Origin: Streptosporangium lutulentum
Lineage (GTDB): Bacteria; Actinomycetota; Actinomycetes; Streptosporangiales; Streptosporangiaceae
DNA length: 64,000 bases
Reading direction: 5' to 3'
Assembly (NCBI RefSeq): GCF_030811455.1
Contig: NZ_JAUSQU010000001.1
Location: forward strand, 2,542,001-2,606,000
Shown here: positions 1 to 64,000 of the stretch, in pieces
Numbering within the stretch: the first letter of the stretch is position 1
Layout of the letters: each line of letters starts with the position of its first letter
Made by a program: the position numbers and the translations under genes
The notes under the pieces: generated by a model
The model's input: only the letters and a program-made list of their open reading frames with translations
The model's database searches: none
What the model was told of the DNA's origin: nothing

Positions 1-1368
1 CATGGTCTGGTCGGCGTTGGTGCGCAGCAGTTCGCCGTGGCTGATGTCGTTGGTCCAGGTGGCGCCGCTGTTGGCCTTGCCGGCGAAAGGGTTGCTCTCG
101 GTGGCGGCCTGGGGGGTCCAGGAGCCGTTCAGGCTGGTGGCGGTGAAGGAGCGGAAGTAGCGGCCCTGCGAGCCGATCGCCTCGACGATCATGAGGTATC
201 GGTTCTGGCCCTGAAGCTTGTAGACCTGGACGGCTTCGAACAGGTTGTTGGTGGTGTCGCTCATGATCACGGTCGAGGTGGAGCCGAAGCTGCCCGGGAA
301 GTTCCCGATGGGCATGCCGGCCCGGTAGATCTTGCCGTTGTCGCCGGCGAAGAACAGGTACATGGTGGTGCTGTCACCGATGAGTGCCTGGTCGATGGGT
401 CCGGTTCCGGAGCCGGAGATGCTTCCGGAGAAGAGGGTTTGTGGCGATGACCAGCCGTTGGGGTTGGTGGGGTCGCTGGAGGTTTTGTAGGAGAAGGCGG
501 GGCCGCCCCATTGGTAGGCCAGTACCCAGGTGTTTTTGGGGGCGAAGTAGAACAGTGAGGGTGCCACCGTGGCGGCTGACATGGTGTTTTGAGTGGCTGA
601 GGCCATTTCAGGCCAGGTGGTGAACAGGCTGAAGTTCATCGAGCCCCAGCTTGTTCCGGTGTTGTGTGTGGTGGCGTAGACCAGTTGCCTGCCGTTGTAG
701 GGGGCGACGGTGAAGTCTTTGAGTGAGACCCATCCGGATTTGGGGGTTGCCAGCGGGCCGGTGGAGGTCCAGCGGTAGCTGGAGGGAAGAGCGCAGTTAC
801 CGCTCGGGGGCGGGGTCGTTCCGTTGCCGACTTGGATGAGTTGCCATTGCTGGTTGCCGCCACCCCAGTCGTCGTACTGGACGATGTTGGCGCCGTCGGC
901 GGTGGAGGCGCCCTGCACCTCCAGGGCCTTGTCGCTGTTGCGGTTGATCAGGCGGATGTAGCCGCTGTCGGAGTCGGCCGGTCGCCACTGCTGGTTGGTG
1001 CCGTTGAGGTCGGCCCATTGCACGATCGCGCCGCCGTTGGCGGTGGAGAAGTTGTGAACGTCCAGGACCTTGCCGGAGTGGCGGGACTTGACGCGGTAGT
1101 AGCCGCCGCCGGAGTCGACGAACTGCCACTGTTGCTGGTTGCCGTTGTTGCGGGCCCATTGGGTGATGCGGGCGCCGTCGTTGGTGGCGAGGTTGTAGAC
1201 GTCCAGGGCCTTGCCGCTGGTGCGGTTGACCAGCACGTACCAGGCGTTGGTGTCGACGGTCGCCGCGGTCGCGGAGGAGGTGGTGACGGTGAGCAGGGCG
1301 CCGGTGAGCACGAACGACGCGATGGCGGCGATCAGCACGCGCAGGCGATTTCGTCTGGGGGGTCGCAT
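1..1368 (-). CDS. Secreted GH62 alpha-L-arabinofuranosidase with CBM13 domain (3' end outside window)
   Basis: Extracellular enzyme expected to remove arabinose side chains from arabinoxylan. The frame runs from the ATG at 1368 to the window edge, 456 codons without a stop, so the C-terminus is missing. Residues 1-36 form a signal peptide ([10 protein letters not shown], hydrophobic core, ATA cleavage region). Residues 41-180 are a ricin-type CBM13 trefoil with three QxW repeats (QQQW, NQQW, NQQW). A PPP linker near 186 leads to a GH62 domain from about 192, with the family segments [27 protein letters not shown] and LMIVEA. A GGGAG-like RBS (GGGAG) lies six bases before the ATG. Two LacI-type operators lie upstream. 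Family assignment is strong by recall. Confidence 0.93.
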
Positions 1369-1387
1369 GGTTCTCCCTTCAAGAACT

Positions 1388-1401
1388 TGTTAGCGTTAAC
1401 A
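1388..1401. promoter_or_regulatory. LacI-family operator, copy 1
   Basis: TGTTAGCGTTAACA, a near-perfect dyad with a central CG, lies 20 bases upstream of the GH62 ATG. It matches the LacI-family operator type that commonly controls actinomycete polysaccharide-degradation genes. No LacI gene lies in the window, so the regulator is inferred. Confidence 0.7.
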
Positions 1402-1500
1402 TTTTGATCATGAAGTTGTCCGGAAGGTGGCGTACTGCCGGGGGGAAACACATCCAACGCTCCTGAGCCGATCAGAGATCAGGTGTAGGCCGCCCAAAAT

Positions 1501-1514
1501 TGTTATCGTTAACA
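1501..1514. promoter_or_regulatory. LacI-family operator, copy 2
   Basis: TGTTATCGTTAACA differs from copy 1 by one base and starts 113 bp further upstream of the GH62 gene. Two sites at this distance would suit looping or dual-site repression by a LacI-type sugar sensor. Confidence 0.65.
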
Positions 1515-1847
1515 TTTGAGGCTCCAGATCTCCATGGCCTGCTTCTGAGGGGATGATGTCGCGGAGTACATCCGACTGGCCGATCGGTGTCAACGAGCTA
1601 CGGCCCGCGCTGACCTGGTATTACCGTCGACCCGCTTCCCTGCCTGGACGTTCGTCCGAAGGGAGATCATCCAACGGCGCCCGCGCGGGTGAAAGTTTCA
1701 CCGGCGTCACGACTCGGCAGCCGCGGATTTCCAGCCGAATCCGGCTGATTTTCGTGACCGGCCGATCTCGTCTCCGCCGCGCGGTTCGAGGGTCCGCCGC
1801 GCGGCGGTAGACGATCGTCAGCGTTTGACGCCGAGGGCGTCCGGCGC
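1515..1847. other. Intergenic stretch without a convincing gene
   Basis: No frame has both a ribosome binding site and protein-like composition. A minus frame from the MFS stop at 2000 down to about 1818 contains a protein-like run (GGNLMYLASDGTRHEWFMPE) ending in a stop, with no start of its own. It may be a remnant of an older gene; I do not recognise it. Confidence 0.4.
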
Positions 1848-1874
1848 GGCCAAGGCTCTCTTCGGGCCTTGGCC
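1848..1874 (-). terminator. Hairpin downstream of the MFS gene
   Basis: GGCCAAGGC at 1848-1856 pairs perfectly with GCCTTGGCC at 1866-1874 around a 9-base loop. There is no U-tract, which is common for high-GC actinomycete terminators. It lies 126 bases past the MFS stop. Confidence 0.5.
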
Positions 1875-1999
1875 GCCGTTCTTCTCTGGCATGAACCACT
1901 CGTGTCGGGTGCCGTCCGAGGCGAGGTACATGAGGTTGCCGCCCGGTTCGGGGACGTCGAACCGTTCGTGGCAGCTGTCAGGAAGCGACCGGGAGCCGC

Positions 2000-3571
2000 T
2001 CAGTGACCGGCGGCCGTGGCGCGTTCCTGGGCCAGGCGTTCCTCCCCCGACAGGGTGTTGAGCGGCTTCTCCTTGATGAACAGCACCGCCACCAGCGCGA
2101 GCGCGGTGAGCGGAACGCCGATGAGGAACAGGTCCGCCGTGGCGGTCGCGTACACGTCCTGGATGACGCGGACGACGGGAGCGGGCAGCTTGGAGATGTC
2201 GGGTACGGCGTGGCTGTCGCCGCCACCGGCGGCCATCGGGCCGAGCTTCTCCTCCATGAGCGTCGTGATCCGGTTGGCCAACACCGCGCCCAGCGCACTG
2301 ACGCCGACCGCGCCGCCCATGCTGCGGAAGAAGGTCAGCACCGAGGTGGTGACGCCGAGGTCGTGGGCGGGCACGTCGTTCTGGGCGGCGAGGACCAGGT
2401 TCTGCATCAGCATGCCCACGCCGATGCCGAGCACGGCCATGTAGACGCCGAGCATCACCGTGCTGGTCTGGCCGTCGATGGTGCTGAGCATGCCCATCCC
2501 GGCGAGCATGACGACACCGCCGGCCACCAGGAAGCCCTTCCAGCGGCCCCACTTGGTGATGAGCTGACCCGCCACGGTGGAAGAGATCAGCAGACCGAAC
2601 ACCATCGGAAGGCTCATCAGGCCGGCGACCGTCGGGGATTTGCCGAGCGCCACCTGAAAGTACTGGGACAGGAAGACCGTACCGCCGAACATGGCCACGC
2701 CGACCAGCACGCTGGCTATGGTGGCCAGGGCGACGGTGCGGTTCTTGAAGATGGCCAGGGGGATGATCGGCTCGGGCACCCGCGACTCCACCCAGACGGC
2801 CAGCGCGAGGACGACCACACCGCCGACGACGAGCACGGCGGTCTGCCAGGAGCCCCACGCGAACTGGTTGCCCGCCAGCGACGACCAGATCAGCAGGGTG
2901 GACACGCCCACCGTGATGAGCAGGGCGCCGAGATAGTCGATCTTGACTTCCTTGCGCACCACCGGCAGGTCGAGGGTGCGCTGCAGCAGGACGATGGCCA
3001 GGATCGTGAACGGCACGCCGAGCAGGAAGCACCAGCGCCAGCCGAGCCAGGAGGTGTCCACGAGCACGCCGCCGATGAGCGGGCCCGCGACGGTGCCGAC
3101 GCCGAACACGGCGCCGAAGATGCCGGCGTAGCGGCCGAGCTCACGCGGCGGGATCAGGGCGGCCATCACGATCATGGCCAGCGCGGTCATGCCGCCGGCG
3201 CCGACGCCTTGGACGACACGGCTGACGATGAGGATCTCCACGTTCGGGGTGAGGCCCGCGATCAGCGAGCCCACCACGAACAGCCCCAGCGAGAGCTGGA
3301 TCAGCAACTTCTTGTTGTACAGGTCGGCCATCTTGCCCCAGAGCGGCACCGTGGCCGTCATGGCCAGAAGTTCCGTGGTGACGATCCAGGTGTAGACGGT
3401 CTGCGAACCCTGCAGGTCGGTGATGATGCGCGGGAGGGCGTTGGCCACAACGGTCGAGGCGAGGATGGACACGAACATGCCCACCATCAGCCCCGATAAG
3501 GCCTGCAGAACTTTTCTCCTGGACGTGGGCGCCGCGGCCACGGGCTCAGGCTGCGCGCTGGTAGATGTCAT
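2000..3571 (-). CDS. DHA2-type MFS multidrug efflux transporter
   Basis: Proton-driven drug exporter of the EmrB/QacA (DHA2) type in the cytoplasmic membrane. At 523 residues with about 14 hydrophobic segments it has the usual DHA2 length. It shows the TM1 pattern LASTVVANALPRI, the motif-A loop WGKMADLYNKK, and a motif-C-like TM5 (GIFGAVFGVGTVAGPLIGG). The ATG at 3571 is preferred over an upstream in-frame start because GAGGAAAG precedes it directly. A TetR gene ends 97 bp upstream on the same strand, so the exporter is probably controlled by that repressor. Substrate unknown. Confidence 0.9.
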   Translation of the reverse strand: MTSTSAQPEPVAAAPTSRRKVLQALSGLMVGMFVSILASTVVANALPRIITDLQGSQTVYTWIVTTELLAMTATVPLWGKMADLYNKKLLIQLSLGLFVVGSLIAGLTPNVEILIVSRVVQGVGAGGMTALAMIVMAALIPPRELGRYAGIFGAVFGVGTVAGPLIGGVLVDTSWLGWRWCFLLGVPFTILAIVLLQRTLDLPVVRKEVKIDYLGALLITVGVSTLLIWSSLAGNQFAWGSWQTAVLVVGGVVVLALAVWVESRVPEPIIPLAIFKNRTVALATIASVLVGVAMFGGTVFLSQYFQVALGKSPTVAGLMSLPMVFGLLISSTVAGQLITKWGRWKGFLVAGGVVMLAGMGMLSTIDGQTSTVMLGVYMAVLGIGVGMLMQNLVLAAQNDVPAHDLGVTTSVLTFFRSMGGAVGVSALGAVLANRITTLMEEKLGPMAAGGGDSHAVPDISKLPAPVVRVIQDVYATATADLFLIGVPLTALALVAVLFIKEKPLNTLSGEERLAQERATAAGH

Positions 3572-3668
3572 CTTTCCTCGTTCTCTCAGACAGGGATCCG
3601 CGCTGCGGCAGCGCAGGCTCAACAAAAAACGTTTACGGGGACGATCGAAAAGAGGGTGACCGGTGCGG

Positions 3669-4283
3669 TCACGGATTGGGCAGACCGGCCGCGAGCTGGG
3701 AAAAGGCCTCGTCGACCAGGTCGGCCAGCGATGGGCTGCCGTCTGCGGCGCTCCAGCGGATCATCGCCACCCGGAAGGCCGCCATGGCCGCCGCGGTGGC
3801 CAGTTCGGGATAGCCGCTCGTGCCTGGCTCGACGCCGACCCGGCGGGCGACGGCGGACGTCAGGACGCGTTCGGTCTCGGTTCCGCCGACAACGAGACGC
3901 GGGAGTAGCGATGGGTTCTGCTTGAACACCTTCAACCGCAGCAGCCATTGCTCGCGCTGTTCCTGGACGTGCCCGGCCTCGATCCGGGACATCAGCCGCA
4001 GCGCCTCCAGGACCGGCACGTCCGAGGGCAGGGCCTCCAGCCTCTCGCGCAGTTCGGTGGCGGACGCCGGGCTCGGGCCGATGAGCGCGTCCTCCTTGGA
4101 CGGGAAGTAGTTGAAGAACGTGCGTGAGGAGACGTCCACGGCCTCGGCGATGTCCTCCACCGTGACCCCCGCCAGGCCACGCTCGGCCACCAGTGTCAGG
4201 GCGGCATGCTCCAGCGCCGCACGGGTCTCGAGCTTCTTGCGGTGCCTCCGTCCGAGCTCGTCAGCGTTGTCCACGATGGTCAC
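3669..4283 (-). CDS. TetR/AcrR family transcriptional regulator
   Basis: Probable local repressor of the downstream DHA2 exporter. The N-terminal HTH reads TRAALEHAALTLVAERGLAGVTVEDIAEAVDVSSRTFFNYFPSKEDAL, split here only by description, and the C-terminal helical domain (MSRIEAGHVQEQREQWLLRL) resembles the AcrR-like group. The start is uncertain: no ATG exists, GTG at 4283 is used here, and TTG at 4313 would add ten residues but sits inside an operator-like dyad. Gene order TetR then MFS on one strand suggests autoregulation plus control of efflux. Confidence 0.85.
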   Translation of the reverse strand: MTIVDNADELGRRHRKKLETRAALEHAALTLVAERGLAGVTVEDIAEAVDVSSRTFFNYFPSKEDALIGPSPASATELRERLEALPSDVPVLEALRLMSRIEAGHVQEQREQWLLRLKVFKQNPSLLPRLVVGGTETERVLTSAVARRVGVEPGTSGYPELATAAAMAAFRVAMIRWSAADGSPSLADLVDEAFSQLAAGLPNP

Positions 4284-4307
4284 GATATCGAGGGTAGAGA
4301 TGAACTT

Positions 4308-4336
4308 TCGCAATCTGCAATGTTTCAGTATCTGAA
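4308..4336. promoter_or_regulatory. Two dyads upstream of the TetR gene
   Basis: TCGCAATCTGCAA at 4308-4320 is a near-dyad, and TTCAG-TAT-CTGAA at 4324-4336 is a perfect one. Both lie just upstream of the proposed TetR start. They are plausible autoregulatory operators. Confidence 0.45.
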
Positions 4337-4417
4337 GTGCGGTAGATCACACATGGGGCTTTGGGTACCGCACCTGTCCGAGCTGGGCCTCTTCACCGTT
4401 GAGACGTGTCGGCGGGC

Positions 4418-4457
4418 GTCCGGGTGTCGTCCGCGCGAAGGTGGACGACACCCGGAC
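4418..4457 (-). terminator. Strong hairpin terminator of aceE
   Basis: A perfect 15-bp stem (GTCCGGGTGTCGTCC at 4418-4432, complement at 4443-4457) with a 10-base loop begins 33 bases past the aceE stop. It separates aceE from the TetR/MFS unit. Confidence 0.75.
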
Positions 4458-4490
4458 AGCTCGGCCGCGGCGGTGGTAAGGCCGGGCCGG

Positions 4491-6950
4491 TCATCGCCGG
4501 CCGGACTCCTCGACGGACTTGAGCACGGTGTCGGCGATCGAACGCGGGTCGACGCCGAAGTGCTCGCGTACGGACTCCCGGGTGCCGGAGAGGCCGAACC
4601 CGTCGGTGCCGAGGGAGGTCCACGGCCGGTCGATCCACGGGCTGATCTGATCCGGCACGGCGCGCATCCAGTCGCTGACCGCGATCACCGGGCCCTCGGT
4701 CCCGGCCAGGGCCTGCTGGAGGTACGGCACTCCGGTGGAGGTCATCGCGTCACGGCGCAGCTCGCTCCACGAGGTGACCGACCAGACGTCGACGCCCACG
4801 CCGTACTCCTCCTGGAGCAGCCGCTGCGCGGCCAGCGCCCAGTGGATCGCGGTGCCGCTGGCGAGCAGATGGGCCTGGCCGCCGCCGGAGGAGTACCGGT
4901 AGATGCCCTTGAGGATGCCCTCGCGCACGCCCTCGGGCATCGCGGGCTGGGGAAGCGGCTCGTTGTAGAGGGTGAGGTAGTAGAAGACGTCCTCGCCGTC
5001 GGGCCCGTACATGCGCCGGAGCCCTTCGCGCACGATCTCCGCGACCTCGTAGCCGAAGGCGGGGTCGTAGGCGAGACACGCGGGGTTGGCGGAGGCGAGC
5101 AGCTGGGAGTGCCCGTCGGCGTGCTGCAGCCCTTCGCCGGTCATCGTGGTCCGTCCCGCGGTGGCACCGATCAGGAATCCGCGGCCGAGCTGGTCGGCCA
5201 GCGCCCACATCTGGTCGCCGGTCCGCTGCCAGCCGAACATCGAGTAGAAGATGTAGAACGGGATCATGGCCTCGCCGTGGGTGGCGTAGCTGGAGGCGGC
5301 GGCGGTGAACGACGCCATCGATCCCGCCTCGGTGATGCCCTCGATCAGGAGCTGGCCGTCGACCGCCTCCTGGTAGGACAGTAGCAGGTCCCGGTCGACC
5401 GACTCGTAACGCTGGCCCAGCGGCGAGTAGATCTTGGCGGTGGGGAACAGCGACTCCATGCCGAAGGTCCTGGCCTCGTCGGGCACGATGGGCACCCAGC
5501 GGCGCCCGGTCTCCGGCTCCTTCATGAGGTCCTTGACCAGGCGGACGAAGGCCATCGTGGTGGCCACCGGCTGCTTGGACCCCTTCTTCAGGGACTGGAA
5601 CGGCCGCTCGGCCGGCGCCGGCAGCGGCCGGTGGGAGACGGTTCGGCTGGGGATGGGCCCGCCCAGGGCGCGGCGGCGCTCGGCCACGTAGCGGACCTCG
5701 GGCGAGTCGGCCCCGGGGTGCAGGTACGGCGGCAGGTCCGCGTCGAGTGCCTCGTCCGGCACCGGCAGCCCGAGCCGGTCGCGCAGCGCCCGGAACTCGT
5801 CCTGGGTGAGTTTCTTCATCTGGTGGTTGGCGTTGCGCGCCTCCACGCCGGCCCCGAGCGTCCACCCCTTGACGGTCTGCACGAGGATCACCGTCGGCGC
5901 GCCGTGGTGGTCGAGGGCCCGGCGGTAGGCGGCGTGCACCTTGCGCGGCTCGTGGCCGGCCCGCGAGCCGCCGACGATGCGCCGCAGGTCCTCGTCGGAG
6001 TACGGCACGTCCAGCCCGTGGAACAGATGCTGCCTGATGTAGTCTCCGGTCGAGGTGGCGAAGGTCTGGAACTGCCCGTCCGGCATCTCGCTCAGCCGGG
6101 ACACCAGCTCGTCCGAGCCGAGCAGCCCGTCCCATTCGGCGCCCCACAGCGCCTTGACGACGTGCCAGCCCGCGCCCCTGAAGACGCCTTCGAGCTCCTG
6201 CACGATGCGGGTGTTGCCGCGCACCGGCCCGTCGAGCCGCTGCAGGTTGCAGTTGATCACGAAGGTCAGGTTGTCCAGCCCTTCGCGGGCGGCCAGGGTG
6301 ATGGCCGCCGTGGACTCCGGCTCGTCCATCTCGCCGTCGCCGAGGAAGGCCCATACGTGGCTGAGCGAGGTGTCCTTGATACCGCGGTTGTGCAGGTAGC
6401 GGTTGAACCTGGCCTGGTAGATCGCGTTGAGCGGCCCGAGGCCCATGGACACCGTGGGGAACTGCCAGAACTCGCGCATGCTCCGCGGGTGCGGGTACGA
6501 CGGCAGCCCGCCCTCGGGCTCGCGCCGGAACAGGTCGAGCTGGCCCTCGGTCAGCCGTCCCTCCAGGAACGCGCGGGCGTAGATGCCCGGGGACGCGTGG
6601 CCCTGGAAGTACACCTGGTCATGACCGCCGTGGAAGAAATGGTTGAACCCGACCTCGTACAGCCAGGCGGCCGAGGCATAGGTGGCCAGATGGCCGCCGA
6701 GCCCGAGCCGGCTGCCCCTGGTGATCATCGCCGCCGCGTTCCACCGGTCGTAGGCCGCGATCCGCTCCTCCAGTTCGAGGTCACCGGGGTAGCCGGGCTC
6801 CTCCGACGTCGGCACGGTGTTGATATATCGGCTGCTTGTGGCCAGCCGCTTCAGCAGGTATTCGGCCCGTTCTGGGCCTGCCGCCCGGCGGACCGCCTCC
6901 AGCGATTCCAGCCACTCCGCGGTCTCCTGCGGGTCAATATCCTTCTCCAT
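4491..6950 (-). CDS. aceE: Pyruvate dehydrogenase E1 component, homodimeric AceE type
   Basis: Thiamine-diphosphate enzyme that decarboxylates pyruvate and acetylates the E2 lipoyl group. The 819 residues align by eye with E. coli AceE along the whole length: [13 protein letters not shown] at the start, [23 protein letters not shown], the TPP motif [10 protein letters not shown] to [39 protein letters not shown] and [13 protein letters not shown] near the end. It is somewhat shorter than the 887-930 residues usual for the family. ATG 6950 fits the family N-terminus; an ATG at 6980 lies inside a palindromic operator. No E2 or E3 gene is adjacent. It is divergent from a GntR regulator, like the pdhR-aceEF region of enterics. 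Confidence 0.95.
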
Positions 6951-6959
6951 ATCACCATT

Positions 6960-6989
6960 AAACACCCAATGATCGATCATTGGGTGTTT
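6960..6989. promoter_or_regulatory. Perfect 30-bp palindrome between aceE and gntR
   Basis: AAACACCCAATGATC is followed immediately by its exact reverse complement. The centre is GATCGATC. It lies 10 bases upstream of the aceE ATG and 21 bases before the regulator GTG, so one dimer could control both divergent promoters. Confidence 0.8.
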
Positions 6990-7010
6990 GTGTCTGACAT
7001 CATGTGATCT

Positions 7011-7622
7011 GTGAAACCTGTTGTGCGGTTCCCGCTTCGTGATCAGATCCGGCAGGCCGTACTCGACGGCCTGATCAGCGGCCGGTGGGGGCCCGGTGAC
7101 CGCGTGGTGGAACGGCGCATGGCGGCGGAGCTGGGCGTCAGCCAGGCTCCGGTGCGCGAGGCGTTGCGCGAGCTGGAGGCGCTCCGGCTCGTCGAGTCGT
7201 CGCCGAACAAGGGCGCGCGGATCCGCCGGCTCACCGCGACCGACCTGCGCGAGATCTACGAGGTGCGGGCGGGCCTGGAGGAGACGGCCGTGCGGCTGCG
7301 TCCCCCGTCCGTCGAGGCGCTGCGGGTCCACCTCGCCGGCCTGCACCGGGCCGCGGCCGCCTCCTCCATGGTCGACCAGGTACGCCACGGCGTCGCGTTC
7401 CACCGCGAGATCGTCGAGGCCTCGGGCAACGACGTGCTCCTGGCGGTGTGGGAGTCACTCGGCATCGAGGTGTGGACTCACCTGTCGATCCGGCTGTTCC
7501 GGATGCGGCCTTGCGAGAACGCCGCCGACCACGAGCCGCTCATGACGGCGTTCGAACGCAGGGACCCCGACGCGGGGTCCCTGCTCCGCGACCACATCCT
7601 CGGCTACGCCCCGCTCAACTGA
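7011..7622 (+). CDS. GntR-family regulator (FadR/FCD type), likely controls aceE
   Basis: Winged-helix regulator of 203 residues. The N-terminal HTH shows [50 protein letters not shown] in conceptual order, followed by an all-helical FCD-type effector domain ([37 protein letters not shown]). The start is GTG at 7011; no Shine-Dalgarno is visible, so the mRNA may be leaderless. It is divergent from aceE across a 30-bp palindrome. By analogy with PdhR it may sense pyruvate or a related acid; the ligand is inference. Confidence 0.88.
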
Positions 7623-7670
7623 TCACATCCGGTCTCCGATCCTCGATCTCGGTACGGATGTCGCCAGAGG

Positions 7671-10600
7671 TCATGGCGTGGCTCCGGTGAGCTGGGCGTG
7701 AAGACGCTTGCACTCGTGGACGAAACGGGTCTTCCGATGGCTGCGCGCGAACTCGGCGACGACCGGGACCTCCCCGCGCGCGCCGGTCCAGCGTGCCACG
7801 TCGGCGGCGAAGGCGACGAGTTCGGCGTGGGTCACGGTGACGCGCCGCCCCTCGCCCGGCAACATCCCGGGCAGCAGAGCGCGCAGGACGCGCCACACCT
7901 CGTGGTGGCCGCCGGCGTCGGCCAGCTCGGTCAGGGCCGCGATGGCGGGGCGGGTCTCCCGCCAGGTGCGGCGCAGCACCAGCGCGAGCTGACGGCCGAT
8001 CGCCTCGGCGGGCAGGTCGCCTCTGGCCGCCATCCGCAGGACCACCGGGATCGTCCCGGGCACGCCGCTCCCCAGCAGGAAAGCGATGATCACCGCCGTC
8101 GCCTCGCCCACGGGGCCGTCGCAGGCGGCCAGGCGGGAGAGTTCCGCCGGGGTCACGCTCGCGTACCAGCGGTCGCGGAGCACGAACGGCAGCATGTTCA
8201 CGGCCACCACCTCGCGGTGCGAGGGCAGCATGGCCGGCCACCCGCCGATCCCGCTGCCCAGGCCCTCGTCCGACCAGTCGAACGGCTGCCGCAGCAGCAC
8301 CTCGTCGATCAGTTCGTCGCCGGTGGGCGTGGCCCGTAGCACCGGTGTCAGGCGGACCTCGGTGAAGTGCTCGGGTTCGCCGTCGCCGAACTCGACCATG
8401 GACGCGTCCACCATGTGGGTCCACTGGAGACCGCACTCCGGGTCGGGCAAACCCTGCCCGGCCAGCCATTCGGCCGCCGTGCGCGCCGCCGCGGAATCGG
8501 TCTTCGCGGCCCGGTCGGCGGCGGCCGGGTGGCTGCCCCGGGGCAGCCGCAGCAGCGCCTGTGTCAGATCGGCCCGCAGCGGTTCCACGCCCGCGGCGGC
8601 GCACGTCTCCAGCCGGTCGACCAGCACGTCGGGATCGAGGTGGCCGGTCATCCACGTCGGCGTGGCCAGCAGCACCGGCGGCAGCGTGCCGGCGCGCAGG
8701 GCCCCGTACAGCTCCGCGTAGCGGTTGGCGAGGAAGTCGGACGGCGGCGAGAGACGGTTCGGTTGCGGGAGCCGGTGCCGCCGCCGCCACTCGTGCAGGG
8801 GAGGAAGCGGCTGGGGCTGGAAGGAGCGCAACCGGGGTGGGACGAAGCCGACGGTGACCGCCACGAGCGGCTCGTCCGGGCCGGGCGGAGGCACCGGCAG
8901 GCCCTTCCGCATGGCCGTGATCCGGTCGGGGTTCACCCCCAGGTCGGCCATGCGCTCGTAGGCACGACGCAGGCCGTGCCGTGGCATGGCCGCCACCGAG
9001 TCGTCGTAGAGGACTCCGGGCTCCACCGGACGGCGCTCGCGGTGAGCCGGGCCGGCGTCGTCGAAGTCCTCATACTCCTCGGAGCCGGTGTCCGGTGCCC
9101 GGTCGTCATCGGAGGGCTGTCCGTACAGGTAGACCCGGCCGTTGGCGAAGGGGATCGGACGGCCGGCCTCGACGGCCACGGCCCCGGCCGGGCCGTCGTC
9201 GCTGGTCCAGGTGATGAAGATGACGCGGAGCGGGGTGTCGTCGTCGAGGTAGCGGCCGGGGCGCCAGCCGCCTACCACCGTGATCCGCCGTTTCGGCGGC
9301 TCCAGCTCGATCTCCTCGCCACGGGCGACGGGGCGGACCGAGATCGAGTGACTCGGGTCGTCCCAGAACTTCTCCGGGCCGACAGGGGGGATCTCCGGCA
9401 GGGTGCCGGGCACGACGAGCTCCTCGGCCAGCACGGCCTGCCATTCGTCGGGGCCGGCGATCTCATCCCTGTCCCGCCGGTGTCGCGTCTGCTGCTCGAT
9501 GGAGGGCCCCAGCCTGCGGCGCAGGTTCGTGCGGTTCTCCGCGACCCCGGCGACGAACGCCGCCATCCAGCGTTCCCAGCCGATCCACCGCTCGTGGTGG
9601 TTCGGGGAGATCGACGGCTCGGGGAAACGCTCCAGTGGGGGCACCTCGGGCAGCGGCGGGAACTCCTTGGCCTCGATCGGCTCCTCGACGGGCCTCTCCC
9701 CGCCGAACCGGGCGGCGAGCCTGGCGCCCATGTCGGCGGGGAGCTGGGGGATCGCGTCGAGGATCGCCCCGGTGTGATCGGCGAACAGCTCGGCGTGCTT
9801 CAGGGTGAGCTCCGCCGCGCGGTTGCGCACGTCGAAGGACTTGTGCGCGTACGCGGTGGTCAGCGCGGTCACGAAATCGGCGGCCGCCTCGGGCGTGGCC
9901 CGGATCGCCTGGTCGAGCCAGCGCAGGCCCGTGGCGGCGAGCTTGGCCTCGTCCCGGAAGGTGAGCGCGTCGACCGCCTCGACCAGGTCGGCGTGGTCGA
10001 GTGGCATCGCCCCGCGCACCTGACCGGCGGCCAGCTCGGCGACCGTGCCCGGAGCCGACGGCAGCAATCGCAGGTAGTCGCGCAGGCGGGGCGCGGACTC
10101 CGCGGGCGTGGGGTCGAGGAGCAGGTGTAGCCGGACGAAGAACCGCAGGTCCTGCGCCTCGCCGCCGCGCAGGAAACGGCTCACGCAACCGTCGAGCACC
10201 TGCTCCCTGGGCAGCTCGCGGGCGGCGGCGGCCAGCCAGCGGGTCGGCCGGGGCTCCAGCCGCTCGTCACGGAGGGCGCGGCCCGCGCCGTCGGCGTCGA
10301 AGACACGGGGCAGCAGCACGGGGGTCAGCGGGTCAGCGGCCACGCTCGGCGCGGCCAGCCAGGCGGCCACCAGCGGGTCGTGGTCGGGCGGCACGGCGCC
10401 GGACTCACGCAGCAGCGCCACGGCCAGCGGCGCGATGCGGTCGGCGGGACGGCGCACCCGCCGGGCCAGCCGGACCGCGACATCACGACGCCACTCCCGG
10501 GGGCGGGTGGCCACCACCCGGCACACCTGGGCGACGTCGGGGTCCTCGGCCCAGCGGCGGTTGACGTCGCGGCCGGTCATCCACGTCACCGCGGCCGCCG

Positions 10601-10871
10601 GGCCGGTGATGACGCCGACACCGGTCAGCAGCAGCGCGCCTGCCAGTTCGTCGAGCAGGTCACCGACCTCCCAGGAGGCCATCTCCTCGAAGTCGTCGGG
10701 ATGATGGGCGCGCACCTGCTCGGTGCGGACACGGCGCAGCTCCTTGACGAGGCCGGGCAACCGCCCGCCCAGCTCGGCGCGCTCCTCCTCGGTGAGCGTG
10801 ACCAGCCGGTCGGCCAGGCGGGTGACCTGGTTGCGGGTGACCAGGTCACAGATCTCCGTCCAGAGCGTCAT
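7671..10871 (-). CDS. DUF6493 family protein
   Basis: Cytoplasmic protein of 1066 residues with many short helical, HEAT-like stretches (LVTLTEEERAELGGRLPGLV, LDQAIRATPEAAADFVTALT). No catalytic motif is recognisable. In my recollection this family is usually encoded directly after a SWIM zinc-finger protein, and that arrangement is seen here in damaged form. The ATG at 10871 has a GGAGG seven bases upstream and overlaps the preceding stop as ATGA; an upstream in-frame start would add 32 arginine-rich residues and is rejected. Function unknown. Confidence 0.75.
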   Translation of the reverse strand: MTLWTEICDLVTRNQVTRLADRLVTLTEEERAELGGRLPGLVKELRRVRTEQVRAHHPDDFEEMASWEVGDLLDELAGALLLTGVGVITGPAAAVTWMTGRDVNRRWAEDPDVAQVCRVVATRPREWRRDVAVRLARRVRRPADRIAPLAVALLRESGAVPPDHDPLVAAWLAAPSVAADPLTPVLLPRVFDADGAGRALRDERLEPRPTRWLAAAARELPREQVLDGCVSRFLRGGEAQDLRFFVRLHLLLDPTPAESAPRLRDYLRLLPSAPGTVAELAAGQVRGAMPLDHADLVEAVDALTFRDEAKLAATGLRWLDQAIRATPEAAADFVTALTTAYAHKSFDVRNRAAELTLKHAELFADHTGAILDAIPQLPADMGARLAARFGGERPVEEPIEAKEFPPLPEVPPLERFPEPSISPNHHERWIGWERWMAAFVAGVAENRTNLRRRLGPSIEQQTRHRRDRDEIAGPDEWQAVLAEELVVPGTLPEIPPVGPEKFWDDPSHSISVRPVARGEEIELEPPKRRITVVGGWRPGRYLDDDTPLRVIFITWTSDDGPAGAVAVEAGRPIPFANGRVYLYGQPSDDDRAPDTGSEEYEDFDDAGPAHRERRPVEPGVLYDDSVAAMPRHGLRRAYERMADLGVNPDRITAMRKGLPVPPPGPDEPLVAVTVGFVPPRLRSFQPQPLPPLHEWRRRHRLPQPNRLSPPSDFLANRYAELYGALRAGTLPPVLLATPTWMTGHLDPDVLVDRLETCAAAGVEPLRADLTQALLRLPRGSHPAAADRAAKTDSAAARTAAEWLAGQGLPDPECGLQWTHMVDASMVEFGDGEPEHFTEVRLTPVLRATPTGDELIDEVLLRQPFDWSDEGLGSGIGGWPAMLPSHREVVAVNMLPFVLRDRWYASVTPAELSRLAACDGPVGEATAVIIAFLLGSGVPGTIPVVLRMAARGDLPAEAIGRQLALVLRRTWRETRPAIAALTELADAGGHHEVWRVLRALLPGMLPGEGRRVTVTHAELVAFAADVARWTGARGEVPVVAEFARSHRKTRFVHECKRLHAQLTGATP

Positions 10872-11209
10872 CGGGAGACCTCCACGGCGGCGCGGGCGAC
10901 GATCCGGGCGGCCGGCACGTGGACACAGGCCGGGAACGACTCGAACCGCGACCGGTCTCCGTCGCACGTCACCACCGGGTCGCGCACCCAGCCGGGCCGC
11001 GCCTGCGGCTGGTGGTGGGCCGGCGCCACGTCGGCGACGCCGGGCAGGGCCGCCGCGGCGGGGGCCGCCCGGGTCACCACGCCGCTGAGGAACCGGGGGG
11101 CCACGGCCGGACGGGACAGGGCCCGCCCGCCGGAGGCCGCCGATCCGAGACGACCGTCGACAAGGGGGGAGGGCGCGGCGTACGTGTACGCCTGCGTCGC
11201 TGGAGTCAT
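10868..11209 (-). pseudogene. SWIM zinc-finger family protein with large internal deletion
   Basis: A 113-residue frame. Residues 1-93 resemble the N-terminal part of SWIM-family partners of DUF6493 (YTYAAPSPLVDGRLG, FLSGVVTR, RDPVVTCDGDRSRFESF). Directly after that come CVHVPAARIVAR and the stop. CxHV-AAR resembles the very end of the SWIM motif (CKHVLAAR), so the sequence looks like an in-frame deletion of some 300 residues joining the two ends. The stop still overlaps the DUF6493 start (ATGA). The zinc ligands other than the last Cys/His are gone. Family details are from memory. Confidence 0.6.
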
Positions 11210-11374
11210 GGCCGGGACATTAGATCACCCGACCGACAAACCGGCGCGGCGGATCTCGCCGCCTGCCCTTCGCCGTCTCCGGTCTCCGGGACGAGTCGTC
11301 CGGCATCGGGTGACACGCGGTTTCGACGGTCCAGCGCGACCGCGAAATCCGGAACCGGCTGCAAGACTGAGCCG

Positions 11375-12934
11375 GTGACGCAGATGGACACCCAGGTGGC
11401 CGTACTGGGCAACGGTCCGGTGGGACAGACCGCCGCACTGTTGCTGGCCCGGTGGGGCGTCTCCGTCATGCTGCTGGATCAGCGCCCGCACCGCGACGCG
11501 GCCGGCTCCAAGGCGATCGTCCAGCAGCGCGACGTGCTCGACATCTGGGAAGCCGTCGGTGCGGGACGGCGCATCGCGGACGAGGGACTGACCTGGACCA
11601 CCTCCCGCACCTTCTACCGTGACCGCGAGCTGTTCGGCTACGGTCACGCCGAGGCCGGCCCGCCCGCGTTCCCCCCGTTCGTCAACATCTCCCAGAGCCG
11701 CACCGAGCAACTCCTCGACGAGCACATCACCGCCCAGCCACTGATCGAGGCGCGCTGGGACCATCGCGTCACCGCCGTCGTCCAGGACGGCGGCGGCGTG
11801 ACGGTGACGTGCCGGACCGCCTCCGGCGAGGTCGGCGTGCGCGCCGCCTACGCGCTGGCCTGCGCCGGCGCGAAGGGCGAGGACGTACGCCGGATGCTCG
11901 GCGTGCGCTTTGACGGGCACTCCTTCGACGACCGGTTCCTGATCTGCGACATCCGTACCGACCTGCCCGACTGGGCCACCGAGCGGCGTTTCTACTTCGA
12001 CCCGCCGTGGAATCCCGGCCGCCAGGTGCTCATCCACCCCTGCCCGGACTCGACGTTCCGCATCGACTGGCAGGTCCCCGCCGACTACGACGAGCGCTCC
12101 GAGACGGACAGGGGTGCCCGTGACGCCAGGATCCGCGCCATCATCGGCGACCGGCCCTACGAGGTGGTGTGGAGCTCGGTCTACCGCTTCCACTCCCGCC
12201 TCGTCGATCGAATGCGCGTCGGCCGGGTCCTGCTCGCCGGGGATCTCGCGCACCTGTTCTCCCCCTTCGGCGCCCGCGGCCTGAACTCCGGCGTGCAGGA
12301 CGCCGAGAACGCCGCCTGGAAGCTCGCGTTCGTGCTCAACGGCTGGGCCGGGGAGGCGCTGCTCGACAGCTACCACGCCGAACGGCACGCCGCGGCGCTG
12401 GAGAACCTCGACGTCACCACCGCCACCATGCGTTTCCTGGTGCCCGGTGACGAGGACGGTCACCGCCATCGCCTCTCCACACTGGAAGCGGCCCACGTCG
12501 ACCCGGAGGCGCGCGCCGCGGTCGACTCGGGCCGCCTGGCCGAGCCGTTCTGGTATGTGGACTCGCCGCTGACGACCCCCGACCCCACCCGGCCGTTCAC
12601 CGGTCGACCGCCCCGGGGCGCGACGCCGGCCCCGGTCCCCGGCGTGATCCTCCCCGATGCGCCCGTCTCGATCACCGGCAGCCCCGCGACCCGGTTACGC
12701 GAGGTGGCGCGCGACGGATTCCTGCTGCTGGCCGCCGGCGACGTCGACGCGGAGGCCGTCCTCAAGGCCGCGCGTCGGGCCACCTCGGCCCCCGTACGTC
12801 TGCTGTGCCTCACGGGTGCCCTCGACGCGAGGCCCGGGGAGGTGTGGGTCATCAGGCCTGACGCACACATCGCGGCGGTGGCGGCCGGCCCCGCATCGGT
12901 CGCCGCGGCGCTGCGAAGGGCACTGGGCTTGTGA
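11375..12934 (+). CDS. FAD-dependent aromatic hydroxylase/monooxygenase
   Basis: Flavoprotein monooxygenase of the PheA/TfdB/MhpA type (FAD_binding_3), 519 residues, using NAD(P)H and O2 on a phenolic or polyketide-like substrate. Visible motifs: the dinucleotide fold VAVLGNGPVGQTAALLLARWG near the start, a DG-like region (CAGAKGEDVRR), and the second FAD motif GRVLLAGDLAHLFSPFGARGLNSGVQDAENAAWKL described in parts. The C-terminus has a thioredoxin-like extension typical of phenol hydroxylases (LLLAAGDVDAEAVLKAARR). GTG 11375 and ATG 11384 are both possible. It is divergent from the SWIM remnant. Substrate unknown. Confidence 0.88.
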   Translation: MTQMDTQVAVLGNGPVGQTAALLLARWGVSVMLLDQRPHRDAAGSKAIVQQRDVLDIWEAVGAGRRIADEGLTWTTSRTFYRDRELFGYGHAEAGPPAFPPFVNISQSRTEQLLDEHITAQPLIEARWDHRVTAVVQDGGGVTVTCRTASGEVGVRAAYALACAGAKGEDVRRMLGVRFDGHSFDDRFLICDIRTDLPDWATERRFYFDPPWNPGRQVLIHPCPDSTFRIDWQVPADYDERSETDRGARDARIRAIIGDRPYEVVWSSVYRFHSRLVDRMRVGRVLLAGDLAHLFSPFGARGLNSGVQDAENAAWKLAFVLNGWAGEALLDSYHAERHAAALENLDVTTATMRFLVPGDEDGHRHRLSTLEAAHVDPEARAAVDSGRLAEPFWYVDSPLTTPDPTRPFTGRPPRGATPAPVPGVILPDAPVSITGSPATRLREVARDGFLLLAAGDVDAEAVLKAARRATSAPVRLLCLTGALDARPGEVWVIRPDAHIAAVAAGPASVAAALRRALGL

Positions 12935-13002
12935 GGTGGATGAAGGGGATCGACGCCGTGCATGCGGGTCAGCGGTGCCGTTCACGTCGAGCATCGGAAT
13001 CG

Positions 13003-13088
13003 TTTCCTGTGGGTGCGGGTGGATGAAGTCCACTTATTAATCTACATTGTAAAGGCATCGGGTTGGATTCAAGATCATTTACATTGGA
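13003..13088. repeat. AT-rich dispersed repeat, copy A
   Basis: About 85 bp shared with 62921-63005. From CTTATT onward 51 of 56 bases match. It carries an inverted pair CATTGTAAA (13045-13053) and TTTACATTG (13078-13086), far more AT-rich than the surroundings. The right end runs straight into a monooxygenase gene lacking its 5' part. Confidence 0.75.
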
Positions 13089-13873
13089 AGTCGGCCAACG
13101 GGGTGACCGCGACCTTCGCAGACGGCACCACCGCGCACGGTGACCTGCTTGTCGGCGCCGACGGGCTGCGCTCGGCCGCCCGCACGATCATCGACCCGAA
13201 GGCGCCGGCGCCGCGGTACGTGCCGCTGCTCAACGCGGGCGGGTACGCCAAGGGCCTGCGGCTCGACGCCGAGCCCGGCCACATGCACATGGTCTTCGGG
13301 CGGTCGATCTTCTACTCCTACGTCGCGCACCCGAACGGCGACGTGTGGTGGTTCGCGAACCCGCGCCAGCCACGTGAGCTGTCGAAGGCCGAGCTGGCCG
13401 CGATCCCGTGGCGGTCGCGCATGCTCGAGCTGTTCGAGAAGGAGAACGGCATCGCTCGCGACCTGGTCAGCGCGTCGGAGGAGCTCTTCGCCGGCTGGAA
13501 CACCTACGACTTCCCGAAGGTGCCGACGTGGCACCGCGACCGGATGGTGATCATCGGGGACGCCGCGCACGCCACCTCACCCGCGTCGGGTCAGGGCGCC
13601 TCGATGGCGATCGAGGACGCCGTGACCCTCGCGAGGTGCCTGCGCGACGCCACCGGCGTGCCCGACGCGTTCGCCAGGTACGAGTCGCTGCGCCGCAAGC
13701 GGGTCGAACGCGTGGTGGCGCAAGGGAAGCGCAACGGCGACGGCAAGTCGCTCGGGCCGGTCATGCGGCACGTGCTGCCGATGGTCTTCAAGCTGTTCAA
13801 GCCGAGCGAGTCCGGTACGGACTGGCTGTACGGGCACCGCATCGACTGGGACGCACCGGTTCCTCAGTCCTGA
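13089..13873 (+). pseudogene. FAD-dependent monooxygenase, 5'-truncated
   Basis: About 260 residues remain of a roughly 390-residue PHBH-fold monooxygenase. Present: GDLLVGADGLRSAARTI (DG motif), the substrate-domain segment GDVWWFANPRQP, and the second FAD motif RMVIIGDAAHATSPASGQGASMAIEDAVTLA seen in parts. The N-terminal GxGxxG segment and about 125 residues are absent; the coding sequence begins abruptly at the edge of AT-rich repeat copy A. An open frame continues upstream through the repeat but is not protein-like there. Deletion or recombination at the repeat is the simplest explanation. Confidence 0.75.
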
Positions 13874-14016
13874 GAGGTGGTCGCGTGCGAGCGGCGGCGG
13901 TTGGCGGCTGGGAACACGTTCGGGAGGAGGAGGCCCGGTCGGCGGGCGAGAGTGGCTGCCCGTCGGCGAGGCGACCTTCAGCTTGGGATGGCGCGAGGAA
14001 AAGTCACGACAAGGGC

Positions 14017-14047
14017 TTGACGTTGACCCTGGGTCAGGGTTCGAGGG
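14017..14047 (+). promoter_or_regulatory. MerR-type promoter candidate
   Basis: TTGACG (14017-14022) is followed by the dyad ACCCTG-GGT-CAGGGT (14026-14040), as in MerR-controlled promoters with long spacers. The -10 hexamer is poor. A MerR gene lies downstream of the serine hydrolase and is the likely regulator. Confidence 0.45.
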
Positions 14048-14165
14048 TTGTGGCATGAACGCGCTTGAACAGGGTGCGAATCGCTGCGGAGACCGCGCGA
14101 GGACCCTCGGCGTCGAGCGCGTCACCAAGCGGAGTCGAGCGCCACAAAGCGAAAAGGGGAATGGA

Positions 14166-15542
14166 ATGTCACACGAGACGCTGTCCGAGTTCGTCGAGGC
14201 GACGGCCACGAAGTTCGGCATCCCCGGCGTTGCCGTCGGGGTGTGGGCGGACGGTCAGGAGATTTACGCGTGCCACGGCGTGACGAGCGTCGACAACCCG
14301 CTGCCCGTTGACCGGGAGACGCTGTACGAGCTGGGCTCGATCACGAAGACCTATACCGCGACCGCGCTGATGCGCCTGGTCGCGGAGGGGCGGATCGAGC
14401 TGGACGCGCCGGTGCGCCGCTATGTTCCCGAGCTCACGCTCGCGGACGAGCGGGCCGCGGCCGAGGTCACCGTGTTGAACCTGCTCAACCACACCGCGGG
14501 GCTGGGCTGGGGGGTCATCGTCGACACCGGTGAGGGGGACGACGCCCTGGCCGGTTATGTGGCGAAGATGGCCGAGTTGGAGCTGATCGCGCCGCCCGGC
14601 GCCCGGGCCTCCTACAGCCAGGCGGGCTACAACCTGGCCGGGCGGGTCATCGAGGAGGTCACGGGCCTGACGTACGAGCGGGCCGTCGCCTCGCTCGTCT
14701 TGGAGCCGCTGGGGTTGTCGCACAGTTTCTTCACACCTGGAGATGTCATGACCCGGCGGTTCGCCGTGGGGCACAACCCCGGCGAGGACGGAACGCCGTC
14801 CGTCGCGCGGCTGTGGAAGCGCTGGCGCGGCAACAATCCCGGCGGCGGCCTCATGTCCTCGGTGGCAGACCAGATTCGCTGGGCCCGGTTCCATCTCGGT
14901 GACGGCCGCGCCGAGAGCGGTGAGCGTGTTCTGCCCGCTGAGGCGCTGCACCGGATGAAGCAGCGGACCGTGGAGTTGCGTGGCAGCACGCTCGGCGACG
15001 CCTTCGGCATCTGCTGGTTCCTGCGCGGGGTGGACGGCGTCCGCACCGTCGGGCACGGCGGGTCGGCCAACGGCCAGTTCGCCGAACTGCTCACCGTGCC
15101 GGAACGCGATTTCGCCGTCGTCTCGTTGTCCAACGCCGGCCCCGACGGCATCCCCTTCAACCAGGCCGTCGTCCGCTGGGCGCTCGAGCACTACCTGGGG
15201 GTGGTCGACCGCGACCCGGAGCCGTTGCCCTATGACCCGGCGCGGGCTCGGGAGCTCGTCGGCAGGTACGAGACCGACGCCATGACGCTCACCATCGGCA
15301 CGGACGGGGCAGGGCTGACGCTCGGGGCCGGGATCAAACCGGAGATCCGGGCTGCGTCGGACAGCGAACTACCCCCGGACTACCCGCCGGCCGCCATGGG
15401 CCTGCTGCCCGGCGACGGCGACGAGTACATCATCACGGAAGGCGGCTTGAAGGGGCAGCGCGGCTTCTTCACCCGCGCCGGGAGCGCGGTCGTGGGAATC
15501 GACCTGGCCGGCCGGACGGCCAACCGGGTCGCGTCGGGCTGA
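14166..15542 (+). CDS. Serine hydrolase, beta-lactamase/CubicO family
   Basis: 458-residue penicillin-binding-protein-like hydrolase, probably an esterase or peptidase rather than a drug-resistance enzyme. The nucleophile motif SITK is at 58-61, a YSQ stands at 150-152 where the family has YxN, and HGG (VGHGGSANGQ) replaces the KTG box. A C-terminal beta domain follows (ELVGRYETDAMTLTIG). No signal peptide is visible, so it may be cytoplasmic. ATG 14166 has GGGG just upstream; an earlier in-frame start is rejected because that leader is not protein-like. Likely under the MerR-type promoter upstream. Confidence 0.85.
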   Translation: MSHETLSEFVEATATKFGIPGVAVGVWADGQEIYACHGVTSVDNPLPVDRETLYELGSITKTYTATALMRLVAEGRIELDAPVRRYVPELTLADERAAAEVTVLNLLNHTAGLGWGVIVDTGEGDDALAGYVAKMAELELIAPPGARASYSQAGYNLAGRVIEEVTGLTYERAVASLVLEPLGLSHSFFTPGDVMTRRFAVGHNPGEDGTPSVARLWKRWRGNNPGGGLMSSVADQIRWARFHLGDGRAESGERVLPAEALHRMKQRTVELRGSTLGDAFGICWFLRGVDGVRTVGHGGSANGQFAELLTVPERDFAVVSLSNAGPDGIPFNQAVVRWALEHYLGVVDRDPEPLPYDPARARELVGRYETDAMTLTIGTDGAGLTLGAGIKPEIRAASDSELPPDYPPAAMGLLPGDGDEYIITEGGLKGQRGFFTRAGSAVVGIDLAGRTANRVASG

Positions 15543-15826
15543 TGGGCGAAGCCCGGTATCCGGTCACGCACGGCCGGGACCTCAAGCGTCGCTTCCGGGT
15601 TCTCGGACGGGCCCCGAACGAGACGGCCATCCGGTCAATCGGCCGACCCCCGAGGGGCTCCCATCCGCGTGGATCGCCGAGGCGATCGGCACACCGGCAG
15701 GGACGAACCCGCGCCGGCGGCGTGCACGCGGGCTACCTGTGGGCCTGAAGGCCGTGCTTCGCCGCGGTACCCGCTGGCATGATGAACGTCTTGGGCGGCG
15801 AGCTGGTCGAAGGGAAACCAAAGCAC

Positions 15827-16555
15827 ATGATCACCATCGGCCGGCTCGCCGACTACGCGGGCGTGACCATCAAGGCCATCCGCCACTACCACCAGCGTGG
15901 CCTGCTCGCCGAGCCGCCGCGCGACTCGTCGGGCTACCGGCGCTACAGCGCCCAGCACGCCATCGACCTCGTCAAGATCAAAACGCTCGCCGAGGCCGGA
16001 GTGCCGCTCGCCCGCATCAACGAGCTGCTCGCCGCCGACCCCGACCGATTCGCCGCGGCGATCGCCGAGATCGACCGAAACCTGCGGGCACGAGCCGAGG
16101 AACTCCTCCGCGCCCGCGAGCGGATCGCCCGGCTCAACGCCGGTGACCGGCTGTTCGTCTCCGCCGAGGTCGCCGACTACCTCGAGCGACTGCATGAGCT
16201 CGGCGTCAGCCGGCGCACCGTGCAGGTGGAACGCGACGGCTGGATCCTGCTGCAGTCGGTCTCGCCGGACGAGGCGGCCATCTGGATCGCCGACAAACGC
16301 GACGCGATCGGCGATCCGGAGTTTCGCGCCATCTACCTCGGCTACGACGCGGCGTTCGACTGGTCCCCGGACGACCCGCGCCTCTCCACGCTGGCCGATC
16401 GCACCCAACGGTGGATCGCCAACCGGCACGGCACCTCCGAGGACGGAGAGCAGCCGGTCCAGAGCCCGGCCATCACCCAGCTGGTCACGACGTCGGCCTC
16501 GCCGGCCTGGAACCGGCTCACCGAGATCATCAAAGGGCGCGAGGCGGGCGGGTGA
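15827..16555 (+). CDS. MerR family regulator
   Basis: 242-residue regulator with a MerR winged helix (ITIGRLADYAGVTIKAIRHY, RGLLAEPPRDSSGYRRYS), a dimerisation helix (RARERIARL) and a C-terminal domain of unknown ligand (QVERDGWILLQSVSPDEAAIW). ATG 15827 is preferred because the MerR fold begins right there; ATG 15779 or 15782 would add about 15 residues. It lies 285 bp after the serine hydrolase on the same strand and probably regulates the dyad promoter at 14017-14047. Confidence 0.85.
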   Translation: MITIGRLADYAGVTIKAIRHYHQRGLLAEPPRDSSGYRRYSAQHAIDLVKIKTLAEAGVPLARINELLAADPDRFAAAIAEIDRNLRARAEELLRARERIARLNAGDRLFVSAEVADYLERLHELGVSRRTVQVERDGWILLQSVSPDEAAIWIADKRDAIGDPEFRAIYLGYDAAFDWSPDDPRLSTLADRTQRWIANRHGTSEDGEQPVQSPAITQLVTTSASPAWNRLTEIIKGREAGG

Positions 16556-16639
16556 ACCCGCGTGGCACCTCCTTCCACGTCTTGATCACCGGCTGGGTGC
16601 CTCGCGGCCGCATCAGACGCGGCGGCACGCCCGCCGGCG

Positions 16640-17848
16640 TCAGAACACCTCCTTGAGGAGCGTGTCCAGCACCTTCGGGAACGCCGCCAGGTCGGGTGCG
16701 GCGTCCCCGTAGGTGATCGAGGCGGTCAGGGTCTTCTTGCCGTCGGGCGTGCCGTACATCGCCGACACGTAGCCCCCCGCGGTGCTGCCGTTGTGATGGA
16801 GGACGATGCCGCGGTCCGGGCCCAGGTCCTGCACGGACACCCCCAGGCCGTAGACGAGGGCACCGCTCTCGGGATGCGGCTTGCGCATCTCGGCCAGCAG
16901 CCGGGCCGGCAGGAGCTTGCCGCTGTTCAGCGCGGAGAAGAACGTGTGGAGGTCCTGGGTGGTCGAGATCATGTCACCGGCGGCGGCCACCATGGAGGGG
17001 TTCTGGCGGGTGACGTCGATCACCTTCCACTGGTCGGCGGCGTCTTGGTAGCGGTGGTAGCCGTGGGCGTGCGGCCCGGGGAGCTCCGGCGAGGCGCCCG
17101 GCAGCACGGTGCCTCGCAGCTTGAGCGGATCCAGGATCCGCCGCTTCATCTCCTCGGCGATCGAGTGGCCGGTGACCTTCTCGATCAGCAGCTGGGCCAG
17201 CGTGTAGTTGGTGTTGGAGTAGCTCCAGCTCGCCCCCGGCTCGAACCGCGCCGGCCTGGACAACGCGAACCGCACCAGCTCCTCCGGCTGATAGGTCTTG
17301 AACCGGTTGTCCACCCACTCCTGGCCCCCCGCGGGGATCCCCGGCTCGACCGTCCCGTCAGGGCGGAACTCGCCGGTGTAGGCGTACAACCCGCTGGTGT
17401 GCTGCAGCAGCATCCGCACCGTGATCCGCCGGTCCAGCTTGAACTCGGGCAGGTGGTCGGCCACCGGGGCGTCCAGTCCGATCTCGCCGTCGGCCACCAG
17501 TTGCAACACCACGGTCGCGACGAAGGTCTTGGTGCTGCTGCCCACCCGGAAGTGCCCGTCCGTCGGCGGCTTGGCGGTCTCGCCCAGCTTGCGCACCCCG
17601 GCGCTGCCGACCCACTCGCCCCGCTCATCGTTCACGCGCATCTGCACCCCGGCGAAACCGAGATCGACGACCGCCTGGATGGCCTTCTGCAGCTCCGGGC
17701 GGTCCTGTCCGGCAGCGGCCTTCGGCGTGGCCGTGCTGCCTGCCGTGGCCGAAGCGGGCGCGGCCGCCGGCGCTGTGACCGCCACCGGCCGGGAGACCTG
17801 TGGCGTCCGGGCGCCGGTGTTCTCGGTGGTGTGGAGGGATTCATTCAT
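16640..17848 (-). CDS. Serine hydrolase, D-aminopeptidase/beta-lactamase family
   Basis: 402-residue SxxK hydrolase similar to D-Ala-D-Ala carboxypeptidase/CubicO proteins. Motifs: SSTK at 104-107, YSN (SWSYSNTNYTLAQ), and HNG (LHHNGSTAGGY) replacing KTG. The first 45 residues are Ala/Pro/Thr-rich without a typical signal peptide (PVAVTAPAAAPASATAG), perhaps a degenerate export signal. ATG 17848 has GAGGAAC upstream. It is divergent from a MarR-like regulator, whose operator-like dyad lies in the shared 183-bp gap. Confidence 0.88.
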   Translation of the reverse strand: MNESLHTTENTGARTPQVSRPVAVTAPAAAPASATAGSTATPKAAAGQDRPELQKAIQAVVDLGFAGVQMRVNDERGEWVGSAGVRKLGETAKPPTDGHFRVGSSTKTFVATVVLQLVADGEIGLDAPVADHLPEFKLDRRITVRMLLQHTSGLYAYTGEFRPDGTVEPGIPAGGQEWVDNRFKTYQPEELVRFALSRPARFEPGASWSYSNTNYTLAQLLIEKVTGHSIAEEMKRRILDPLKLRGTVLPGASPELPGPHAHGYHRYQDAADQWKVIDVTRQNPSMVAAAGDMISTTQDLHTFFSALNSGKLLPARLLAEMRKPHPESGALVYGLGVSVQDLGPDRGIVLHHNGSTAGGYVSAMYGTPDGKKTLTASITYGDAAPDLAAFPKVLDTLLKEVF

Positions 17849-17984
17849 GGTCGTTCCTCAATTCGCGACAGTACGTGTTTTGCTCAGATCGAACGCTATG
17901 TTGCGTTCATAATTTCGTCAATTAATGGAAATAGATTTTCCCAGGTAAATGCTGATAAATTGGTGCAATGACGCTGGGTTCGAA

Positions 17985-18001
17985 TGCAACGAAGAGTTGC
18001 A
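17985..18001. promoter_or_regulatory. Operator-like dyad
   Basis: TGCAAC-GAAGA-GTTGCA is a perfect 6-bp inverted repeat between the divergent serine hydrolase and the MarR-like regulator. Its position directly upstream of the regulator ATG suggests autoregulation. Confidence 0.5.
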
Positions 18002-18031
18002 ATGGGTGACGGCGAAGGCAATACTGACGGC

Positions 18032-18706
18032 ATGCCAGGAGGACGATTGACCCAGCAGGACCGCCAGCGCATCGCGGCCGGACTCACCGACGGACTCTCC
18101 TACGCCGAGATCGCCAGGCGGCTCGACCGGCCGACCTCGACGATCACCCGGGAGATCACACGCAACGGCGGCCCCGCCGGCTACCGGCCCCAGCAGGCAC
18201 ACCAGGCGACGATCCAGCGAGCTCGGCGCGGCACGCCGGCACCCCCGCGCGCGGACACACCGCCGGACGGCCTGGCGGAAGAGGAACTCCTCGAAAGGGC
18301 GATCAGAGCGGGGATGCCGACGATAACCGCGCGCGTGCACCACGACCTGATGCTGTCCGAGGACGGCAGGCGCACCGCGGCCGAGCTGACCCACAGGCTG
18401 AAGGTCAGCCCGGCCTCCGTCTCCGTGGCCGTGAACTACCTGCTCCAGCAGGGATTCGTCCGGCGCGAGCGCGATCCGCAGCGGCGTCGCGACATCTACG
18501 TGATCGACGACGACGCCTGGTACCACGCGATCATGATCAGTGAGCGGCAGACACTCGAGTCGGCGCGGGCCGCGATGGCGGCGGCCGAGAACTACGGGCT
18601 CGACAGCCCCGTGGGGCAGCGGCTGGCCAAGACGGCGGCGTACCTGGAACGCGTCAGCCTGGACATCATGGAATCGGCCGACCGCTGGCGCCCCCTCCTG
18701 AGGTGA
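18032..18706 (+). CDS. GbsR/MarR-like regulator with IS30-type HTH at the N-terminus
   Basis: 224 residues. The N-terminal part (LTQQDRQRIAAGLTDG, LSYAEIARRLDRPTSTI TREI in order) is an HTH_38 fold as in IS30 transposases. A second, MarR/GbsR-type winged helix follows (AELTHRLKVSPASVSVAVNYLLQQGFVRR in parts), then a dimerisation tail. No transposase catalytic domain is present. ATG 18032 is used; ATG 18002 would include ten more residues and overlaps the dyad. Divergent from the serine hydrolase, which it may control. Confidence 0.78.
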   Translation: MPGGRLTQQDRQRIAAGLTDGLSYAEIARRLDRPTSTITREITRNGGPAGYRPQQAHQATIQRARRGTPAPPRADTPPDGLAEEELLERAIRAGMPTITARVHHDLMLSEDGRRTAAELTHRLKVSPASVSVAVNYLLQQGFVRRERDPQRRRDIYVIDDDAWYHAIMISERQTLESARAAMAAAENYGLDSPVGQRLAKTAAYLERVSLDIMESADRWRPLLR

Positions 18707-18771
18707 CGGGACTCAGCGACCCGCCCAGACGGCCGAAGAGCTCGCGGGCAGGCTGTACCGGACCGGGGATG

Positions 18772-19434
18772 TCAGGAGCCGCGTGGGGCCACCAGGCCGG
18801 ATTCGTAGGCGAGGACCACGAGTTGGGCACGGTCACGGGCATGGAGCTTGGTCATGGCCCGGTTGATGTGGGTTTTCGCGGTCAGTGAGCTGATCACCAT
18901 GCGGTCGGCGATCTGGTCGTTGGACAGGCCCTGCGCGACCAGGACCACGGCCTCGCGCTCGCGGTTGGTCAGCTCTTCCAGCCCCGTGCCGGCGCCGGTG
19001 CCGAGCGGCTGGGTGATGTACCGGTCGATCAGTTTGCGGGTGATCGACGGGGCGAGCAGCGCGTCACCGCGTGCGGCGACGCGTACGGCGTGCAGGAAGT
19101 CTTCTGGCACGATGTCTTTGACCAGGAATCCGGCGGCGCCGGCGCGCAGCGCGTTGAAGACGTATTCGTCCAAGCCGTAGTTGGTCAGGATGACGACGTG
19201 CACCCCGGCCAGGGCCGGGTCCGCGGCGATGCGCCGGGTCGCCTCGATGCCGTCCATGACCGGCATCTGGATATCGAGGAGCGCGACGTCGGGCAGGTGC
19301 TCCCTGGCCAGAGCCAGACCCGCCTTCCCGTCGGCGGCCTCCGCCACCACCTCGATGTCGTCTTCGAGGTCGAGGAGCGCGCGGAATCCGCTGCGCAGGA
19401 GCGACTGGTCGTCGACCAGCAGGACACGGATCAT
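18772..19434 (-). CDS. NarL/LuxR-type response regulator
   Basis: 220 residues. Receiver domain with phospho-acceptor in DVALLDIQMPVMDG and the conserved Lys in FLVKDIVPEDF, followed by a LuxR HTH (LTNREREAVVLVAQGLSNDQIA). It overlaps its histidine kinase by four bases (ATGA), so the two are translationally coupled. The divergent DUF6223 gene is one candidate target. Confidence 0.93.
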   Translation of the reverse strand: MIRVLLVDDQSLLRSGFRALLDLEDDIEVVAEAADGKAGLALAREHLPDVALLDIQMPVMDGIEATRRIAADPALAGVHVVILTNYGLDEYVFNALRAGAAGFLVKDIVPEDFLHAVRVAARGDALLAPSITRKLIDRYITQPLGTGAGTGLEELTNREREAVVLVAQGLSNDQIADRMVISSLTAKTHINRAMTKLHARDRAQLVVLAYESGLVAPRGS

Positions 19435-20558
19435 GACGTTCGGTCCACGGGAAGTTCGGCGTGGACGGTGAAGCCGCCCTCGCTGCGCGGTGCCGCCCGC
19501 AGGCGACCGCCGAGGGCGGTGACCCGCTCGCGCATCCCGAGCAGCCCGACGCCGGGCACGGTGGCGGTGTCCGGTGTGGCCCCGCCGTCGTCGTCGATAC
19601 GTATCGCGAGGACGTCGGGACGGTAGTCGATCCGGACCGACGCCGTAGCCGCGGAGGCGTGACGGGCGATGTTGGTCAGCGACTCCTGAACGATCCGGTA
19701 AACGGTCCGGTCCACCGCGGCCGGCACGTCATGGCGTTGTCCCTCGATCGTCAACGTCGCGTCCAGGCCGGTCGTCCGAGCCCGTTCCACCAGTTCGGCG
19801 ACGTGGTCGAGCCCACGCGGCGGGGTCGTGTCGTCATCGCGCAGCGCCTCCAGGGTCGCGCGCAGTTCCCGGGCCGCCTCACGACCGGCCTCCCTGATCG
19901 CCAGCAGGGCCTCCGGCACCTCTTCGCCCCGCTTGCGGGCCACGTGGACGGCGACTTCGGCCTGCACCTTGATGACGGAGATCTGGTGGGTGAGCGAATC
20001 ATGTAACTCCCGCGCGATGTGCAGCCGCTCCTCGTCGGCACGGCGCCGCGCGGTCTCCTCCCGAGTGCGCTCGGCCTCGTCCGCCCGCCGCTCGGCCTGC
20101 CGCAGCGCTTCACCCGCGGCGCCGGCCGCGATCAGCCAGGCCAGTTCGAGGGCGCCCCGCGCCTGCGCGAACGCCGCGCCCGTGTCGTGCAGGCCCGAGG
20201 CCAGGGCCGCGAGGGGGAGAACGGCCAGCATGGTCACACTCGCCACCACCGTGACGGTGCGGTGGCCCGCCCGCACGGCCGCGTACACCGCGAACAGGTA
20301 CGCGACGGCGGGCACGTCGAAACCGGCCGCCTGGTAACCCACCGCGCACAGCCCGGTGACAGCCAGGACGAGAACCGGAGCCCGGCGACGCGCGACCAGC
20401 CCCAGGCCGCCGGCCGCCAGCAGTGCGAAGCCGAACAGGTCGAGGTAGGTGGCGGAGTGCTGCCCGGACAGCCCGGTGACCAGCAGCGTCGCCGCCACGC
20501 CGACGGCGATCACCCAGTCTGTGACACCGGCCCGGACACGGAGCCGTCCTGTCCTCAT
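19431..20558 (-). CDS. Sensor histidine kinase (HisKA_3)
   Basis: 375 residues with about five N-terminal membrane segments and almost no extracytoplasmic domain. A HisKA_3 box (LHIARELHDSLTHQISVIK) contains the phospho-accepting His, and an HATPase_c domain follows (IVQESLTNIARHA, GLLGMRERVTALGG). It forms an operon with the response regulator at 18772-19434. The signal is unknown; lack of a sensor domain suggests membrane or envelope sensing. Confidence 0.92.
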   Translation of the reverse strand: MRTGRLRVRAGVTDWVIAVGVAATLLVTGLSGQHSATYLDLFGFALLAAGGLGLVARRRAPVLVLAVTGLCAVGYQAAGFDVPAVAYLFAVYAAVRAGHRTVTVVASVTMLAVLPLAALASGLHDTGAAFAQARGALELAWLIAAGAAGEALRQAERRADEAERTREETARRRADEERLHIARELHDSLTHQISVIKVQAEVAVHVARKRGEEVPEALLAIREAGREAARELRATLEALRDDDTTPPRGLDHVAELVERARTTGLDATLTIEGQRHDVPAAVDRTVYRIVQESLTNIARHASAATASVRIDYRPDVLAIRIDDDGGATPDTATVPGVGLLGMRERVTALGGRLRAAPRSEGGFTVHAELPVDRTS

Positions 20559-20776
20559 GCGCGCACCCTAGCCGGATGTTCGCGCGGGCGAATCCCGCGC
20601 ACGGATTATCGACGGACTACCGCACACGCGGTACTTCCGCGGCTCCTGCGGCGTCCGCGGCAGCCGGCTACGGCGTCGGCGGCAGCGCGAAATGCCCACC
20701 CCCGCCGGACGACCGGCGGCGGGTCCGGCAGACATGATCAGGCGGTGTCCCGTCGTAGGAGAAGAAGGAGCGCCTC

Positions 20777-21166
20777 ATGTCCATCCGTCATCTGCTCGCC
20801 GCCGCCACACCGGCGACCGCGCACGTCCTGGCCCAGCCGGATCCCGTCAGTGCCTACGCCCTGACCGCCGGGCGTCTCTGGTCCCTGGTGGCCGCACTGC
20901 TGGGACTGGCCGGCGCGGTCGTCGGCGGGCTCGCTCTGGCCCGCTCCACCGGCCGCATCGGCACCGGAAACGGGCGAAGGGGAGCCGTCGTGGCCCTGGC
21001 GGCGGGGCTGGCCGGCGCGGTCGCCGGGGGGCTGGTCGTAGCCGCCGCCGACGGCGGCCCCGGCACCGGCTACGGAATAGTCGGGGGCTACCTGGCCCTG
21101 GCAGTGGGGCTGATCGCCATGGCCCTCGCCGGGCTCGCTCTGGCCCGTTCCCGCCGCGCCGGCTGA
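20777..21166 (+). CDS. DUF6223 family membrane protein
   Basis: 129-residue protein with a first hydrophobic stretch that may be a signal peptide and three further membrane helices, ending LALARSRRAG. The YALTAGRLWSLVAALLGL and GGLALARSTGRIGTG segments match what I recall of DUF6223. A strong AGAAGGAG stands before the ATG. It is divergent from the kinase/regulator pair, which suggests control by that system. Function unknown. Confidence 0.75.
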   Translation: MSIRHLLAAATPATAHVLAQPDPVSAYALTAGRLWSLVAALLGLAGAVVGGLALARSTGRIGTGNGRRGAVVALAAGLAGAVAGGLVVAAADGGPGTGYGIVGGYLALAVGLIAMALAGLALARSRRAG

Positions 21167-21360
21167 CCGGCTGACGCAGCGAATACGAGCATGTGGACGG
21201 CACGGCGGCGAGCAGGGCGACCCCGAGCCGTCCGGTGAGGTGGTCGCAGCACAGCCGGGCACGCAGCAGCGCCTGCGTGCGCACGCTGTCGCGCAGCGAT
21301 CGGACCGCCGGAATCCGTACCGATCCTCCCGAAGGCCGATGGCGGGTTTCCGTAAGAAAG

Positions 21361-22263
21361 CAGGTCGCCGCACGCCTGGTCGAAGTGGTGAGCGGCCAGA
21401 CATTCGCGACCTACCTGCGCGCACACGTTTTCACGCCGCTCGGCATGAACTCCAGTACAACCGTCGAGCGCGAGCGCGACCTGCCCCCCAGCGCCCGCGG
21501 CCACCTGCTCGTCCTCGGCAAGGCCGTCGCCCTGCCGGAGCCGCCCGGCTTCGGCAACGGCTCCGGCGGTGTCCTCAGCACCGCCGGCGACATGGCCCGG
21601 TGGCTGATCGCACAGAACAACGGCATCCTGACCCCCTCAAGCGTGCGGCAGATGCGCACCCCCTCCCAGGCGAACAAGGAGTACGCCCTCGGCTGGACCC
21701 TCGGCGAAACCCCGCACGGCACTTCCTTCGTCGAACACGGCGGCGACCTGTTCACCTCCACCGCCGACCAGTTGCTGATGCCGGGATCCGGGTACGGCGT
21801 CGCCGTCATGGCGAACACCGGGATGACCTACGCCGACGCCGGAGCCCTCATGGACGGCCTGGTCGCCCTGATCGAGGGGGACACCCCGAAGATCCCCTCC
21901 GCGCCGCAGTACCTCCTCATCGACGGCCTGTTCCTGCTGCTGACCCTGGCGACCATCGGGCCGGCGGTGCGCGGTGCGATCCGCTCCCGGCGCTGGGCGG
22001 CCCGCCGTACCGGATGGCAGCGGTTACGGCTGCTGCCCTACCTGGCGCCGCTCGCGCTGTGCCTGTCGGTCGCCCCGATCTTCCGTGTGCTGGCCCGCGG
22101 CGGCGACATCATGTGGATCCAGGTGGTCTACCTCTATCCGACATTCATGATCTGGCTGGTGACGGCCGCGGTCGCCTGCACAGCGGTGGTGGCGACGCGG
22201 CTGGGCCGGGTCCTGCTTCACTCACGTTATTGGCGGGCGGAGGTCAGGGGCAGACCTTCCTGA
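21361..22263 (+). pseudogene. Membrane-anchored serine hydrolase, N-terminally truncated
   Basis: About 300 residues of the C-terminal half of an SxxK hydrolase: the helix VAARLVEVVSGQTFATYL, the segment GNGSGGVLSTAGDMARWL, an HGG box (FVEHGGDLFTS), and a C-terminal module of four membrane helices (LLIDGLFLLLTLATIG onward). The catalytic SxxK and YxN motifs are missing. Upstream, 21181-21360 is unrelated sequence, so the gene was probably cut by recombination. Its end overlaps the convergent nSTAND gene by 20 bp. Confidence 0.7.
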
Positions 22264-25200
22264 ATGACTCGTCGGACATGCCCGCCATGTAGTGCCGCCA
22301 CTCCTCCTCGGTGAGCGAGCGGCCCGCGACGGCGCAGATCGCCGCGGAAGGGGCCGAAGGCAGCGGGATGTTCCACAGCCGGACAGTGCCGTCGTCACTC
22401 GTGGTGGCGAGGGTGCTCCCGCCGGGACCGAATGCCACATCCCGCACGGAGGCGGTGTGCCCGAGCAGGGGGTCGCCGATCTGGCGTCGGGTGTCGACGT
22501 CCCAGAGCCGAACGGTGCCGTCGTCGCCCCCGGTGACAAGGGTCCTCCCGTCGGGGCTGAACGTCACCGCGTCGACGCCGCCGGTGTGCCCGAGCAGGGG
22601 GGTGCCGAAGGGCCGGCCGGTGGCCACGGTCCACAGCCGGACGACGCCGGCGTCGCCCGCCGTGGGATCCACGCCGGAGGTGGCGAGGATCTTCCCGTCG
22701 GGGCTGAACGCCACCGCGTAGGAGGAGTCGGATTCGTCGTCGAGCGACGGGCCTGCCTGACGGCCGGTGGCGGTGTCCCACAGTCGTGTGACGCCGTCGT
22801 TGCCGGCGGTGGCCAGGATCCTTCCGTCGGGGCTGAAGACGACGGCGTTGATGCCGTCGTCGCTCGGAATGATCATGGTGCCGTCCGGGGCGTCCGCCGA
22901 AACGCCGTCGGCCCCGTGAGCGGTGATGGGGGCGGTGAGGGGACGGCGGGTGCCGGCGTCCCACAGCTGGATGGTGTTGTCCTGGGCGGTGGCGAGGATT
23001 CTCTCGTCGGGACTCAAGGCCACTTTCCCCGGAGTGCCGCTCAGCTCGAAGAGGGGCGCGCCGTGGGGGTGACGGGTTGCGGTGTCCCAGATCCGGAGGA
23101 CGTCGCCTTCGACGGTGACGAGCGTCTTTCCGCCGGAGCCGAAGGCCACCGCGTACATCGCCTCACCCAGGCCGGTCATGGGTGCGCCGACCTGCCGGCG
23201 AGTGCCGGTGTCCCAGAGCCGGACGGCGCCGTCCCCCGTGGTGGCGAGGGTCTTGCCGTCGGGGCTGAACATCACGCCGAGCGGGGCCTGGGCCCGTTCG
23301 ACCAGGGGCCGGCCGATCTGGCGGTAGGCGGTGAGATCCCACAGCCTCGCGGTACCGTCGCCGCTCGTGGTGGCGAGGGTCCTTCCGCCGCGGATGAAGT
23401 TCATCGTGGTGACGCTGTCGGTGTGGCCGGTGAGGGTCACGCCGACCCGGCGGCCGGTGGCCGTGTCCCAGAGCCGGACGGCCTTGTCCCTGCCCGAGAC
23501 CGCGAGGGTCCTCCCGTCCGGGCTGAACGCCAGCGTGTGGACGCGGCCGCTGCCCACGGCGATGGGGGCGCCGATCCGCCGGCGGGTGACGGCGTCCCAG
23601 AGGCGGACGGTGTCGTCCTCCTTGGCGTTGTCGCGGACGGTGGCGATGGTCCTCCCGTCCGGGCTGAACGCCGACAGGCCCGGGGCGCCGCCCTCGATGG
23701 CGGCGAGCGCGGTGATCTGGCGGCGAGTGGTGTCCCAGAGGCGAACGGTGTCGCTGTGCGGGGGAGCGGCGGCCTTGCCGAAGCCGGACGGCACCTCACG
23801 AAACGCCTCGGGTCGCCCGGCGGTGGAGGCGTCGATCCGGCGGCCGGTGGACACCTCCCAGAACCCGATCGCGGAGTCCACGGTCTCGACGGCGATGGCT
23901 CTGCCGTCGGGGCTGAAGGCGATGGTCAGGATTCGGCCGTCGGGATCGGTGACGGTGGGGTTCGGGATGATCGGGGCGCCCACCGGGCGTCGGTTCACGG
24001 TGTCCCAGAGCCGTACGGAGTGGTCCTGGCTCACGGTGGCGAAGGTCTTCCCGTCGGGGCTGAACCTCATCTCCCGGATCGGATGGGTGTGACCGGTGAG
24101 GGGCCTGCCGATCCGGCGGCGCGTGGCGGTGTCCCAGAGGTGGACGGCGTTGCCGGTTCCCGCGGTGGCGAGGATTTTTCCGTCCGGGCTGAACGCCGCC
24201 GCGTCCGACTCCTTGCCGTGAGTGGGGAAGACGCTCCGCACGGAGGTGGCCAGGGCGTCGACCATGCCGTAGCGGGCCTCGGCCGTGGGGAAGAGGTTCC
24301 AGGCCGTGGCGGCCAGCAGTCCCGACACCAGGGCGTCGGTGTCACCGGCACGGTCGCTTTGCACCATCGTCAGTCGGGACAGGGCTTCCCGCCGGTTGGC
24401 CTCCGTATCGATGTAGCTGATCAGGACGACGGCCAGGGCGGCTGCCAGGAAGACAGAGAGGACCCCGATGGCGATTGTGCGCCGCCTGGTGGCTCGAGCG
24501 GCCACGCCGGCGGCGCGGGCGGACGCGGCGAGGAATTCGTCGGCGATCGCCTCGACGGGGGGATAGCGGTCCGGGTCGGCCTCCCAGCCGGTGCGGGCCT
24601 GCCGGATGTCTTCCACCCGGCTGCCGCTGTACAGCAGGGAATGGCTACGCTGCTTGAGACGCCAGTCTTCGGCATCCCCGTTGAGCTGCCCGATCTGGAT
24701 GCGGGCGTCCTGGTCGTGCCGGAGCCACTCGTGGAGCCGCGGCCAGGCCTGGAGCAGCACGTCGTGGGAGATCTCAGCGACGTCCTCGTGCAGGACGATG
24801 AGACGCCTGGTCGTGAAGGCCTCCAGAACCGTGTCGACGTCGGCGCTCTCGCCGGTGGAGGTGTCGCCGCGCAGCTCGCTCAGGGCCAGGGGCCGCCGGG
24901 CGTACTGGCCGTCGGCCAGCACCACGGTCATCCGCTGAAAGAGCCTCCGGGTGATTTCCCTTCGCGTCCGGTCGAGGCTTTCGTAAGCGGCGTCGGCGCT
25001 GGCCTGAACCGCGTGGGTGACCCCGCCGCCGGCACCGTAGCCGCGCAGGGTGAGCCGGTTGCCCTCCCGGTTGTTCCAGGTGGCCAGCATCGCCTGAGAG
25101 AGCAGCGGCAGCGCTCCCACTCCCACCCGGGAGTCGCGGCCCACCCCCTGCTGGGAGCGCAGGTCACCCAGGACGACGTCGACGAACCCCTCGTCGAGAG

Positions 25201-26764
25201 TCAGGCCCGCCCGGTGCGCCGGTCCGACGATCGCCTGCCTGAGCTCGGGCTCACCCATCGGCCACACCCTGAACAACCCGGTCCGCAGCACCTCGCAAAG
25301 GATCTCGTAGTCGGCGCAGCGGTCCGAGAAATCCCCACGCATCCCCAGCACGATCAGCGCGGCCGGTTGCCCGCCGGGCCCGGCGGGGGTCTCAGCCGCC
25401 GCGCGCAACACCGACAGGAACGTCTCGACGTGGCCGTCCGGGCCGGGGCCGGACGGGGCGAGAGTGAAGATCTCCTCGAACTGATCGACGACCAGCACCA
25501 CCCGTCCCGGAGTGTCCGCGGCGGCCGGTCGGCCATGCCTCTCGGCATGCCTCAGCGCAGCCTGGCGGAAGAGCCGGTGCGCCTGGTCCGGGGCGCCGGC
25601 CAGAGCCTCCTCCGCGGTGAGCGAGGTGGTCCCGGCCAGAGCGGCCAGGTGGACGGAGAGCTCGGTCAGCGGGGCGCCGTTCGGAGTGATGACCAGCTGG
25701 GGCCAGTGCTCGGAGTCGGGCTTTCCGGGCAGCAGTCCCCTGGCCAGGCGAGGCAGCAGCCCGGCGCGGAGCAACGAGGTCTTACCCGCCCCCGACGCTC
25801 CGGTGACCATCAGCATGCCCGGCCGGTCCAGCCGCCCGGAGAGCTCGGCGAGCAGTTCCCCGATCAGCTGTTCCCGGCCGTGGAAGACTTCGGCGTCACC
25901 CTGCTGAAACGGCCGCAGTCCCCGGTAGGGGCCGTCGCCCGTCCAGGGCGTCGCCGGCGTCGCGCCCGTTGGATCCGCTTCGCCGCCGGGCGAGCGGGCG
26001 GTGTCCGGAAGAGGTTCGCGCAGCCGTACTATCTGCACCTGCAGCTGGTTCAGCGCCTCCTGATGACTCCGATACTCCGCGTTTTGGCGCAGGACGATCC
26101 GCTCCAACCGCACGAGGGTCTGGTCGACACCGCGTACCAGCTTGTTGAGCTCGGCGAATTCGTCGCTCAGGCCGGAGAACACCTGGGTGACGAGAAGGGT
26201 GAACCGGTCGTTTTGCCGTTCGTCCATCTCCTCCACGAGCGTGCCCAGGGCGTTGATCCCAAGCAGCACGGCAGCGATCTCCCGGCGCAGTTCGGCGGCC
26301 TGCGTGCCGCCGACATCCAGCGCCCGCTCGATCCGCTCGGCGAGTTCTTCCCGGACCGTCCCGGCGGTCGGAGGGGTTTCGCCGGTGCCGCGCCCTCGCC
26401 AGGAGTCGGTGCCCCTCATGATCAGCTCGCTGAGGATGTTGGTCCCCACCCCGGCGAGTGCGGTCAGCCCGGCTGCGGTCGCGGCCATGGCCGCTCCGCC
26501 CGGTACGGCGGCGGTCGCCGCCAGGGCCACCGGGGTCAGCGCGCTGGCGCTCAGCCCGGCCAGCAACACGGCGGGAGTGAACCGTCCCACCGTGAGCACT
26601 CCCCGGTGCGCCTGGTGGGCGGCGAGTCGCAATCCGTCGGTCTTGGTCTGGACCTCGTGTGCGGCGAGCCGGGCCCACAGTCTGACCTCCTCGCGCATCT
26701 CGCCCACAAGACCTGCATGGAGGTCCGCCTCCGTTTCGGACGGCTCGTCGCCGCTCTTCACCAT
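22244..26764 (-). CDS. nSTAND-type NTPase with two WD40 propellers
   Basis: 1506-residue signal-transducing NTPase. Order: an N-terminal helical region (1-60), a hydrophobic segment (about 62-110), a coiled-coil-prone region (130-250), an nSTAND1 module with the YRGLRPF entry motif near 280, Walker A GASGAGKT at 322-329, Walker B VVLVVDQFEEI at 422-432 and a helical sensor/winged-helix part to about 680. A membrane helix follows at 762-784, then 14 WD40 blades (about 850-1460), counted from LWD/LWN/IWD/FWE motifs, enough for two seven-bladed propellers. The tail has two cysteines (AICAVAG, KVCP). GAGGA precedes the ATG. Such proteins act in conflict or stress signalling; partner and trigger are unknown. 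Confidence 0.9.
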   Translation of the reverse strand: MVKSGDEPSETEADLHAGLVGEMREEVRLWARLAAHEVQTKTDGLRLAAHQAHRGVLTVGRFTPAVLLAGLSASALTPVALAATAAVPGGAAMAATAAGLTALAGVGTNILSELIMRGTDSWRGRGTGETPPTAGTVREELAERIERALDVGGTQAAELRREIAAVLLGINALGTLVEEMDERQNDRFTLLVTQVFSGLSDEFAELNKLVRGVDQTLVRLERIVLRQNAEYRSHQEALNQLQVQIVRLREPLPDTARSPGGEADPTGATPATPWTGDGPYRGLRPFQQGDAEVFHGREQLIGELLAELSGRLDRPGMLMVTGASGAGKTSLLRAGLLPRLARGLLPGKPDSEHWPQLVITPNGAPLTELSVHLAALAGTTSLTAEEALAGAPDQAHRLFRQAALRHAERHGRPAAADTPGRVVLVVDQFEEIFTLAPSGPGPDGHVETFLSVLRAAAETPAGPGGQPAALIVLGMRGDFSDRCADYEILCEVLRTGLFRVWPMGEPELRQAIVGPAHRAGLTLDEGFVDVVLGDLRSQQGVGRDSRVGVGALPLLSQAMLATWNNREGNRLTLRGYGAGGGVTHAVQASADAAYESLDRTRREITRRLFQRMTVVLADGQYARRPLALSELRGDTSTGESADVDTVLEAFTTRRLIVLHEDVAEISHDVLLQAWPRLHEWLRHDQDARIQIGQLNGDAEDWRLKQRSHSLLYSGSRVEDIRQARTGWEADPDRYPPVEAIADEFLAASARAAGVAARATRRRTIAIGVLSVFLAAALAVVLISYIDTEANRREALSRLTMVQSDRAGDTDALVSGLLAATAWNLFPTAEARYGMVDALATSVRSVFPTHGKESDAAAFSPDGKILATAGTGNAVHLWDTATRRRIGRPLTGHTHPIREMRFSPDGKTFATVSQDHSVRLWDTVNRRPVGAPIIPNPTVTDPDGRILTIAFSPDGRAIAVETVDSAIGFWEVSTGRRIDASTAGRPEAFREVPSGFGKAAAPPHSDTVRLWDTTRRQITALAAIEGGAPGLSAFSPDGRTIATVRDNAKEDDTVRLWDAVTRRRIGAPIAVGSGRVHTLAFSPDGRTLAVSGRDKAVRLWDTATGRRVGVTLTGHTDSVTTMNFIRGGRTLATTSGDGTARLWDLTAYRQIGRPLVERAQAPLGVMFSPDGKTLATTGDGAVRLWDTGTRRQVGAPMTGLGEAMYAVAFGSGGKTLVTVEGDVLRIWDTATRHPHGAPLFELSGTPGKVALSPDERILATAQDNTIQLWDAGTRRPLTAPITAHGADGVSADAPDGTMIIPSDDGINAVVFSPDGRILATAGNDGVTRLWDTATGRQAGPSLDDESDSSYAVAFSPDGKILATSGVDPTAGDAGVVRLWTVATGRPFGTPLLGHTGGVDAVTFSPDGRTLVTGGDDGTVRLWDVDTRRQIGDPLLGHTASVRDVAFGPGGSTLATTSDDGTVRLWNIPLPSAPSAAICAVAGRSLTEEEWRHYMAGMSDESFRKVCP

Positions 26765-27018
26765 TTTTGAAATCCTCGCCCGAGTTCATGGAACGCAGCA
26801 CAAACGCAGCAGAACGGAGCTATTACACAACATCATTTGATGTCATGACCGGCCGCTGACGGATGGGAGGATCAGGCGCCGCGAGCCGGTGCAACAGATC
26901 GTGCTGGAGCCAGACGGCTGTGGAGCAGGTACGACGTCGCGGCGAACACGATGCTTGCCGGGGCTGGCTGATTGAGCAGCACACCCTGAGGACTCAACGC
27001 CACCTCGATCAAGCGACC

Positions 27019-27264
27019 GACAACGCGGTCAGGCTGAAAGATCTCGAGGTGATCGACTACACCGAGGAGGACTTCGCCGAGACGGTCCGCGACGTCGACC
27101 TGGTCATCGACAGCATCGGTGGCGACTACGGGGCGCGTTCCCTGAGGACGCTGCGGGACGGCGGCATCCTTGTCCGGCTCACGTCGAAACCTGACGAGGA
27201 CCTCCTTCGGCAGGCGGGGGAGCGCGGCATCTGGGCAGGCTGCGTCCTCGTCGAGCCGGACAAC
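27019..27264 (+). pseudogene. Zinc-type alcohol dehydrogenase/quinone oxidoreductase fragment
   Basis: About 82 residues (LEVIDYTEEDFAETV, DLVIDSIGGDYGARSL, GGILVRLTSKPDEDLL) match the middle of the NADPH-binding Rossmann part of medium-chain quinone oxidoreductases. The catalytic N-terminal domain and the C-terminus are absent. The frame stays open into the next gene but the intervening residues are not family-like. Confidence 0.65.
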
Positions 27265-27429
27265 GCCGCGCCGGCGACGATCGCCGAGCCGGCGACCGGT
27301 CGCGTCCGGCTTGGCCGGCTCGGCTTCGACCGCTCCGCGGCGAACAGGCGCCCTCCTCCCGAACGTGTCCCCGGCTGCCGACGGGAAATCCGGATGCGGA
27401 GGATCGGCGGGGTGGTGTGTGATGGAGGG

Positions 27430-28299
27430 ATGACGATCAAGACAGATAGGCCGGGGGCGGACGGGCTCGGCGACGTGGTGCGGGTGCTGGGGGAGTGGCA
27501 GCACGACGGCGGGCTCGTGCAGTTGCATCCGGGGGATGTGGGGTGGTTCTGGCGGTTCGGTGCGGAGCCGACGGCGGAGGCTACGCGGACCTGGAGTCGG
27601 GCTGGGGAGGTTCTGGCAGTCGGGCTGCTGGATGGTGCGGATTTGCTGCGGTTGGCGTTCGCGCCGCAGGCGTTGCAGGACGAGGAGCTGGCGCGGCAGG
27701 TGGTCGAGGACGTGTCGGCGCCTGAGCGCGGTGTGCTGCTCGAGGGCAAGGCGTACGTCGAGGCGCCGATGGGTGCGCTGGTCCAGGACCTGTTGCTCAG
27801 GGGCGGCTGGGAGAGTGGCGAGCCGTGGACACCACTTCGGCGTGACCTCGGCGCGCCTGTGCCGGATCCCGGCGTTCGCGTCGAGGTGATCGGGCCGGAA
27901 CAGGCGCACGAGTGGGCCGCGGTCCTGCGGGCGTCGTTCGACGGGTCGACGTTCACCGACGAGCGCTGGCACGCGATGGCGGCAGGTGCGCCGTATGCCG
28001 ACGCGCGGTGCCTGGTCGTCCGCAATGAGCAGGGCGAGGCGGTGGCGGCCGTGGCGGTGTGGTCGGCGGGTGAAGGCAAGCCCGGGCTGATCGAGCCGAT
28101 GGGCGTGCACCGGGCACACCGCCGTCACGGTTACGGCAAAGCGATCACGGTCGCCGCGGCGCGCGCACTCCAGGAGCTGGGTTCGTCCAGCGTGGACGTG
28201 TGCACGCCGAGCTCCAACGTCGGAGCCGTCGCCACCTACCGGTCGGCCGGCCTCGAGCGGTTGCCCGAGAGACGAGACCTGTACCGCAGCGCTTCCTGA
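27430..28299 (+). CDS. GNAT family N-acetyltransferase
   Basis: 289 residues. The C-terminal GNAT fold contains the acetyl-CoA loop HRAHRRHGYGKAITVAA, the beta-bulge strand GLIEPMGV before it, and the closing segment CTPSSNVGAVATYRSAG. The N-terminal 140 residues look like a second, degenerate GNAT-like or wing domain (LADGL-type pattern LGEWQHDGGLVQLHPGDVG). ATG 27430 is taken because GGAGGG is adjacent, though spacing is short; GTG at 27414-27417 is an alternative. Substrate unknown. Confidence 0.8.
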   Translation: MTIKTDRPGADGLGDVVRVLGEWQHDGGLVQLHPGDVGWFWRFGAEPTAEATRTWSRAGEVLAVGLLDGADLLRLAFAPQALQDEELARQVVEDVSAPERGVLLEGKAYVEAPMGALVQDLLLRGGWESGEPWTPLRRDLGAPVPDPGVRVEVIGPEQAHEWAAVLRASFDGSTFTDERWHAMAAGAPYADARCLVVRNEQGEAVAAVAVWSAGEGKPGLIEPMGVHRAHRRHGYGKAITVAAARALQELGSSSVDVCTPSSNVGAVATYRSAGLERLPERRDLYRSAS

Positions 28300-28965
28300 G
28301 GTTTTCGGTGTGGACCCGGTGCCGGGCCTCGCCGGTTGTCGCAGGTGGGCGAGGTTCGAAGAGGGCGTCAAGGTCGCCGGCGGCCTCGATGGCGTACAGG
28401 GCGGCGGCGAGGCGGCGCACCGCAGCGAGCCCATCAGGAGTGCCGGACCAATGGCGGACCAACGCCTCGGGTCCGACAGCCCGGACGACCGAACGCAGGA
28501 CGGCGCCGACCAGGACGGCCGAGTCGCTTGTCCTACCTGGGCGCTCAAGAGCCGCGACCCAGGGCTCCATGATGCGGCCGGCTCGGGCCGGCCGGCCCGA
28601 TGGCCACCTTCTCGGCTCGTACCGCATCGCCACCACCCCCGAGCCGAACTCCAGCCGGCTCACGAGCTTCAAGTCGACATGCTTCGACAGTCCAGCACCC
28701 GGCCTTTCAGCCGGGTCTGTCGGTTCGCGGTTCACCGGCCGGGCAACCCCGAAGCCTCCCCGCGCGGACACGGCACGCCCCGCCGCGCTCGAACAAACAC
28801 CTGCCCCGCTTGGCTATCGCGAGACACCTCAGCCCTACCGAGCCGAACCCACACACCACGAGGAAACACCAGAAGTTCCTCCTCCCCGCCCTGAAGGACG
28901 AGGCATCCGCCCCAGATGTCCGGTGACGGCATGCCGGCCATGCCTCGACGAAGGGCGCCGCTGGT
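28300..28965. other. Gene-free stretch with a possible IS605-type RNA/end remnant
   Basis: No convincing ORF. Read on the minus strand, about 28800 to 28620 ends in a hairpin-rich pattern (GAAGCTC, then GAGCCG pairing with CGGCTC, then a G-run) that resembles the 3' end of IS200/IS605 tnpB elements with their omega RNA. A second C/G-rich hairpin lies near 28890. No tnpB coding sequence remains. A minus frame over 28310-28600 has some protein-like runs (LYAIEAAGDLDALFEP) that I cannot place. Confidence 0.25.
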
Positions 28966-28996
28966 TTGACCTTGACGCTGCGTCAACTTCTACCAT
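28966..28996 (+). promoter_or_regulatory. MerR-type promoter of the DUF2268/merR operon
   Basis: TTGACC (28966-28971) and TACCAT (28991-28996) are separated by exactly 19 bases, the long spacer diagnostic of MerR-controlled promoters. The spacer holds the dyad TTGACG-CTG-CGTCAA (28972-28986). The predicted transcript start coincides with the ATG at 29004. Confidence 0.85.
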
Positions 28997-29003
28997 CGGG
29001 ACC

Positions 29004-29897
29004 ATGTCGATCACTGTTCTTGACACCCACTCCGCCATGAGGCGGATCCTGCTGGCCCCGCTCGCGGACCGCGCTGACCTGCTGCGTTCGATGCTGGAGC
29101 CCAACAAGGGCATGTACCGCTACCACCCCGGCGAGGTCGACCTGGTGGCCGTACATCTTGAAACGTCCGGGTTCCCCATCGACCGCGACGAGGAGCGTTG
29201 CCTCGAAGCGCTCGAAACCCTGGCGGCGGCCGGGGCCTGGGAGCGGATGCAACGCGCGCTCGACGACGCTCTCGCCGTACTGCTGGAGGCGACGCCGGGG
29301 CTGGAGGTCCCGGACATCACCGTGCTGTTCGTGCTCGGCGATCCGGGTGACGAGCACTTCATGGGTCCCTGCACAGGATTGACCGGGTTCGGCGGCATCT
29401 CGGGCCACATCGCCATCACGTTCTGGCCCTTCCCCGAGAACGTGGAGCGGCTGGAGGCCACCGTCGTGCACGAACTCAACCACAACCTGCGGTTCGGCCC
29501 GGGCGGGGTCGTGTGGGACCCGATGACCGTCACGGTCGGCGAGCACATCGTCTCCGAGGGCCTGGCCGACGCCTTCGCCCGGCAGCTCTACGGTGACGAG
29601 TTGGGCCCCGCCCGCATCGGCGTGCCGCACCTGTACGACGACGAGGTCTTCGGCAAGGTGCTCACCGGGCTCGACGTGACAGGCATGCAGAACTTCACCG
29701 CCTGGGTGCACGGCGACCCCAGCGCCGAGCGCTTCGGCCTCACCCCGGTGGGACTGCCGATGGGCGCCGGGTACGCCGCGGGCAACCGGCTGGTCGACAC
29801 CTACCTGGCGGCGACCGGGCAGACGGCGGCGCAGGCCCTGCACGCCGAAAGCTCGGAGATCATCGCTGCCACGCTCCGCCGCGGGGTGACACTGTAG
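29004..29897 (+). CDS. DUF2268 putative zinc protease
   Basis: 297 residues with a zinc-metalloprotease HExxH motif, HELNH at 156-160 (TVVHELNHNLRF), and downstream acidic residues in VSEGLADAFARQLYG that could supply the third ligand. This matches the DUF2268 group. No signal peptide, so it is probably cytoplasmic. The transcript from the MerR-type promoter should start within a base or so of the ATG, making it leaderless. It precedes a MerR gene by two bases, so the pair is an autoregulated operon. Target unknown. Confidence 0.85.
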   Translation: MSITVLDTHSAMRRILLAPLADRADLLRSMLEPNKGMYRYHPGEVDLVAVHLETSGFPIDRDEERCLEALETLAAAGAWERMQRALDDALAVLLEATPGLEVPDITVLFVLGDPGDEHFMGPCTGLTGFGGISGHIAITFWPFPENVERLEATVVHELNHNLRFGPGGVVWDPMTVTVGEHIVSEGLADAFARQLYGDELGPARIGVPHLYDDEVFGKVLTGLDVTGMQNFTAWVHGDPSAERFGLTPVGLPMGAGYAAGNRLVDTYLAATGQTAAQALHAESSEIIAATLRRGVTL

Positions 29898-29899
29898 GG

Positions 29900-30658
29900 A
29901 TGGAGTGGACGATCCAGGAACTCGCGGCGAGGGCCGGCATCAGCAGCCGTACTCTGCGTCACTACGACCGCTTCGGACTCCTGGCCCCGTCCCGGGTCGG
30001 CGAGAGCGGGTACCGCTACTACAACGCCACCGCGATCGCCCGGCTACAGCGGATCCTGTTCATGCGCCGGCTCGGCATGGGCTTGCCGGCCATCGCCGAG
30101 GTCCTGGCCGACGAGGTTGACACGTGCGACGGGCTGCGCGTCCACATCGCCGCGCTGGAGGAGGAACGGGACCGCATCGAACGGCAGATCCGGTCTGTGC
30201 GTCACACGCTCGAGGCCCTGCAGGCGGGGGCGGAACCGCGGATGGACGTCATGTTGGCGGGGTTCAACGACCTCTACAAGGACGAGGTGATCTCACGCTG
30301 GGGCGAGCGCGCCTTCCACGTGAGCAACGACTGGTGGCACGGCAAGACCCTTGACCAGCAGCGGGCCTGGAAGCAGGCCACCGAAGACCTCGTCGCCGCA
30401 TGGGTCGCCGCGGCGAAGGCCGGGGTTTCTCCGACATCGGAACACGCTCGGTCACTGGCTGCCCGGCACGTCCAGTGGCTGAGCCAGATCCCGGGTACCC
30501 CCATGGCCGAGGGCGACCGGGAACGCTCGATCGAGATGGTGAAATGCCTGGGGGACATGTACGTCGACGATCCCCGTTTCACCGGCATGTACGACGACGC
30601 CGCGGGGGCGACGTTCGTCCGTGACGCACTGCAAGCGTACGCGCGGACCCGCATGTAG
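29900..30658 (+). CDS. MerR regulator with TipAS-like effector domain
   Basis: 252 residues: MerR winged helix (WTIQELAARAGISSRTLRHYDRFG), long dimer helix (ALEEERDRIERQIRSVRHTLEAL), and a C-terminal all-helical TipAS-like domain (FNDLYKDEVISRWGERAF, YVDDPRFTGMYDDAAGATFVRDAL). TipAS domains bind antibiotics in TipA relatives, so a drug-like inducer is plausible. It is cotranscribed with DUF2268 and almost certainly acts on the promoter at 28966-28996. Confidence 0.9.
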   Translation: MEWTIQELAARAGISSRTLRHYDRFGLLAPSRVGESGYRYYNATAIARLQRILFMRRLGMGLPAIAEVLADEVDTCDGLRVHIAALEEERDRIERQIRSVRHTLEALQAGAEPRMDVMLAGFNDLYKDEVISRWGERAFHVSNDWWHGKTLDQQRAWKQATEDLVAAWVAAAKAGVSPTSEHARSLAARHVQWLSQIPGTPMAEGDRERSIEMVKCLGDMYVDDPRFTGMYDDAAGATFVRDALQAYARTRM

Positions 30659-30794
30659 CTCGCGTGTGGTTCACGGAAATGACCGGTTCCGCGAGGCCGG
30701 AGCCCGTGTGCTTGGCGGTCGCGTTCACCGGCCGGCTCGGCACGTACGCAGGTGAGCCGCGAACCCGCGTGACCGGATTCGAATCCCTGGCCAC

Positions 30795-30827
30795 CGGGAC
30801 AGCGGTCTCTGGTCCCGGGACAGCGGT
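30795..30827. repeat. Direct 12-bp repeats upstream of a membrane protein operon
   Basis: CGGGACAGCGGT occurs at 30795-30806 and again at 30816-30827, 21 bp apart start to start (two helical turns). Same-face tandem sites are typical of response-regulator binding; the operon downstream includes such a regulator. Confidence 0.5.
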
Positions 30828-30888
30828 ACGGCCGATGGTGGGGGTGGCCGCGGATCGCGGCCGGAAGCCTCAACAGCGGGAGGACGTC

Positions 30889-31566
30889 GTGGTGTCGTCG
30901 AAGTGGCGGGTGGCGGCGGGGATCATCGCCCTGATGGGCGGCTCGGTCGGGCAGTTGCTGTATTTCGTCGTGGTGCCGGTGCCGGTCTCGTCGGGTGCCA
31001 CGAGTGACCAGGTGGCCGCGGCCGCCGGACAGGGGGCGGCGATGCAGGCCGTTCTCTGGCTGGACCTGCTCATTCTGCTGCTGATCCCGGCGGCGCTCTA
31101 CGTCGGCGAGGTCGCCGGGGCGCGCCGGTCGAGGCTCGCCGCCGTCGGCACCGCTGTGACGTTCGTAACCGCCCTGGGCGCCGGATATCTCCTGGCCGGA
31201 GACGTCCTGATCTACCTGGCGTCGGTGGCGGATGATCGGGCGGGCGCGGTGGCCATGGTGTCGGCCTACCAGTCCCACGGGGTTGTGGTCTTCGCGCTCG
31301 TCACGTCCGTCGTCGGGAACATGATCGGATTCGTTCTGCTGGGCATCGCGCTGGTCCGGGCCCGCTCGATACCGGTGTGGGCGGGTGCCGCGGTGGCCGC
31401 GGCCGCGGTCTTGGAGGTCGCCGGCCATGCCTCCGGCATCGGTGGCGTGGCGATCTTCGCCTATATTCTGCGGATCGCGGGTTTCGCGGCCTGCGCGGTC
31501 GCCCTGGTCCGGCTTCGCCGGGACGGCGCCGTGCCCCGGCCGCCGGAAGTACAGATCGCGGTGTGA
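30889..31566 (+). CDS. Polytopic membrane protein upstream of a two-component system
   Basis: 225 residues with about seven hydrophobic helices (VAAGIIALMGGSVGQLLYF, LWLDLLILLLIPAALYVG, VFALVTSVVGNMIGFVLLG). I do not recognise the family. Start is one of two adjacent GTG codons at 30889 and 30892, both behind GGGAGG; a long upstream leader frame is rejected. It precedes the kinase gene on the same strand, so it may be a cofactor or signal-handling partner. Confidence 0.65.
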   Translation: MVSSKWRVAAGIIALMGGSVGQLLYFVVVPVPVSSGATSDQVAAAAGQGAAMQAVLWLDLLILLLIPAALYVGEVAGARRSRLAAVGTAVTFVTALGAGYLLAGDVLIYLASVADDRAGAVAMVSAYQSHGVVVFALVTSVVGNMIGFVLLGIALVRARSIPVWAGAAVAAAAVLEVAGHASGIGGVAIFAYILRIAGFAACAVALVRLRRDGAVPRPPEVQIAV

Positions 31567-31659
31567 CCGGGTGCCCGCGAGCGGGGGGAGGCCGAGGCCG
31601 TGGGCAAGGAGAGGAAGTCCTTACCGGCGGGCAGGGCGTTGGGGGACAATTCGTTCACG

Positions 31660-33642
31660 ATGAGAGCACATCCAGCGGAAGTCGTGACGCGGGCCGCGGT
31701 CGGGGTGGCGGTAGGGCTGACGGTCGCGTGCACGACGGTCGGAGTGGTCCACTACACCACGTTGTGGTCGGTGCTGCTGCCGGCGGTCGCCGTCGCTTTT
31801 CTGTCGGTGCCGGTGGTCGGGGCCGCCATGGTGCGCTCCGACCGGCGCAACGCGGTGGGGTGGATCCTGGTGGCCGCCGGCGTCGGCCTGCCGCTGGCGT
31901 GCACCGGTTACCTGCTCGCCGAGGCCGCCTACGTCGGGGGTGCCGACATACCGGGTGCCGAGTGGGCGGGATGGTGGGACGGCTGGCCGTGGGTGTTCGC
32001 CGTGGGACTGGTGCCCACGGTCGGCCTGCTGCTCTTTCCCGACGGACGGCTTCCCTCGCCTCGCTGGCGCCCGGTGCTGTGGGTGTGCGTGGTCCAGATG
32101 ACGGCGTTGCTGCTGGGGTTGCTGTTCTCCCCGGCCCTGCTCGACTTCCCCGACCAGGCCAACCCGACCGCGTTGCCGGGCGTGTGGGGTTCGGTGGCGG
32201 AGGGACTCGGCGGCGCCGTCGCCCTCACCGCACCGTTGTCCACCCTGGCGGCCTGGTCGGTGCGGCGGCGCCTCAGCCGCACCCGTGAGGCGGACCAGGC
32301 CCGCGCGCTCGCCCTGGTGGCCCCCGCCGCGTGGCTGATCGCGGCGTCGTGGTGGGGCTGCCTCGTCATCGCCGTCTGGGGAGAGGCGACCATCACCGCG
32401 CTGCCCGCCGAGGTGTTCGGGATGCTCGCGCTCGCGGTGACCTCATGGGTCGCGATCCGCAGGTACGGGCTGTTCGACGGTCGTCAGGTGCTCAACCGGA
32501 CCCTGGTGTACGGGCTGCTGACCACGCTGGTCATCGCGGTCTACCTCGCCGTGGCCGCCGCCGTCCGGGTGCTGGCCTCCGACGCGGTGAGCGGGGCGGT
32601 CGCGGTCGCCGCCGCCGTACTGATCGCTCTCCCGCTGCGCGACGTGCTGCAGCGTACGGCCAACCGGTTGGTGTACGGCTATCGCGACGATCCGTACGGC
32701 GCGCTGGTGCGGCTCGGTCGTCGCCTTGAGGCCGCCGCGGCGGCCGACCAGGTGCTGCCCGGCGTCGCCCGCACGGTGCGGGAAGCCCTGCGGCTGCCCT
32801 ACGTCGCCGTCCGGGTCGGCGTCGCGACCGTGGCCGAGGCCGGCCGCCCGGCGAGCGGCGCGTGCGAGGAGTTCCCGCTCGTGTTCGCGGGCGAGACGAT
32901 CGGTGAGCTGGTCGCACAGGTGCGTGACGAGGGCCCCTTCACGGTGTCGGAGCGCGGGCTGCTCACCGGGATCGCCGGTCAGGTCGCCGCGGCCGGGCAC
33001 GCCGTGTCGCTCACCGAAGACCTGCTGCGCTCGCGCGAACGCCTCGTGGGCGCGGCGGAGGAGGAACGGCGGCGACTGCGCCGTGACCTGCACGACGGGC
33101 TTGGCCCGACGCTGGCGGGAGTGGTCCTGGGACTCCACCGCGCACGGCGCCACCTGCTCACCGACGCCGCCGCGGCCGCCGGGCAGATGGACACGCTGAC
33201 CGATCAGATGCAACAGGCCGTCGCCGACGTACGCCGGCTGGTGTACGGCCTGCGCCCACCGGCACTGGACGAACTGGGGCTCGTCGGCGCGCTGAACGAG
33301 CAGGCGCGTTCGCTCGGCATCATCGTGGTCGAGGGACCCGCCCGCCAGCCGGCACTGCCCGCGGCGGTCGAGGTCGCGGCGTACCGGATCGCCATGGAGG
33401 CGATGACGAACACGATCCGTCATGCGCGGGCGAGCCACGGCACCGTACGGGTCGTCATCGACGACGCGTTACGCCTGGAGATCTCCGACAACGGAACGGG
33501 GCTCCCGGACGGCTACCGCGCCGGAGTCGGCATCACCTCGATGCGCGAACGCGCCGCGGAGCTGAGCGGGACGTGCGTCATCGAGCCCCGTGCGCCGCAC
33601 GGAACCCTGGTCCGCGCCGTCATCCCGCTGGAGAGCACATGA
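31660..33642 (+). CDS. Membrane sensor histidine kinase (HisKA_3) with GAF-like region
   Basis: 660 residues. About eight N-terminal membrane helices, a linker (RTANRLVYGYRDDPYGALVRLG), a GAF-like region, the HisKA_3 box (ERRRLRRDLHDGLGPTLAGVV) and HATPase_c (AYRIAMEAMTNTIRHARA, GITSMRERAAELSG). This layout is common in actinobacterial LuxR-type systems. ATG 31660 is used; a GTG at 31600 would add 20 residues. It overlaps the response regulator by four bases (ATGA). Confidence 0.88.
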   Translation: MRAHPAEVVTRAAVGVAVGLTVACTTVGVVHYTTLWSVLLPAVAVAFLSVPVVGAAMVRSDRRNAVGWILVAAGVGLPLACTGYLLAEAAYVGGADIPGAEWAGWWDGWPWVFAVGLVPTVGLLLFPDGRLPSPRWRPVLWVCVVQMTALLLGLLFSPALLDFPDQANPTALPGVWGSVAEGLGGAVALTAPLSTLAAWSVRRRLSRTREADQARALALVAPAAWLIAASWWGCLVIAVWGEATITALPAEVFGMLALAVTSWVAIRRYGLFDGRQVLNRTLVYGLLTTLVIAVYLAVAAAVRVLASDAVSGAVAVAAAVLIALPLRDVLQRTANRLVYGYRDDPYGALVRLGRRLEAAAAADQVLPGVARTVREALRLPYVAVRVGVATVAEAGRPASGACEEFPLVFAGETIGELVAQVRDEGPFTVSERGLLTGIAGQVAAAGHAVSLTEDLLRSRERLVGAAEEERRRLRRDLHDGLGPTLAGVVLGLHRARRHLLTDAAAAAGQMDTLTDQMQQAVADVRRLVYGLRPPALDELGLVGALNEQARSLGIIVVEGPARQPALPAAVEVAAYRIAMEAMTNTIRHARASHGTVRVVIDDALRLEISDNGTGLPDGYRAGVGITSMRERAAELSGTCVIEPRAPHGTLVRAVIPLEST

Positions 33643-34298
33643 ACGACCCCCTGCCCATCCGCGTCGTGGTGGCCGACGACCACCCGGTGTTCCGTTCGGG
33701 ACTGCGGACGCTGGTCCAGGAGAGCCCGCTGCTGGAGTATCTCGGTGAGGCCTCCGGCGGGGAGCAGGTCATCGCGTTGTGCCGGGAGCGGGAACCCGAC
33801 GTCGTCCTCATGGACATCCGAATGCCGGGGGTCGGCGGCATCGAAGCGACCCGCCAGATCATCGCCGGACAGCCGGCCGTGGGCGTCCTCATGCTCACCA
33901 TGCTCGAGGACGACACCTCGATGTTCGCGGCGCTGCGTGCGGGAGCGCGGGGGTACGTGCTCAAAGGTGCCGCGCCCGACGAGATCATCCGTGCCATCAC
34001 CGCGGTAGCCGCGGGAGAGGCACTGTTCGGCGCCGCGGTGGCCACGAGAATCGCCTCGTTCCTCCAGCCCGACCTGCGCGGCAGGGATCACCCCTTCCCC
34101 GCCCTGTCATCCCGCGAACGCGACATCCTCGACCTCCTGGCGGCGGGCAGGTCCAACGCCGCGATCGCCGCACGGCTGGCGTTGAGCGAGAAGACCGTAC
34201 GCAACAACGTCTCCAACATCTTCGCGAAACTCCAGGTCGCCGACAGACCCGACGCCATCGTCAAGGCGCGCGAAGCCGGTCTGGGCTCGCCGGACTGA
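33639..34298 (+). CDS. NarL/LuxR-type response regulator
   Basis: 219 residues. Receiver with DVVLMDIRMPGVGG and the Lys in YVLKGAAPDEI; LuxR HTH LSSRERDILDLLAAGRSNAAI. ATG 33639 overlaps the kinase stop. It may bind the 12-bp direct repeats at 30795-30827 and so autoregulate the operon; that is inference. Confidence 0.92.
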   Translation: MNDPLPIRVVVADDHPVFRSGLRTLVQESPLLEYLGEASGGEQVIALCREREPDVVLMDIRMPGVGGIEATRQIIAGQPAVGVLMLTMLEDDTSMFAALRAGARGYVLKGAAPDEIIRAITAVAAGEALFGAAVATRIASFLQPDLRGRDHPFPALSSRERDILDLLAAGRSNAAIAARLALSEKTVRNNVSNIFAKLQVADRPDAIVKAREAGLGSPD

Positions 34299-34481
34299 CG
34301 CGGCGAGGTCTTCCAGCCCGCCCGGCTGCTCGACCGCGCGTTCCCGCGCTACATCGAGGACCGAGCGGCCCGTACCCTGGGCGGGTCTCTCTCCTCGCTC
34401 ATACCGACGTCATCAGGGGTGCCGTTTTCATCGTGACGGTGCAGGTCACGGCAGGGGCCCACGGCCCGGGTCGCCGATCGG

Positions 34482-34536
34482 AAACCCTATTACCCCGGCA
34501 ACCACAAGCGTCTCGGTGTGAACGTGCGGGTCATCT
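34482..34536 (+). pseudogene. IS5-family transposase fragment
   Basis: Eighteen codons (KPYYPGNHKRLGVNVRVI) match the conserved segment YSGKHKHHGMNVQVI of IS5/IS427-type transposases. Nothing else of the element is identifiable in the 249-bp gap, although 34310-34385 also reads as protein-like sequence. Confidence 0.5.
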
Positions 34537-34547
34537 TAAAGATCAAG

Positions 34548-35459
34548 TTAGTCCTCGGGGTTCTGGCCGCGTGTTCCCGCTGTCGGGTTGTCGTTCCGCT
34601 GGTCGTCGGCGTTCCAGCTGGCCAGGAGGCGGATCGCGTCGGCTTCGGGGGTGCCGGGCTGGGGGACGTAGACGGTGAGGGTCTGGCTGGAGACGGCGTC
34701 GATGCGGAGGGTCTCGTAGGGCAGTGCGACCTCGCCGATGAGGGGGTGCCGGAAGGTCTTCGTGCCGGATCGGTGGATTCGTACGTCGTTGGTCGCCCAG
34801 CGCGTCCGGAATTCTGTGCTGCGGGTCGCGAGTTGCCCGATCAGTTCGGTCAGGTCGGGGTCGTCGGGGTGGCGGCCGGCCTCGATGCGCAGCATCGCCA
34901 CGACGTCGGCTGTGATCCGGTCCCACTCGGGGAACAGGTCTCGGGCCCTGGGCTCGTCGAGGAACAGGAAGCGGGCGCTGTTCGGCTGTCCGGGCAGGTC
35001 GTACATCGGTGCGAGGAGCGCGCGCCCCAGTGTGTTGACCGCGAGGACGTCGAACCGGCCGTTGAAGACCATCGCGGGTAGGTGGTCCATCGAGTCGAGC
35101 AGCACCCGGATTCCGGGGGTGACCAGATCCTTCGCCGCGCCGCGGTTCCGTTTGCGGGCTGCGGGGGTCAGGGCGGCGAGCAGCCGGTCGAGGTGAGCGC
35201 GTTCGTCGTCGTCCAGACGCAGGACGTCGGCGACGGCGCCGACGACTCCGGCGGAGGGCCCGGTCGCCTGGCCGCGTTCGAGCCGCACGTAGTACTCCGG
35301 GCTGACCCCGGCGAGCAACGCGACCTCCTCCCTGCGCAGGCCTTTCACCCGACGGCGGGTGCCCTGAGGAGGAAGGCCGGCGTCGGTTGGGGTGACCAGG
35401 GCGCGGCGGGTGGTGAGGAACTCGCGAACCGCCGCCCGCGCGGCCTCCTTCTCATCCAT
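34548..35459 (-). CDS. XRE-type regulator with MmyB-like ligand domain
   Basis: 303 residues. An HTH_31 fold ([34 protein letters not shown]) is followed by an MmyB-like PAS/ligand-binding domain ([39 protein letters not shown]). ATG 35459 is used since the longer upstream frame is not protein-like. It is divergent from the aldo/keto reductase gene, a common arrangement for such regulators, and probably controls it. Ligand unknown. Confidence 0.9.
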
Positions 35460-35664
35460 GAGATCGAGGGTACGCCCGGCCCACGTCCCGGAAGGGGTCT
35501 CTGTGAGTACCCCTTTTCGCAGGGCCTGTCGGGATGTGGCGAACCGATGTTGGCTGGACGTCGGCGAGATCGAGATCGACGACCGGATACCGCGAACGCC
35601 GACCCTCGCCACTTACCTCCGATGCACCCTCCTTCGACACTCTCGACGAGAAACGAGTTCTCCG

Positions 35665-36645
<981 letters not shown>

Positions 36646-36740
36646 ACCCAGCATCGACGAGTGTGCCGCAACCAGCCCGAACACCAGGCCCTACCGGGAC
36701 TCTCGACGCAAGAGAGCCTTCGCCTCAGAGGAGAAACGCC

Positions 36741-37145
36741 ATGTCCACAGCTACATCACTGACCGAGCAGAACCGCGCGATCGTCGAAGCCATGTTCGCG
36801 GCGGCGAACAACGGCGACGTCGAGGGAGTCTTCTCCTATCTGTCCGAGGACGTCGCGGTCATCGAGCCGGTGTTCCTGCCCTTCGGGAAGGCCTACCACG
36901 GCAAGGACGAATTCCTCGGCCTCGCCCAGGTCTTGCCGAACTACCTCGACGTCTCCAAGATCACGGTGCACTACACCATCGCCGACGGCGACCGCGTCGC
37001 GGCGTGCGTCGGCATCACGGACGTCGCGACCGGAGAGCTGACCCACTTCATCGAACAATTCACCGTCAAGGACGGCAAGATCGTCGAGAATCGGCTGTTC
37101 TACCACAACGCCGGCACCTTGATCGACCAGCCCAAGGTCGTGTAG
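36741..37145 (+). CDS. SnoaL-like nuclear transport factor 2 fold protein
   Basis: 134-residue small alpha+beta barrel protein (NRAIVEAMFAAANNGDVEGVF, YHGKDEFLGLAQ, FTVKDGKIVENRLFY), typical of SnoaL-like/NTF2 proteins that bind or isomerise small hydrophobic compounds. GAGGAG precedes ATG 36741. Cotranscribed with the aldo/keto reductase in a likely detoxification or degradation unit. Enzymatic activity cannot be judged. Confidence 0.88.
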   Translation: MSTATSLTEQNRAIVEAMFAAANNGDVEGVFSYLSEDVAVIEPVFLPFGKAYHGKDEFLGLAQVLPNYLDVSKITVHYTIADGDRVAACVGITDVATGELTHFIEQFTVKDGKIVENRLFYHNAGTLIDQPKVV

Positions 37146-37168
37146 CGCACACTCAAACCCGCTGATCA

Positions 37169-37191
37169 CCTCCGGCGTCTCCTCTCGGAGG
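37169..37191 (+). terminator. Weak hairpin after the SnoaL gene
   Basis: CCTCCG (37169-37174) pairs with CGGAGG (37186-37191) 24 bases past the stop, with an 11-base loop and no U-tract. Confidence 0.3.
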
Positions 37192-37326
37192 CCGGGTCGT
37201 GGAGCAGCCGGGCGAACGTGGCGAGCCCGGCCCCGGCGGGCAGCTCGGCGAACCGGTCCGCCGGCCGGCCGACGGCAGGAGAAGATCGCCTGGCCGGTCG
37301 CAACCGGTGGTCGCGTTTCTGGCGGG

Positions 37327-37674
37327 TCAGCCGGCAAGGATGGTGGCCAGATCGGGCGGTATCGGCATGGGCTCGGTCAGCCCGACGCGGGCGCGGCCGG
37401 TGTTGCCCTCGGGGTAGCGGCCCAATGCGGAGCCGGGCGCGGCCACGACGATTCGCACCACCTGGCCGAACGCCTCACGCCGGTCGCGCTGGGCTACGGC
37501 GAGGGCGAACATGGCGACGTGGTTGCGGGTGTGCGGCCAGGGCCAGGGCTGAGACAGGATGTGTGCCCGCTCCAGGTGCCGCCAGCGTGCCTGAGGGTCG
37601 GCGGTGACGCGGGCGGCGCGCATCTCAGCGTGGTAGGCGGACCGAACGGGGGTGGGCATCCGGCGGCGGGTCAT
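37327..37674 (-). CDS. DUF3703 family protein
   Basis: 115 residues with the DUF3703 signature HLERAHILSQPWPWPHTRNHVAMFALA and the ending GNTGRA...LTEPMPIPPDLATIL. Function unknown; in my recollection the family accompanies heavy-metal resistance genes, as here. ATG 37674 is supported by AAAGGA; its 5' end overlaps the 3' end of the cation transporter by 50 bases in another frame, so the two are coupled. Third gene of the ArsR/transporter/DUF3703 operon. Confidence 0.85.
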   Translation of the reverse strand: MTRRRMPTPVRSAYHAEMRAARVTADPQARWRHLERAHILSQPWPWPHTRNHVAMFALAVAQRDRREAFGQVVRIVVAAPGSALGRYPEGNTGRARVGLTEPMPIPPDLATILAG

Positions 37675-38380
37675 CGGGCATCCTTTCGGGCGGGCAGCAG
37701 GCGTCGGCGCACGCCGCGGAGGCCGAAACAGGAGTGCCGGCGGCGAGCGGGTTCGGGGCACAACAGGCGTCGCCGCGCCAGGCCTCGCGGCCTTCCTTGA
37801 CCGCGACCGCGGCGATGACCAGGGCGGCGATCGGGTCGGCCCAGGACCAGCCGAAGGCGCTGTTGAGCGCGAGGCCGACCAGCAGCACGGCCGACAGGTA
37901 GGTGCACAGCAGGGTTTGCTTGGAGTCGGCCACCGCGCTGGCGGAGCCGAGCTCGCGGCCCGCGCGCCGCTGTGCGTACGACAGGAACGGCATGATCAGC
38001 AAGGACAGTGCGGCCAGCACGAGTCCGGGGGTGGAGTGCTCGGCCTCACCGCTGCCGGTCAGGGCACGGACGGCGTCGACGGTGACGTAGGCGGCCAGCG
38101 CGAAGAACGAAATCGCGATGATCCGCAGTGCGGTCTTCTCCCGCTTTTCGTGATCGTTGCCGGAGAACTGCCAGGCCACCGCGGCGGCCGAGGCGACCTC
38201 CACGATGGAGTCCAGGCCGAAACCGATCAGCGCGGTCGAGGAGGCAAGGGTGCCGGCGGTGATGGCCACCGCCGCCTCGACCACGTTGTAGGTGATGGTC
38301 GCGGCCACCAGAAGCCGGATCCGGCGTCGCAGTGAGGCGCGTCGGGCGGGAGCCAGGTTCGGCAGGTTCAGCGCGGTCAC
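37625..38380 (-). CDS. Cation diffusion facilitator-type transporter with Cys-rich tail
   Basis: 251-residue efflux protein with about six membrane helices (ITYNVVEAAVAITAGTLASS, FGLDSIVEVASAAAVAW with the CDF-type D/E positions). The C-terminus contains two CC pairs (GDACCAPNP, CADACCPPE) suited to soft metals. Start is GTG at 38380, four bases overlapping the ArsR stop (GTGA), with AAGGAGA upstream. Cotranscribed with a CmtR-like sensor; cadmium or lead export is the likely role, by inference. Confidence 0.87.
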   Translation of the reverse strand: MTALNLPNLAPARRASLRRRIRLLVAATITYNVVEAAVAITAGTLASSTALIGFGLDSIVEVASAAAVAWQFSGNDHEKREKTALRIIAISFFALAAYVTVDAVRALTGSGEAEHSTPGLVLAALSLLIMPFLSYAQRRAGRELGSASAVADSKQTLLCTYLSAVLLVGLALNSAFGWSWADPIAALVIAAVAVKEGREAWRGDACCAPNPLAAGTPVSASAACADACCPPERMPDDPPPDAHPRSVRLPR

Positions 38381-38787
38381 GACACCGGTCTCCTTCCGGT
38401 CGCCGGCTCGAGGCTTTCCTCGCCGGCGTCGCTGCCGTAGGTGGGGCAGAGCGCGACCGCGTGACCGGTGGCGGCCAGCAGTTGCTCGGCGGAGGCCAGC
38501 AGATCCATCAGCTCGGGATGGGTCAGGGCGTAAAACGACTGGCGGCCCTCGGCGCGATAGTCGACCAGCCCGCAGTCACGCAGGCAGGCCAGATGCTTGG
38601 AGACGGTGGACTGGGCCAGGGCGAGCTCGCCGGTCAGATCCACCACCCGGGCCTCGCCGCGCGCCAGGCGCTGCACGATCCGCAGCCGGGTCTCGTCGGC
38701 CAATGAGTGAAACAGCGCGGCCGCCGGGGTGATGCCCGCGGCGATCTCGGCGCTCACACACCGACCACCCTCACTATCAATCGTCAT
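38377..38787 (-). CDS. ArsR/SmtB metal sensor, CmtR-like
   Basis: 136-residue winged-helix repressor (FHSLADETRLRIVQRLARGEARVVDLTG, ALAQSTVSKHLACLRDCGLV in parts). Cys68 and Cys72 form the C-x3-C pair in the recognition helix (LACLRDCG), and Cys114 lies in the C-terminal stretch (ALCPTYG). This triad matches the Cd(II)/Pb(II) site of mycobacterial CmtR. Metal binding would release DNA and induce the operon with the transporter and DUF3703. ATG 38787. Confidence 0.88.
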   Translation of the reverse strand: MTIDSEGGRCVSAEIAAGITPAAALFHSLADETRLRIVQRLARGEARVVDLTGELALAQSTVSKHLACLRDCGLVDYRAEGRQSFYALTHPELMDLLASAEQLLAATGHAVALCPTYGSDAGEESLEPATGRRPVS

Positions 38788-38863
38788 ATGGCGATGTTAG
38801 CCCGAATGGGGGATGCTTTGGCAAGGGGTGCAGGAAACCGGCGTGCGTTAAGATCGCGCTCTG

Positions 38864-38959
38864 ATGGTTCAGACGCTCCAGCGCGTGATCCCTGAATCCC
38901 CGGGCAAGCCGGTGCCCGAGGGCGCCGCCGCCCTGCAGGAGCTCGTGGCTTGTCTCTGA
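38864..38959 (+). other. Short ORF running into the IS630 left end
   Basis: 31 codons beginning MVQTLQRVIP and stopping inside the IS end. It may be the head of a gene interrupted by the insertion, but no matching tail was found after the element. Weak support. Confidence 0.25.
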
Positions 38960-40137
38960 ACGTTGACCCGGTAATTGATCTCGAGTGGTGAACCCGTCAG
39001 GCTGTCTGCCTTCGCAACTTCGGGAGGTGGTCGTGGCTCGTCGACCGGATGTGTTCGTCCGGCCCTTGTCGATGGAAGAGGGCCGCAAGCTGCAGCGCAT
39101 CACCCGGACCGCCAAGGATCCGGTCAAGCTGCGCCGGGCGATCGTGGTGATGACGTCCGGTCAGGGCCAGAGTGTGCCGGACATCACCTCGTTGATGCAG
39201 GTCGGCGAGGACTATGTGCGCGATGTCATCCACGCTTTCAACGAGCGGGGGTTCGATGCGCTGAACCCAAAATGGAGCGGGGGCCGTCCACCGGCGATCA
39301 GCCTGAGGTGCGTGAGCACATCTGCCTGATCGCCAAGACGGTCCCCGCCGAATGGGGCATCACCGGTCACTCCACCTGGAGTCTGCGTACCCTGGCCGAA
39401 CATCTGGTCCAGCGTGGCGTGGTGGCCGCGATCAGCCGCCAGCACCTGTCGCGGATCCTGCGGGCCGGGAAGGTGACCTGGCAGACGACCACCACCTGGA
39501 AGACCTCCAACGACCCGCAGTTCATCGCCAAGATGCAGCGCGTGCTGGAGTTATACGACCAGCGGCCCGCCGATGGGCGGGTGATCTGCGCCGATGAGTT
39601 CGGGCCGCTGAATCTGATGCCCCGCAAAGGCAAACGCCGGCGGCCGGCCGGAAGCCCGGCCCGGCTGCGAGCGACCTACCACCGCTATCAAGGGGTCATG
39701 CACATGATCTCCGCGCTGGATCTGGCCACCGGCAAGCTCTACTACCGCATCCGTAAGCGCAAGCGTTGGCGGGAGTTTCTGTCCTTCCTGAAGACCCTTC
39801 GCACCCGCTGGCCCGGCGAGAAGCTGTATGTGATCATGGACAACTATTCGCCGCACAAGCATCCCCAGGTCCGCTCCTGGGCCGCTGAGCACGACGTCGA
39901 GCTGGTGTTCCTGCCCACATACGGCTCGTGGCCGAACTGGATCGAGTCCGAGTTCGCCGCCCTGCGCTACTACGCCCTCAACGGCACCGACCACCGCACC
40001 CATGACGAGCAGAACACGGCGATCGGCGGCTACGTCCGCTGGCTCAACACTCGCGCCCAGCCGAAGACCAGCTTCGCCGCCAGCTCACCCATCCGAAGCT
40101 GGACCAGTTACCCGGCCAAGGTTGCGTGACGGACCAC
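38945..40137 (+). mobile_element. IS630-type insertion sequence, copy A
   Basis: About 1193 bp bounded by imperfect inverted repeats of roughly 33 bp; the best-conserved inner part is TTGACCCGGTAATTG (38963-38977) against the complement of 40105-40119. It contains one transposase gene broken by a frameshift. Expected flanking TA duplication is not clear, so the exact ends are approximate. A second, deleted copy lies at 41718-42108. Confidence 0.7.
39033..40129 (+). pseudogene. IS630-type transposase, frameshifted
   Basis: GTG 39033 behind GGGAGG starts VARRPDVFVRPLSMEEGRKL, an HTH region follows, and the frame ends at 39329. The remaining part continues in the +1 frame from about 39305: REHICLIAKTVPAEWGITGH, then the DDE catalytic parts ICADEFGP, VIMDNYSPHKHPQ and WIESEFAALRYYAL. 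Comparison with copy B, which has 27 bases where copy A has 26 between two shared ATC codons, shows a single-base loss near 39308. Catalytic residues are intact, so inactivation is due to the frameshift. Confidence 0.8.
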
Positions 40138-40266
40138 TAGCCCCGTTTCGGCGGCGCTTGCTTCTGGTTGCGCTTCCCATCGTCCGCGCGCTCGCGCCGG
40201 TAGCTCCGCAGCGCGATCCGCGCGGCCTTTGTCAGGGGGCCCTTGTGCCCGGCGTCCGATACGGCC

Positions 40267-41010
40267 TTACCGTGTGCCGTTCCTGTCGCGCAGCCAGCGC
40301 TCGAATTCGACGGCCACGATGCGCTCGTCATGCACGCCGGCCGCGGCGTCGGACGCCAGCCAGACGATGGGCGGGCCCATCACCGCAGGCTCCAAGAACC
40401 CTTGTCCTTCGCGCGCGGCGTCGAGGGGCACCATCCCCGTGACGGTCGCGCCGCCGGGCAGCAGCAGGTTGACGGTGACGCCCGTGTCCCGCAGGTCGGC
40501 GGCCATGATCCGAGACAGCGCCTCGCTGCCGGCACGCGACGGCCCGTAGGGGACGAACCCGGCTCGGTGCATGGTCGAATGGTTCACCGAGATGTTGACG
40601 ATGCGGCCGCCGCCGGCGGCCAGCATCCGTGGCGTGACCTCGCGCGCCACCAGGAAGTAGCCGGTCAGATTGGTCTCGATCACCGCACGGAAGCCGCCGA
40701 CTGGCACCTCCCAGAAGCTCTGCGGGTGCGTCATGAAGCGCGGGTTGACCGTGCGCATGCCGATCCCGGCGTTGTTCACCAGCATGTCGATGCCGTCGAG
40801 TTGCGACCATGCCTGGTCGACCGCCCTGGCCACCGACGACTCGTCTCGCACGTCCAGCTCGATGCCGACCGCTCCTGGCAGTTCGGCGGCGACCGAGCTC
40901 GCCCGCCGACCGGATCGACCGGTCAGCGCGACCGTCGCTCCCGCCGTGGCCAGGGCGAAGGCCATGGCGAGTCCTAGTCCGCTCGTCCCGCCGGTCACCA
41001 GCACCTTCAT
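40267..41010 (-). CDS. Short-chain dehydrogenase/reductase
   Basis: 247-residue SDR with the TGGTSGLG cofactor motif, NNAG (MLVNNAGIG) and the active-site Ser/Tyr region (NISVNHSTMHRAGFVPYGPSRAG). The usual YxxxK reads YGPSR, so the catalytic Lys is replaced by Arg, which may reduce or alter activity. It is divergent from a MerR gene and has its MerR-type promoter inside that gene's 5' end. Between its stop and the IS630 end (40138-40266) a basic minus frame (RSYRRERADDGKRNQKQ) remains unexplained. Confidence 0.88.
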   Translation of the reverse strand: MKVLVTGGTSGLGLAMAFALATAGATVALTGRSGRRASSVAAELPGAVGIELDVRDESSVARAVDQAWSQLDGIDMLVNNAGIGMRTVNPRFMTHPQSFWEVPVGGFRAVIETNLTGYFLVAREVTPRMLAAGGGRIVNISVNHSTMHRAGFVPYGPSRAGSEALSRIMAADLRDTGVTVNLLLPGGATVTGMVPLDAAREGQGFLEPAVMGPPIVWLASDAAAGVHDERIVAVEFERWLRDRNGTR

Positions 41011-41091
41011 CGGGATACCCCCATCTCTTGAACGGCCCGCCCGCGCATGCCGGCGGTGGTCTTTGTCAGCTTTGGAGCACTCATGACTGTG

Positions 41092-41122
41092 ACGTTAGGA
41101 TTTAGAGCATGCTCGAAGTCAA
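41092..41122 (-). promoter_or_regulatory. MerR-type promoter of the SDR gene
   Basis: Read on the minus strand, TTGACT (41117-41122) and TAACGT (41092-41097) are separated by 19 bases that contain the palindrome GAGCATGCTC (41105-41114). The dyad covers the annotated MerR start codon, so binding would also affect the regulator itself. Confidence 0.8.
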
Positions 41123-41576
41123 TCGGCGCCCCGAATCCGGGCCCGCTCACTCCGATCCCCAGATGGGCCTGAGCATCGCCGAGGCCGCCCGCCGTACCGG
41201 GGTCAGCGCGCACACCCTGCGCTACTACGAACGCGCCGGCCTGGTCGTCACCACCGTCGACCGCACCGTCGGCGGCTGGCGGCGCTACCACCAGTTCGAC
41301 CTCGACTGGATCGTCGTCTGCACCAAGTTGCGGGCCACCGGCATGCCGATCAAGACCATCCGACGCTATGCCCAGCTCGTATCCGCCGGGTACGGCAACG
41401 AGCAGGAACGGCTTGCCCTCATGGAGGCCCACCGCGCCGACGTGACCGCCAAGCTCGCTGAGATACAGGAAAACCTCAAGCTCATCGACCACAAGATCAA
41501 CGTCTATCGAGGCCGGCTCGCCGCCGGCGACGCCGACCAGCTATGGGCACCCAACCGCCGAGCGGGTGCCCGCTGA
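41109..41576 (+). CDS. MerR family regulator
   Basis: 155 residues: MerR HTH (LSIAEAARRTGVSAHTLRYYERAGLV, RRYHQFDLDWIVVC) and coiled-coil (ADVTAKLAEIQENLKLIDHKI), with no long effector domain, like the small MerR regulators of reductase genes. ATG 41109 lies within its own operator dyad; ATG 41163 (MGLSIAEAAR) is an alternative start. Divergent from the SDR gene, its likely target. Confidence 0.88.
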   Translation: MLEVNRRPESGPAHSDPQMGLSIAEAARRTGVSAHTLRYYERAGLVVTTVDRTVGGWRRYHQFDLDWIVVCTKLRATGMPIKTIRRYAQLVSAGYGNEQERLALMEAHRADVTAKLAEIQENLKLIDHKINVYRGRLAAGDADQLWAPNRRAGAR

Positions 41577-41717
41577 GCAATCTCCAAGGTAGGGACGGGA
41601 CCTGGTCGTGGCGACTTATCGGCAAGGCGATGGGCGTGACCGGTCAGGCGATCGGCAAGTGGGCGCGCCGACACAGCTGCCGGTCGAGGGGATCTAACTC
41701 GCCGAGGCCGAGGCCGA

Positions 41718-42108
41718 GGCCGTCCATCGGCAATCAGTGAGCAGGCGCGTGCGCGCATCTGCCTGATCTCCCGGACGGTCCCTGCCGAGTGGGGCATCAC
41801 CGGCCACTCCACTTGGAGCCTGCGCACTCTGGCCGAGCACCTCATCGCCCGGGGCGTGGTCACCTCGATCAGCCGCCGGCACCTGTCGCGGATCCTGCGC
41901 GCAGGCAAGGTGACCTGGCAGAGCACCACCACCTCGAAGGCCTCCAACGACCCGCAGTTCATTCGCCAAGATGCAGCAGAACGCGGCAATCGGTGCCTAC
42001 ATCCGGTGGCGCAACGCCCGCGCGCAACCGAAGACCAGCTTCGCCGCCAGCTCAACCATCCGAAGCTGGACCAACCAATTACCCGGCCAAGGTTGCGTGA
42101 CAGGCCAC
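41718..42108 (+). mobile_element. IS630-type element, copy B, internally deleted
   Basis: Roughly 390 bp closely related to copy A: the segment coding for RICLISRTVPAEWGITGH, then a jump from GCCAAGATGCAG to CAGAACGCGG that removes about 470 bp including the catalytic domain, then the shared right end. It also has one extra T in the TTCATTCGCC segment. The left end is missing. Upstream, 41590-41690 carries an HTH-like fragment (RLIGKAMGVTGQAIGKWA) of unknown origin, and a short GCCGAG tandem repeat. Confidence 0.75.
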
Positions 42109-42166
42109 TCGCCCGCCAGATCGCCCTCGACGCCGACGCCTGGACCTCTGAGCCGGCCGCCGTGAT

Positions 42167-42372
42167 GACGACCCTGTTCGATCAGCTGGCACCGACCTGG
42201 GATGCCGAGCACGCCACCAACCGCCTGGACGCCCTGACTGATGCACTGGAGCGCGGCGGTACCCTGCCCACCGGGATCTGTCTGGAGGTCGGGTCCGGCA
42301 CCGGCCGGCACACTGCTGCCCTGGCCGGTGCGTTCGAGAAGGTGATCGCCATTGATCTGGCCTGGCAAATGG
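42167..42372 (+). pseudogene. Class I SAM methyltransferase fragment
   Basis: About 69 residues (MTTLFDQLAPTWDAEHAT, then motif I in CLEVGSGTGRHTAAL and IDL). The frame continues to 42506 but family resemblance stops near 42372, so the 3' half is lost. The 5' side abuts the IS630 right end. The following 42373-42569 has no recognisable gene but contains the 14-bp palindrome GCGGAACGTTCCGC at 42407-42420. Confidence 0.6.
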
Positions 42373-42569
42373 CGTCGAAGCAAGCCGTCATGAGCTCCGT
42401 GTCCCTGCGGAACGTTCCGCGTATCGTCGCAGGGCGAGGTGGGTCGACTGTCGTCGGCGTGGTCGTCGGGCGGGTCGGCAACCGCGCTCCCGGCGGAACC
42501 TTCTGACGGTTCGCTCTGAGGCGAGCTTCGCGCCGGCGGTGCAGGGCGGCCCCCACGACCGCCAGGGAG

Positions 42570-43778
42570 TCACCGGGCAACGGAGTTGAGCAGATGGCGG
42601 CGTTGCTGCTCGGTCAACTCGCCGATGCGGCGGCCGGCGTCGATCCCGCCCGCCGCCAGCAGGTTGGCGATCTCAGCGGCGCCGTGGCCGGGCAGGGCGC
42701 GCAGCAGCCACCCGATTCGGGCGTTTTTCGTGGTGGCGTCGGTGCGGGCCAACACCTCGGCCACGCTCATCCGGCCGGCGGCCACCGCCGCGCGCAGCTG
42801 GGCCCGGGTCAGTGGGGCCTGCACCGAGGCCTGCGCTGAGATCCGCGCCTGCGGGGCCGCCGGCCGGAGAAGGGGTACGGCGGCGGGCGCGGCAGGTACC
42901 GCCCGGTCGGCGGCATGGTGCGTCCGTTCGGTTCGCGGGTGCTCTTCACCCAGCGCGCCGTGCGTGGTGACCAGGAGAACTCCCGCGACGGCGGCAACGC
43001 ATGCGGCGACGGTCAGCTGGCGTTTGGACAGCCGACCACCGGGTTGACTGGCGGCGGCGAGCCTGAGACCGACGACCGCGGTGCGCAGCAGCACACCGGT
43101 GACCAGGCCGAGCAGGATCGGCACGATCTGATCAGGCAACGGAGCGATGGTGGCGATCAGAACGCCGGCGGCCGGACTCACGCAGGAGACCACCAGCCAC
43201 GGAGCCAGACGTTGCTTGGCCATGTCCAGCAGCGCGGCCAGGGCCAGCCCTTCGCCGGCCGAGTGGACCATGAGGGCGATGACGACCACGACGGAGGCGG
43301 TCAGCGCCAGGGTCGCGCCCTCGATCGCCCGGTGCAGGGTGAGGGCGGCCGCGGTGCCCATGCCGCCGAACAGAGCGGCATCGACGACTTCCCTGACGCG
43401 GCGGTGCAGGCCGGGCGCATGCCGGCCGCCGGCCGGCTTGGATCCCTCCTGTCCATGTCCATGCCCGCAGCCTTTGCGGGTGAAGTAAGTGATCACAAGG
43501 AAGCCGAATGCGATGGCCAGCCCGACACCCCACAGGGGCACCCCTGTTTCGGCCGCGTCTCGCCAGGCGTCGGGCAGCAGGTCGGCCAGGGCGGTGATCA
43601 GCATCATCGCCGAGGCGATCGCCAGCCACATCGTCACCCTGGTGGAGTTGCGCCGGGCCAGCCACGCCCCGGCGAGCGTGGACAGCGACACCAGGAGCAC
43701 CGCGACCCAGGCGCCGGCGCCTGGGGAGGCTCCCTCCAATGCCGGCCCCAGCATCTGCGTTCCAGTGGCTGGCAGCAT
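42570..43778 (-). CDS. ZIP-family metal transporter with C-terminal mIHF-like domain
   Basis: 402 residues. Residues 1-275 form an eight-helix ZIP permease for zinc or another divalent metal, with the metal motifs HRAIEG (149-154, TM4) and HSAGEG (172-177, TM5) and a His-rich loop CGHGHG at 104-109. After a Pro/Ala linker, residues 322-400 resemble actinobacterial integration host factor: LTRAQLRAAVAAGRMSVAEVL, then RIGWLLRALPGHGAAEIANL and IDAGRRIGELTEQQRRHLL, matching the H2TH pattern of mIHF (ALLEALPGVGK, RRVRGLGANQR). AGGTGG precedes ATG 43778. The fusion is unexpected, since ZIP C-termini are normally outside the cytoplasm. Confidence 0.82.
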   Translation of the reverse strand: MLPATGTQMLGPALEGASPGAGAWVAVLLVSLSTLAGAWLARRNSTRVTMWLAIASAMMLITALADLLPDAWRDAAETGVPLWGVGLAIAFGFLVITYFTRKGCGHGHGQEGSKPAGGRHAPGLHRRVREVVDAALFGGMGTAAALTLHRAIEGATLALTASVVVVIALMVHSAGEGLALAALLDMAKQRLAPWLVVSCVSPAAGVLIATIAPLPDQIVPILLGLVTGVLLRTAVVGLRLAAASQPGGRLSKRQLTVAACVAAVAGVLLVTTHGALGEEHPRTERTHHAADRAVPAAPAAVPLLRPAAPQARISAQASVQAPLTRAQLRAAVAAGRMSVAEVLARTDATTKNARIGWLLRALPGHGAAEIANLLAAGGIDAGRRIGELTEQQRRHLLNSVAR

Positions 43779-43838
43779 GTTTCACCACCTTTTGTCGGGG
43801 TTCATCGCAGAAGAGTTTTGAAACGGCCCTCGGAGCGT

Positions 43839-44567
43839 TCAGTCGTCTTCGAGGTCGGGGCCGTCCGCAGGTGCGCACGCCTGCGGTCCGGCCGGTTGCT
43901 GGGTCGGTGGTGTCGGCGCCGGATGTCGGCCGGTGGCCGAGTGCGCGCCCGCCGGGTGGCCGGTGGCCATCGGCCGTGGTGGTGACGGCGGCCTCGGCAC
44001 CGCGTCACCGAAGGCAACGGGTTCGCCGAGGGTGGTGAATTCATCGAGCAGTTTCTGCAGCTGGCTGACTTGTGCCTGCAGGCTGTGCTGGAGCCGGTGG
44101 TTGTGGTCGGCGATGAAGGCGTTGAACTCCTCAACTTGGCGTTCCAGCTCTTCTCGGCAGGCAGCGTGGCTGACCTGCGGCGAAACGGCGGCACGGTCGT
44201 GGGCTTGCGCCAGGATCGCCTGGGCTTGCTGATCGGCGGCGGCGAGCACTCGCTCGGCGCTGTCTTGGGCCATCGCCATGATCCGGGCCGCGCTTTCCTG
44301 TGCCGGCTGTGCATGTTCGCCGGCGATCGCCTGGGCGCGCAGCTCCGCGTTTTCCTGCATGAGCAGGGTGAAGGCGGCTTCGACCTGGTCCAGGAAGGTG
44401 TCCACTTCGGCCAGGTCGTAGCCTTCGCGCAGGCGGACCACGGTGAACACCTGGTTACGTATGGCGGCGGGACTCAACCGGCTTACGCCGGCGGAAAATC
44501 CTGCGCCGAGCGGGAGGGCGAGAGGGATGTCGATCGCATCGGCGCGGACGCCGTGTCCGTCGTGCAT
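43839..44567 (-). CDS. DivIVA domain-containing coiled-coil protein
   Basis: 242 residues. A DivIVA N-terminal segment (IRNQVFTVVRLREGYDLAEVDTFLDQVEAAF in parts) is followed by Ala/Gln/Glu-rich coiled coil (IMAMAQDSAERVLAAADQQAQ) and a Pro-rich acidic tail (PDGPDLEDD type). Such proteins bind curved membrane at poles or septa and scaffold growth. The N-terminal 30 residues before the domain are unusual. It ends 61 bp upstream of the ZIP gene on the same strand and may be cotranscribed. AAAGGTC precedes ATG 44567. Confidence 0.85.
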   Translation of the reverse strand: MHDGHGVRADAIDIPLALPLGAGFSAGVSRLSPAAIRNQVFTVVRLREGYDLAEVDTFLDQVEAAFTLLMQENAELRAQAIAGEHAQPAQESAARIMAMAQDSAERVLAAADQQAQAILAQAHDRAAVSPQVSHAACREELERQVEEFNAFIADHNHRLQHSLQAQVSQLQKLLDEFTTLGEPVAFGDAVPRPPSPPRPMATGHPAGAHSATGRHPAPTPPTQQPAGPQACAPADGPDLEDD

Positions 44568-44709
44568 GACCTTTCACTGAACCTTTCACCATGATTTCCC
44601 GGGGCATGGCCGAGACTCGCAAAAACAGAAATCGGCGTCGCCTGACCGTCGCGTCCGGTGTGCTGAACGAAGGGAAAACACGGTCTTCGTGATTTTGGAT
44701 TCGAATGTC

Positions 44710-44751
44710 GGCCGCTGCTTCCGAGTTCGTCACACCTGCGAAGCAGCGGCC
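44710..44751. terminator. Perfect 12-bp stem terminator
   Basis: GGCCGCTGCTTC (44710-44721) pairs with GAAGCAGCGGCC (44740-44751); the plus side continues TTTATCCTTT. It lies 105 bases past the end of the small acidic gene on the minus strand and could work in both directions. Confidence 0.65.
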
Positions 44752-44856
44752 TTTATCCTTTGTCGGACGCACGCTTTCCGTTGCCTGCTCGCTCGCCTTC
44801 CGCACTCGTTGATCAGGGGGCCGGCGATGCTTGAAAGCGTGGCGGGGGCGGTGGTT

Positions 44857-44997
44857 CTAGGCGGCGGTGGGCGGGTCTTCCTCGCTGGTCTCGCGGGTAC
44901 TGTCCGGCTGGGTCTCCTCGTGCGCGTGATCTGCGCAGTGGTCGTCGGCAGGGGTGCTTTCCTCACGCGGAGAACGCTGGTGGCCGATGTGTTCCAT
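44857..44997 (-). CDS. Small acidic, His-rich protein
   Basis: A 46-codon gene starting MEHIGHQRSP, with a perfect GGAGG five bases before the ATG. It is rich in Asp/Glu and His with one Cys (core DDHCADHAHEE) and ends DPPTAA. No hydrophobic segment, so it is soluble and possibly unstructured. The composition suggests metal binding; neighbours include a ZIP transporter and a zinc CDF exporter. Family unknown. Support rests on the RBS, the terminator and the biased composition. Confidence 0.5.
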   Translation of the reverse strand: MEHIGHQRSPREESTPADDHCADHAHEETQPDSTRETSEEDPPTAA

Positions 44998-45289
44998 GAC
45001 AACCTCCGATTGATTCATATCCGGTGGTGGTACGGTTTTTGCATCCTGGTTGCCGGTCGGGAAACATGGCGACCCTCAAAGGGCGGTTAATCCGGCGGCT
45101 TATGCGAGGCCGATGGTTTTCACGTGGGATTTTTCAGCACAATTGACAGCTGGATGGACCTTCTCCGGGTGGATGGAAGTTTTGTTGAGCTGCCAGGCCA
45201 TGCGGCACGCCATGCGACCGGCTCAGCGCAGGTGGTCCAGCCGTGCGATGTCAGGTGGATGCGGGATGGTGCGGGTGGTACGGGCGCCG

Positions 45290-45463
45290 TCACGACCGGC
45301 AGGTTCCTTGGGCTCCGCCCAGGTGGGTGGAGGTTCGGCCGGCGCGGACGACGGTCGGGTCCGGCGTGGCGTCGCGCATCGGCGCCGAACACCGTGCCAC
45401 TGCCGCGACGGCGGGCAGGCGGATGATCTCGGCCAGTGTGAGAACCGTCAGCAACACGATCAT
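45290..45463 (-). CDS. Small single-pass or secreted peptide
   Basis: 57 codons. ATG 45463 follows GAGGAGAGG closely. The N-terminus is hydrophobic (MIVLLTVLTLAEII) and the rest is polar with two cysteines. It could be a short membrane peptide or a secreted one. I do not recognise it, and base composition alone cannot exclude chance. Confidence 0.35.
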   Translation of the reverse strand: MIVLLTVLTLAEIIRLPAVAAVARCSAPMRDATPDPTVVRAGRTSTHLGGAQGTCRS

Positions 45464-45579
45464 CAGCGCCTCTCCTCGCAGGATGCGGGGCGCACCGTGC
45501 GTCCGGGACGTGCCGTCCCCAGCTGATGGGCGTCGCCGGGGGCGAAGGATGGAAGTCATGGCGTCTGCACCTGCTTCCG

Positions 45580-45918
45580 CTACTTGGTGATCTTGCGCAG
45601 GTAGTGCGCCGAGGCCCAGTCGTGTTTGTCGTCGGCGGCCTTGACCTTGATCCAGCCTTTAATCGGCGCGCGGGCGCGGGGGAGTCGGCCGTCGGCCACC
45701 CGCAGCCTGCCGATCTGGCGAAAACGCAGCCCGGCGCCGGATCGGACGTTGAGGAAGCCGGCGCGCCTCGCGTGAGTGAGCCGGTAGGCGCAGGTCGGTG
45801 CCGGCCGGCCGTCCAGGGTGACAGGACGAGTGGTCGCGTGGGCGGGCAGGGCGGTCAGGATGGGCCCGCTCGCGATGACACACGCGGTGACAGGGGTGGT
45901 GGTCTGCTTCGCGATCAT
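45580..45918 (-). CDS. Secreted SH3-like domain protein
   Basis: 112 residues: a signal peptide-like N-terminus (VTACVIASGPILTALPAHA) and a bacterial SH3 (SH3b) fold (LNVRSGAGLRFRQIG, GWIKVKAADDKHDWASAHYLRKI in order). Such domains bind cell-wall peptides. GGGAG precedes ATG 45918. It has no catalytic domain. An NlpC/P60 wall hydrolase lies two kilobases away on the same strand. Confidence 0.75.
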   Translation of the reverse strand: MIAKQTTTPVTACVIASGPILTALPAHATTRPVTLDGRPAPTCAYRLTHARRAGFLNVRSGAGLRFRQIGRLRVADGRLPRARAPIKGWIKVKAADDKHDWASAHYLRKITK

Positions 45919-46038
45919 CGCGATGTCTCCCTTCTGTCGGCATCGGGTTACCGGCGCGGGTCGGCGGCTCGGTCAAGCCAGGACGCCTGACCTGCGATGC
46001 TCACCAGCGGTAATGTCCTCATTACTGAATGATTAAAC

Positions 46039-46058
46039 ATCTGAACAACTGAACAGAT
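46039..46058. promoter_or_regulatory. SmtB/ArsR-type operator
   Basis: ATCTGAACAACTGAACAGAT is an imperfect 20-bp dyad with the TGAACA spacing typical of SmtB/CzrA-type sites. It stands 52 bases upstream of the ArsR GTG. Confidence 0.6.
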
Positions 46059-46109
46059 ATCCTTTGATGCGAGCAGCCCGTACCCCGCCGAGGAGAAGAG
46101 GTAGGCACC

Positions 46110-46565
46110 GTGACCCCCCGAGCCACGGAGTGTGCACCCGCACCCCTGAACGGTCACTTACCTACGGGGGTGGCTGCCCGTCCCGATGACTGCTTCCCCT
46201 CGGCCATGGACGCCGAACGGGTGCAGAGCGTCCGCCGGGCACTACCGACCAAACAAACGGTGCACGAGCTCGCGCAGGTCTTCGCGCTGCTGGCCGATCC
46301 CGGAAGGCTGCGGCTGACGGCCGCCCTGCTGCACGCGGAGGAGATGTGTGTACGCGACCTGGCCGCGGCCACCGGCCAAAGCACCTCGGCCACCTCACAC
46401 GCGCTGCGACTGCTGCGCCTGCACCACGTGGTCCAGGTCCGCCGGACCGGGCGACTGGCGCACTACCGGCTGGCCGACTCCCACATGCGGATGCTGTTCG
46501 ACCTGGCGATCACTCACATCGGGCATGTCACCGACCCTCGTCGAGGAGAGCGAAACGATGGCTGA
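46110..46565 (+). CDS. ArsR/SmtB zinc-type metal sensor
   Basis: 151 residues. Winged helix (FALLADPGRLRLTAALLHAEEMCVRDLA in parts; SATSHALRLLRLHHVV). The C-terminal helix carries D123, H125, H136 and H139 (DSH, ten residues, HIGH), the alpha-5 site of SmtB/CzrA-type zinc sensors. Start GTG 46110 with AGGAGAAGAGG upstream. It overlaps the CDF transporter start by eight bases, so metal sensing and export are coupled. Confidence 0.9.
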   Translation: MTPRATECAPAPLNGHLPTGVAARPDDCFPSAMDAERVQSVRRALPTKQTVHELAQVFALLADPGRLRLTAALLHAEEMCVRDLAAATGQSTSATSHALRLLRLHHVVQVRRTGRLAHYRLADSHMRMLFDLAITHIGHVTDPRRGERNDG

Positions 46566-47592
46566 GCACGGACACGGGCACGGGCACGGGGTGAGCGCCG
46601 AGGCCGACCGCCGCTACCTCACCGGAGCACTGGCGCTGATCGTCGGATTCATGGCCGTCGAGGTCGTCATCGGTTTCCTCGCCCAGTCTCTGGCGCTGAT
46701 CTCCGACGCCGGGCACATGCTCACCGACGCCATCGCCATCGTCTTCGCGTTGATCGCCATGCGCATCGCCGCCCGGCCGCCACAGGGCGGTTTCACCTAC
46801 GGGCTCAAACGTGCTGAGATCATCTCCGCGCAGATCAACGGCATCACCCTGCTGCTGCTCAGTGCTTACTTCATCGTCGAGGGCATCCGCCGCCTGATCG
46901 TGCCTTCCGAGGTGGAAGGCCTGTATGTGGTGGTGACCGGCCTGGCCGGAATCGTCGTCAACCTGGCCGCCACCTGGCTGCTGTCTCGGGCCAATCGCTC
47001 CAGCCTCAACGTCGAAGGCGCCTACCAGCACATCCTCAACGACCTGTTCGCCTTCATCGCCACCACGATCGCCGGAGCCGTCATCTGGCTCACCGGCTGG
47101 GGCAGGGCCGACGCGATCGCCGCCCTCGTCGTCGCCGCGTTGATGCTCAAGGCCGGCTGGGGACTGGTCCGCGACGCGGGCCGGGTCTTCATGGAGGCCG
47201 CTCCCGTGGGCATGAACCCCGCCGAGATCGGCGCCAGGACCGCCGCTCTGGAGCACGTCGTCGAGGTGCACGACCTGCACATCTGGGAGGTCACCTCCGG
47301 CTACGCCGCGCTGTCGGCGCACGTCCTGGTCACCCCCGGCGCCGACTGCCACGCGATACGCCTGGCCGCCGAGCGGATGTTCCACGACACCTACGGCATC
47401 GGGCACACCACCTTGCAGGTCGACCACACCTCCTCGGAGGCGCTCACCATCGACGGCGCGGACGCCCATTGCCGCGACCCGCACGGCCCCACCCACCACG
47501 GCGGCGCCACCACTTCCGCCGGCCCGTTGGCCGGCCACGCCGATCATGAGGAGCCGGGTGATACGGCCCATCCGCCACAAGATCCGGCGTAG
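46558..47592 (+). CDS. CDF family zinc exporter (CzcD/ZitB-like)
   Basis: 344 residues. His-rich N-terminus (MAEHGHGHGHG), six membrane helices with the CDF metal site SDAGHMLTDA in TM2 and HILNDLFAF in TM5, and a C-terminal cytoplasmic domain (HDLHIWEVTSGYAALSAHV), plus a His-rich tail (THHGG, HADHEE). Exports Zn(II) and related ions by proton antiport. Cotranscribed with its ArsR sensor. Confidence 0.94.
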   Translation: MAEHGHGHGHGVSAEADRRYLTGALALIVGFMAVEVVIGFLAQSLALISDAGHMLTDAIAIVFALIAMRIAARPPQGGFTYGLKRAEIISAQINGITLLLLSAYFIVEGIRRLIVPSEVEGLYVVVTGLAGIVVNLAATWLLSRANRSSLNVEGAYQHILNDLFAFIATTIAGAVIWLTGWGRADAIAALVVAALMLKAGWGLVRDAGRVFMEAAPVGMNPAEIGARTAALEHVVEVHDLHIWEVTSGYAALSAHVLVTPGADCHAIRLAAERMFHDTYGIGHTTLQVDHTSSEALTIDGADAHCRDPHGPTHHGGATTSAGPLAGHADHEEPGDTAHPPQDPA

Positions 47593-47692
47593 GGCGGAGC
47601 GCGACCAGGGAGCCGTCCTAACGGCGATCATCGAGCTCGGGGTCCATCGCCTCACGACACAAGGAATCGTCGCGGCCGATCACCTTCGGGGC

Positions 47693-47726
47693 GGACCGGC
47701 ACCGGCCGAGCGGTCGGTGCCGGTCC
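47693..47726 (+). terminator. Terminator of the ArsR/CDF operon
   Basis: GGACCGGCACCG (47693-47704) pairs perfectly with CGGTGCCGGTCC (47715-47726) around ten bases, 100 bases past the CDF stop. The remainder of 47593-47955 shows no gene. Confidence 0.65.
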
Positions 47727-47955
47727 GGTGAGGTTCGCCGGTAGACCTGTGATCCGGCTCGAAAACCAAGGGCACTCCCTCGCAGGAAGAGAAAGCCGAT
47801 TGCCGGAGCCGCGATCGTCACCCGGTGTTTGCGGTGACGCAGACCCGGACCCTGCGAGCGGAGAAGAGGGTCCAGGCTCGCGCTGCGGGATGCCTCGTTG
47901 AGCCGGCTCCCGCTCGTACGCAGCCGCGTCGAGGCGGCCGCAGTGCTGATCGGCC

Positions 47956-48957
47956 TCAGGGGCGGATGGCGCCGAGGAGGCGTCCCCACCAGTAGTCGTC
48001 GAGGTCGACCACCTTGATGATGTCGCCGGTCCGCGGGGCGTGCACCATCTTGCCGTTGCCCGCGTACATGCCCATGTGGCCCAGACCCTTGCTGAAAAGC
48101 AGATCACCGGGTTGCAACTGGTTCAGGTCCAGCGGCACTCGCCTGCCGGCCCCCCAGCTCCACTGTTCGTAGGTGGTGCGGGGGAGGCCGACTCCGGCTT
48201 TGGCCCAGGAGCTTTGGGTCAGTCCTGAGCAGTCGTACGATCCCGGTCCCTCACCGCCCCACTGGTACGGCTTGCCGATCTGCGCGTAGGCGAACTGCAG
48301 GGCGAGCCTCGCGTTGCCGGAGGCGGAGCCGGTGTAGACGACGCCGGGGCTGTTGGGGTCGCCGGCGCGGAAGGTCCCCAGCCGGCGCAGCAGTTTCGTC
48401 TGCTCGGCGACCAGGCGCCTGGCCTTGTCCCTTTCCGGAGCCAGGGTGTCGCGGGCCCGGTCGGCGTCGGCCAGGGCATCCTTGGCCTTGCCGTGCTGCA
48501 GCTTGAGAGCCCGGGTCGCGGCGTCGAAGCTACGTAGCGCCTGCGCGTGTCCGGCCGATATCTGGTTGCTCGCGGCCATGCCCCTCAGGAGGGATTGAGG
48601 ATCACCGTTGGCCACGAACCCCTCCCCGAGGGACGAGCCGCCGTACTGGTAGGTGCTGACCGCCATCGTGACGAGGTCGCGGCGCAAGCCGTCGACCGTT
48701 TTGCGCTGCCGGTTGTAGACCTCGTTCAGCTCCTCATAGTTTTTCTTGGCTTTCTTCCACCGCTCGTTGGCCAGGTTGTAGCGGTCGACGACCTTGCCTG
48801 CCTGGTCGTTGAGCTTTTCCAGCTTCGCCCTGGCCTGAGCGATGGTGGGCTGCGGTTCGGCGATCGCTCCGTCGAGAGGTAACAGCAGGGCGGCGATCAC
48901 GAGTCCCGCCGCCACAGGTATCCGTCCGACTCTCACCGGCATGCCTGCCACGGCCAC
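47956..48957 (-). CDS. NlpC/P60 peptidoglycan hydrolase
   Basis: 333-residue secreted D,L-endopeptidase. Signal peptide (IPVAAGLVIAALLLPLDGAIA), a long coiled coil (about 40-195, IAQARAKLEKLNDQAGKVV), then a C-terminal NlpC/P60 domain with Cys in SYDCSGLTQ, His in GHMGMYAG and the third polar residue in MVHAPRTGD. Layout is RipA/RpfI-like wall hydrolase. GTG 48957 is chosen for its GGAAGG; ATG 48942 is possible, and a far upstream ATG would put 50 non-signal residues first. Confidence 0.88.
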   Translation of the reverse strand: MAVAGMPVRVGRIPVAAGLVIAALLLPLDGAIAEPQPTIAQARAKLEKLNDQAGKVVDRYNLANERWKKAKKNYEELNEVYNRQRKTVDGLRRDLVTMAVSTYQYGGSSLGEGFVANGDPQSLLRGMAASNQISAGHAQALRSFDAATRALKLQHGKAKDALADADRARDTLAPERDKARRLVAEQTKLLRRLGTFRAGDPNSPGVVYTGSASGNARLALQFAYAQIGKPYQWGGEGPGSYDCSGLTQSSWAKAGVGLPRTTYEQWSWGAGRRVPLDLNQLQPGDLLFSKGLGHMGMYAGNGKMVHAPRTGDIIKVVDLDDYWWGRLLGAIRP

Positions 48958-49331
48958 TGTGTAACGCCTTCCCGTTGCCCGAATCTCGGGCGAAATGCTA
49001 CAGAAGCGGCGAGGGCTATTCACACTTTGATCCGTATTGCCATGATCATACCGGGTGATCATGTAGCGGTGCTCTGCCAAGGCAGGAGGGACGCCCGCAG
49101 CGATCTCCATAAGAAAATGGCTGGTCAGAGTAACTTTTAAGCCACCTCAAGGCTTCCGTCGCGCTCCCGGGCGCGCGATGTCCTCGGTGGAACGGAATAA
49201 CTATCGGTCATAGTAGAAAAACACCTCTCGCTGCCTCGGCTCCCCGGGAGGTTCGAGGCGAGAGCTCTTCGTGCCCCGGCATCTCAGGAGAGGTTCGGTG
49301 CGCGGAGGAGACGTCCTCGATACCTCGACGA
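48958..49331. other. Intergenic stretch with a dyad and a hairpin
   Basis: No gene. ACTAT-CGGTC-ATAGT (49200-49214) is a 5-bp-arm dyad with a 5-base spacer. A bulged hairpin joins CTCTCG/GCCTCG (49225-49238) with CGAGGCGAGAG (49254-49264), 68 bases past the M56 stop, and may terminate that gene. Confidence 0.45.
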
Positions 49332-50279
49332 CTAGAAGATCGAAATGTTATGGCAGTGGTGAGCCAGGAACGAGCTCAGGCCCGGAATCGCAACCACGGC
49401 CACCGGGCCCGCGAGAAGGAAGACGACGGCGGCAAGCCCCGCAAGGCGTTCCCGGCGCCGCAGAGGGGCCGCCGGGCTGAGCATGCGCCTGACACGGGTG
49501 AGGGCGGTCGCGCCGCCCGCGCCCAACGTGAACGCGGGCGCTCGCCCTGTGGCGAGCCGTACCAGCGCGGCGGCGATGTGGATGCGGGGATGGCGGCGGG
49601 CCGCGACGTCGTCGGCGAGGAGCTCGATCAGGCGGACGACTTCGCCCCTGGTCCGGGCGAACAGCGGCAGATGAGGAAAGGCACGACAGAGGGCTTCGGC
49701 GGTGGCCAGGACGAGGTGGTGGCGTCCGCGCAGATGGGCCCGCTCGTGAGCGAGAACGGCGGCCACCTGTTCGGGAGCAAGGGATCGCAGAGCCGCGGTG
49801 GTGATGACCGCCCTGCCTTTGCGTCCCGGCAGGCAGTAGGCGGCGGCCTCGTCGTGGTCGAGCACGACCGCGTCCAACTCGCTGTCGTGGCGGCCGAGCA
49901 GGTTGAGCATGTCGGCATGCCGCCGGCGTTCCCCTCGTGCTCCGACCACGATGACCGCCCCGCAGTAGGTGATCCTGGCCGCGATCAGAGCGGCCCCGAC
50001 CAGGGCGGCGCGGACGACGGGGGAGGTGAGGATCGCACCGTCAAAGAGCATGGTTGCGCATGCCTGGAAGACCTCGGCCAGCCCGTGGCCGATCACGTTG
50101 GCGGGGATCGCGACGGCGAGCACCGAAAAGACCGCAGAAGCGATCACCGAGACGCAGGCGGCCAGCCAGACGCAGATCGCCAGGCGGGGTGCGCGCTCCG
50201 TCCATTCGCCACGGTTCAGCAGCCCAGGCACCGCGACCACCGCGACCACGGCGTACAGAGCCAGGACGGCGGCCGTCAT
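49332..50279 (-). CDS. M56 family membrane metallopeptidase (BlaR1-like), copy 1
   Basis: 315 residues with several membrane helices and a zinc-protease motif HERAH at 178-182 (AVLAHERAHLRGRHHLVL), followed by ELLADD, a probable third-ligand helix. No extracellular penicillin-binding sensor domain, unlike staphylococcal BlaR1. Overlaps the BlaI gene by four bases (ATGA). It probably cleaves or triggers inactivation of its BlaI partner in response to an envelope signal. Confidence 0.9.
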   Translation of the reverse strand: MTAAVLALYAVVAVVAVPGLLNRGEWTERAPRLAICVWLAACVSVIASAVFSVLAVAIPANVIGHGLAEVFQACATMLFDGAILTSPVVRAALVGAALIAARITYCGAVIVVGARGERRRHADMLNLLGRHDSELDAVVLDHDEAAAYCLPGRKGRAVITTAALRSLAPEQVAAVLAHERAHLRGRHHLVLATAEALCRAFPHLPLFARTRGEVVRLIELLADDVAARRHPRIHIAAALVRLATGRAPAFTLGAGGATALTRVRRMLSPAAPLRRRERLAGLAAVVFLLAGPVAVVAIPGLSSFLAHHCHNISIF

Positions 50280-50644
50280 GCGCGGCCGCCGGGCGGATAC
50301 ACCTTGAGCGCGGCCTCCAGCGCGACCGACTCCTCCGGGGTCAGCCGCTCCAGGAAGTGCACCAGCGTGGCCGCCTGATTGCCGCTGGAGGCGAGACTGC
50401 TGCGCATCAGGTCGGCGGTGTAGGCCTCCCGGGTGGCCACCGTCTCATAGACGTAGGCCCGGCCGACCGCCTTCCTGCGCAGCAGGCCCTTCTTGTGCAG
50501 CTTGTCCATCACCGTCATCACGGTCGTGTAGGCGATCTCCCGCTCGCGGCGAAGATCTTCGAGCACGTCCCTGACCGAGGCGGGCCGGTGATACGACCAC
50601 AGGCGCTCCATGACCGTGGACTCCAAATCTCCCAGGCCACGCAT
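50276..50644 (-). CDS. BlaI/MecI family repressor, copy 1
   Basis: 122-residue (from ATG 50644) BlaI-type winged-helix repressor (LGDLESTVMERLWSYHRPASV, TTVMTVMDKLHKKGLLRRKAVGRAY in parts, FLERLTPEES). A GTG directly before the ATG is an equally possible start; GGGAG lies upstream. Followed by its M56 partner. A dyad at 50683-50698 lies just upstream. Such repressors bind TACA/TGTA-centred dyads and are removed by partner-dependent proteolysis. Confidence 0.92.
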   Translation of the reverse strand: MRGLGDLESTVMERLWSYHRPASVRDVLEDLRREREIAYTTVMTVMDKLHKKGLLRRKAVGRAYVYETVATREAYTADLMRSSLASSGNQAATLVHFLERLTPEESVALEAALKVYPPGGRA

Positions 50645-50682
50645 CACGTGAAACTCCCATCTACCAGCGAATCATCAATGCT

Positions 50683-50698
50683 ATCGACCGTCGTAGAT
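50683..50698. promoter_or_regulatory. BlaI-like operator candidate
   Basis: ATCGAC-CGTC-GTAGAT is a dyad with one mismatch and a half site ATCTAC at 50659-50664. It lies in the 287-bp gap between the two head-to-head blaI genes. Confidence 0.4.
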
Positions 50699-50931
50699 CA
50701 CCGGCCATGGGTCACTTCGTCATCGGCCGAGAGATGCCGGGTTCGCAGCGCCCGGCATGGCGGCGGCCTCGCCCGCCAGGGGCACGGCCGGCGCGAGGGG
50801 GACGAAGGCCGGTCCCATCAGGGCCGGCCCCGGCCGATCGCCTCGGGCGGGTGCCACGTGCAGCGACCGACCGGCCGAAAGCCGGTAGCCTTCGGGAAGG
50901 ACAGCCACGAAAGAGGGGGAGGGGCTGACGG

Positions 50932-51282
50932 GTGCGGCTCGGCAACCTGGAACGTTCGATCATGGAAGCGTTGTGGAACCACCCCGAGGGCATGCTCGCC
51001 CAGGACCTGGCCGATGTTCTGCCCTCGACGCCCGCGGTCACAACCGTGCTGACCGTGCTGGTGCGGCTGTCGCGTAAGGGTTTGGTCACGCGTGAACGCA
51101 CCGGTCGCGCCCATCTGTATCGCGCCAATGACGGCAAGGACGTCTTCGTCGCCGAGGCCATGCGTGAGGTGCTCGACGGCGCCGGCGATGTGGAGGCCGC
51201 GGTCAGCCGTTTCGTCGGCAGCGTGTCGCCGCAGGTGGCCGCCGCGCTGCGAGACGCACTCAACAGCCGTGACCTGGGCTGA
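50932..51282 (+). CDS. BlaI/MecI family repressor, copy 2
   Basis: 116 residues (LGNLERSIMEALWNHPEGML, TVLTVLVRLSRKGLVTRERTGRAHLY in parts). GTG 50932 sits behind GGGGGAGGGG. It is head-to-head with copy 1 and clearly divergent in sequence, so this is not a recent duplication. Followed by its own M56 gene after six bases. The 284-bp gap also holds a weak minus frame (50720-50908) that I reject as a gene. Confidence 0.92.
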   Translation: MRLGNLERSIMEALWNHPEGMLAQDLADVLPSTPAVTTVLTVLVRLSRKGLVTRERTGRAHLYRANDGKDVFVAEAMREVLDGAGDVEAAVSRFVGSVSPQVAAALRDALNSRDLG

Positions 51283-51288
51283 GGCGCC

Positions 51289-52233
51289 GTGATCGTCTGG
51301 CTGGTCGCGGCGGCTGCGGCGTTGGTGCCCCTGCTGCTCGGAGGCCAGGCCGCCGAACGGCTGGCGGGCGCCGACTGGACGCGCAGGTGTCCCCGCGCCG
51401 CGCTGGTCATGTGGCAGGCGATCGGCCTGGCCGGCGGAACCGGGGCGATCGGCGTCGGCCTGGTGGCCGCGGTGGCGCCGCTCGCGGCGGTCTTTCCGCA
51501 CGGCGCGCACACCCTCATTCGCCAGATCCTCGACGGCCGGGGGCTGGACGGCCTGGGACCGGCGCACATCGCCGCGCTGGTATGGAGTGTCAGCTTGATC
51601 GGCTGGTTGTCGCTGCATACCGTACGGATCGCGGTGCGCACGGTTCGAGCGCAGAGCAGGCAGCGGCTGTTAGTGGACGTCACGGCCGACCTTGGCGTGA
51701 TCCACGGCGCCTATGTGTTGCCCGGCGCCCGTCCGATGGCCTACTGCATCCCCGGCCGTCGCGCCCGCATCGTGCTCAGCGCCGGCACGCTGGAGCTTCT
51801 CGGCGCCGAGGAGCTTGAGGCGGTGCTCAGCCACGAGCGGGCACACGCCACGGGGCGTCACGACCTGCTGCTGCTTCCCTTCCTGGCGCTCGCGCACGCC
51901 TTCCCCTGGCTTCCCGCCGCGACCACGGCCCGTCAGGTCGTTCCCGTGCTGCTGGAGATGCTGGCCGATGACCAGGCCCGTCGCGCCCACGGAGATCTGC
52001 CGTTGGCCCGGGCGCTGGTGCGGATGGCCGCCCCGGTGACAGGTCCCACCGCGGTGGGGAGTCTGGCCCTGGCCGATACGGCGGTCGTGGATCGCGTGGA
52101 GCGGCTTTTGGGGCGACGGCAGCGGCCAGGCTGGGTGCCGGCCGTTGCCTACTGCGCCGCCGGCCTGCTCCTGAGCGGGCCGTTGGCCGTGCTGATCGCG
52201 CCTGTGCTGTGCATCACCGTCTGGCCGACCTGA
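51289..52233 (+). CDS. M56 family membrane metallopeptidase (BlaR1-like), copy 2
   Basis: 314 residues, membrane helices at both ends, HERAH at 182-186 (VLSHERAHATGRHDLLLLP) and EMLADD downstream. GTG start. Forms a pair with BlaI copy 2. No extracellular sensor domain. A weak stem follows at 52313-52329 (CCACGCC/GGCGTGG). Confidence 0.9.
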   Translation: MIVWLVAAAAALVPLLLGGQAAERLAGADWTRRCPRAALVMWQAIGLAGGTGAIGVGLVAAVAPLAAVFPHGAHTLIRQILDGRGLDGLGPAHIAALVWSVSLIGWLSLHTVRIAVRTVRAQSRQRLLVDVTADLGVIHGAYVLPGARPMAYCIPGRRARIVLSAGTLELLGAEELEAVLSHERAHATGRHDLLLLPFLALAHAFPWLPAATTARQVVPVLLEMLADDQARRAHGDLPLARALVRMAAPVTGPTAVGSLALADTAVVDRVERLLGRRQRPGWVPAVAYCAAGLLLSGPLAVLIAPVLCITVWPT

Positions 52234-52398
52234 GACACGGGACCATCGCGCACTGCGGCGAGGCGTGAAGAGCCCGTCGACGGCAGACGTCCCGGCATCG
52301 AAAAGAAGCGGGCCACGCCGGCGGCGTGGGCGCCCGGCACCACTGAGGCGGCGAGATGCATGTTCCTTATGTCTGCCATATTCGACGTGAAGTAGAAC

Positions 52399-52415
52399 TT
52401 CTACGTAGTGTAGAA
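52399..52415 (+). promoter_or_regulatory. BlaI-type operator, site 2
   Basis: TTCTAC-GTAGT-GTAGAA, overlapped by the adjacent dyad GTAGAACTTCTAC at 52392-52404. It stands 13 bases upstream of the ATG at 52428 and shares its core with 53601-53637 and 55847-55863. Confidence 0.65.
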
Positions 52416-52427
52416 ACAAGGAGTCCG

Positions 52428-52752
52428 ATGGGTGACGACGCGCGTGCGACGATCAAGCAACGACTTCCGTGATGCAGGTCCGGCAGCGCGGGGCCGAGCG
52501 TGTGCGCACGGTCGCCGTCATCGGTGCCGCGGTGGTGGCGCGCGGCGGCCTGGTCGCGCCGGCGACCGTGCCGACCCTCAAGGAACGGAGCCGCTCGTCG
52601 CTGGACGCGGTGCGGACCGTCGCCGTCACCCGGCGCGAGCGCGGGCCCGGCGCTCGGCCGCCTCCATCGTGGCCGCCCGGAACCGCGAACTCGATCTGAT
52701 GAAGCGTACGCTCACTACCCGAGGGGCTGCCGATGTACTCCCGGCTGGCTGA
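52428..52752 (+). pseudogene. Small gene broken by frameshifts
   Basis: AAGGAG precedes the ATG at 52428 (MGDDARATIKQRLP, stop at 52470). A second frame from 52472 gives RGAERVRTVAVIGAAVVA and LKERSRSSLDAVRTVAV with a stop at 52699, and a third ends ARNRELDLMKRTLTTRG at 52752. Together these look like one protein of about 105 residues with a membrane segment, split by two frameshifts. It sits directly under a BlaI-type operator. Confidence 0.5.
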
Positions 52753-53278
52753 ACGGGCGCTCGTCGGTGGCGCCTTGCGACGAAGGATGCAGGCCCTTCA
52801 CACCTCTGCGGCGTTGATCAGGTTGCACGACACCGTTCGCGGCGGACACGGGCTGGCGGTCGGCTATGGCCGAGATCACGGGATCACCGTTTGCTTGGAG
52901 CACGCCGGGATGGCGACGGTCGACGTCATCGACCTGGGCGCCGAAAGTCGGCACGATCGCCTGGCCTCGCTGCGGGCCGGCTACGACATCGTGGGCGACT
53001 TCGCCGTCATCCAGTTTCTCAGCCACTGGCGTGCCGCCGTGTCACAGGTGGCGAGAATTCTCCGCCCCGGTGGTCTTTTTCATTTCGAGGTGTTCACTGC
53101 CCGAGCACTGGATCGGCCGGCGGTGGGTCTTCTCTTCGATCGCCGCGGGGTCGGGCGGTTCACCGCCGAAGACTTCCTGACCGAACTTGACGCCAACGGG
53201 TTGCCCATCGTGTGGCGCACGACGCGCGAGCACGGCCAGATTCTTCTGGGCGTCGCACAAAAGCCTCGAGACGGCTAA
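52733..53278 (+). CDS. SAM-dependent methyltransferase-like protein, shortened
   Basis: 181 residues related to class I methyltransferases (GGHGLAVGYGRDHGITVCLE in place of motif I, VDVIDLG, ARILRPGGLFHFEVFTARAL, GRFTAEDFLTELDANGL). Compared with relatives as I recall them, about 30 residues between IDL and the YD strand are missing, so SAM binding may be lost. GAGGGG precedes the ATG. It overlaps the tail of the preceding broken gene and is probably in the same operon. Confidence 0.6.
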   Translation: MYSRLAERALVGGALRRRMQALHTSAALIRLHDTVRGGHGLAVGYGRDHGITVCLEHAGMATVDVIDLGAESRHDRLASLRAGYDIVGDFAVIQFLSHWRAAVSQVARILRPGGLFHFEVFTARALDRPAVGLLFDRRGVGRFTAEDFLTELDANGLPIVWRTTREHGQILLGVAQKPRDG

Positions 53279-53600
53279 GGGCGGCGGCATGTCCCTCGCT
53301 GTCGCCGTGGCGTCGCGGGTGCCGCCATCACGGGTTCGGCGTCCGGTGGGATCCCCCGATGGTCGTGGCCGTCGCCGTGCGATGAGGGCTCGGTGATCAC
53401 CACAAGGCCGGGCGTGAGGATCGTCGTGCCGATCAGTACGGTGAGGCCGCCTGGCCGCCTCCGATGGCCACCAGGCCCGGTTGGGCGAAACCGCCGACGA
53501 TCGGTGGCGCGATCACGCAAGAGACGCCGTCCGCACCGATGCCCTGGTAAGGGCAACGATCTCTAAAGCATCGCCCAACACTCCCACCCCGCCGTTGGCA
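53279..53600. other. Intergenic stretch
   Basis: No supported gene. A minus frame at 53275-53556 has a short run LVVITEPSSHGDGHDH but no RBS and Arg/Pro-rich ends; it may be a remnant. Confidence 0.35.
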
Positions 53601-53637
53601 CCCTCCTATCTTCTACATCTGGTAGAAGATAGGAGGG
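53601..53637 (+). promoter_or_regulatory. BlaI-type operator, site 1, very long dyad
   Basis: CCCTCCTATCTTCTAC (53601-53616), five bases, and the exact reverse complement (53622-53637): 16-bp perfect arms. The core is TTCTAC-N5-GTAGAA. It lies 36 bases upstream of the DsbA-like gene. Confidence 0.8.
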
Positions 53638-53673
53638 CTCCGTGCCTTGCAAACCACCCTTTAGGAGCGGAAT

Positions 53674-54348
53674 ATGACGACGAACTTGAAGATAACCTTC
53701 GGCATCGCCGCGGTTGTGGCGGCGATCGTCGCGATGATCGCTGTCTTCGGTGATTTCGGAGCGCGACCCATCGAGTCCGCCGCCGATACGACCGCAGGAC
53801 GGAGCGCTCCCACTGATGTGCTGGTACGCCCCGACAGTCACACGCTGTCCACCGCGGCCGACGGCAAGGTCACCCTGGTGGAGTTCCTCGACTTCGAATG
53901 TGAGGCCTGTGGCGCGGTCTTCCCCCACATGGAGCGCATCCGCGCCGAGTACGACGGGCGGATCACCCTCGTGGTGCGCTACTTCCCGCTGCCGGGCCAC
54001 CGCAACGGCGAGCTGGCCGCACGCGTCGCCGAGGCCGCCGGCAAGCAGGACAGGTTCGAGGCCATGTACGCCAAGCTGTTCGAGACCCAGAGGCAGTGGG
54101 GCGAGGCCTCCGAATCCAAGGAGGCGTTCTTCGTCGACCTGGCCAAGCAGGTGGGTCTGGACATGACCGCCTTCCAGGCCGATCTCGCCGCCCCGGCGAC
54201 CGCGCAGCGGGTGAAGAAGGATCAGGACGACGGGCAGTCACTCGGCATCCAGGGCACACCCACGATCTTCTTCAACGGCGCCCAGCTGACCGAGGAGCCC
54301 AGCTACGACAACCTGAAGGCCAAGATCGACGCAGCCCTCGCCTCGTGA
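53674..54348 (+). CDS. DsbA/thioredoxin-fold disulfide oxidoreductase
   Basis: 224 residues. N-terminal membrane anchor (ITFGIAAVVAAIVAMIAVFG), then a thioredoxin fold with active site CEAC (76-79, DFECEACGAVFP) and the cis-Pro loop GTPTIFFNG. It introduces disulfides into exported proteins. Stop and start of the VKOR gene overlap (GTGA), so oxidant and re-oxidant are coupled. Expression is probably governed by the 37-bp dyad upstream. Confidence 0.92.
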   Translation: MTTNLKITFGIAAVVAAIVAMIAVFGDFGARPIESAADTTAGRSAPTDVLVRPDSHTLSTAADGKVTLVEFLDFECEACGAVFPHMERIRAEYDGRITLVVRYFPLPGHRNGELAARVAEAAGKQDRFEAMYAKLFETQRQWGEASESKEAFFVDLAKQVGLDMTAFQADLAAPATAQRVKKDQDDGQSLGIQGTPTIFFNGAQLTEEPSYDNLKAKIDAALAS

Positions 54349-54989
54349 CCACCGTGAAGACCGGCCACCCCGCAACCGCCGTCGAGATCTCGCCGTCGTC
54401 GTCGATCGTCACCCGATCGCTGCCGTTCGTGCTGACGATCGGCGGCGGCCTCGGCCTCCTGGCGGCGTTCCTGCTGACGATCGAGCGCCTGCGCCTGGCC
54501 GCCGACCCCGCCTACGTCCCCACCTGCAGCATCAACCCGATCCTCAGCTGCGGATCGGTCATGAAGACCGCGCAGGCCTCCGTCTTCGGCTTTCCCAACC
54601 CGTTGCTGGGCATCGCGGCGTTCTCCGTCGTGACGACGGTGGGTATGGCCCTGCTGGCGGGAGCCCGCTTCCGGACCTGGTTCTGGTACGGCCTGCAGGC
54701 GGGCGCCCTGGCCGGTGTCGTCTTCGTCCACTGGCTGATCTTCCAGAGCCTGTACACGATCGGCGCCCTGTGCCCGTACTGCATGCTCGTGTGGATCGCG
54801 ACGATCCCCGTCTTCTGGTACGTCACGCTCGCCAACCTGCACACCGGCCGCATCCGGCTGCCGCGCGGCGCGCACCGGGCCGCCGCGGCGGCGACCCGGT
54901 ATCACACGAGCGTGCTCATGGTGTGGATGCTCGCCATCGTCGGCCTCATCCTGCAGCGCTTCTGGTCCTACTGGATCACGCTGCTCTGA
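54345..54989 (+). CDS. Vitamin K epoxide reductase family protein (DsbB-like)
   Basis: 214 residues, four to five membrane helices. Loop cysteines C61 and C69 (PTCSINPILSCGSV) and the active-site pair C143-P-Y-C146 (GALCPYCML) are all present. It re-oxidises the DsbA-like partner using quinone. Start GTG 54345. Convergent with copC, seven bases apart. Confidence 0.93.
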   Translation: MTTVKTGHPATAVEISPSSSIVTRSLPFVLTIGGGLGLLAAFLLTIERLRLAADPAYVPTCSINPILSCGSVMKTAQASVFGFPNPLLGIAAFSVVTTVGMALLAGARFRTWFWYGLQAGALAGVVFVHWLIFQSLYTIGALCPYCMLVWIATIPVFWYVTLANLHTGRIRLPRGAHRAAAAATRYHTSVLMVWMLAIVGLILQRFWSYWITLL

Positions 54990-54996
54990 GGTCCGG

Positions 54997-55590
54997 TCAT
55001 GCGCCCGAACGGCGACGCCGGCTGATGACGGCGCTGAACACCGCCATGACGGCGATAAGGCCGACGACCACCCAGAGGAACACCGAGGAGCCCCCGCCTG
55101 CCGACCCGCCGGTCTCGTTCGCCTGAGGGATCAGGGTCGGCTCGACGGGCTCGGCGCTCGGCACGGGAGAACCGGCCGTGGGCGTGCCGGACGCCTCCGA
55201 GACAGCCGCACTCGGGGTAGGCGTGGGGGACGCCGAGGCGATCACGGTGAAAGGGATCTCGCCGGTGCGGGGATGTCCGTCGGAGGAGATCACCCGAAAA
55301 CCGATCGTGTACTTGCCCGCGGGAAGCATCCCGGACAACTTTTGGACGACCTTCTTGCCCCGCAGTTCAGCCTCACCGGCCTGAAACCGCTCGCCCGAGG
55401 TGTTCAGCACGGCCACCTTCGGGAACTTCACCGCCCGTTCGAACTCCAGCGTCACTTCGCTGACGTCGGTGACCTTGGCCCCCTTGGCCGGGTTGCTCGA
55501 TTTCAACACGTCATGCGCTTGGGCCGCCGTCACCGGCCACAACGCCGCGGTGAGAACGACAAGCAAGATCGCTGACCTGTGCAAGAGCAT
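54997..55590 (-). CDS. copC: CopC domain copper-binding protein, membrane-anchored
   Basis: 197 residues: signal peptide ending AQAHDV, with the N-terminal His of CopC at the cleavage site, a CopC beta-sandwich (SSNPAKGAKV, VTLEFERAVKF, SSDGHPRTGEIPFTV), a Pro/Ser/Thr linker and a C-terminal membrane helix with RRRR. Handles Cu(II) outside the membrane. ATG 55590. The small membrane protein gene 64 bp upstream is on the same strand and probably in the same operon. Confidence 0.9.
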   Translation of the reverse strand: MLLHRSAILLVVLTAALWPVTAAQAHDVLKSSNPAKGAKVTDVSEVTLEFERAVKFPKVAVLNTSGERFQAGEAELRGKKVVQKLSGMLPAGKYTIGFRVISSDGHPRTGEIPFTVIASASPTPTPSAAVSEASGTPTAGSPVPSAEPVEPTLIPQANETGGSAGGGSSVFLWVVVGLIAVMAVFSAVISRRRRSGA

Positions 55591-55654
55591 GAAATGGACT
55601 CTCTTCCCGTACGTTGTGGCGCCTGCACCGCATCGGACGCAGGCATGAATCGAT

Positions 55655-55807
55655 TTACTCGGGCGGCGAGCCGTCACCCGAGGACTTCCGTTCGGCATGC
55701 TCGGCAGCCTTGGCGCGCGCCTCACTGCGCACCAGCCAGACAATTCCGGCGACGAAAGCACCACCGACCACCAGCGGCGGAACAAGCGCGGACACGACCT
55801 CGAACAT
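55655..55807 (-). CDS. Small single-helix membrane protein
   Basis: 50 codons: MFEVVSALVPPLVVGGAF begins a hydrophobic helix, followed by a basic/acidic tail (RSEARAKAAEHAERKSSG). TAA stop. The weak GGGG upstream is compensated by a clear operator 40 bases upstream (55847-55863). Likely cotranscribed with copC. Family not recognised with certainty; resembles small actinobacterial membrane peptides. Confidence 0.6.
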   Translation of the reverse strand: MFEVVSALVPPLVVGGAFVAGIVWLVRSEARAKAAEHAERKSSGDGSPPE

Positions 55808-55846
55808 GAAGCGACCCCACTGTCATCCAGACTGACCGCATTGAAC

Positions 55847-55863
55847 TTCTACATTATGTCGAA
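55847..55863 (-). promoter_or_regulatory. BlaI-type operator, site 3
   Basis: TTCTAC-ATTAT-GTCGAA, one mismatch from the core of sites 1 and 2, same 5-base spacer. It lies 40 bases upstream of the small membrane protein/copC unit. Confidence 0.6.
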
Positions 55864-56229
55864 GATGGTTGTCTCACTGATACGTCCCACAGTGCGGTAC
55901 GCGCCCGCGCTCCAACACGCTGCTCGATCTCTGAATCTTTGCGGCTTTTCGCGCCTGTCAACGTTGGGAGCGGATGCGGTCGGCGATCCCGGCCACCAGG
56001 GTCTCGTCGTCGCCGAGCCTGTCGCGGATGAACGCCTCGTACGGGTCGGCGCGCCGTGACCGCCACTCTCCGGCGGCGGTGGCGCAGGCGGGAGTGGTCC
56101 GGTCCCGTTCGGGATCACGGGTCTGCACCAGACGGTACGGCTCGCGGGCGTGCGCCTGCTCTTCGGCTGTTCGCCGTGCGCCTTGCTCTGAAGTACGACC
56201 GTGAACGTGCCGCGCGTGATTGACAGTAT
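55864..56229. other. Intergenic stretch with a possible gene remnant
   Basis: A minus frame ending at 55958 reads ADPYEAFIRDRLGDDETLVAGIADRIRS and looks like a protein tail, but its upstream part is not protein-like and no start is credible. Otherwise nothing recognised. Confidence 0.35.
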
Positions 56230-56249
56230 ATATGCCTGTTTGGCTATAT
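56230..56249 (+). promoter_or_regulatory. ArsR-type operator/promoter region
   Basis: ATATGCC (56230-56236), five bases, GGCTATAT (56242-56249): an AT-rich dyad in a TATATATG context, about 110 bases upstream of the SRPBCC start, likely bound by the ArsR protein of the operon. Confidence 0.5.
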
Positions 56250-56359
56250 TGCTGAGACGGAAAATACGAGGATCGCATGTCCCGTCGGCACGGAACATCG
56301 GCGGCACCGCTCGACCGGACTGTGATCTTTCCGCGCCCACACGACGAAGGGATGGCACC

Positions 56360-56851
56360 ATGCTCGGCACGTTGAAGCCAACCGATGACGGCCGGTTCGC
56401 CCTGAGATTCGAGCGCAGGTTCCGCCACCCGCAGGCAAAGGTCTGGCGCGCGATCACCGAGACCGATCAGCTACGCGCGTGGTTCGTGCAGATCCTCGAT
56501 TACGACAGGCTCCGGTTCGATCTTGGGCCAGGCGCCCGGCTCGTCTTCGTCCCGAAGGCGGAGCACGAGGCGATGGGCATCGGCTACGGCCAGGTCACCC
56601 GGTTCGATCCGCCGAACCTCCTGGAGTACACCTGGGACTCCGAGAAGCTTCGATGGGAGCTGGAACCCGATGGCGACGCCGCCTGTCGCATGGTGTTCAC
56701 GAACATCTTCGACGATCGCGATTCGGGGGTCTCACTGGGCGCCGGCTGGCATGCCGGGCTGGATCTCCTGGAGGCGTCGCTGGACGGCCGAGAAACGAAC
56801 CAACCGGCATGGGAGTCTCCGCAGGCCGACTACGAGCGCACCCTCGGCTGA
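56360..56851 (+). CDS. SRPBCC (AHSA1-like) domain protein
   Basis: 163 residues with the AHSA1/START-like pattern RFERRFRHPQAKVWRAITET, LRAWFVQILD, GYGQVTRFDPPNLLEYTW and a closing helix (GWHAGLDLLEASL). Such domains bind hydrophobic ligands in a deep cavity. GAAGGG before ATG 56360. Five bases separate it from the ArsR gene; this SRPBCC plus ArsR pairing is common. Confidence 0.9.
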   Translation: MLGTLKPTDDGRFALRFERRFRHPQAKVWRAITETDQLRAWFVQILDYDRLRFDLGPGARLVFVPKAEHEAMGIGYGQVTRFDPPNLLEYTWDSEKLRWELEPDGDAACRMVFTNIFDDRDSGVSLGAGWHAGLDLLEASLDGRETNQPAWESPQADYERTLG

Positions 56852-56856
56852 TTTTG

Positions 56857-57195
56857 ATGGAAACCGCGTTCGAGGTGCTGGCGGAGCCCAAGCGCCGCGA
56901 GATCCTCAACCTGCTCCGAGACGGTGAGCGCCTGGCCGGCGACCTGGTCGGCAGGCTCGCCCTGACGCAGCCGACGGTCTCGAAACATCTGAAGGTGCTC
57001 CGCGAAGCCGGCTTGGTCGAGGTACGCGTAGACGCACAGCGCCGGTGGTATCGGCTTCGACCCGAACCGTTGCTGGAAATCGACAATTGGCTCGCGCCGT
57101 ACCGGCACCTCTGGAGCGACCGGCTCGACGCCCTCGAACATCACCTCGACGCGATGCCGGACGACGAGCCGGAGACTCCGGAGGGTTCGCCCTGA
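56857..57195 (+). CDS. ArsR family regulator (partner of SRPBCC)
   Basis: 112 residues, winged helix (FEVLAEPKRREILNLLRDGERL, LALTQPTVSKHLKVLREAGLV) without metal-binding Cys/His clusters, typical of the SRPBCC-linked group that is not metal-responsive. ATG 56857. Expected to bind the dyad at 56230-56249. The convergent gap 57196-57446 has a protein-like minus run (PDGEGVPGWMAPAEHTEAL) that I could not place. Confidence 0.9.
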   Translation: METAFEVLAEPKRREILNLLRDGERLAGDLVGRLALTQPTVSKHLKVLREAGLVEVRVDAQRRWYRLRPEPLLEIDNWLAPYRHLWSDRLDALEHHLDAMPDDEPETPEGSP

Positions 57196-57446
57196 CGATC
57201 CCGGAACCCTCGATTTGATGCCCGGCGCCATGCGCGGACGCGGCGTGAAGCTCCGGTACCTGCCGACGCCGACGCCGCGATCGAGGGCTTCCGTGTGTTC
57301 GGCGGGCGCCATCCAGCCGGGCACGCCTTCGCCGTCGGGCCCCGTCGTCCGCGTCCGCGCCCAGGGCATCTTCGGCGGGTCGAGGTCAGCCGCGCGTGAC
57401 CGGCTCAGCGGGTCGGCGGTGTTCAGCGGCTGTGTTCCGGAGCCGG

Positions 57447-58100
57447 TCAGTGCCCGGGTCGCCGGTGGCCGGTCTCCCAGGCCCACGCGGCGATGCCGAC
57501 CCGGTTGCGCGCGCCGAGCTTGCGCTGGATGTGGGCCAGATGGGTCTTGACGGTCCCGGCGGTGATGTACAGCTCGGCGCCGATCTCCGCGTTGGTCCGA
57601 CCGTCGGCGACCAGGGAGACGATGTCCAGCTCCCGGTCGGTCAGCGGCTGCGCCCGGCCCGGCTCCTCGTGTCGGCCGGACAGCTCACGCAGCAGCCGTA
57701 CGGTCACCGACGGGCTGATCAGGGCGTCGCCGGCCATCGCGGCACGCACCGCCTCGATCAGCAGCCCGGAACCCGAGTGCTTGAGCAGGAAGCCGCAGGC
57801 GCCGTGGCGCAGCGCGGTGTGCACGTAGGCGTCCAGGTCGTAGGTGGTGACCACGACGACGCGCGCGCTGACCGGCGCGCCGGGGGAGCAGAGGATCCGG
57901 GTCAGTTCCAGCCCGTCCATCCGCGGCATCCGGATGTCGGCGATCACCACGTCGGGCCGGAGCCGCCTGGTCGAATCCAGGGCTTCGACGCCGTCGGCGG
58001 CCTGGCCGACCACCTCGATGTCCGGCGCGGCGCCGAGAATGGTGCGGAACGCGAACCTGATCTGCTCCTGATCGTCGGCGATGAGTACCCGGATGGTCAC
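57447..58100 (-). CDS. NarL/LuxR-type response regulator
   Basis: 217 residues: receiver with DVVIADIRMPRMDG, Lys in CGFLLKHSGSGLL, LuxR HTH (LTDRELDIVSLVADGRTNAEI). GTG start overlapping the kinase stop (GTGA). Confidence 0.93.
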   Translation of the reverse strand: MTIRVLIADDQEQIRFAFRTILGAAPDIEVVGQAADGVEALDSTRRLRPDVVIADIRMPRMDGLELTRILCSPGAPVSARVVVVTTYDLDAYVHTALRHGACGFLLKHSGSGLLIEAVRAAMAGDALISPSVTVRLLRELSGRHEEPGRAQPLTDRELDIVSLVADGRTNAEIGAELYITAGTVKTHLAHIQRKLGARNRVGIAAWAWETGHRRPGH

Positions 58101-59332
58101 GGCGCCGGTTCCACGAGAGCGCCGGGAAGCTCGGCGCGGACTCGCCAGCCCGCCGGAGGCATGGGCTGGGCGGTGAAGACTCCGCCGAGCGCCTCGATCC
58201 GCTCGGCCAGGCCGGCCAGTCCCACTCCGCCGCGACGCCGGCCCGCGAGGTCGCGCGGCGCCTGGCCGGCGTCGCCTGCCTGGTCGGTGACCGTGAGCAC
58301 GACGCCGCCTCCCACGGAGCCGGCCAGCTCGACGGTGACCGCGGAGCCGGGGCGAGCGTGCCGGCGCACGTTCGTGAGCGCCTCGACCACCACGCGGTAC
58401 ACGGTCGTGCTCGCCTCCTGACGCAGCGCCCGGTCCAGTCCCGGGGCCATGTCCAGCTCGATCGGGCCCGCGCCTTCGCCCGCGTAGCGCGCGATCAGCT
58501 CGGGCAGCTCGCTCACGCCGGGCGACGTCGTGGGGCCGGCTTCCGCGCCGTACTCCAGCTCGCGGAGCATCCGGATCGTCCGGTCCATCGAGGCGAGCGC
58601 GCGGGTGCCGTCCGACTCGATCCGCCGCAGCACCCTCGCGGTCTCGTCGGGATCGCCGCGGAGCAGCACCTGGGCGGCCTGGGCCTGGACGACCATGGCG
58701 CTGACGTCATGGGCCACGAAGTCGTGCAGGTCGGTGGCGAGCTGGACGCGCTGCGTCCGGCGGGCCTGCCGTACCGCCTGGACCCTGCGGACGTCCAGCC
58801 AGCGCAGGTAACAGCCGGCCGCGGCGCCCACGAGCGCCGGCAGTGACCAGAACGCGCAGACCGCGAAGGGCTCCCACCAGATTTCCCGTGGCGGGCCGGT
58901 GACCGGGAGGCCGAGGGCCGCCGAGGCGAGCACGGTCAGCGTGCCCGCGGCGGCGGCCTGCCGGATCGGTGACCACCGGCACGCCAGCGTGACCATGGCC
59001 ATCAGCGCCGCGGTGTGCAGCAGCGACCACGAGCCGCCGGGGCCCAGCGGCGGGCGGGTGAACCACACGGTGACGCAGACGAGCGAGATGAGGCAGACGG
59101 CGCCGACGGCCATGCCGAGGACCCGGCGGGTGCGGGGCCACCCCGCGACCAGTACTCCCAGCGTGCCGAGTGTCAGCGCGGCGGGCACCGCCAGGAGCGG
59201 GCTCGTGCCGGGGTGCAGCGCTCCGGCCAGGGCGAGGGCGGCGACCAGTGGGGCGGCGGTCAGGAGCACCCGTGCGGCGAGGCGTTCGACGCCCCCTCGC
59301 TCCGGATCGGCGGTGACCGCATCGCTCAGCAC
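58097..59332 (-). CDS. Sensor histidine kinase (HisKA_3)
   Basis: 411 residues: five to six N-terminal membrane helices, a HisKA_3 box (LATDLHDFVAHDVSAMVVQ) with the phospho-accepting His, and HATPase_c (VYRVVVEALTNVRRHARPG, GVGLAGLAERIEALGG). GTG 59332 is chosen; longer upstream frames are Arg/Pro-rich and rejected. Divergent from two related membrane proteins, which it may regulate. Confidence 0.9.
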   Translation of the reverse strand: MLSDAVTADPERGGVERLAARVLLTAAPLVAALALAGALHPGTSPLLAVPAALTLGTLGVLVAGWPRTRRVLGMAVGAVCLISLVCVTVWFTRPPLGPGGSWSLLHTAALMAMVTLACRWSPIRQAAAAGTLTVLASAALGLPVTGPPREIWWEPFAVCAFWSLPALVGAAAGCYLRWLDVRRVQAVRQARRTQRVQLATDLHDFVAHDVSAMVVQAQAAQVLLRGDPDETARVLRRIESDGTRALASMDRTIRMLRELEYGAEAGPTTSPGVSELPELIARYAGEGAGPIELDMAPGLDRALRQEASTTVYRVVVEALTNVRRHARPGSAVTVELAGSVGGGVVLTVTDQAGDAGQAPRDLAGRRRGGVGLAGLAERIEALGGVFTAQPMPPAGWRVRAELPGALVEPAP

Positions 59333-59533
59333 GAACCCACCATAGAGCGGGCCGGGCGCGTTCGGCGTCTGCCGATCGGCAGATACCGGGGCTGCCGGGG
59401 CGGCTGCGAGTCTCCAGACTGCGTGCCGCTCATCAGGGCGGCGCCAGACTCCAGGAGGAGAGATGACCCATTCGAATCCGCCCGCACCACGGAACGGGGC
59501 GTACCGTCCCGGCACTCGGTTCGGGGGACGTCG

Positions 59534-60568
59534 ATGACCGCGACCGAGGCGGTGACCGCGCGGCACGACGCCGGCGTGGTGGAGCGGCTGTGGGGGCTGG
59601 TCCCCTACGCGGCCGCCCTGTGGTGCCTGGGCTACGGTGCCCTCGCCGTGTACTGGGCGTCCGGCGGTGCCGGGTTCCCCTTCGGCGCAGGCGACCCCAG
59701 GGGCGTGGAGACGGGGAACTGGCTGGCCACCGCCGAGCCGGGAACGGTCGGCGTGGTCATCGCCTGCGGCTGCGCGGCCGGTCTGGTCGCCGCGCTGGCC
59801 GGGCGGTCGCCGTGGGCGCGGTGGAGCTCGCCCCGGGTGGCGGCCGTGGTGCTCCTCGTGGTGGCGGTACCGCTGCTGCTGGTGATCCCCGACGTCCGGG
59901 TGCTCCAGAACATGGCCTACGGGCTGCACGGACACGCCCTGGTGGACTGGCCGTTGATGAACCAGCTGCTGTGCGCCTTCGGCGGCATGCTGCTCGCCGG
60001 TACGGCGGCGTCGTTGCTGCGCGGCCCGCGCTGCCCGCGGTGCGACCGGACACACGCCGCGCCGGGTTCGGCGGCGCGCTGGGCCCGAATCGGCCGCTGG
60101 GCGACCGCGGTGGCGGTGGTGGCGCCGCTGCCGTACGCGGTGCAGCGGGCGGTGTGGAACCTCGGCGTCCCGCTGGGCGTGGACCGGCGATTCGTCCAGG
60201 GCCTGGCGGCCGACATGGTCGCGAAGGGGATCGGGCCGCTGGTCGAGTACAGCCTGCCGCTGTCGGCCGTGGGCGGTGCGCTGCTCACGCTCGGGCTGTC
60301 CATGCGCTGGGGCACGGTGCTGCCGGGATGGGTGCCCTACCTGGGCGGCCGGCGAGTGCCCGTGGCGCTGGCCGTGGTCCCCGCCACGGTCGTGACCGTC
60401 GCCGTCGTCGCGGCCGGGCTGATGATGTACCGGTTGTTCATTCTTGACGGCCTGCCCGTCACGGGCAGCGGCGTGGTCGGCCTGCTGTGGCTACCGTGGG
60501 GGATCGGGCTGGGCCTGGCCACGCTGGCCTACCATCGGCGCAGGCGGGCGACCTGCTCCGGCTGCTGA
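59534..60568 (+). CDS. Polytopic membrane protein with CxxCxxxH loop, copy 1
   Basis: 344 residues, about seven to eight membrane helices. A cytoplasm-sized loop contains CPRCDRTH, a small putative metal site. The C-terminal half (VLPGWVPYLGGRRVPVALAVVP) is shared with the next gene. GGGGGAC precedes ATG 59534. It is divergent from the kinase/regulator pair. I do not know the family's function. Downstream, 60640-60690 repeats sequence found at the end of copy 2. Confidence 0.8.
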   Translation: MTATEAVTARHDAGVVERLWGLVPYAAALWCLGYGALAVYWASGGAGFPFGAGDPRGVETGNWLATAEPGTVGVVIACGCAAGLVAALAGRSPWARWSSPRVAAVVLLVVAVPLLLVIPDVRVLQNMAYGLHGHALVDWPLMNQLLCAFGGMLLAGTAASLLRGPRCPRCDRTHAAPGSAARWARIGRWATAVAVVAPLPYAVQRAVWNLGVPLGVDRRFVQGLAADMVAKGIGPLVEYSLPLSAVGGALLTLGLSMRWGTVLPGWVPYLGGRRVPVALAVVPATVVTVAVVAAGLMMYRLFILDGLPVTGSGVVGLLWLPWGIGLGLATLAYHRRRRATCSGC

Positions 60569-60760
60569 CCCCGCATCCCGCAGGACCGCGCCGAGGCCCG
60601 CCGCCGCCATGCCTTACCACGGTTCGACCAGGCCGGACCGTCTTCTCTCCGGGTTCGCGGTCCCGCGCGCCCACCGCACTTCAGTCCATGGAGTCCGAGG
60701 AAACCCTCTCACGTCGAGTGGCGGTGAGGTGAACGACGCGTCCGACAGGACGGTCAGCGG

Positions 60761-61615
60761 TTGAGTGGATTCTCAGCGTCCCTCAGCGAGGTCACAGGTC
60801 TGACGGAGCAGGCTTCACCGAGTCGTCGTGTCACGGGACCGAGGAGTCCGGATGAGAGCCGAGGCGTTGAGCGGGTGGCGCGGGTGGTCGGGGCCGGGCT
60901 GATCGTTTATTCGTACATGCTCGCCATCAGTCTTGCCACCATGCTGTTCGGCCAGGTCGACCACTGGGGGAGCCTGTTGACCCGCGCTGCCGGAGCGACG
61001 GCGGGCGCGCTGACGCTGGCGTGTGCCGTCGCCGAGCAGCGCAGGGTCCGGCGGGCCTGCTCCCACTGCGCCCGAGTCCACGGCCGTTCGCCGGAGCGGC
61101 GCACCGATCCCACACCACGGTGGGCCTACCTTGCCGCCTACGTCGCGATCGCTGGTTGCGCGGCTCGTGTGACCGTGCTGGTACTCGACTCCGTCACGGC
61201 GCACAAGCCGCTGCCGTTCGCGCTCGGTCCGCTCTTCGGGATCTTCGTCGTCCTGCTGATCCTGGCCGGCACCCTTCTGCCGCTGGCCTTGGTTCACCGG
61301 TTCGGCAGGATCTGGCCGCGCTGGGTGGCCCCGCTGGCAGGACGGAATGTGCCGCGATGGCTTGTGCTCGGACCCGCCTTGTTCGTCGGCGCGAGCTTGG
61401 CCGGCTACTTCGGCGTGGCCGGGATGACGGCGTGGCTCCTCGGCAAGGGCAACCTGGCCCAAGCCCCGCTCTGGAAGGTGTCGATGGAGATGTTCGGCTA
61501 CACGTCGTGGGGCCTGGGCCTGCTCGCCGCCGCTATGTCCTACTCCGGTCTGACCAGGCCGGACTGTCCTTTCCCTGGGCTCGCCGTCCCGCGCACCCCA
61601 CGAACGTCGTCATGA
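60761..61615 (+). CDS. Polytopic membrane protein with CxxCxxxH loop, copy 2
   Basis: 284 residues, homologous to the preceding gene in the loop (CSHCARVH) and in WVAPLAGRNVPRWLVLGPALFVG, with fewer N-terminal helices. The start is unclear: TTG 60761 is used, and a GTG near 60876 would remove a polar leader of about 38 residues. Tandem duplication with divergence. Confidence 0.65.
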   Translation: MSGFSASLSEVTGLTEQASPSRRVTGPRSPDESRGVERVARVVGAGLIVYSYMLAISLATMLFGQVDHWGSLLTRAAGATAGALTLACAVAEQRRVRRACSHCARVHGRSPERRTDPTPRWAYLAAYVAIAGCAARVTVLVLDSVTAHKPLPFALGPLFGIFVVLLILAGTLLPLALVHRFGRIWPRWVAPLAGRNVPRWLVLGPALFVGASLAGYFGVAGMTAWLLGKGNLAQAPLWKVSMEMFGYTSWGLGLLAAAMSYSGLTRPDCPFPGLAVPRTPRTSS

Positions 61616-61848
61616 TCGAAGCAATGGTTGATCACCAACACGGCACGGTCCCGGACCCTCGTCGAAGTCCGGCTTCCCTCCGGACCGGCGGCGTAGCCGT
61701 TCATGAAGAGCGTCGACCCCGAGTCGGCGCGTGTGCGCTGAGGCGGCGCAGGACTTGTCAGCGTGGGTGCGCACCCGCATGATCGGATGTCCGCTGCCTG
61801 AGGCGGCCTGGCGGCACGAAGGCGGTTGCGGGAAGTGGAGGCACGACG

Positions 61849-62541
61849 GTGAGTCAGACAGAAATGATCATGTCGTCTCGTTCCTTCGTTGAGTACCGGG
61901 CGATGTTCGCGATCGACGACCGCGACTTGGACGGCGTCATTCTCGACTGCGGCGGTGGGGCGTCCGGTTTCGTCGCGGAGGCCAGGGCGATGGGAGCCCG
62001 GGCCCTGGCGGCGGACCCGCTCTACGCGCATGGCGCCGCCGTGCTCGCCGACCGCCTGTCGGCCGGCCTGGACCAGGGCAATGCGATGATCAACGCGAAC
62101 GCGGACCGGTTCGTGTGGGAGTGGTACGGCTCGCCGGAACGGCGTCAGAAGATGCGCCGCGACGCCAGGAGCGAGTTCCTGGCCGATATCCGCCGGCATC
62201 CGGATTCGTATCTCGCAGCCGGCCTGCCACATCTTCCGCTGGCTGACGAAAGTGTCGACCTGGTGCTGTGTTCACACCTGCTGTTCACCTGGGCCGGGCG
62301 CTTGGATCGGGAGTGGCACCGGACGGCGATCACGGAAATGAGCCGGGTCAGCCGGGGTGAGGTCAGAATCTTTCCCCTGGTCCGCCTGGGCGACGGTGAA
62401 TCGGTCGACTTTTTTGACGCACTTCAGGCGGATCTGCGAGCTGAAGGGCTGGTGTGCGCGGTGCGCGAAGTCCCCTATGAGTTCCAGCGCGGCGCCGACC
62501 ACATGCTGACCGTGGGTAAGGCGAAGGGCGGGCTCTTGTGA
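61849..62541 (+). CDS. Class I SAM-dependent methyltransferase
   Basis: 230 residues. Motif I in VILDCGGGASGFVAEARAMG, the acidic ribose-binding residue in LAADPLY, motif IV-like VDLVLCSHLLF and a post-motif RVSRGEVRIFPL. GTG 61849 has GGAGG nine bases upstream. Small-molecule methyltransferase of unknown substrate. Confidence 0.85.
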   Translation: MSQTEMIMSSRSFVEYRAMFAIDDRDLDGVILDCGGGASGFVAEARAMGARALAADPLYAHGAAVLADRLSAGLDQGNAMINANADRFVWEWYGSPERRQKMRRDARSEFLADIRRHPDSYLAAGLPHLPLADESVDLVLCSHLLFTWAGRLDREWHRTAITEMSRVSRGEVRIFPLVRLGDGESVDFFDALQADLRAEGLVCAVREVPYEFQRGADHMLTVGKAKGGLL

Positions 62542-62672
62542 AGATCCCGGAGGATCCTGTCGATGAGGTATCGCGCCGCGGTGGCGAGTACCTCGAACAG
62601 TCGAGCCGCTTTCACGACCTCGTGCGACCGGTCGCATCCAGCGTGACCGGTCGCTTCTACGTCGTCTGCTGC

Positions 62673-62703
62673 GCCGTCCGGCCGTGAGTGCCGGCCGGAC
62701 GGC
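62673..62703 (+). terminator. Perfect 11-bp stem after the methyltransferase
   Basis: GCCGTCCGGCC (62673-62683) pairs with GGCCGGACGGC (62693-62703) around nine bases. The stretch 62542-62920 holds no supported gene. Confidence 0.6.
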
Positions 62704-62920
62704 TGGGGGAGGGCTTTCACGGTGCTGATGTCCGCGGGTGCTGGAGGAGTGCGCCAGGCCGTCACCGTGCTTGCCTTCCAGCGGGTACGGCTGATGACCG
62801 GGGCAGGGGAGTGGAAGGTGACCTGACGACGGGGGAGTCTTCGGTGAGGATGCACGTGACCGAGTCGGCGTCGCCTGCGATCCGCAGGCTCTTGTCTCGG
62901 AACGGGAGGGCGCCGTCGGG

Positions 62921-63005
62921 TTTCCTGTGGGTGCGGTGAACAAGACTCACTTATTGATCTACATTGTAAAGGCATCCGGTTGATTTCAAGATCATTTACA
63001 ATGGA
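62921..63005. repeat. AT-rich dispersed repeat, copy B
   Basis: Partner of 13003-13088. The inverted pair CATTGTAAA (62962-62970) and TTTACAATG (62995-63003) is perfect here, 24 bases apart. Flanks differ from copy A on both sides. Confidence 0.75.
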
Positions 63006-63094
63006 CTAAAGACTCAAAACCGGCCTGCTTGGCCGTCCGTTGTCACGGTGGGTTTCACGGCCGGTCCCGGCCGTCGCGACGTGCCGGTCGGAGA

Positions 63095-63556
63095 TCACCC
63101 TGTTTGCCCGGCGATCCATTCGATGAGCGGTGGTCTGACCGCGGCGCACAGTGGCTGTCCCTTGGCGTCGGTGAGGCGAAGTCGGGCGAGGAGCAGCCCG
63201 GAGCGTGTGGCGGCTTCGGCGGTGGCCGGGTCGATGGCGTCGATCATCAGCTTGGCTCGCCGGAACGGGGTGAAGGCGCCGGCCTCGTCCATGGTGCCCC
63301 ATGAGAGGTAGATGAATCGGTCTTCGGGGCGGCCCTGAATGTAGGGGCCCTTGAGGTCGACGCCCGACGGGGTGGTGGTCGCGGCGCACTCCAGTGTCCA
63401 GGTCGCCGACGTGGCGCCGCCGGGCTGCGGGTCGAGTAGGTCCTTCGTGCGGTCTCGGTGTTGGACCGCGACGTGGATGCCGGTGTAGCCGGGGAAACCA
63501 GGGGCGGTGGCGCAGCTGTGCCCCGGCAGGTCGAAGGCCTCGATCTGGATCTGCAT
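63095..63556 (-). CDS. DUF5990 family protein
   Basis: 153 residues with the DUF5990 pattern: MQIQIEAFDLPGHSC, GIHVAVQHRD, a nucleotide-free hydrophilic middle, YIQGRPEDRFIYLSWGT and the closing LRLTDAKGQPLCAAVRPP. Function unknown; soluble. ATG 63556 with GGGAGG slightly far upstream. The gap 63557-63724 holds no clear gene. Confidence 0.8.
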   Translation of the reverse strand: MQIQIEAFDLPGHSCATAPGFPGYTGIHVAVQHRDRTKDLLDPQPGGATSATWTLECAATTTPSGVDLKGPYIQGRPEDRFIYLSWGTMDEAGAFTPFRRAKLMIDAIDPATAEAATRSGLLLARLRLTDAKGQPLCAAVRPPLIEWIAGQTG

Positions 63557-63724
63557 GGGGCCATCTTCCTCCCAAGGGGGCCTTTGGTCGTATCCGAGTC
63601 CCGGAGGCGACCCCTGAGGCGTGGAACTGTCGGATGGCCTCGGCGACGGTGTGCGCGGGGGCCGCCGGGCCGAGCACGGGAGGCCCGATCTTCGCGCCAG
63701 GTCCGGGGCGGTCGCGTCCGAGCG

Positions 63725-64000
63725 TCACGCCGGCCGGGCGAGTTTGGCGGCCACGGCGTCGAGGACCCAGTCCAGGCCGGTCGCGAAGGACGTCTCGGCG
63801 TCCACCTCCGTGCCGTCGTGCACGACCTTGGCCAGCATCGGGAAGCGGCCCGTGGCCAGGATCCTGCTCACATGCGGGCCGTGGGCGCGCTGCCAGTCGC
63901 GCTCGGACAGGCCCGTGGCACGCTCGGCCCGCAGGTTCGCGATCTCGCGCCTGATCGCGCCGATGAAGTAGGCGCTGACGGTCTCCACGGCGCGCAGGAC
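63725..64000 (-). CDS. TetR family regulator, C-terminal part (5' end outside window)
   Basis: 91 codons plus stop, open to the window edge. Residues VSAYFIGAIRREIANLRAERATGLSERDW and FATGLDWVLDAVAAKLARPA match the C-terminal ligand-binding domain of TetR proteins of the TetR_C_1-like group. The HTH lies beyond the window. Confidence 0.75.
   Translation of the reverse strand, partial: VLRAVETVSAYFIGAIRREIANLRAERATGLSERDWQRAHGPHVSRILATGRFPMLAKVVHDGTEVDAETSFATGLDWVLDAVAAKLARPA

Follow-up and report, generated by a model that had tools for sequence, protein, structure and literature searches.

The transporters closest to the protein reported here are of two kinds. From the ZIP transporters of the BbZIP and ZupT type it differs in having a predicted external C-terminal H2TH domain, and its family differs from them in an arginine at residue 150. 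With the LIV-1 ZIPs that carry an N-terminal ectodomain, such as ZIP4, it shares the combination of a ZIP core and a folded external domain, as described for LIV-1 in a section of PMC6189677, but here the domain is C-terminal, has a different fold and is bacterial. The domain itself is related in fold (H2TH) and in sequence to the actinobacterial integration host factors (IHFs) mIHF and sIHF. Unlike these it is fused, is predicted to lie outside the cell, falls under the NCBIfam cut-off and has drifted at its basic positions; ahead of the H2TH part, in a region where basic residues occur in free IHFs, the fusion has a Pro-rich disordered linker. The neighbouring gene belongs with DivIVA and Wag31 of actinomycetes, sharing the DivIVA domain above its cut-off, but it lies far under the cut-off for the Wag31 equivalog and is paired with a transporter gene. 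DivIVA coordinates polar growth in actinomycetes, according to part of PMC12585849.

The fusion lies in a 64,000-nucleotide stretch of the Streptosporangium lutulentum genome (the window). The reading that we favour, at somewhat under an even chance, is of a predicted ZIP importer whose outside H2TH domain has been reused for docking rather than for DNA packing, and which is placed by DivIVA.

A ZIP permease and an IHF-type domain in one open frame

A sequence-only reading of the window had claimed that a single frame unites a ZIP permease with an mIHF-like H2TH tail, and we confirm the frame and the identity of both domains (Table 1). The fusion protein scored 35.4 bits with the ZIP profile PF02535 (cut-off 35.1), and its core has the eight-helix ZIP fold, with an inner loop near residues 104–125 that contains histidine. 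The profile for actinobacterial IHF, NF041260, gave 47.2 bits (E 2.4e-12) against a cut-off of 60; judged by these scores, the tail is akin to actinobacterial IHF, yet is not a filed member of NF041260. Searching sequences of the PDB with the tail alone produced a weak match (mIHF, E 0.026), and a fold search identified the IHF-type H2TH fold more clearly. In the structure model the tail is a confidently folded domain, whereas the linker has pLDDT values below 50 at residues 279–301 and 303–317. Over 62 members, the stretch 274–320 averages 55% Pro, Ala, Ser or Thr.

Table 1. Features of the fusion gene and its neighbourhood (positions within the window)
Feature	Position	Strand	Remarks
ZIP permease with C-terminal IHF-type H2TH domain, 402 aa	42570..43778	−	One open frame
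ZIP core, aa 1–277	42948..43778	−	Eight-helix; HRAIEG at 149–154, HSAGEG at 172–177
Linker, aa 278–320	42819..42947	−	Pro/Ala-rich; predicted flexible and outside
IHF-type H2TH domain, aa 321–402	42573..42818	−	
DivIVA-domain protein, 242 aa	43839..44567	−	PF05103, TIGR03544; upstream, 60 nt before the ZIP start
Small protein, SH3_3-like domain	45580..45918	−	PF08239 22.6 bits, under cut-off 27; putative export signal (by eye)
Cation diffusion facilitator (CDF) exporter	46348..47592	+	PF01545 130.9 bits, PF16916 42.8 bits; called start perhaps too far upstream
ArsR-family regulator	38377..38787	−	PF01022 55.3 bits; cluster c8
Second Cation_efflux-family protein	37625..38380	−	PF01545 51.2 bits; cluster c10; 4-nt overlap with the ArsR gene

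A folded domain on a flexible linker would also suit release of the tail, by proteolysis or internal initiation, to act as a free IHF-like protein. However, free IHF genes are present anyway, and position 337, which is Met in the window copy, is Met in 31% of tails and Leu in 51%. Internal initiation was rejected because no start codon is conserved across the tails, and we regard release in either form as most improbable.

The fusion recurs within one family

A phmmer search gave 200 homologues and, among the 120 listed, at least 91 carry the tail. For the genomic loci, we collected long tail-matching frames from 297 genomes of the order, which left out G070, G119 and G216 (360–361 aa) and some frames of 168–206 aa. 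ZIP and tail share one frame in 47 of the 50 long-frame loci (L101–L150), a number that is a lower bound because it is drawn from the matches listed; these loci come from 30 genomes including the own genome, with 10 genus codes in one family. By these counts the tail differs from IHF, a small free-standing protein, in being fused. Two weaknesses that the sequence-only reading had foreseen, a tail with no H2TH match and a separate gene joined to the permease by sequencing error, can be set aside: the H2TH/IHF relation was found, and recurrence of the frame in homologues rules out sequencing or assembly error as its source. The homologues of the same architecture that it had proposed to look for are many, which makes the fusion an established architecture in this actinomycete group.

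The own genome has a second fusion copy with 78% identity (L113), found by protein search; a Pfam search of the same genome had just one ZIP among the matches listed. Across 246 genomes of the class (E up to 1e-10), the ZIP core was found in one, the own genome, so that either the ZIP subfamily is patchy or the class sample missed members. No second host protein for the tail was found among the fetched loci. Of the three long-frame loci without a ZIP fusion, L144 and L145 are free IHF genes whose upstream sequence is open, and L126 is a stranded tail; among shorter frames, L152–L157 are free IHF genes and L151 has a mere ZIP fragment before the tail. A plasmid search returned 10 records, with the matches under mihF genes or in unannotated stretches.

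Databases contain many members of the fusion family, and UniRef names one of them (P0116) after the H2TH domain. If the tail does lie outside, the fusion would be the first ZIP known to us with a C-terminal ectodomain. In the open-licence literature no paper brought together any two of ZIP transporter, integration host factor and H2TH, and among the papers listed by broader searches none dealt with the layout; the available sections of a ZIP phylogeny paper (PMC5751234) contain nothing on it.

Several variants of the layout were seen. The stranded tail of L126 (4953-6257, minus strand; G001:C16), from a genome of the same genus, has no intact ZIP frame and adjoins out-of-frame sequence that by eye resembles a short-chain dehydrogenase; it is likely to be a relic of rearrangement. 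Several relatives aside from the tail-bearing set (P0070, P0089, P0092-P0094, P0097, P0100-P0102, P0104, P0106, P0109 and P0111) combine the same ZIP core with other long C-terminal extensions that have no IHF domain, many with Cys close to the end; P0089 is source-named Actinoallomurus. Two further Actinoallomurus proteins are P0029, with the IHF domain plus a further extension, and P0091, with similarity to the ZIP core together with a precomputed Cation_efflux match (PF01545), which may be a ZIP–exporter fusion or a frameshift artefact. Very long linkers occur in P0064, P0078, P0116 and L110, where the tail starts at residue 472–492 (488 in L110).

Putative metal site and predicted orientation of the ZIP core

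We take H149, E153, H172 and E176, in TM4 and TM5, to be the metal ligands of the ZIP core. In 62 aligned members, H149 and E153 are present in every one, and H172 and E176 in 61. Residue 150 is Arg in 62 of 62; in BbZIP the equivalent position is presumably Asn, within the second metal site, and the invariant arginine suggests a one-metal site.

For topology we aligned 62 of the 91 proteins that carry the tail and took the loops from the model. Lys and Arg together averaged 15.9 in the inner loops and 1.5 in the outer loops, with the inner count higher in all 62. This excess predicts the N-out/C-out orientation that is the norm for ZIPs, and so places the tail and linker outside. According to PMC6189677, ZIP termini are not on the cytoplasmic side, in contrast to those of ZnTs. 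The paradox of a DNA-binding type of tail on a ZIP C-terminus had been correctly raised in the sequence-only reading, which offered three ways out: inverted topology, a use other than DNA binding, or binding of DNA or RNA outside. The second fits best, and the loop charges of all 62 aligned members speak against the first.

A DivIVA-domain partner gene

The gene upstream of the fusion encodes a protein that scored 42.1 bits with PF05103 (cut-off 28) and 40 bits with TIGR03544 (cut-off 22), but 50.8 of the 260 bits needed for the Wag31 equivalog. Of the 47 tail loci, 37 have a DivIVA frame close to the ZIP, as does the window; in 36 of these 37 the two domains are no more than 720 nt apart. The two are on the same strand in 37/37, with DivIVA upstream in 23 (one of them 2.6 kb away) and downstream in 14. 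All three tail-less ZIP loci also have a DivIVA frame, and none of the ten fetched loci without an intact ZIP frame has one. In the other 10 of the 47 tail loci, L113 included, there is no DivIVA within about 5 kb on either side. The own genome has only five DivIVA matches in 10.6 Mb, counting that of the window, so chance adjacency with the ZIP gene is remote.

At least three histidines are found at the N-terminus of the DivIVA partner in 23 of 35 parsed rows, compared with 100 of 561 called genes; six rows were unparsed, some of the scored segments begin before the likely start, and the count was 14/18 in an earlier parse of narrower scope. The partner in the window is itself His-poor, with two histidines before the domain. 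A promoter and terminator scan, which has little power here, gave no more matches than shuffled sequence and none on the minus strand, hence nothing resembling a terminator between the DivIVA gene and the ZIP gene. For DivIVA with a zinc transporter, the open-licence literature returned one paper, a staphylococcal blood-fitness screen.

Since tail-less ZIPs are still paired with DivIVA in three loci, the tail is dispensable to the pair. This bears on the idea that the tail regulates its own transporter from outside the cytoplasm, acting as a dimer contact or gate with no outside partner, much as the N-terminal ectodomain of LIV-1 ZIPs supports transport. Such a role would agree with a tail that is predicted to lie outside and is bound to one ZIP subfamily (47/50 long frames), and LIV-1 ZIPs do bear an external domain (PMC6189677, in part). 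Yet members without a tail, whose transport is not established, keep the same gene pair, and some 40 aa of linker, predicted to be disordered, part the tail from the membrane. We consider self-regulation unlikely.

Residues and charge of the tail

Columns were compared between 139 tails, 28 canonical IHFs and 33 members of a second free IHF type (IHF2). All are distinct strings and some are redundant: one protein can enter twice with different ends (P0001, L001), and the IHF2 set includes the stranded tail from L126. IHF2 is a paralogue of about 105–120 aa that many genomes have in addition to canonical IHF; often its hairpin is GYGPAK-like and RRVGGLG replaces RRVRGLG (examples are L144, L145, L152–L157 and G000:C1:1486365-1486661).

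The structural core is kept in the tails, with G335 in 94%, D347 in 92%, P363 in 94%, L388 in 97%, R393 in 98% and L396 in 99%. Nine positions (322, 325, 333, 352, 354, 369, 383, 384 and 393) have a basic residue in 93% or more of each free set; in the same order, they are basic in 4, 59, 18, 36, 17, 23, 39, 29 and 98% of tails, so that R393 alone is held and the other eight have drifted family-wide. By alignment, positions 383, 384 and 386 correspond to R170, R171 and R173 of mIHF, which we take to be its DNA-contact residues, and residue 386 is basic in 0% of tails. The hairpin residue G366 is kept in just 16% of tails. An acidic residue occupies position 387 in 91% of tails compared with 0–3% of free IHFs, and residue 331 is Ala in 90% of tails compared with K/R in 100% of canonical IHFs. 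The mean net charge is 6.9 and 6.5 in the free sets and 3.1 in the tails. The window copy is among the less eroded: it retains R325, R354, R383, R384 and R393 (5/9) and has a tail net charge of about +5, so this copy may bind DNA or another polyanion.

An outside tail that acts as a metal or wall anchor by binding polyanions (teichoic acids or extracellular DNA) would agree with the IHF fold, with the positive mean charge and with the charge and retained R383 and R384 of the window copy. Against this stand the drift at eight of nine basic positions, the loss of G366 from most tails and the new acidic residue 387, and we judge polyanion binding to be quite unlikely.

The same drift counts against the proposal of the sequence-only reading, a metal-sensing, membrane-tethered nucleoid protein. 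In that case a cytoplasmic tail would link the chromosome to metal status. IHF homology is in its favour, a DivIVA pair would suit a polar chromosome anchor, and chromosomes are anchored at the tips in Streptomyces (part of PMC5157956). However, the tether needs the inverted topology that the loop charges of 62/62 members oppose, as does the general placing of ZIP termini away from the cytoplasm (PMC6189677, in part). The proposal is unsupported, and we hold it to be very improbable, although the basic positions have drifted less in the window copy. Taken as a whole, the earlier interpretation is partly supported.

Origin and constraint of the tail

Canonical IHF is present in 149/150 family genomes. 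The tail tree (83 columns) had 85 rows: 41 tails (40 of the 139 strings plus one stranded), 32 IHF2 and 12 of the 28 canonical IHFs. The tails fall on one side of a branch with an SH-aLRT of 94 when L081, the stranded tail of L126, is counted as a tail. L081 was first labelled free, there being no ZIP in its frame, and was relabelled after inspection of the tree; before relabelling, monophyly of the 40 sampled tails had been rejected by an AU test (p 0.005). On the relabelled tree the sampled tails form one clade, the earlier AU result being contrary. On the ZIP-core tree (156 rows) the tail state changes 13 times, a number that overstates losses because truncated sequences and the frameshifted-looking P0017 were scored as having no tail. 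A single gain with several losses would be the simplest reading.

In all six pairs among four close copies, dN/dS was 0.49–0.80 for the tail, 0.19–0.48 for the ZIP core and 0.35–1.17 for the linker. By these ratios the ZIP core changes more slowly than the tail, which is constrained, if weakly. The repeated absence of the tail across those 13 changes, and a dN/dS as high as 0.80, would fit a near-neutral ornament that has no function in itself. The conservation of the six core residues at 92–99% and the tail-specific acidic residue 387 argue against this, and we think it improbable.

A proposed docking role for the tail

The docking reading favoured above draws on the fusion and its recurrence, the single tail clade, the loop charges, the drift of basic positions, the weak constraint on the tail, the DivIVA pair and the metal-gene neighbourhood. 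In a fuller form, which we put forward as doubtful, a nucleoid fold was captured once and turned outward as a docking domain, and the importer sits at hyphal tips through a dedicated, often His-bearing DivIVA scaffold, making a two-sided polar metal-uptake station. In the favoured reading itself, the ZIP would import metal. The DivIVA partner, at the inner face, would gather the transporter where the membrane is negatively curved (at a hyphal tip, a branch or a septum), and partners with a His-rich N-terminus may take metal from the His loop of the transporter. Outside, the tail would fix the transporter to a putative wall or exported partner, and import would be placed where new wall is made.

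Counting against docking are the 13 tail-state changes together with the tail-less DivIVA pairs, and also the residual basic character of the window copy and the faster evolution of the tail. The absence of DivIVA near 10 of 47 tail loci and the His-poor partner in the window weigh against the wider explanation. Should it prove true, it would show clearly how a chromatin-protein fold can be recruited to the outer side of a membrane, and the DivIVA pair would give a hint of spatially placed metal import in filamentous actinomycetes.

Neighbouring genes

Neither the DivIVA gene pair nor the metal-gene neighbourhood had figured in the sequence-only reading. Neighbours were clustered, with Pfam run on representatives. 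The CDF exporter cluster, of which the window gene is a member, occurs in 27/54 loci. One ArsR-type cluster is found in 17/54; the ArsR gene in the window is not of that cluster, and its own cluster and that of the second cation-efflux gene occur in 6/54 loci each. The small SH3-like protein is, as a guess, a candidate outside partner of the tail; its cluster is present in only 10/54 loci, which counts against the docking reading.

The stretch of roughly 1 kb on the upstream side of the DivIVA gene (44568-45579) is without a gene call from the GC3-based caller. At 41856-42506 (plus strand) there is a weak, partial methyltransferase match (PF13649, 21.7 bits, under the cut-off) confined to residues 143–174, possibly from a truncated gene.
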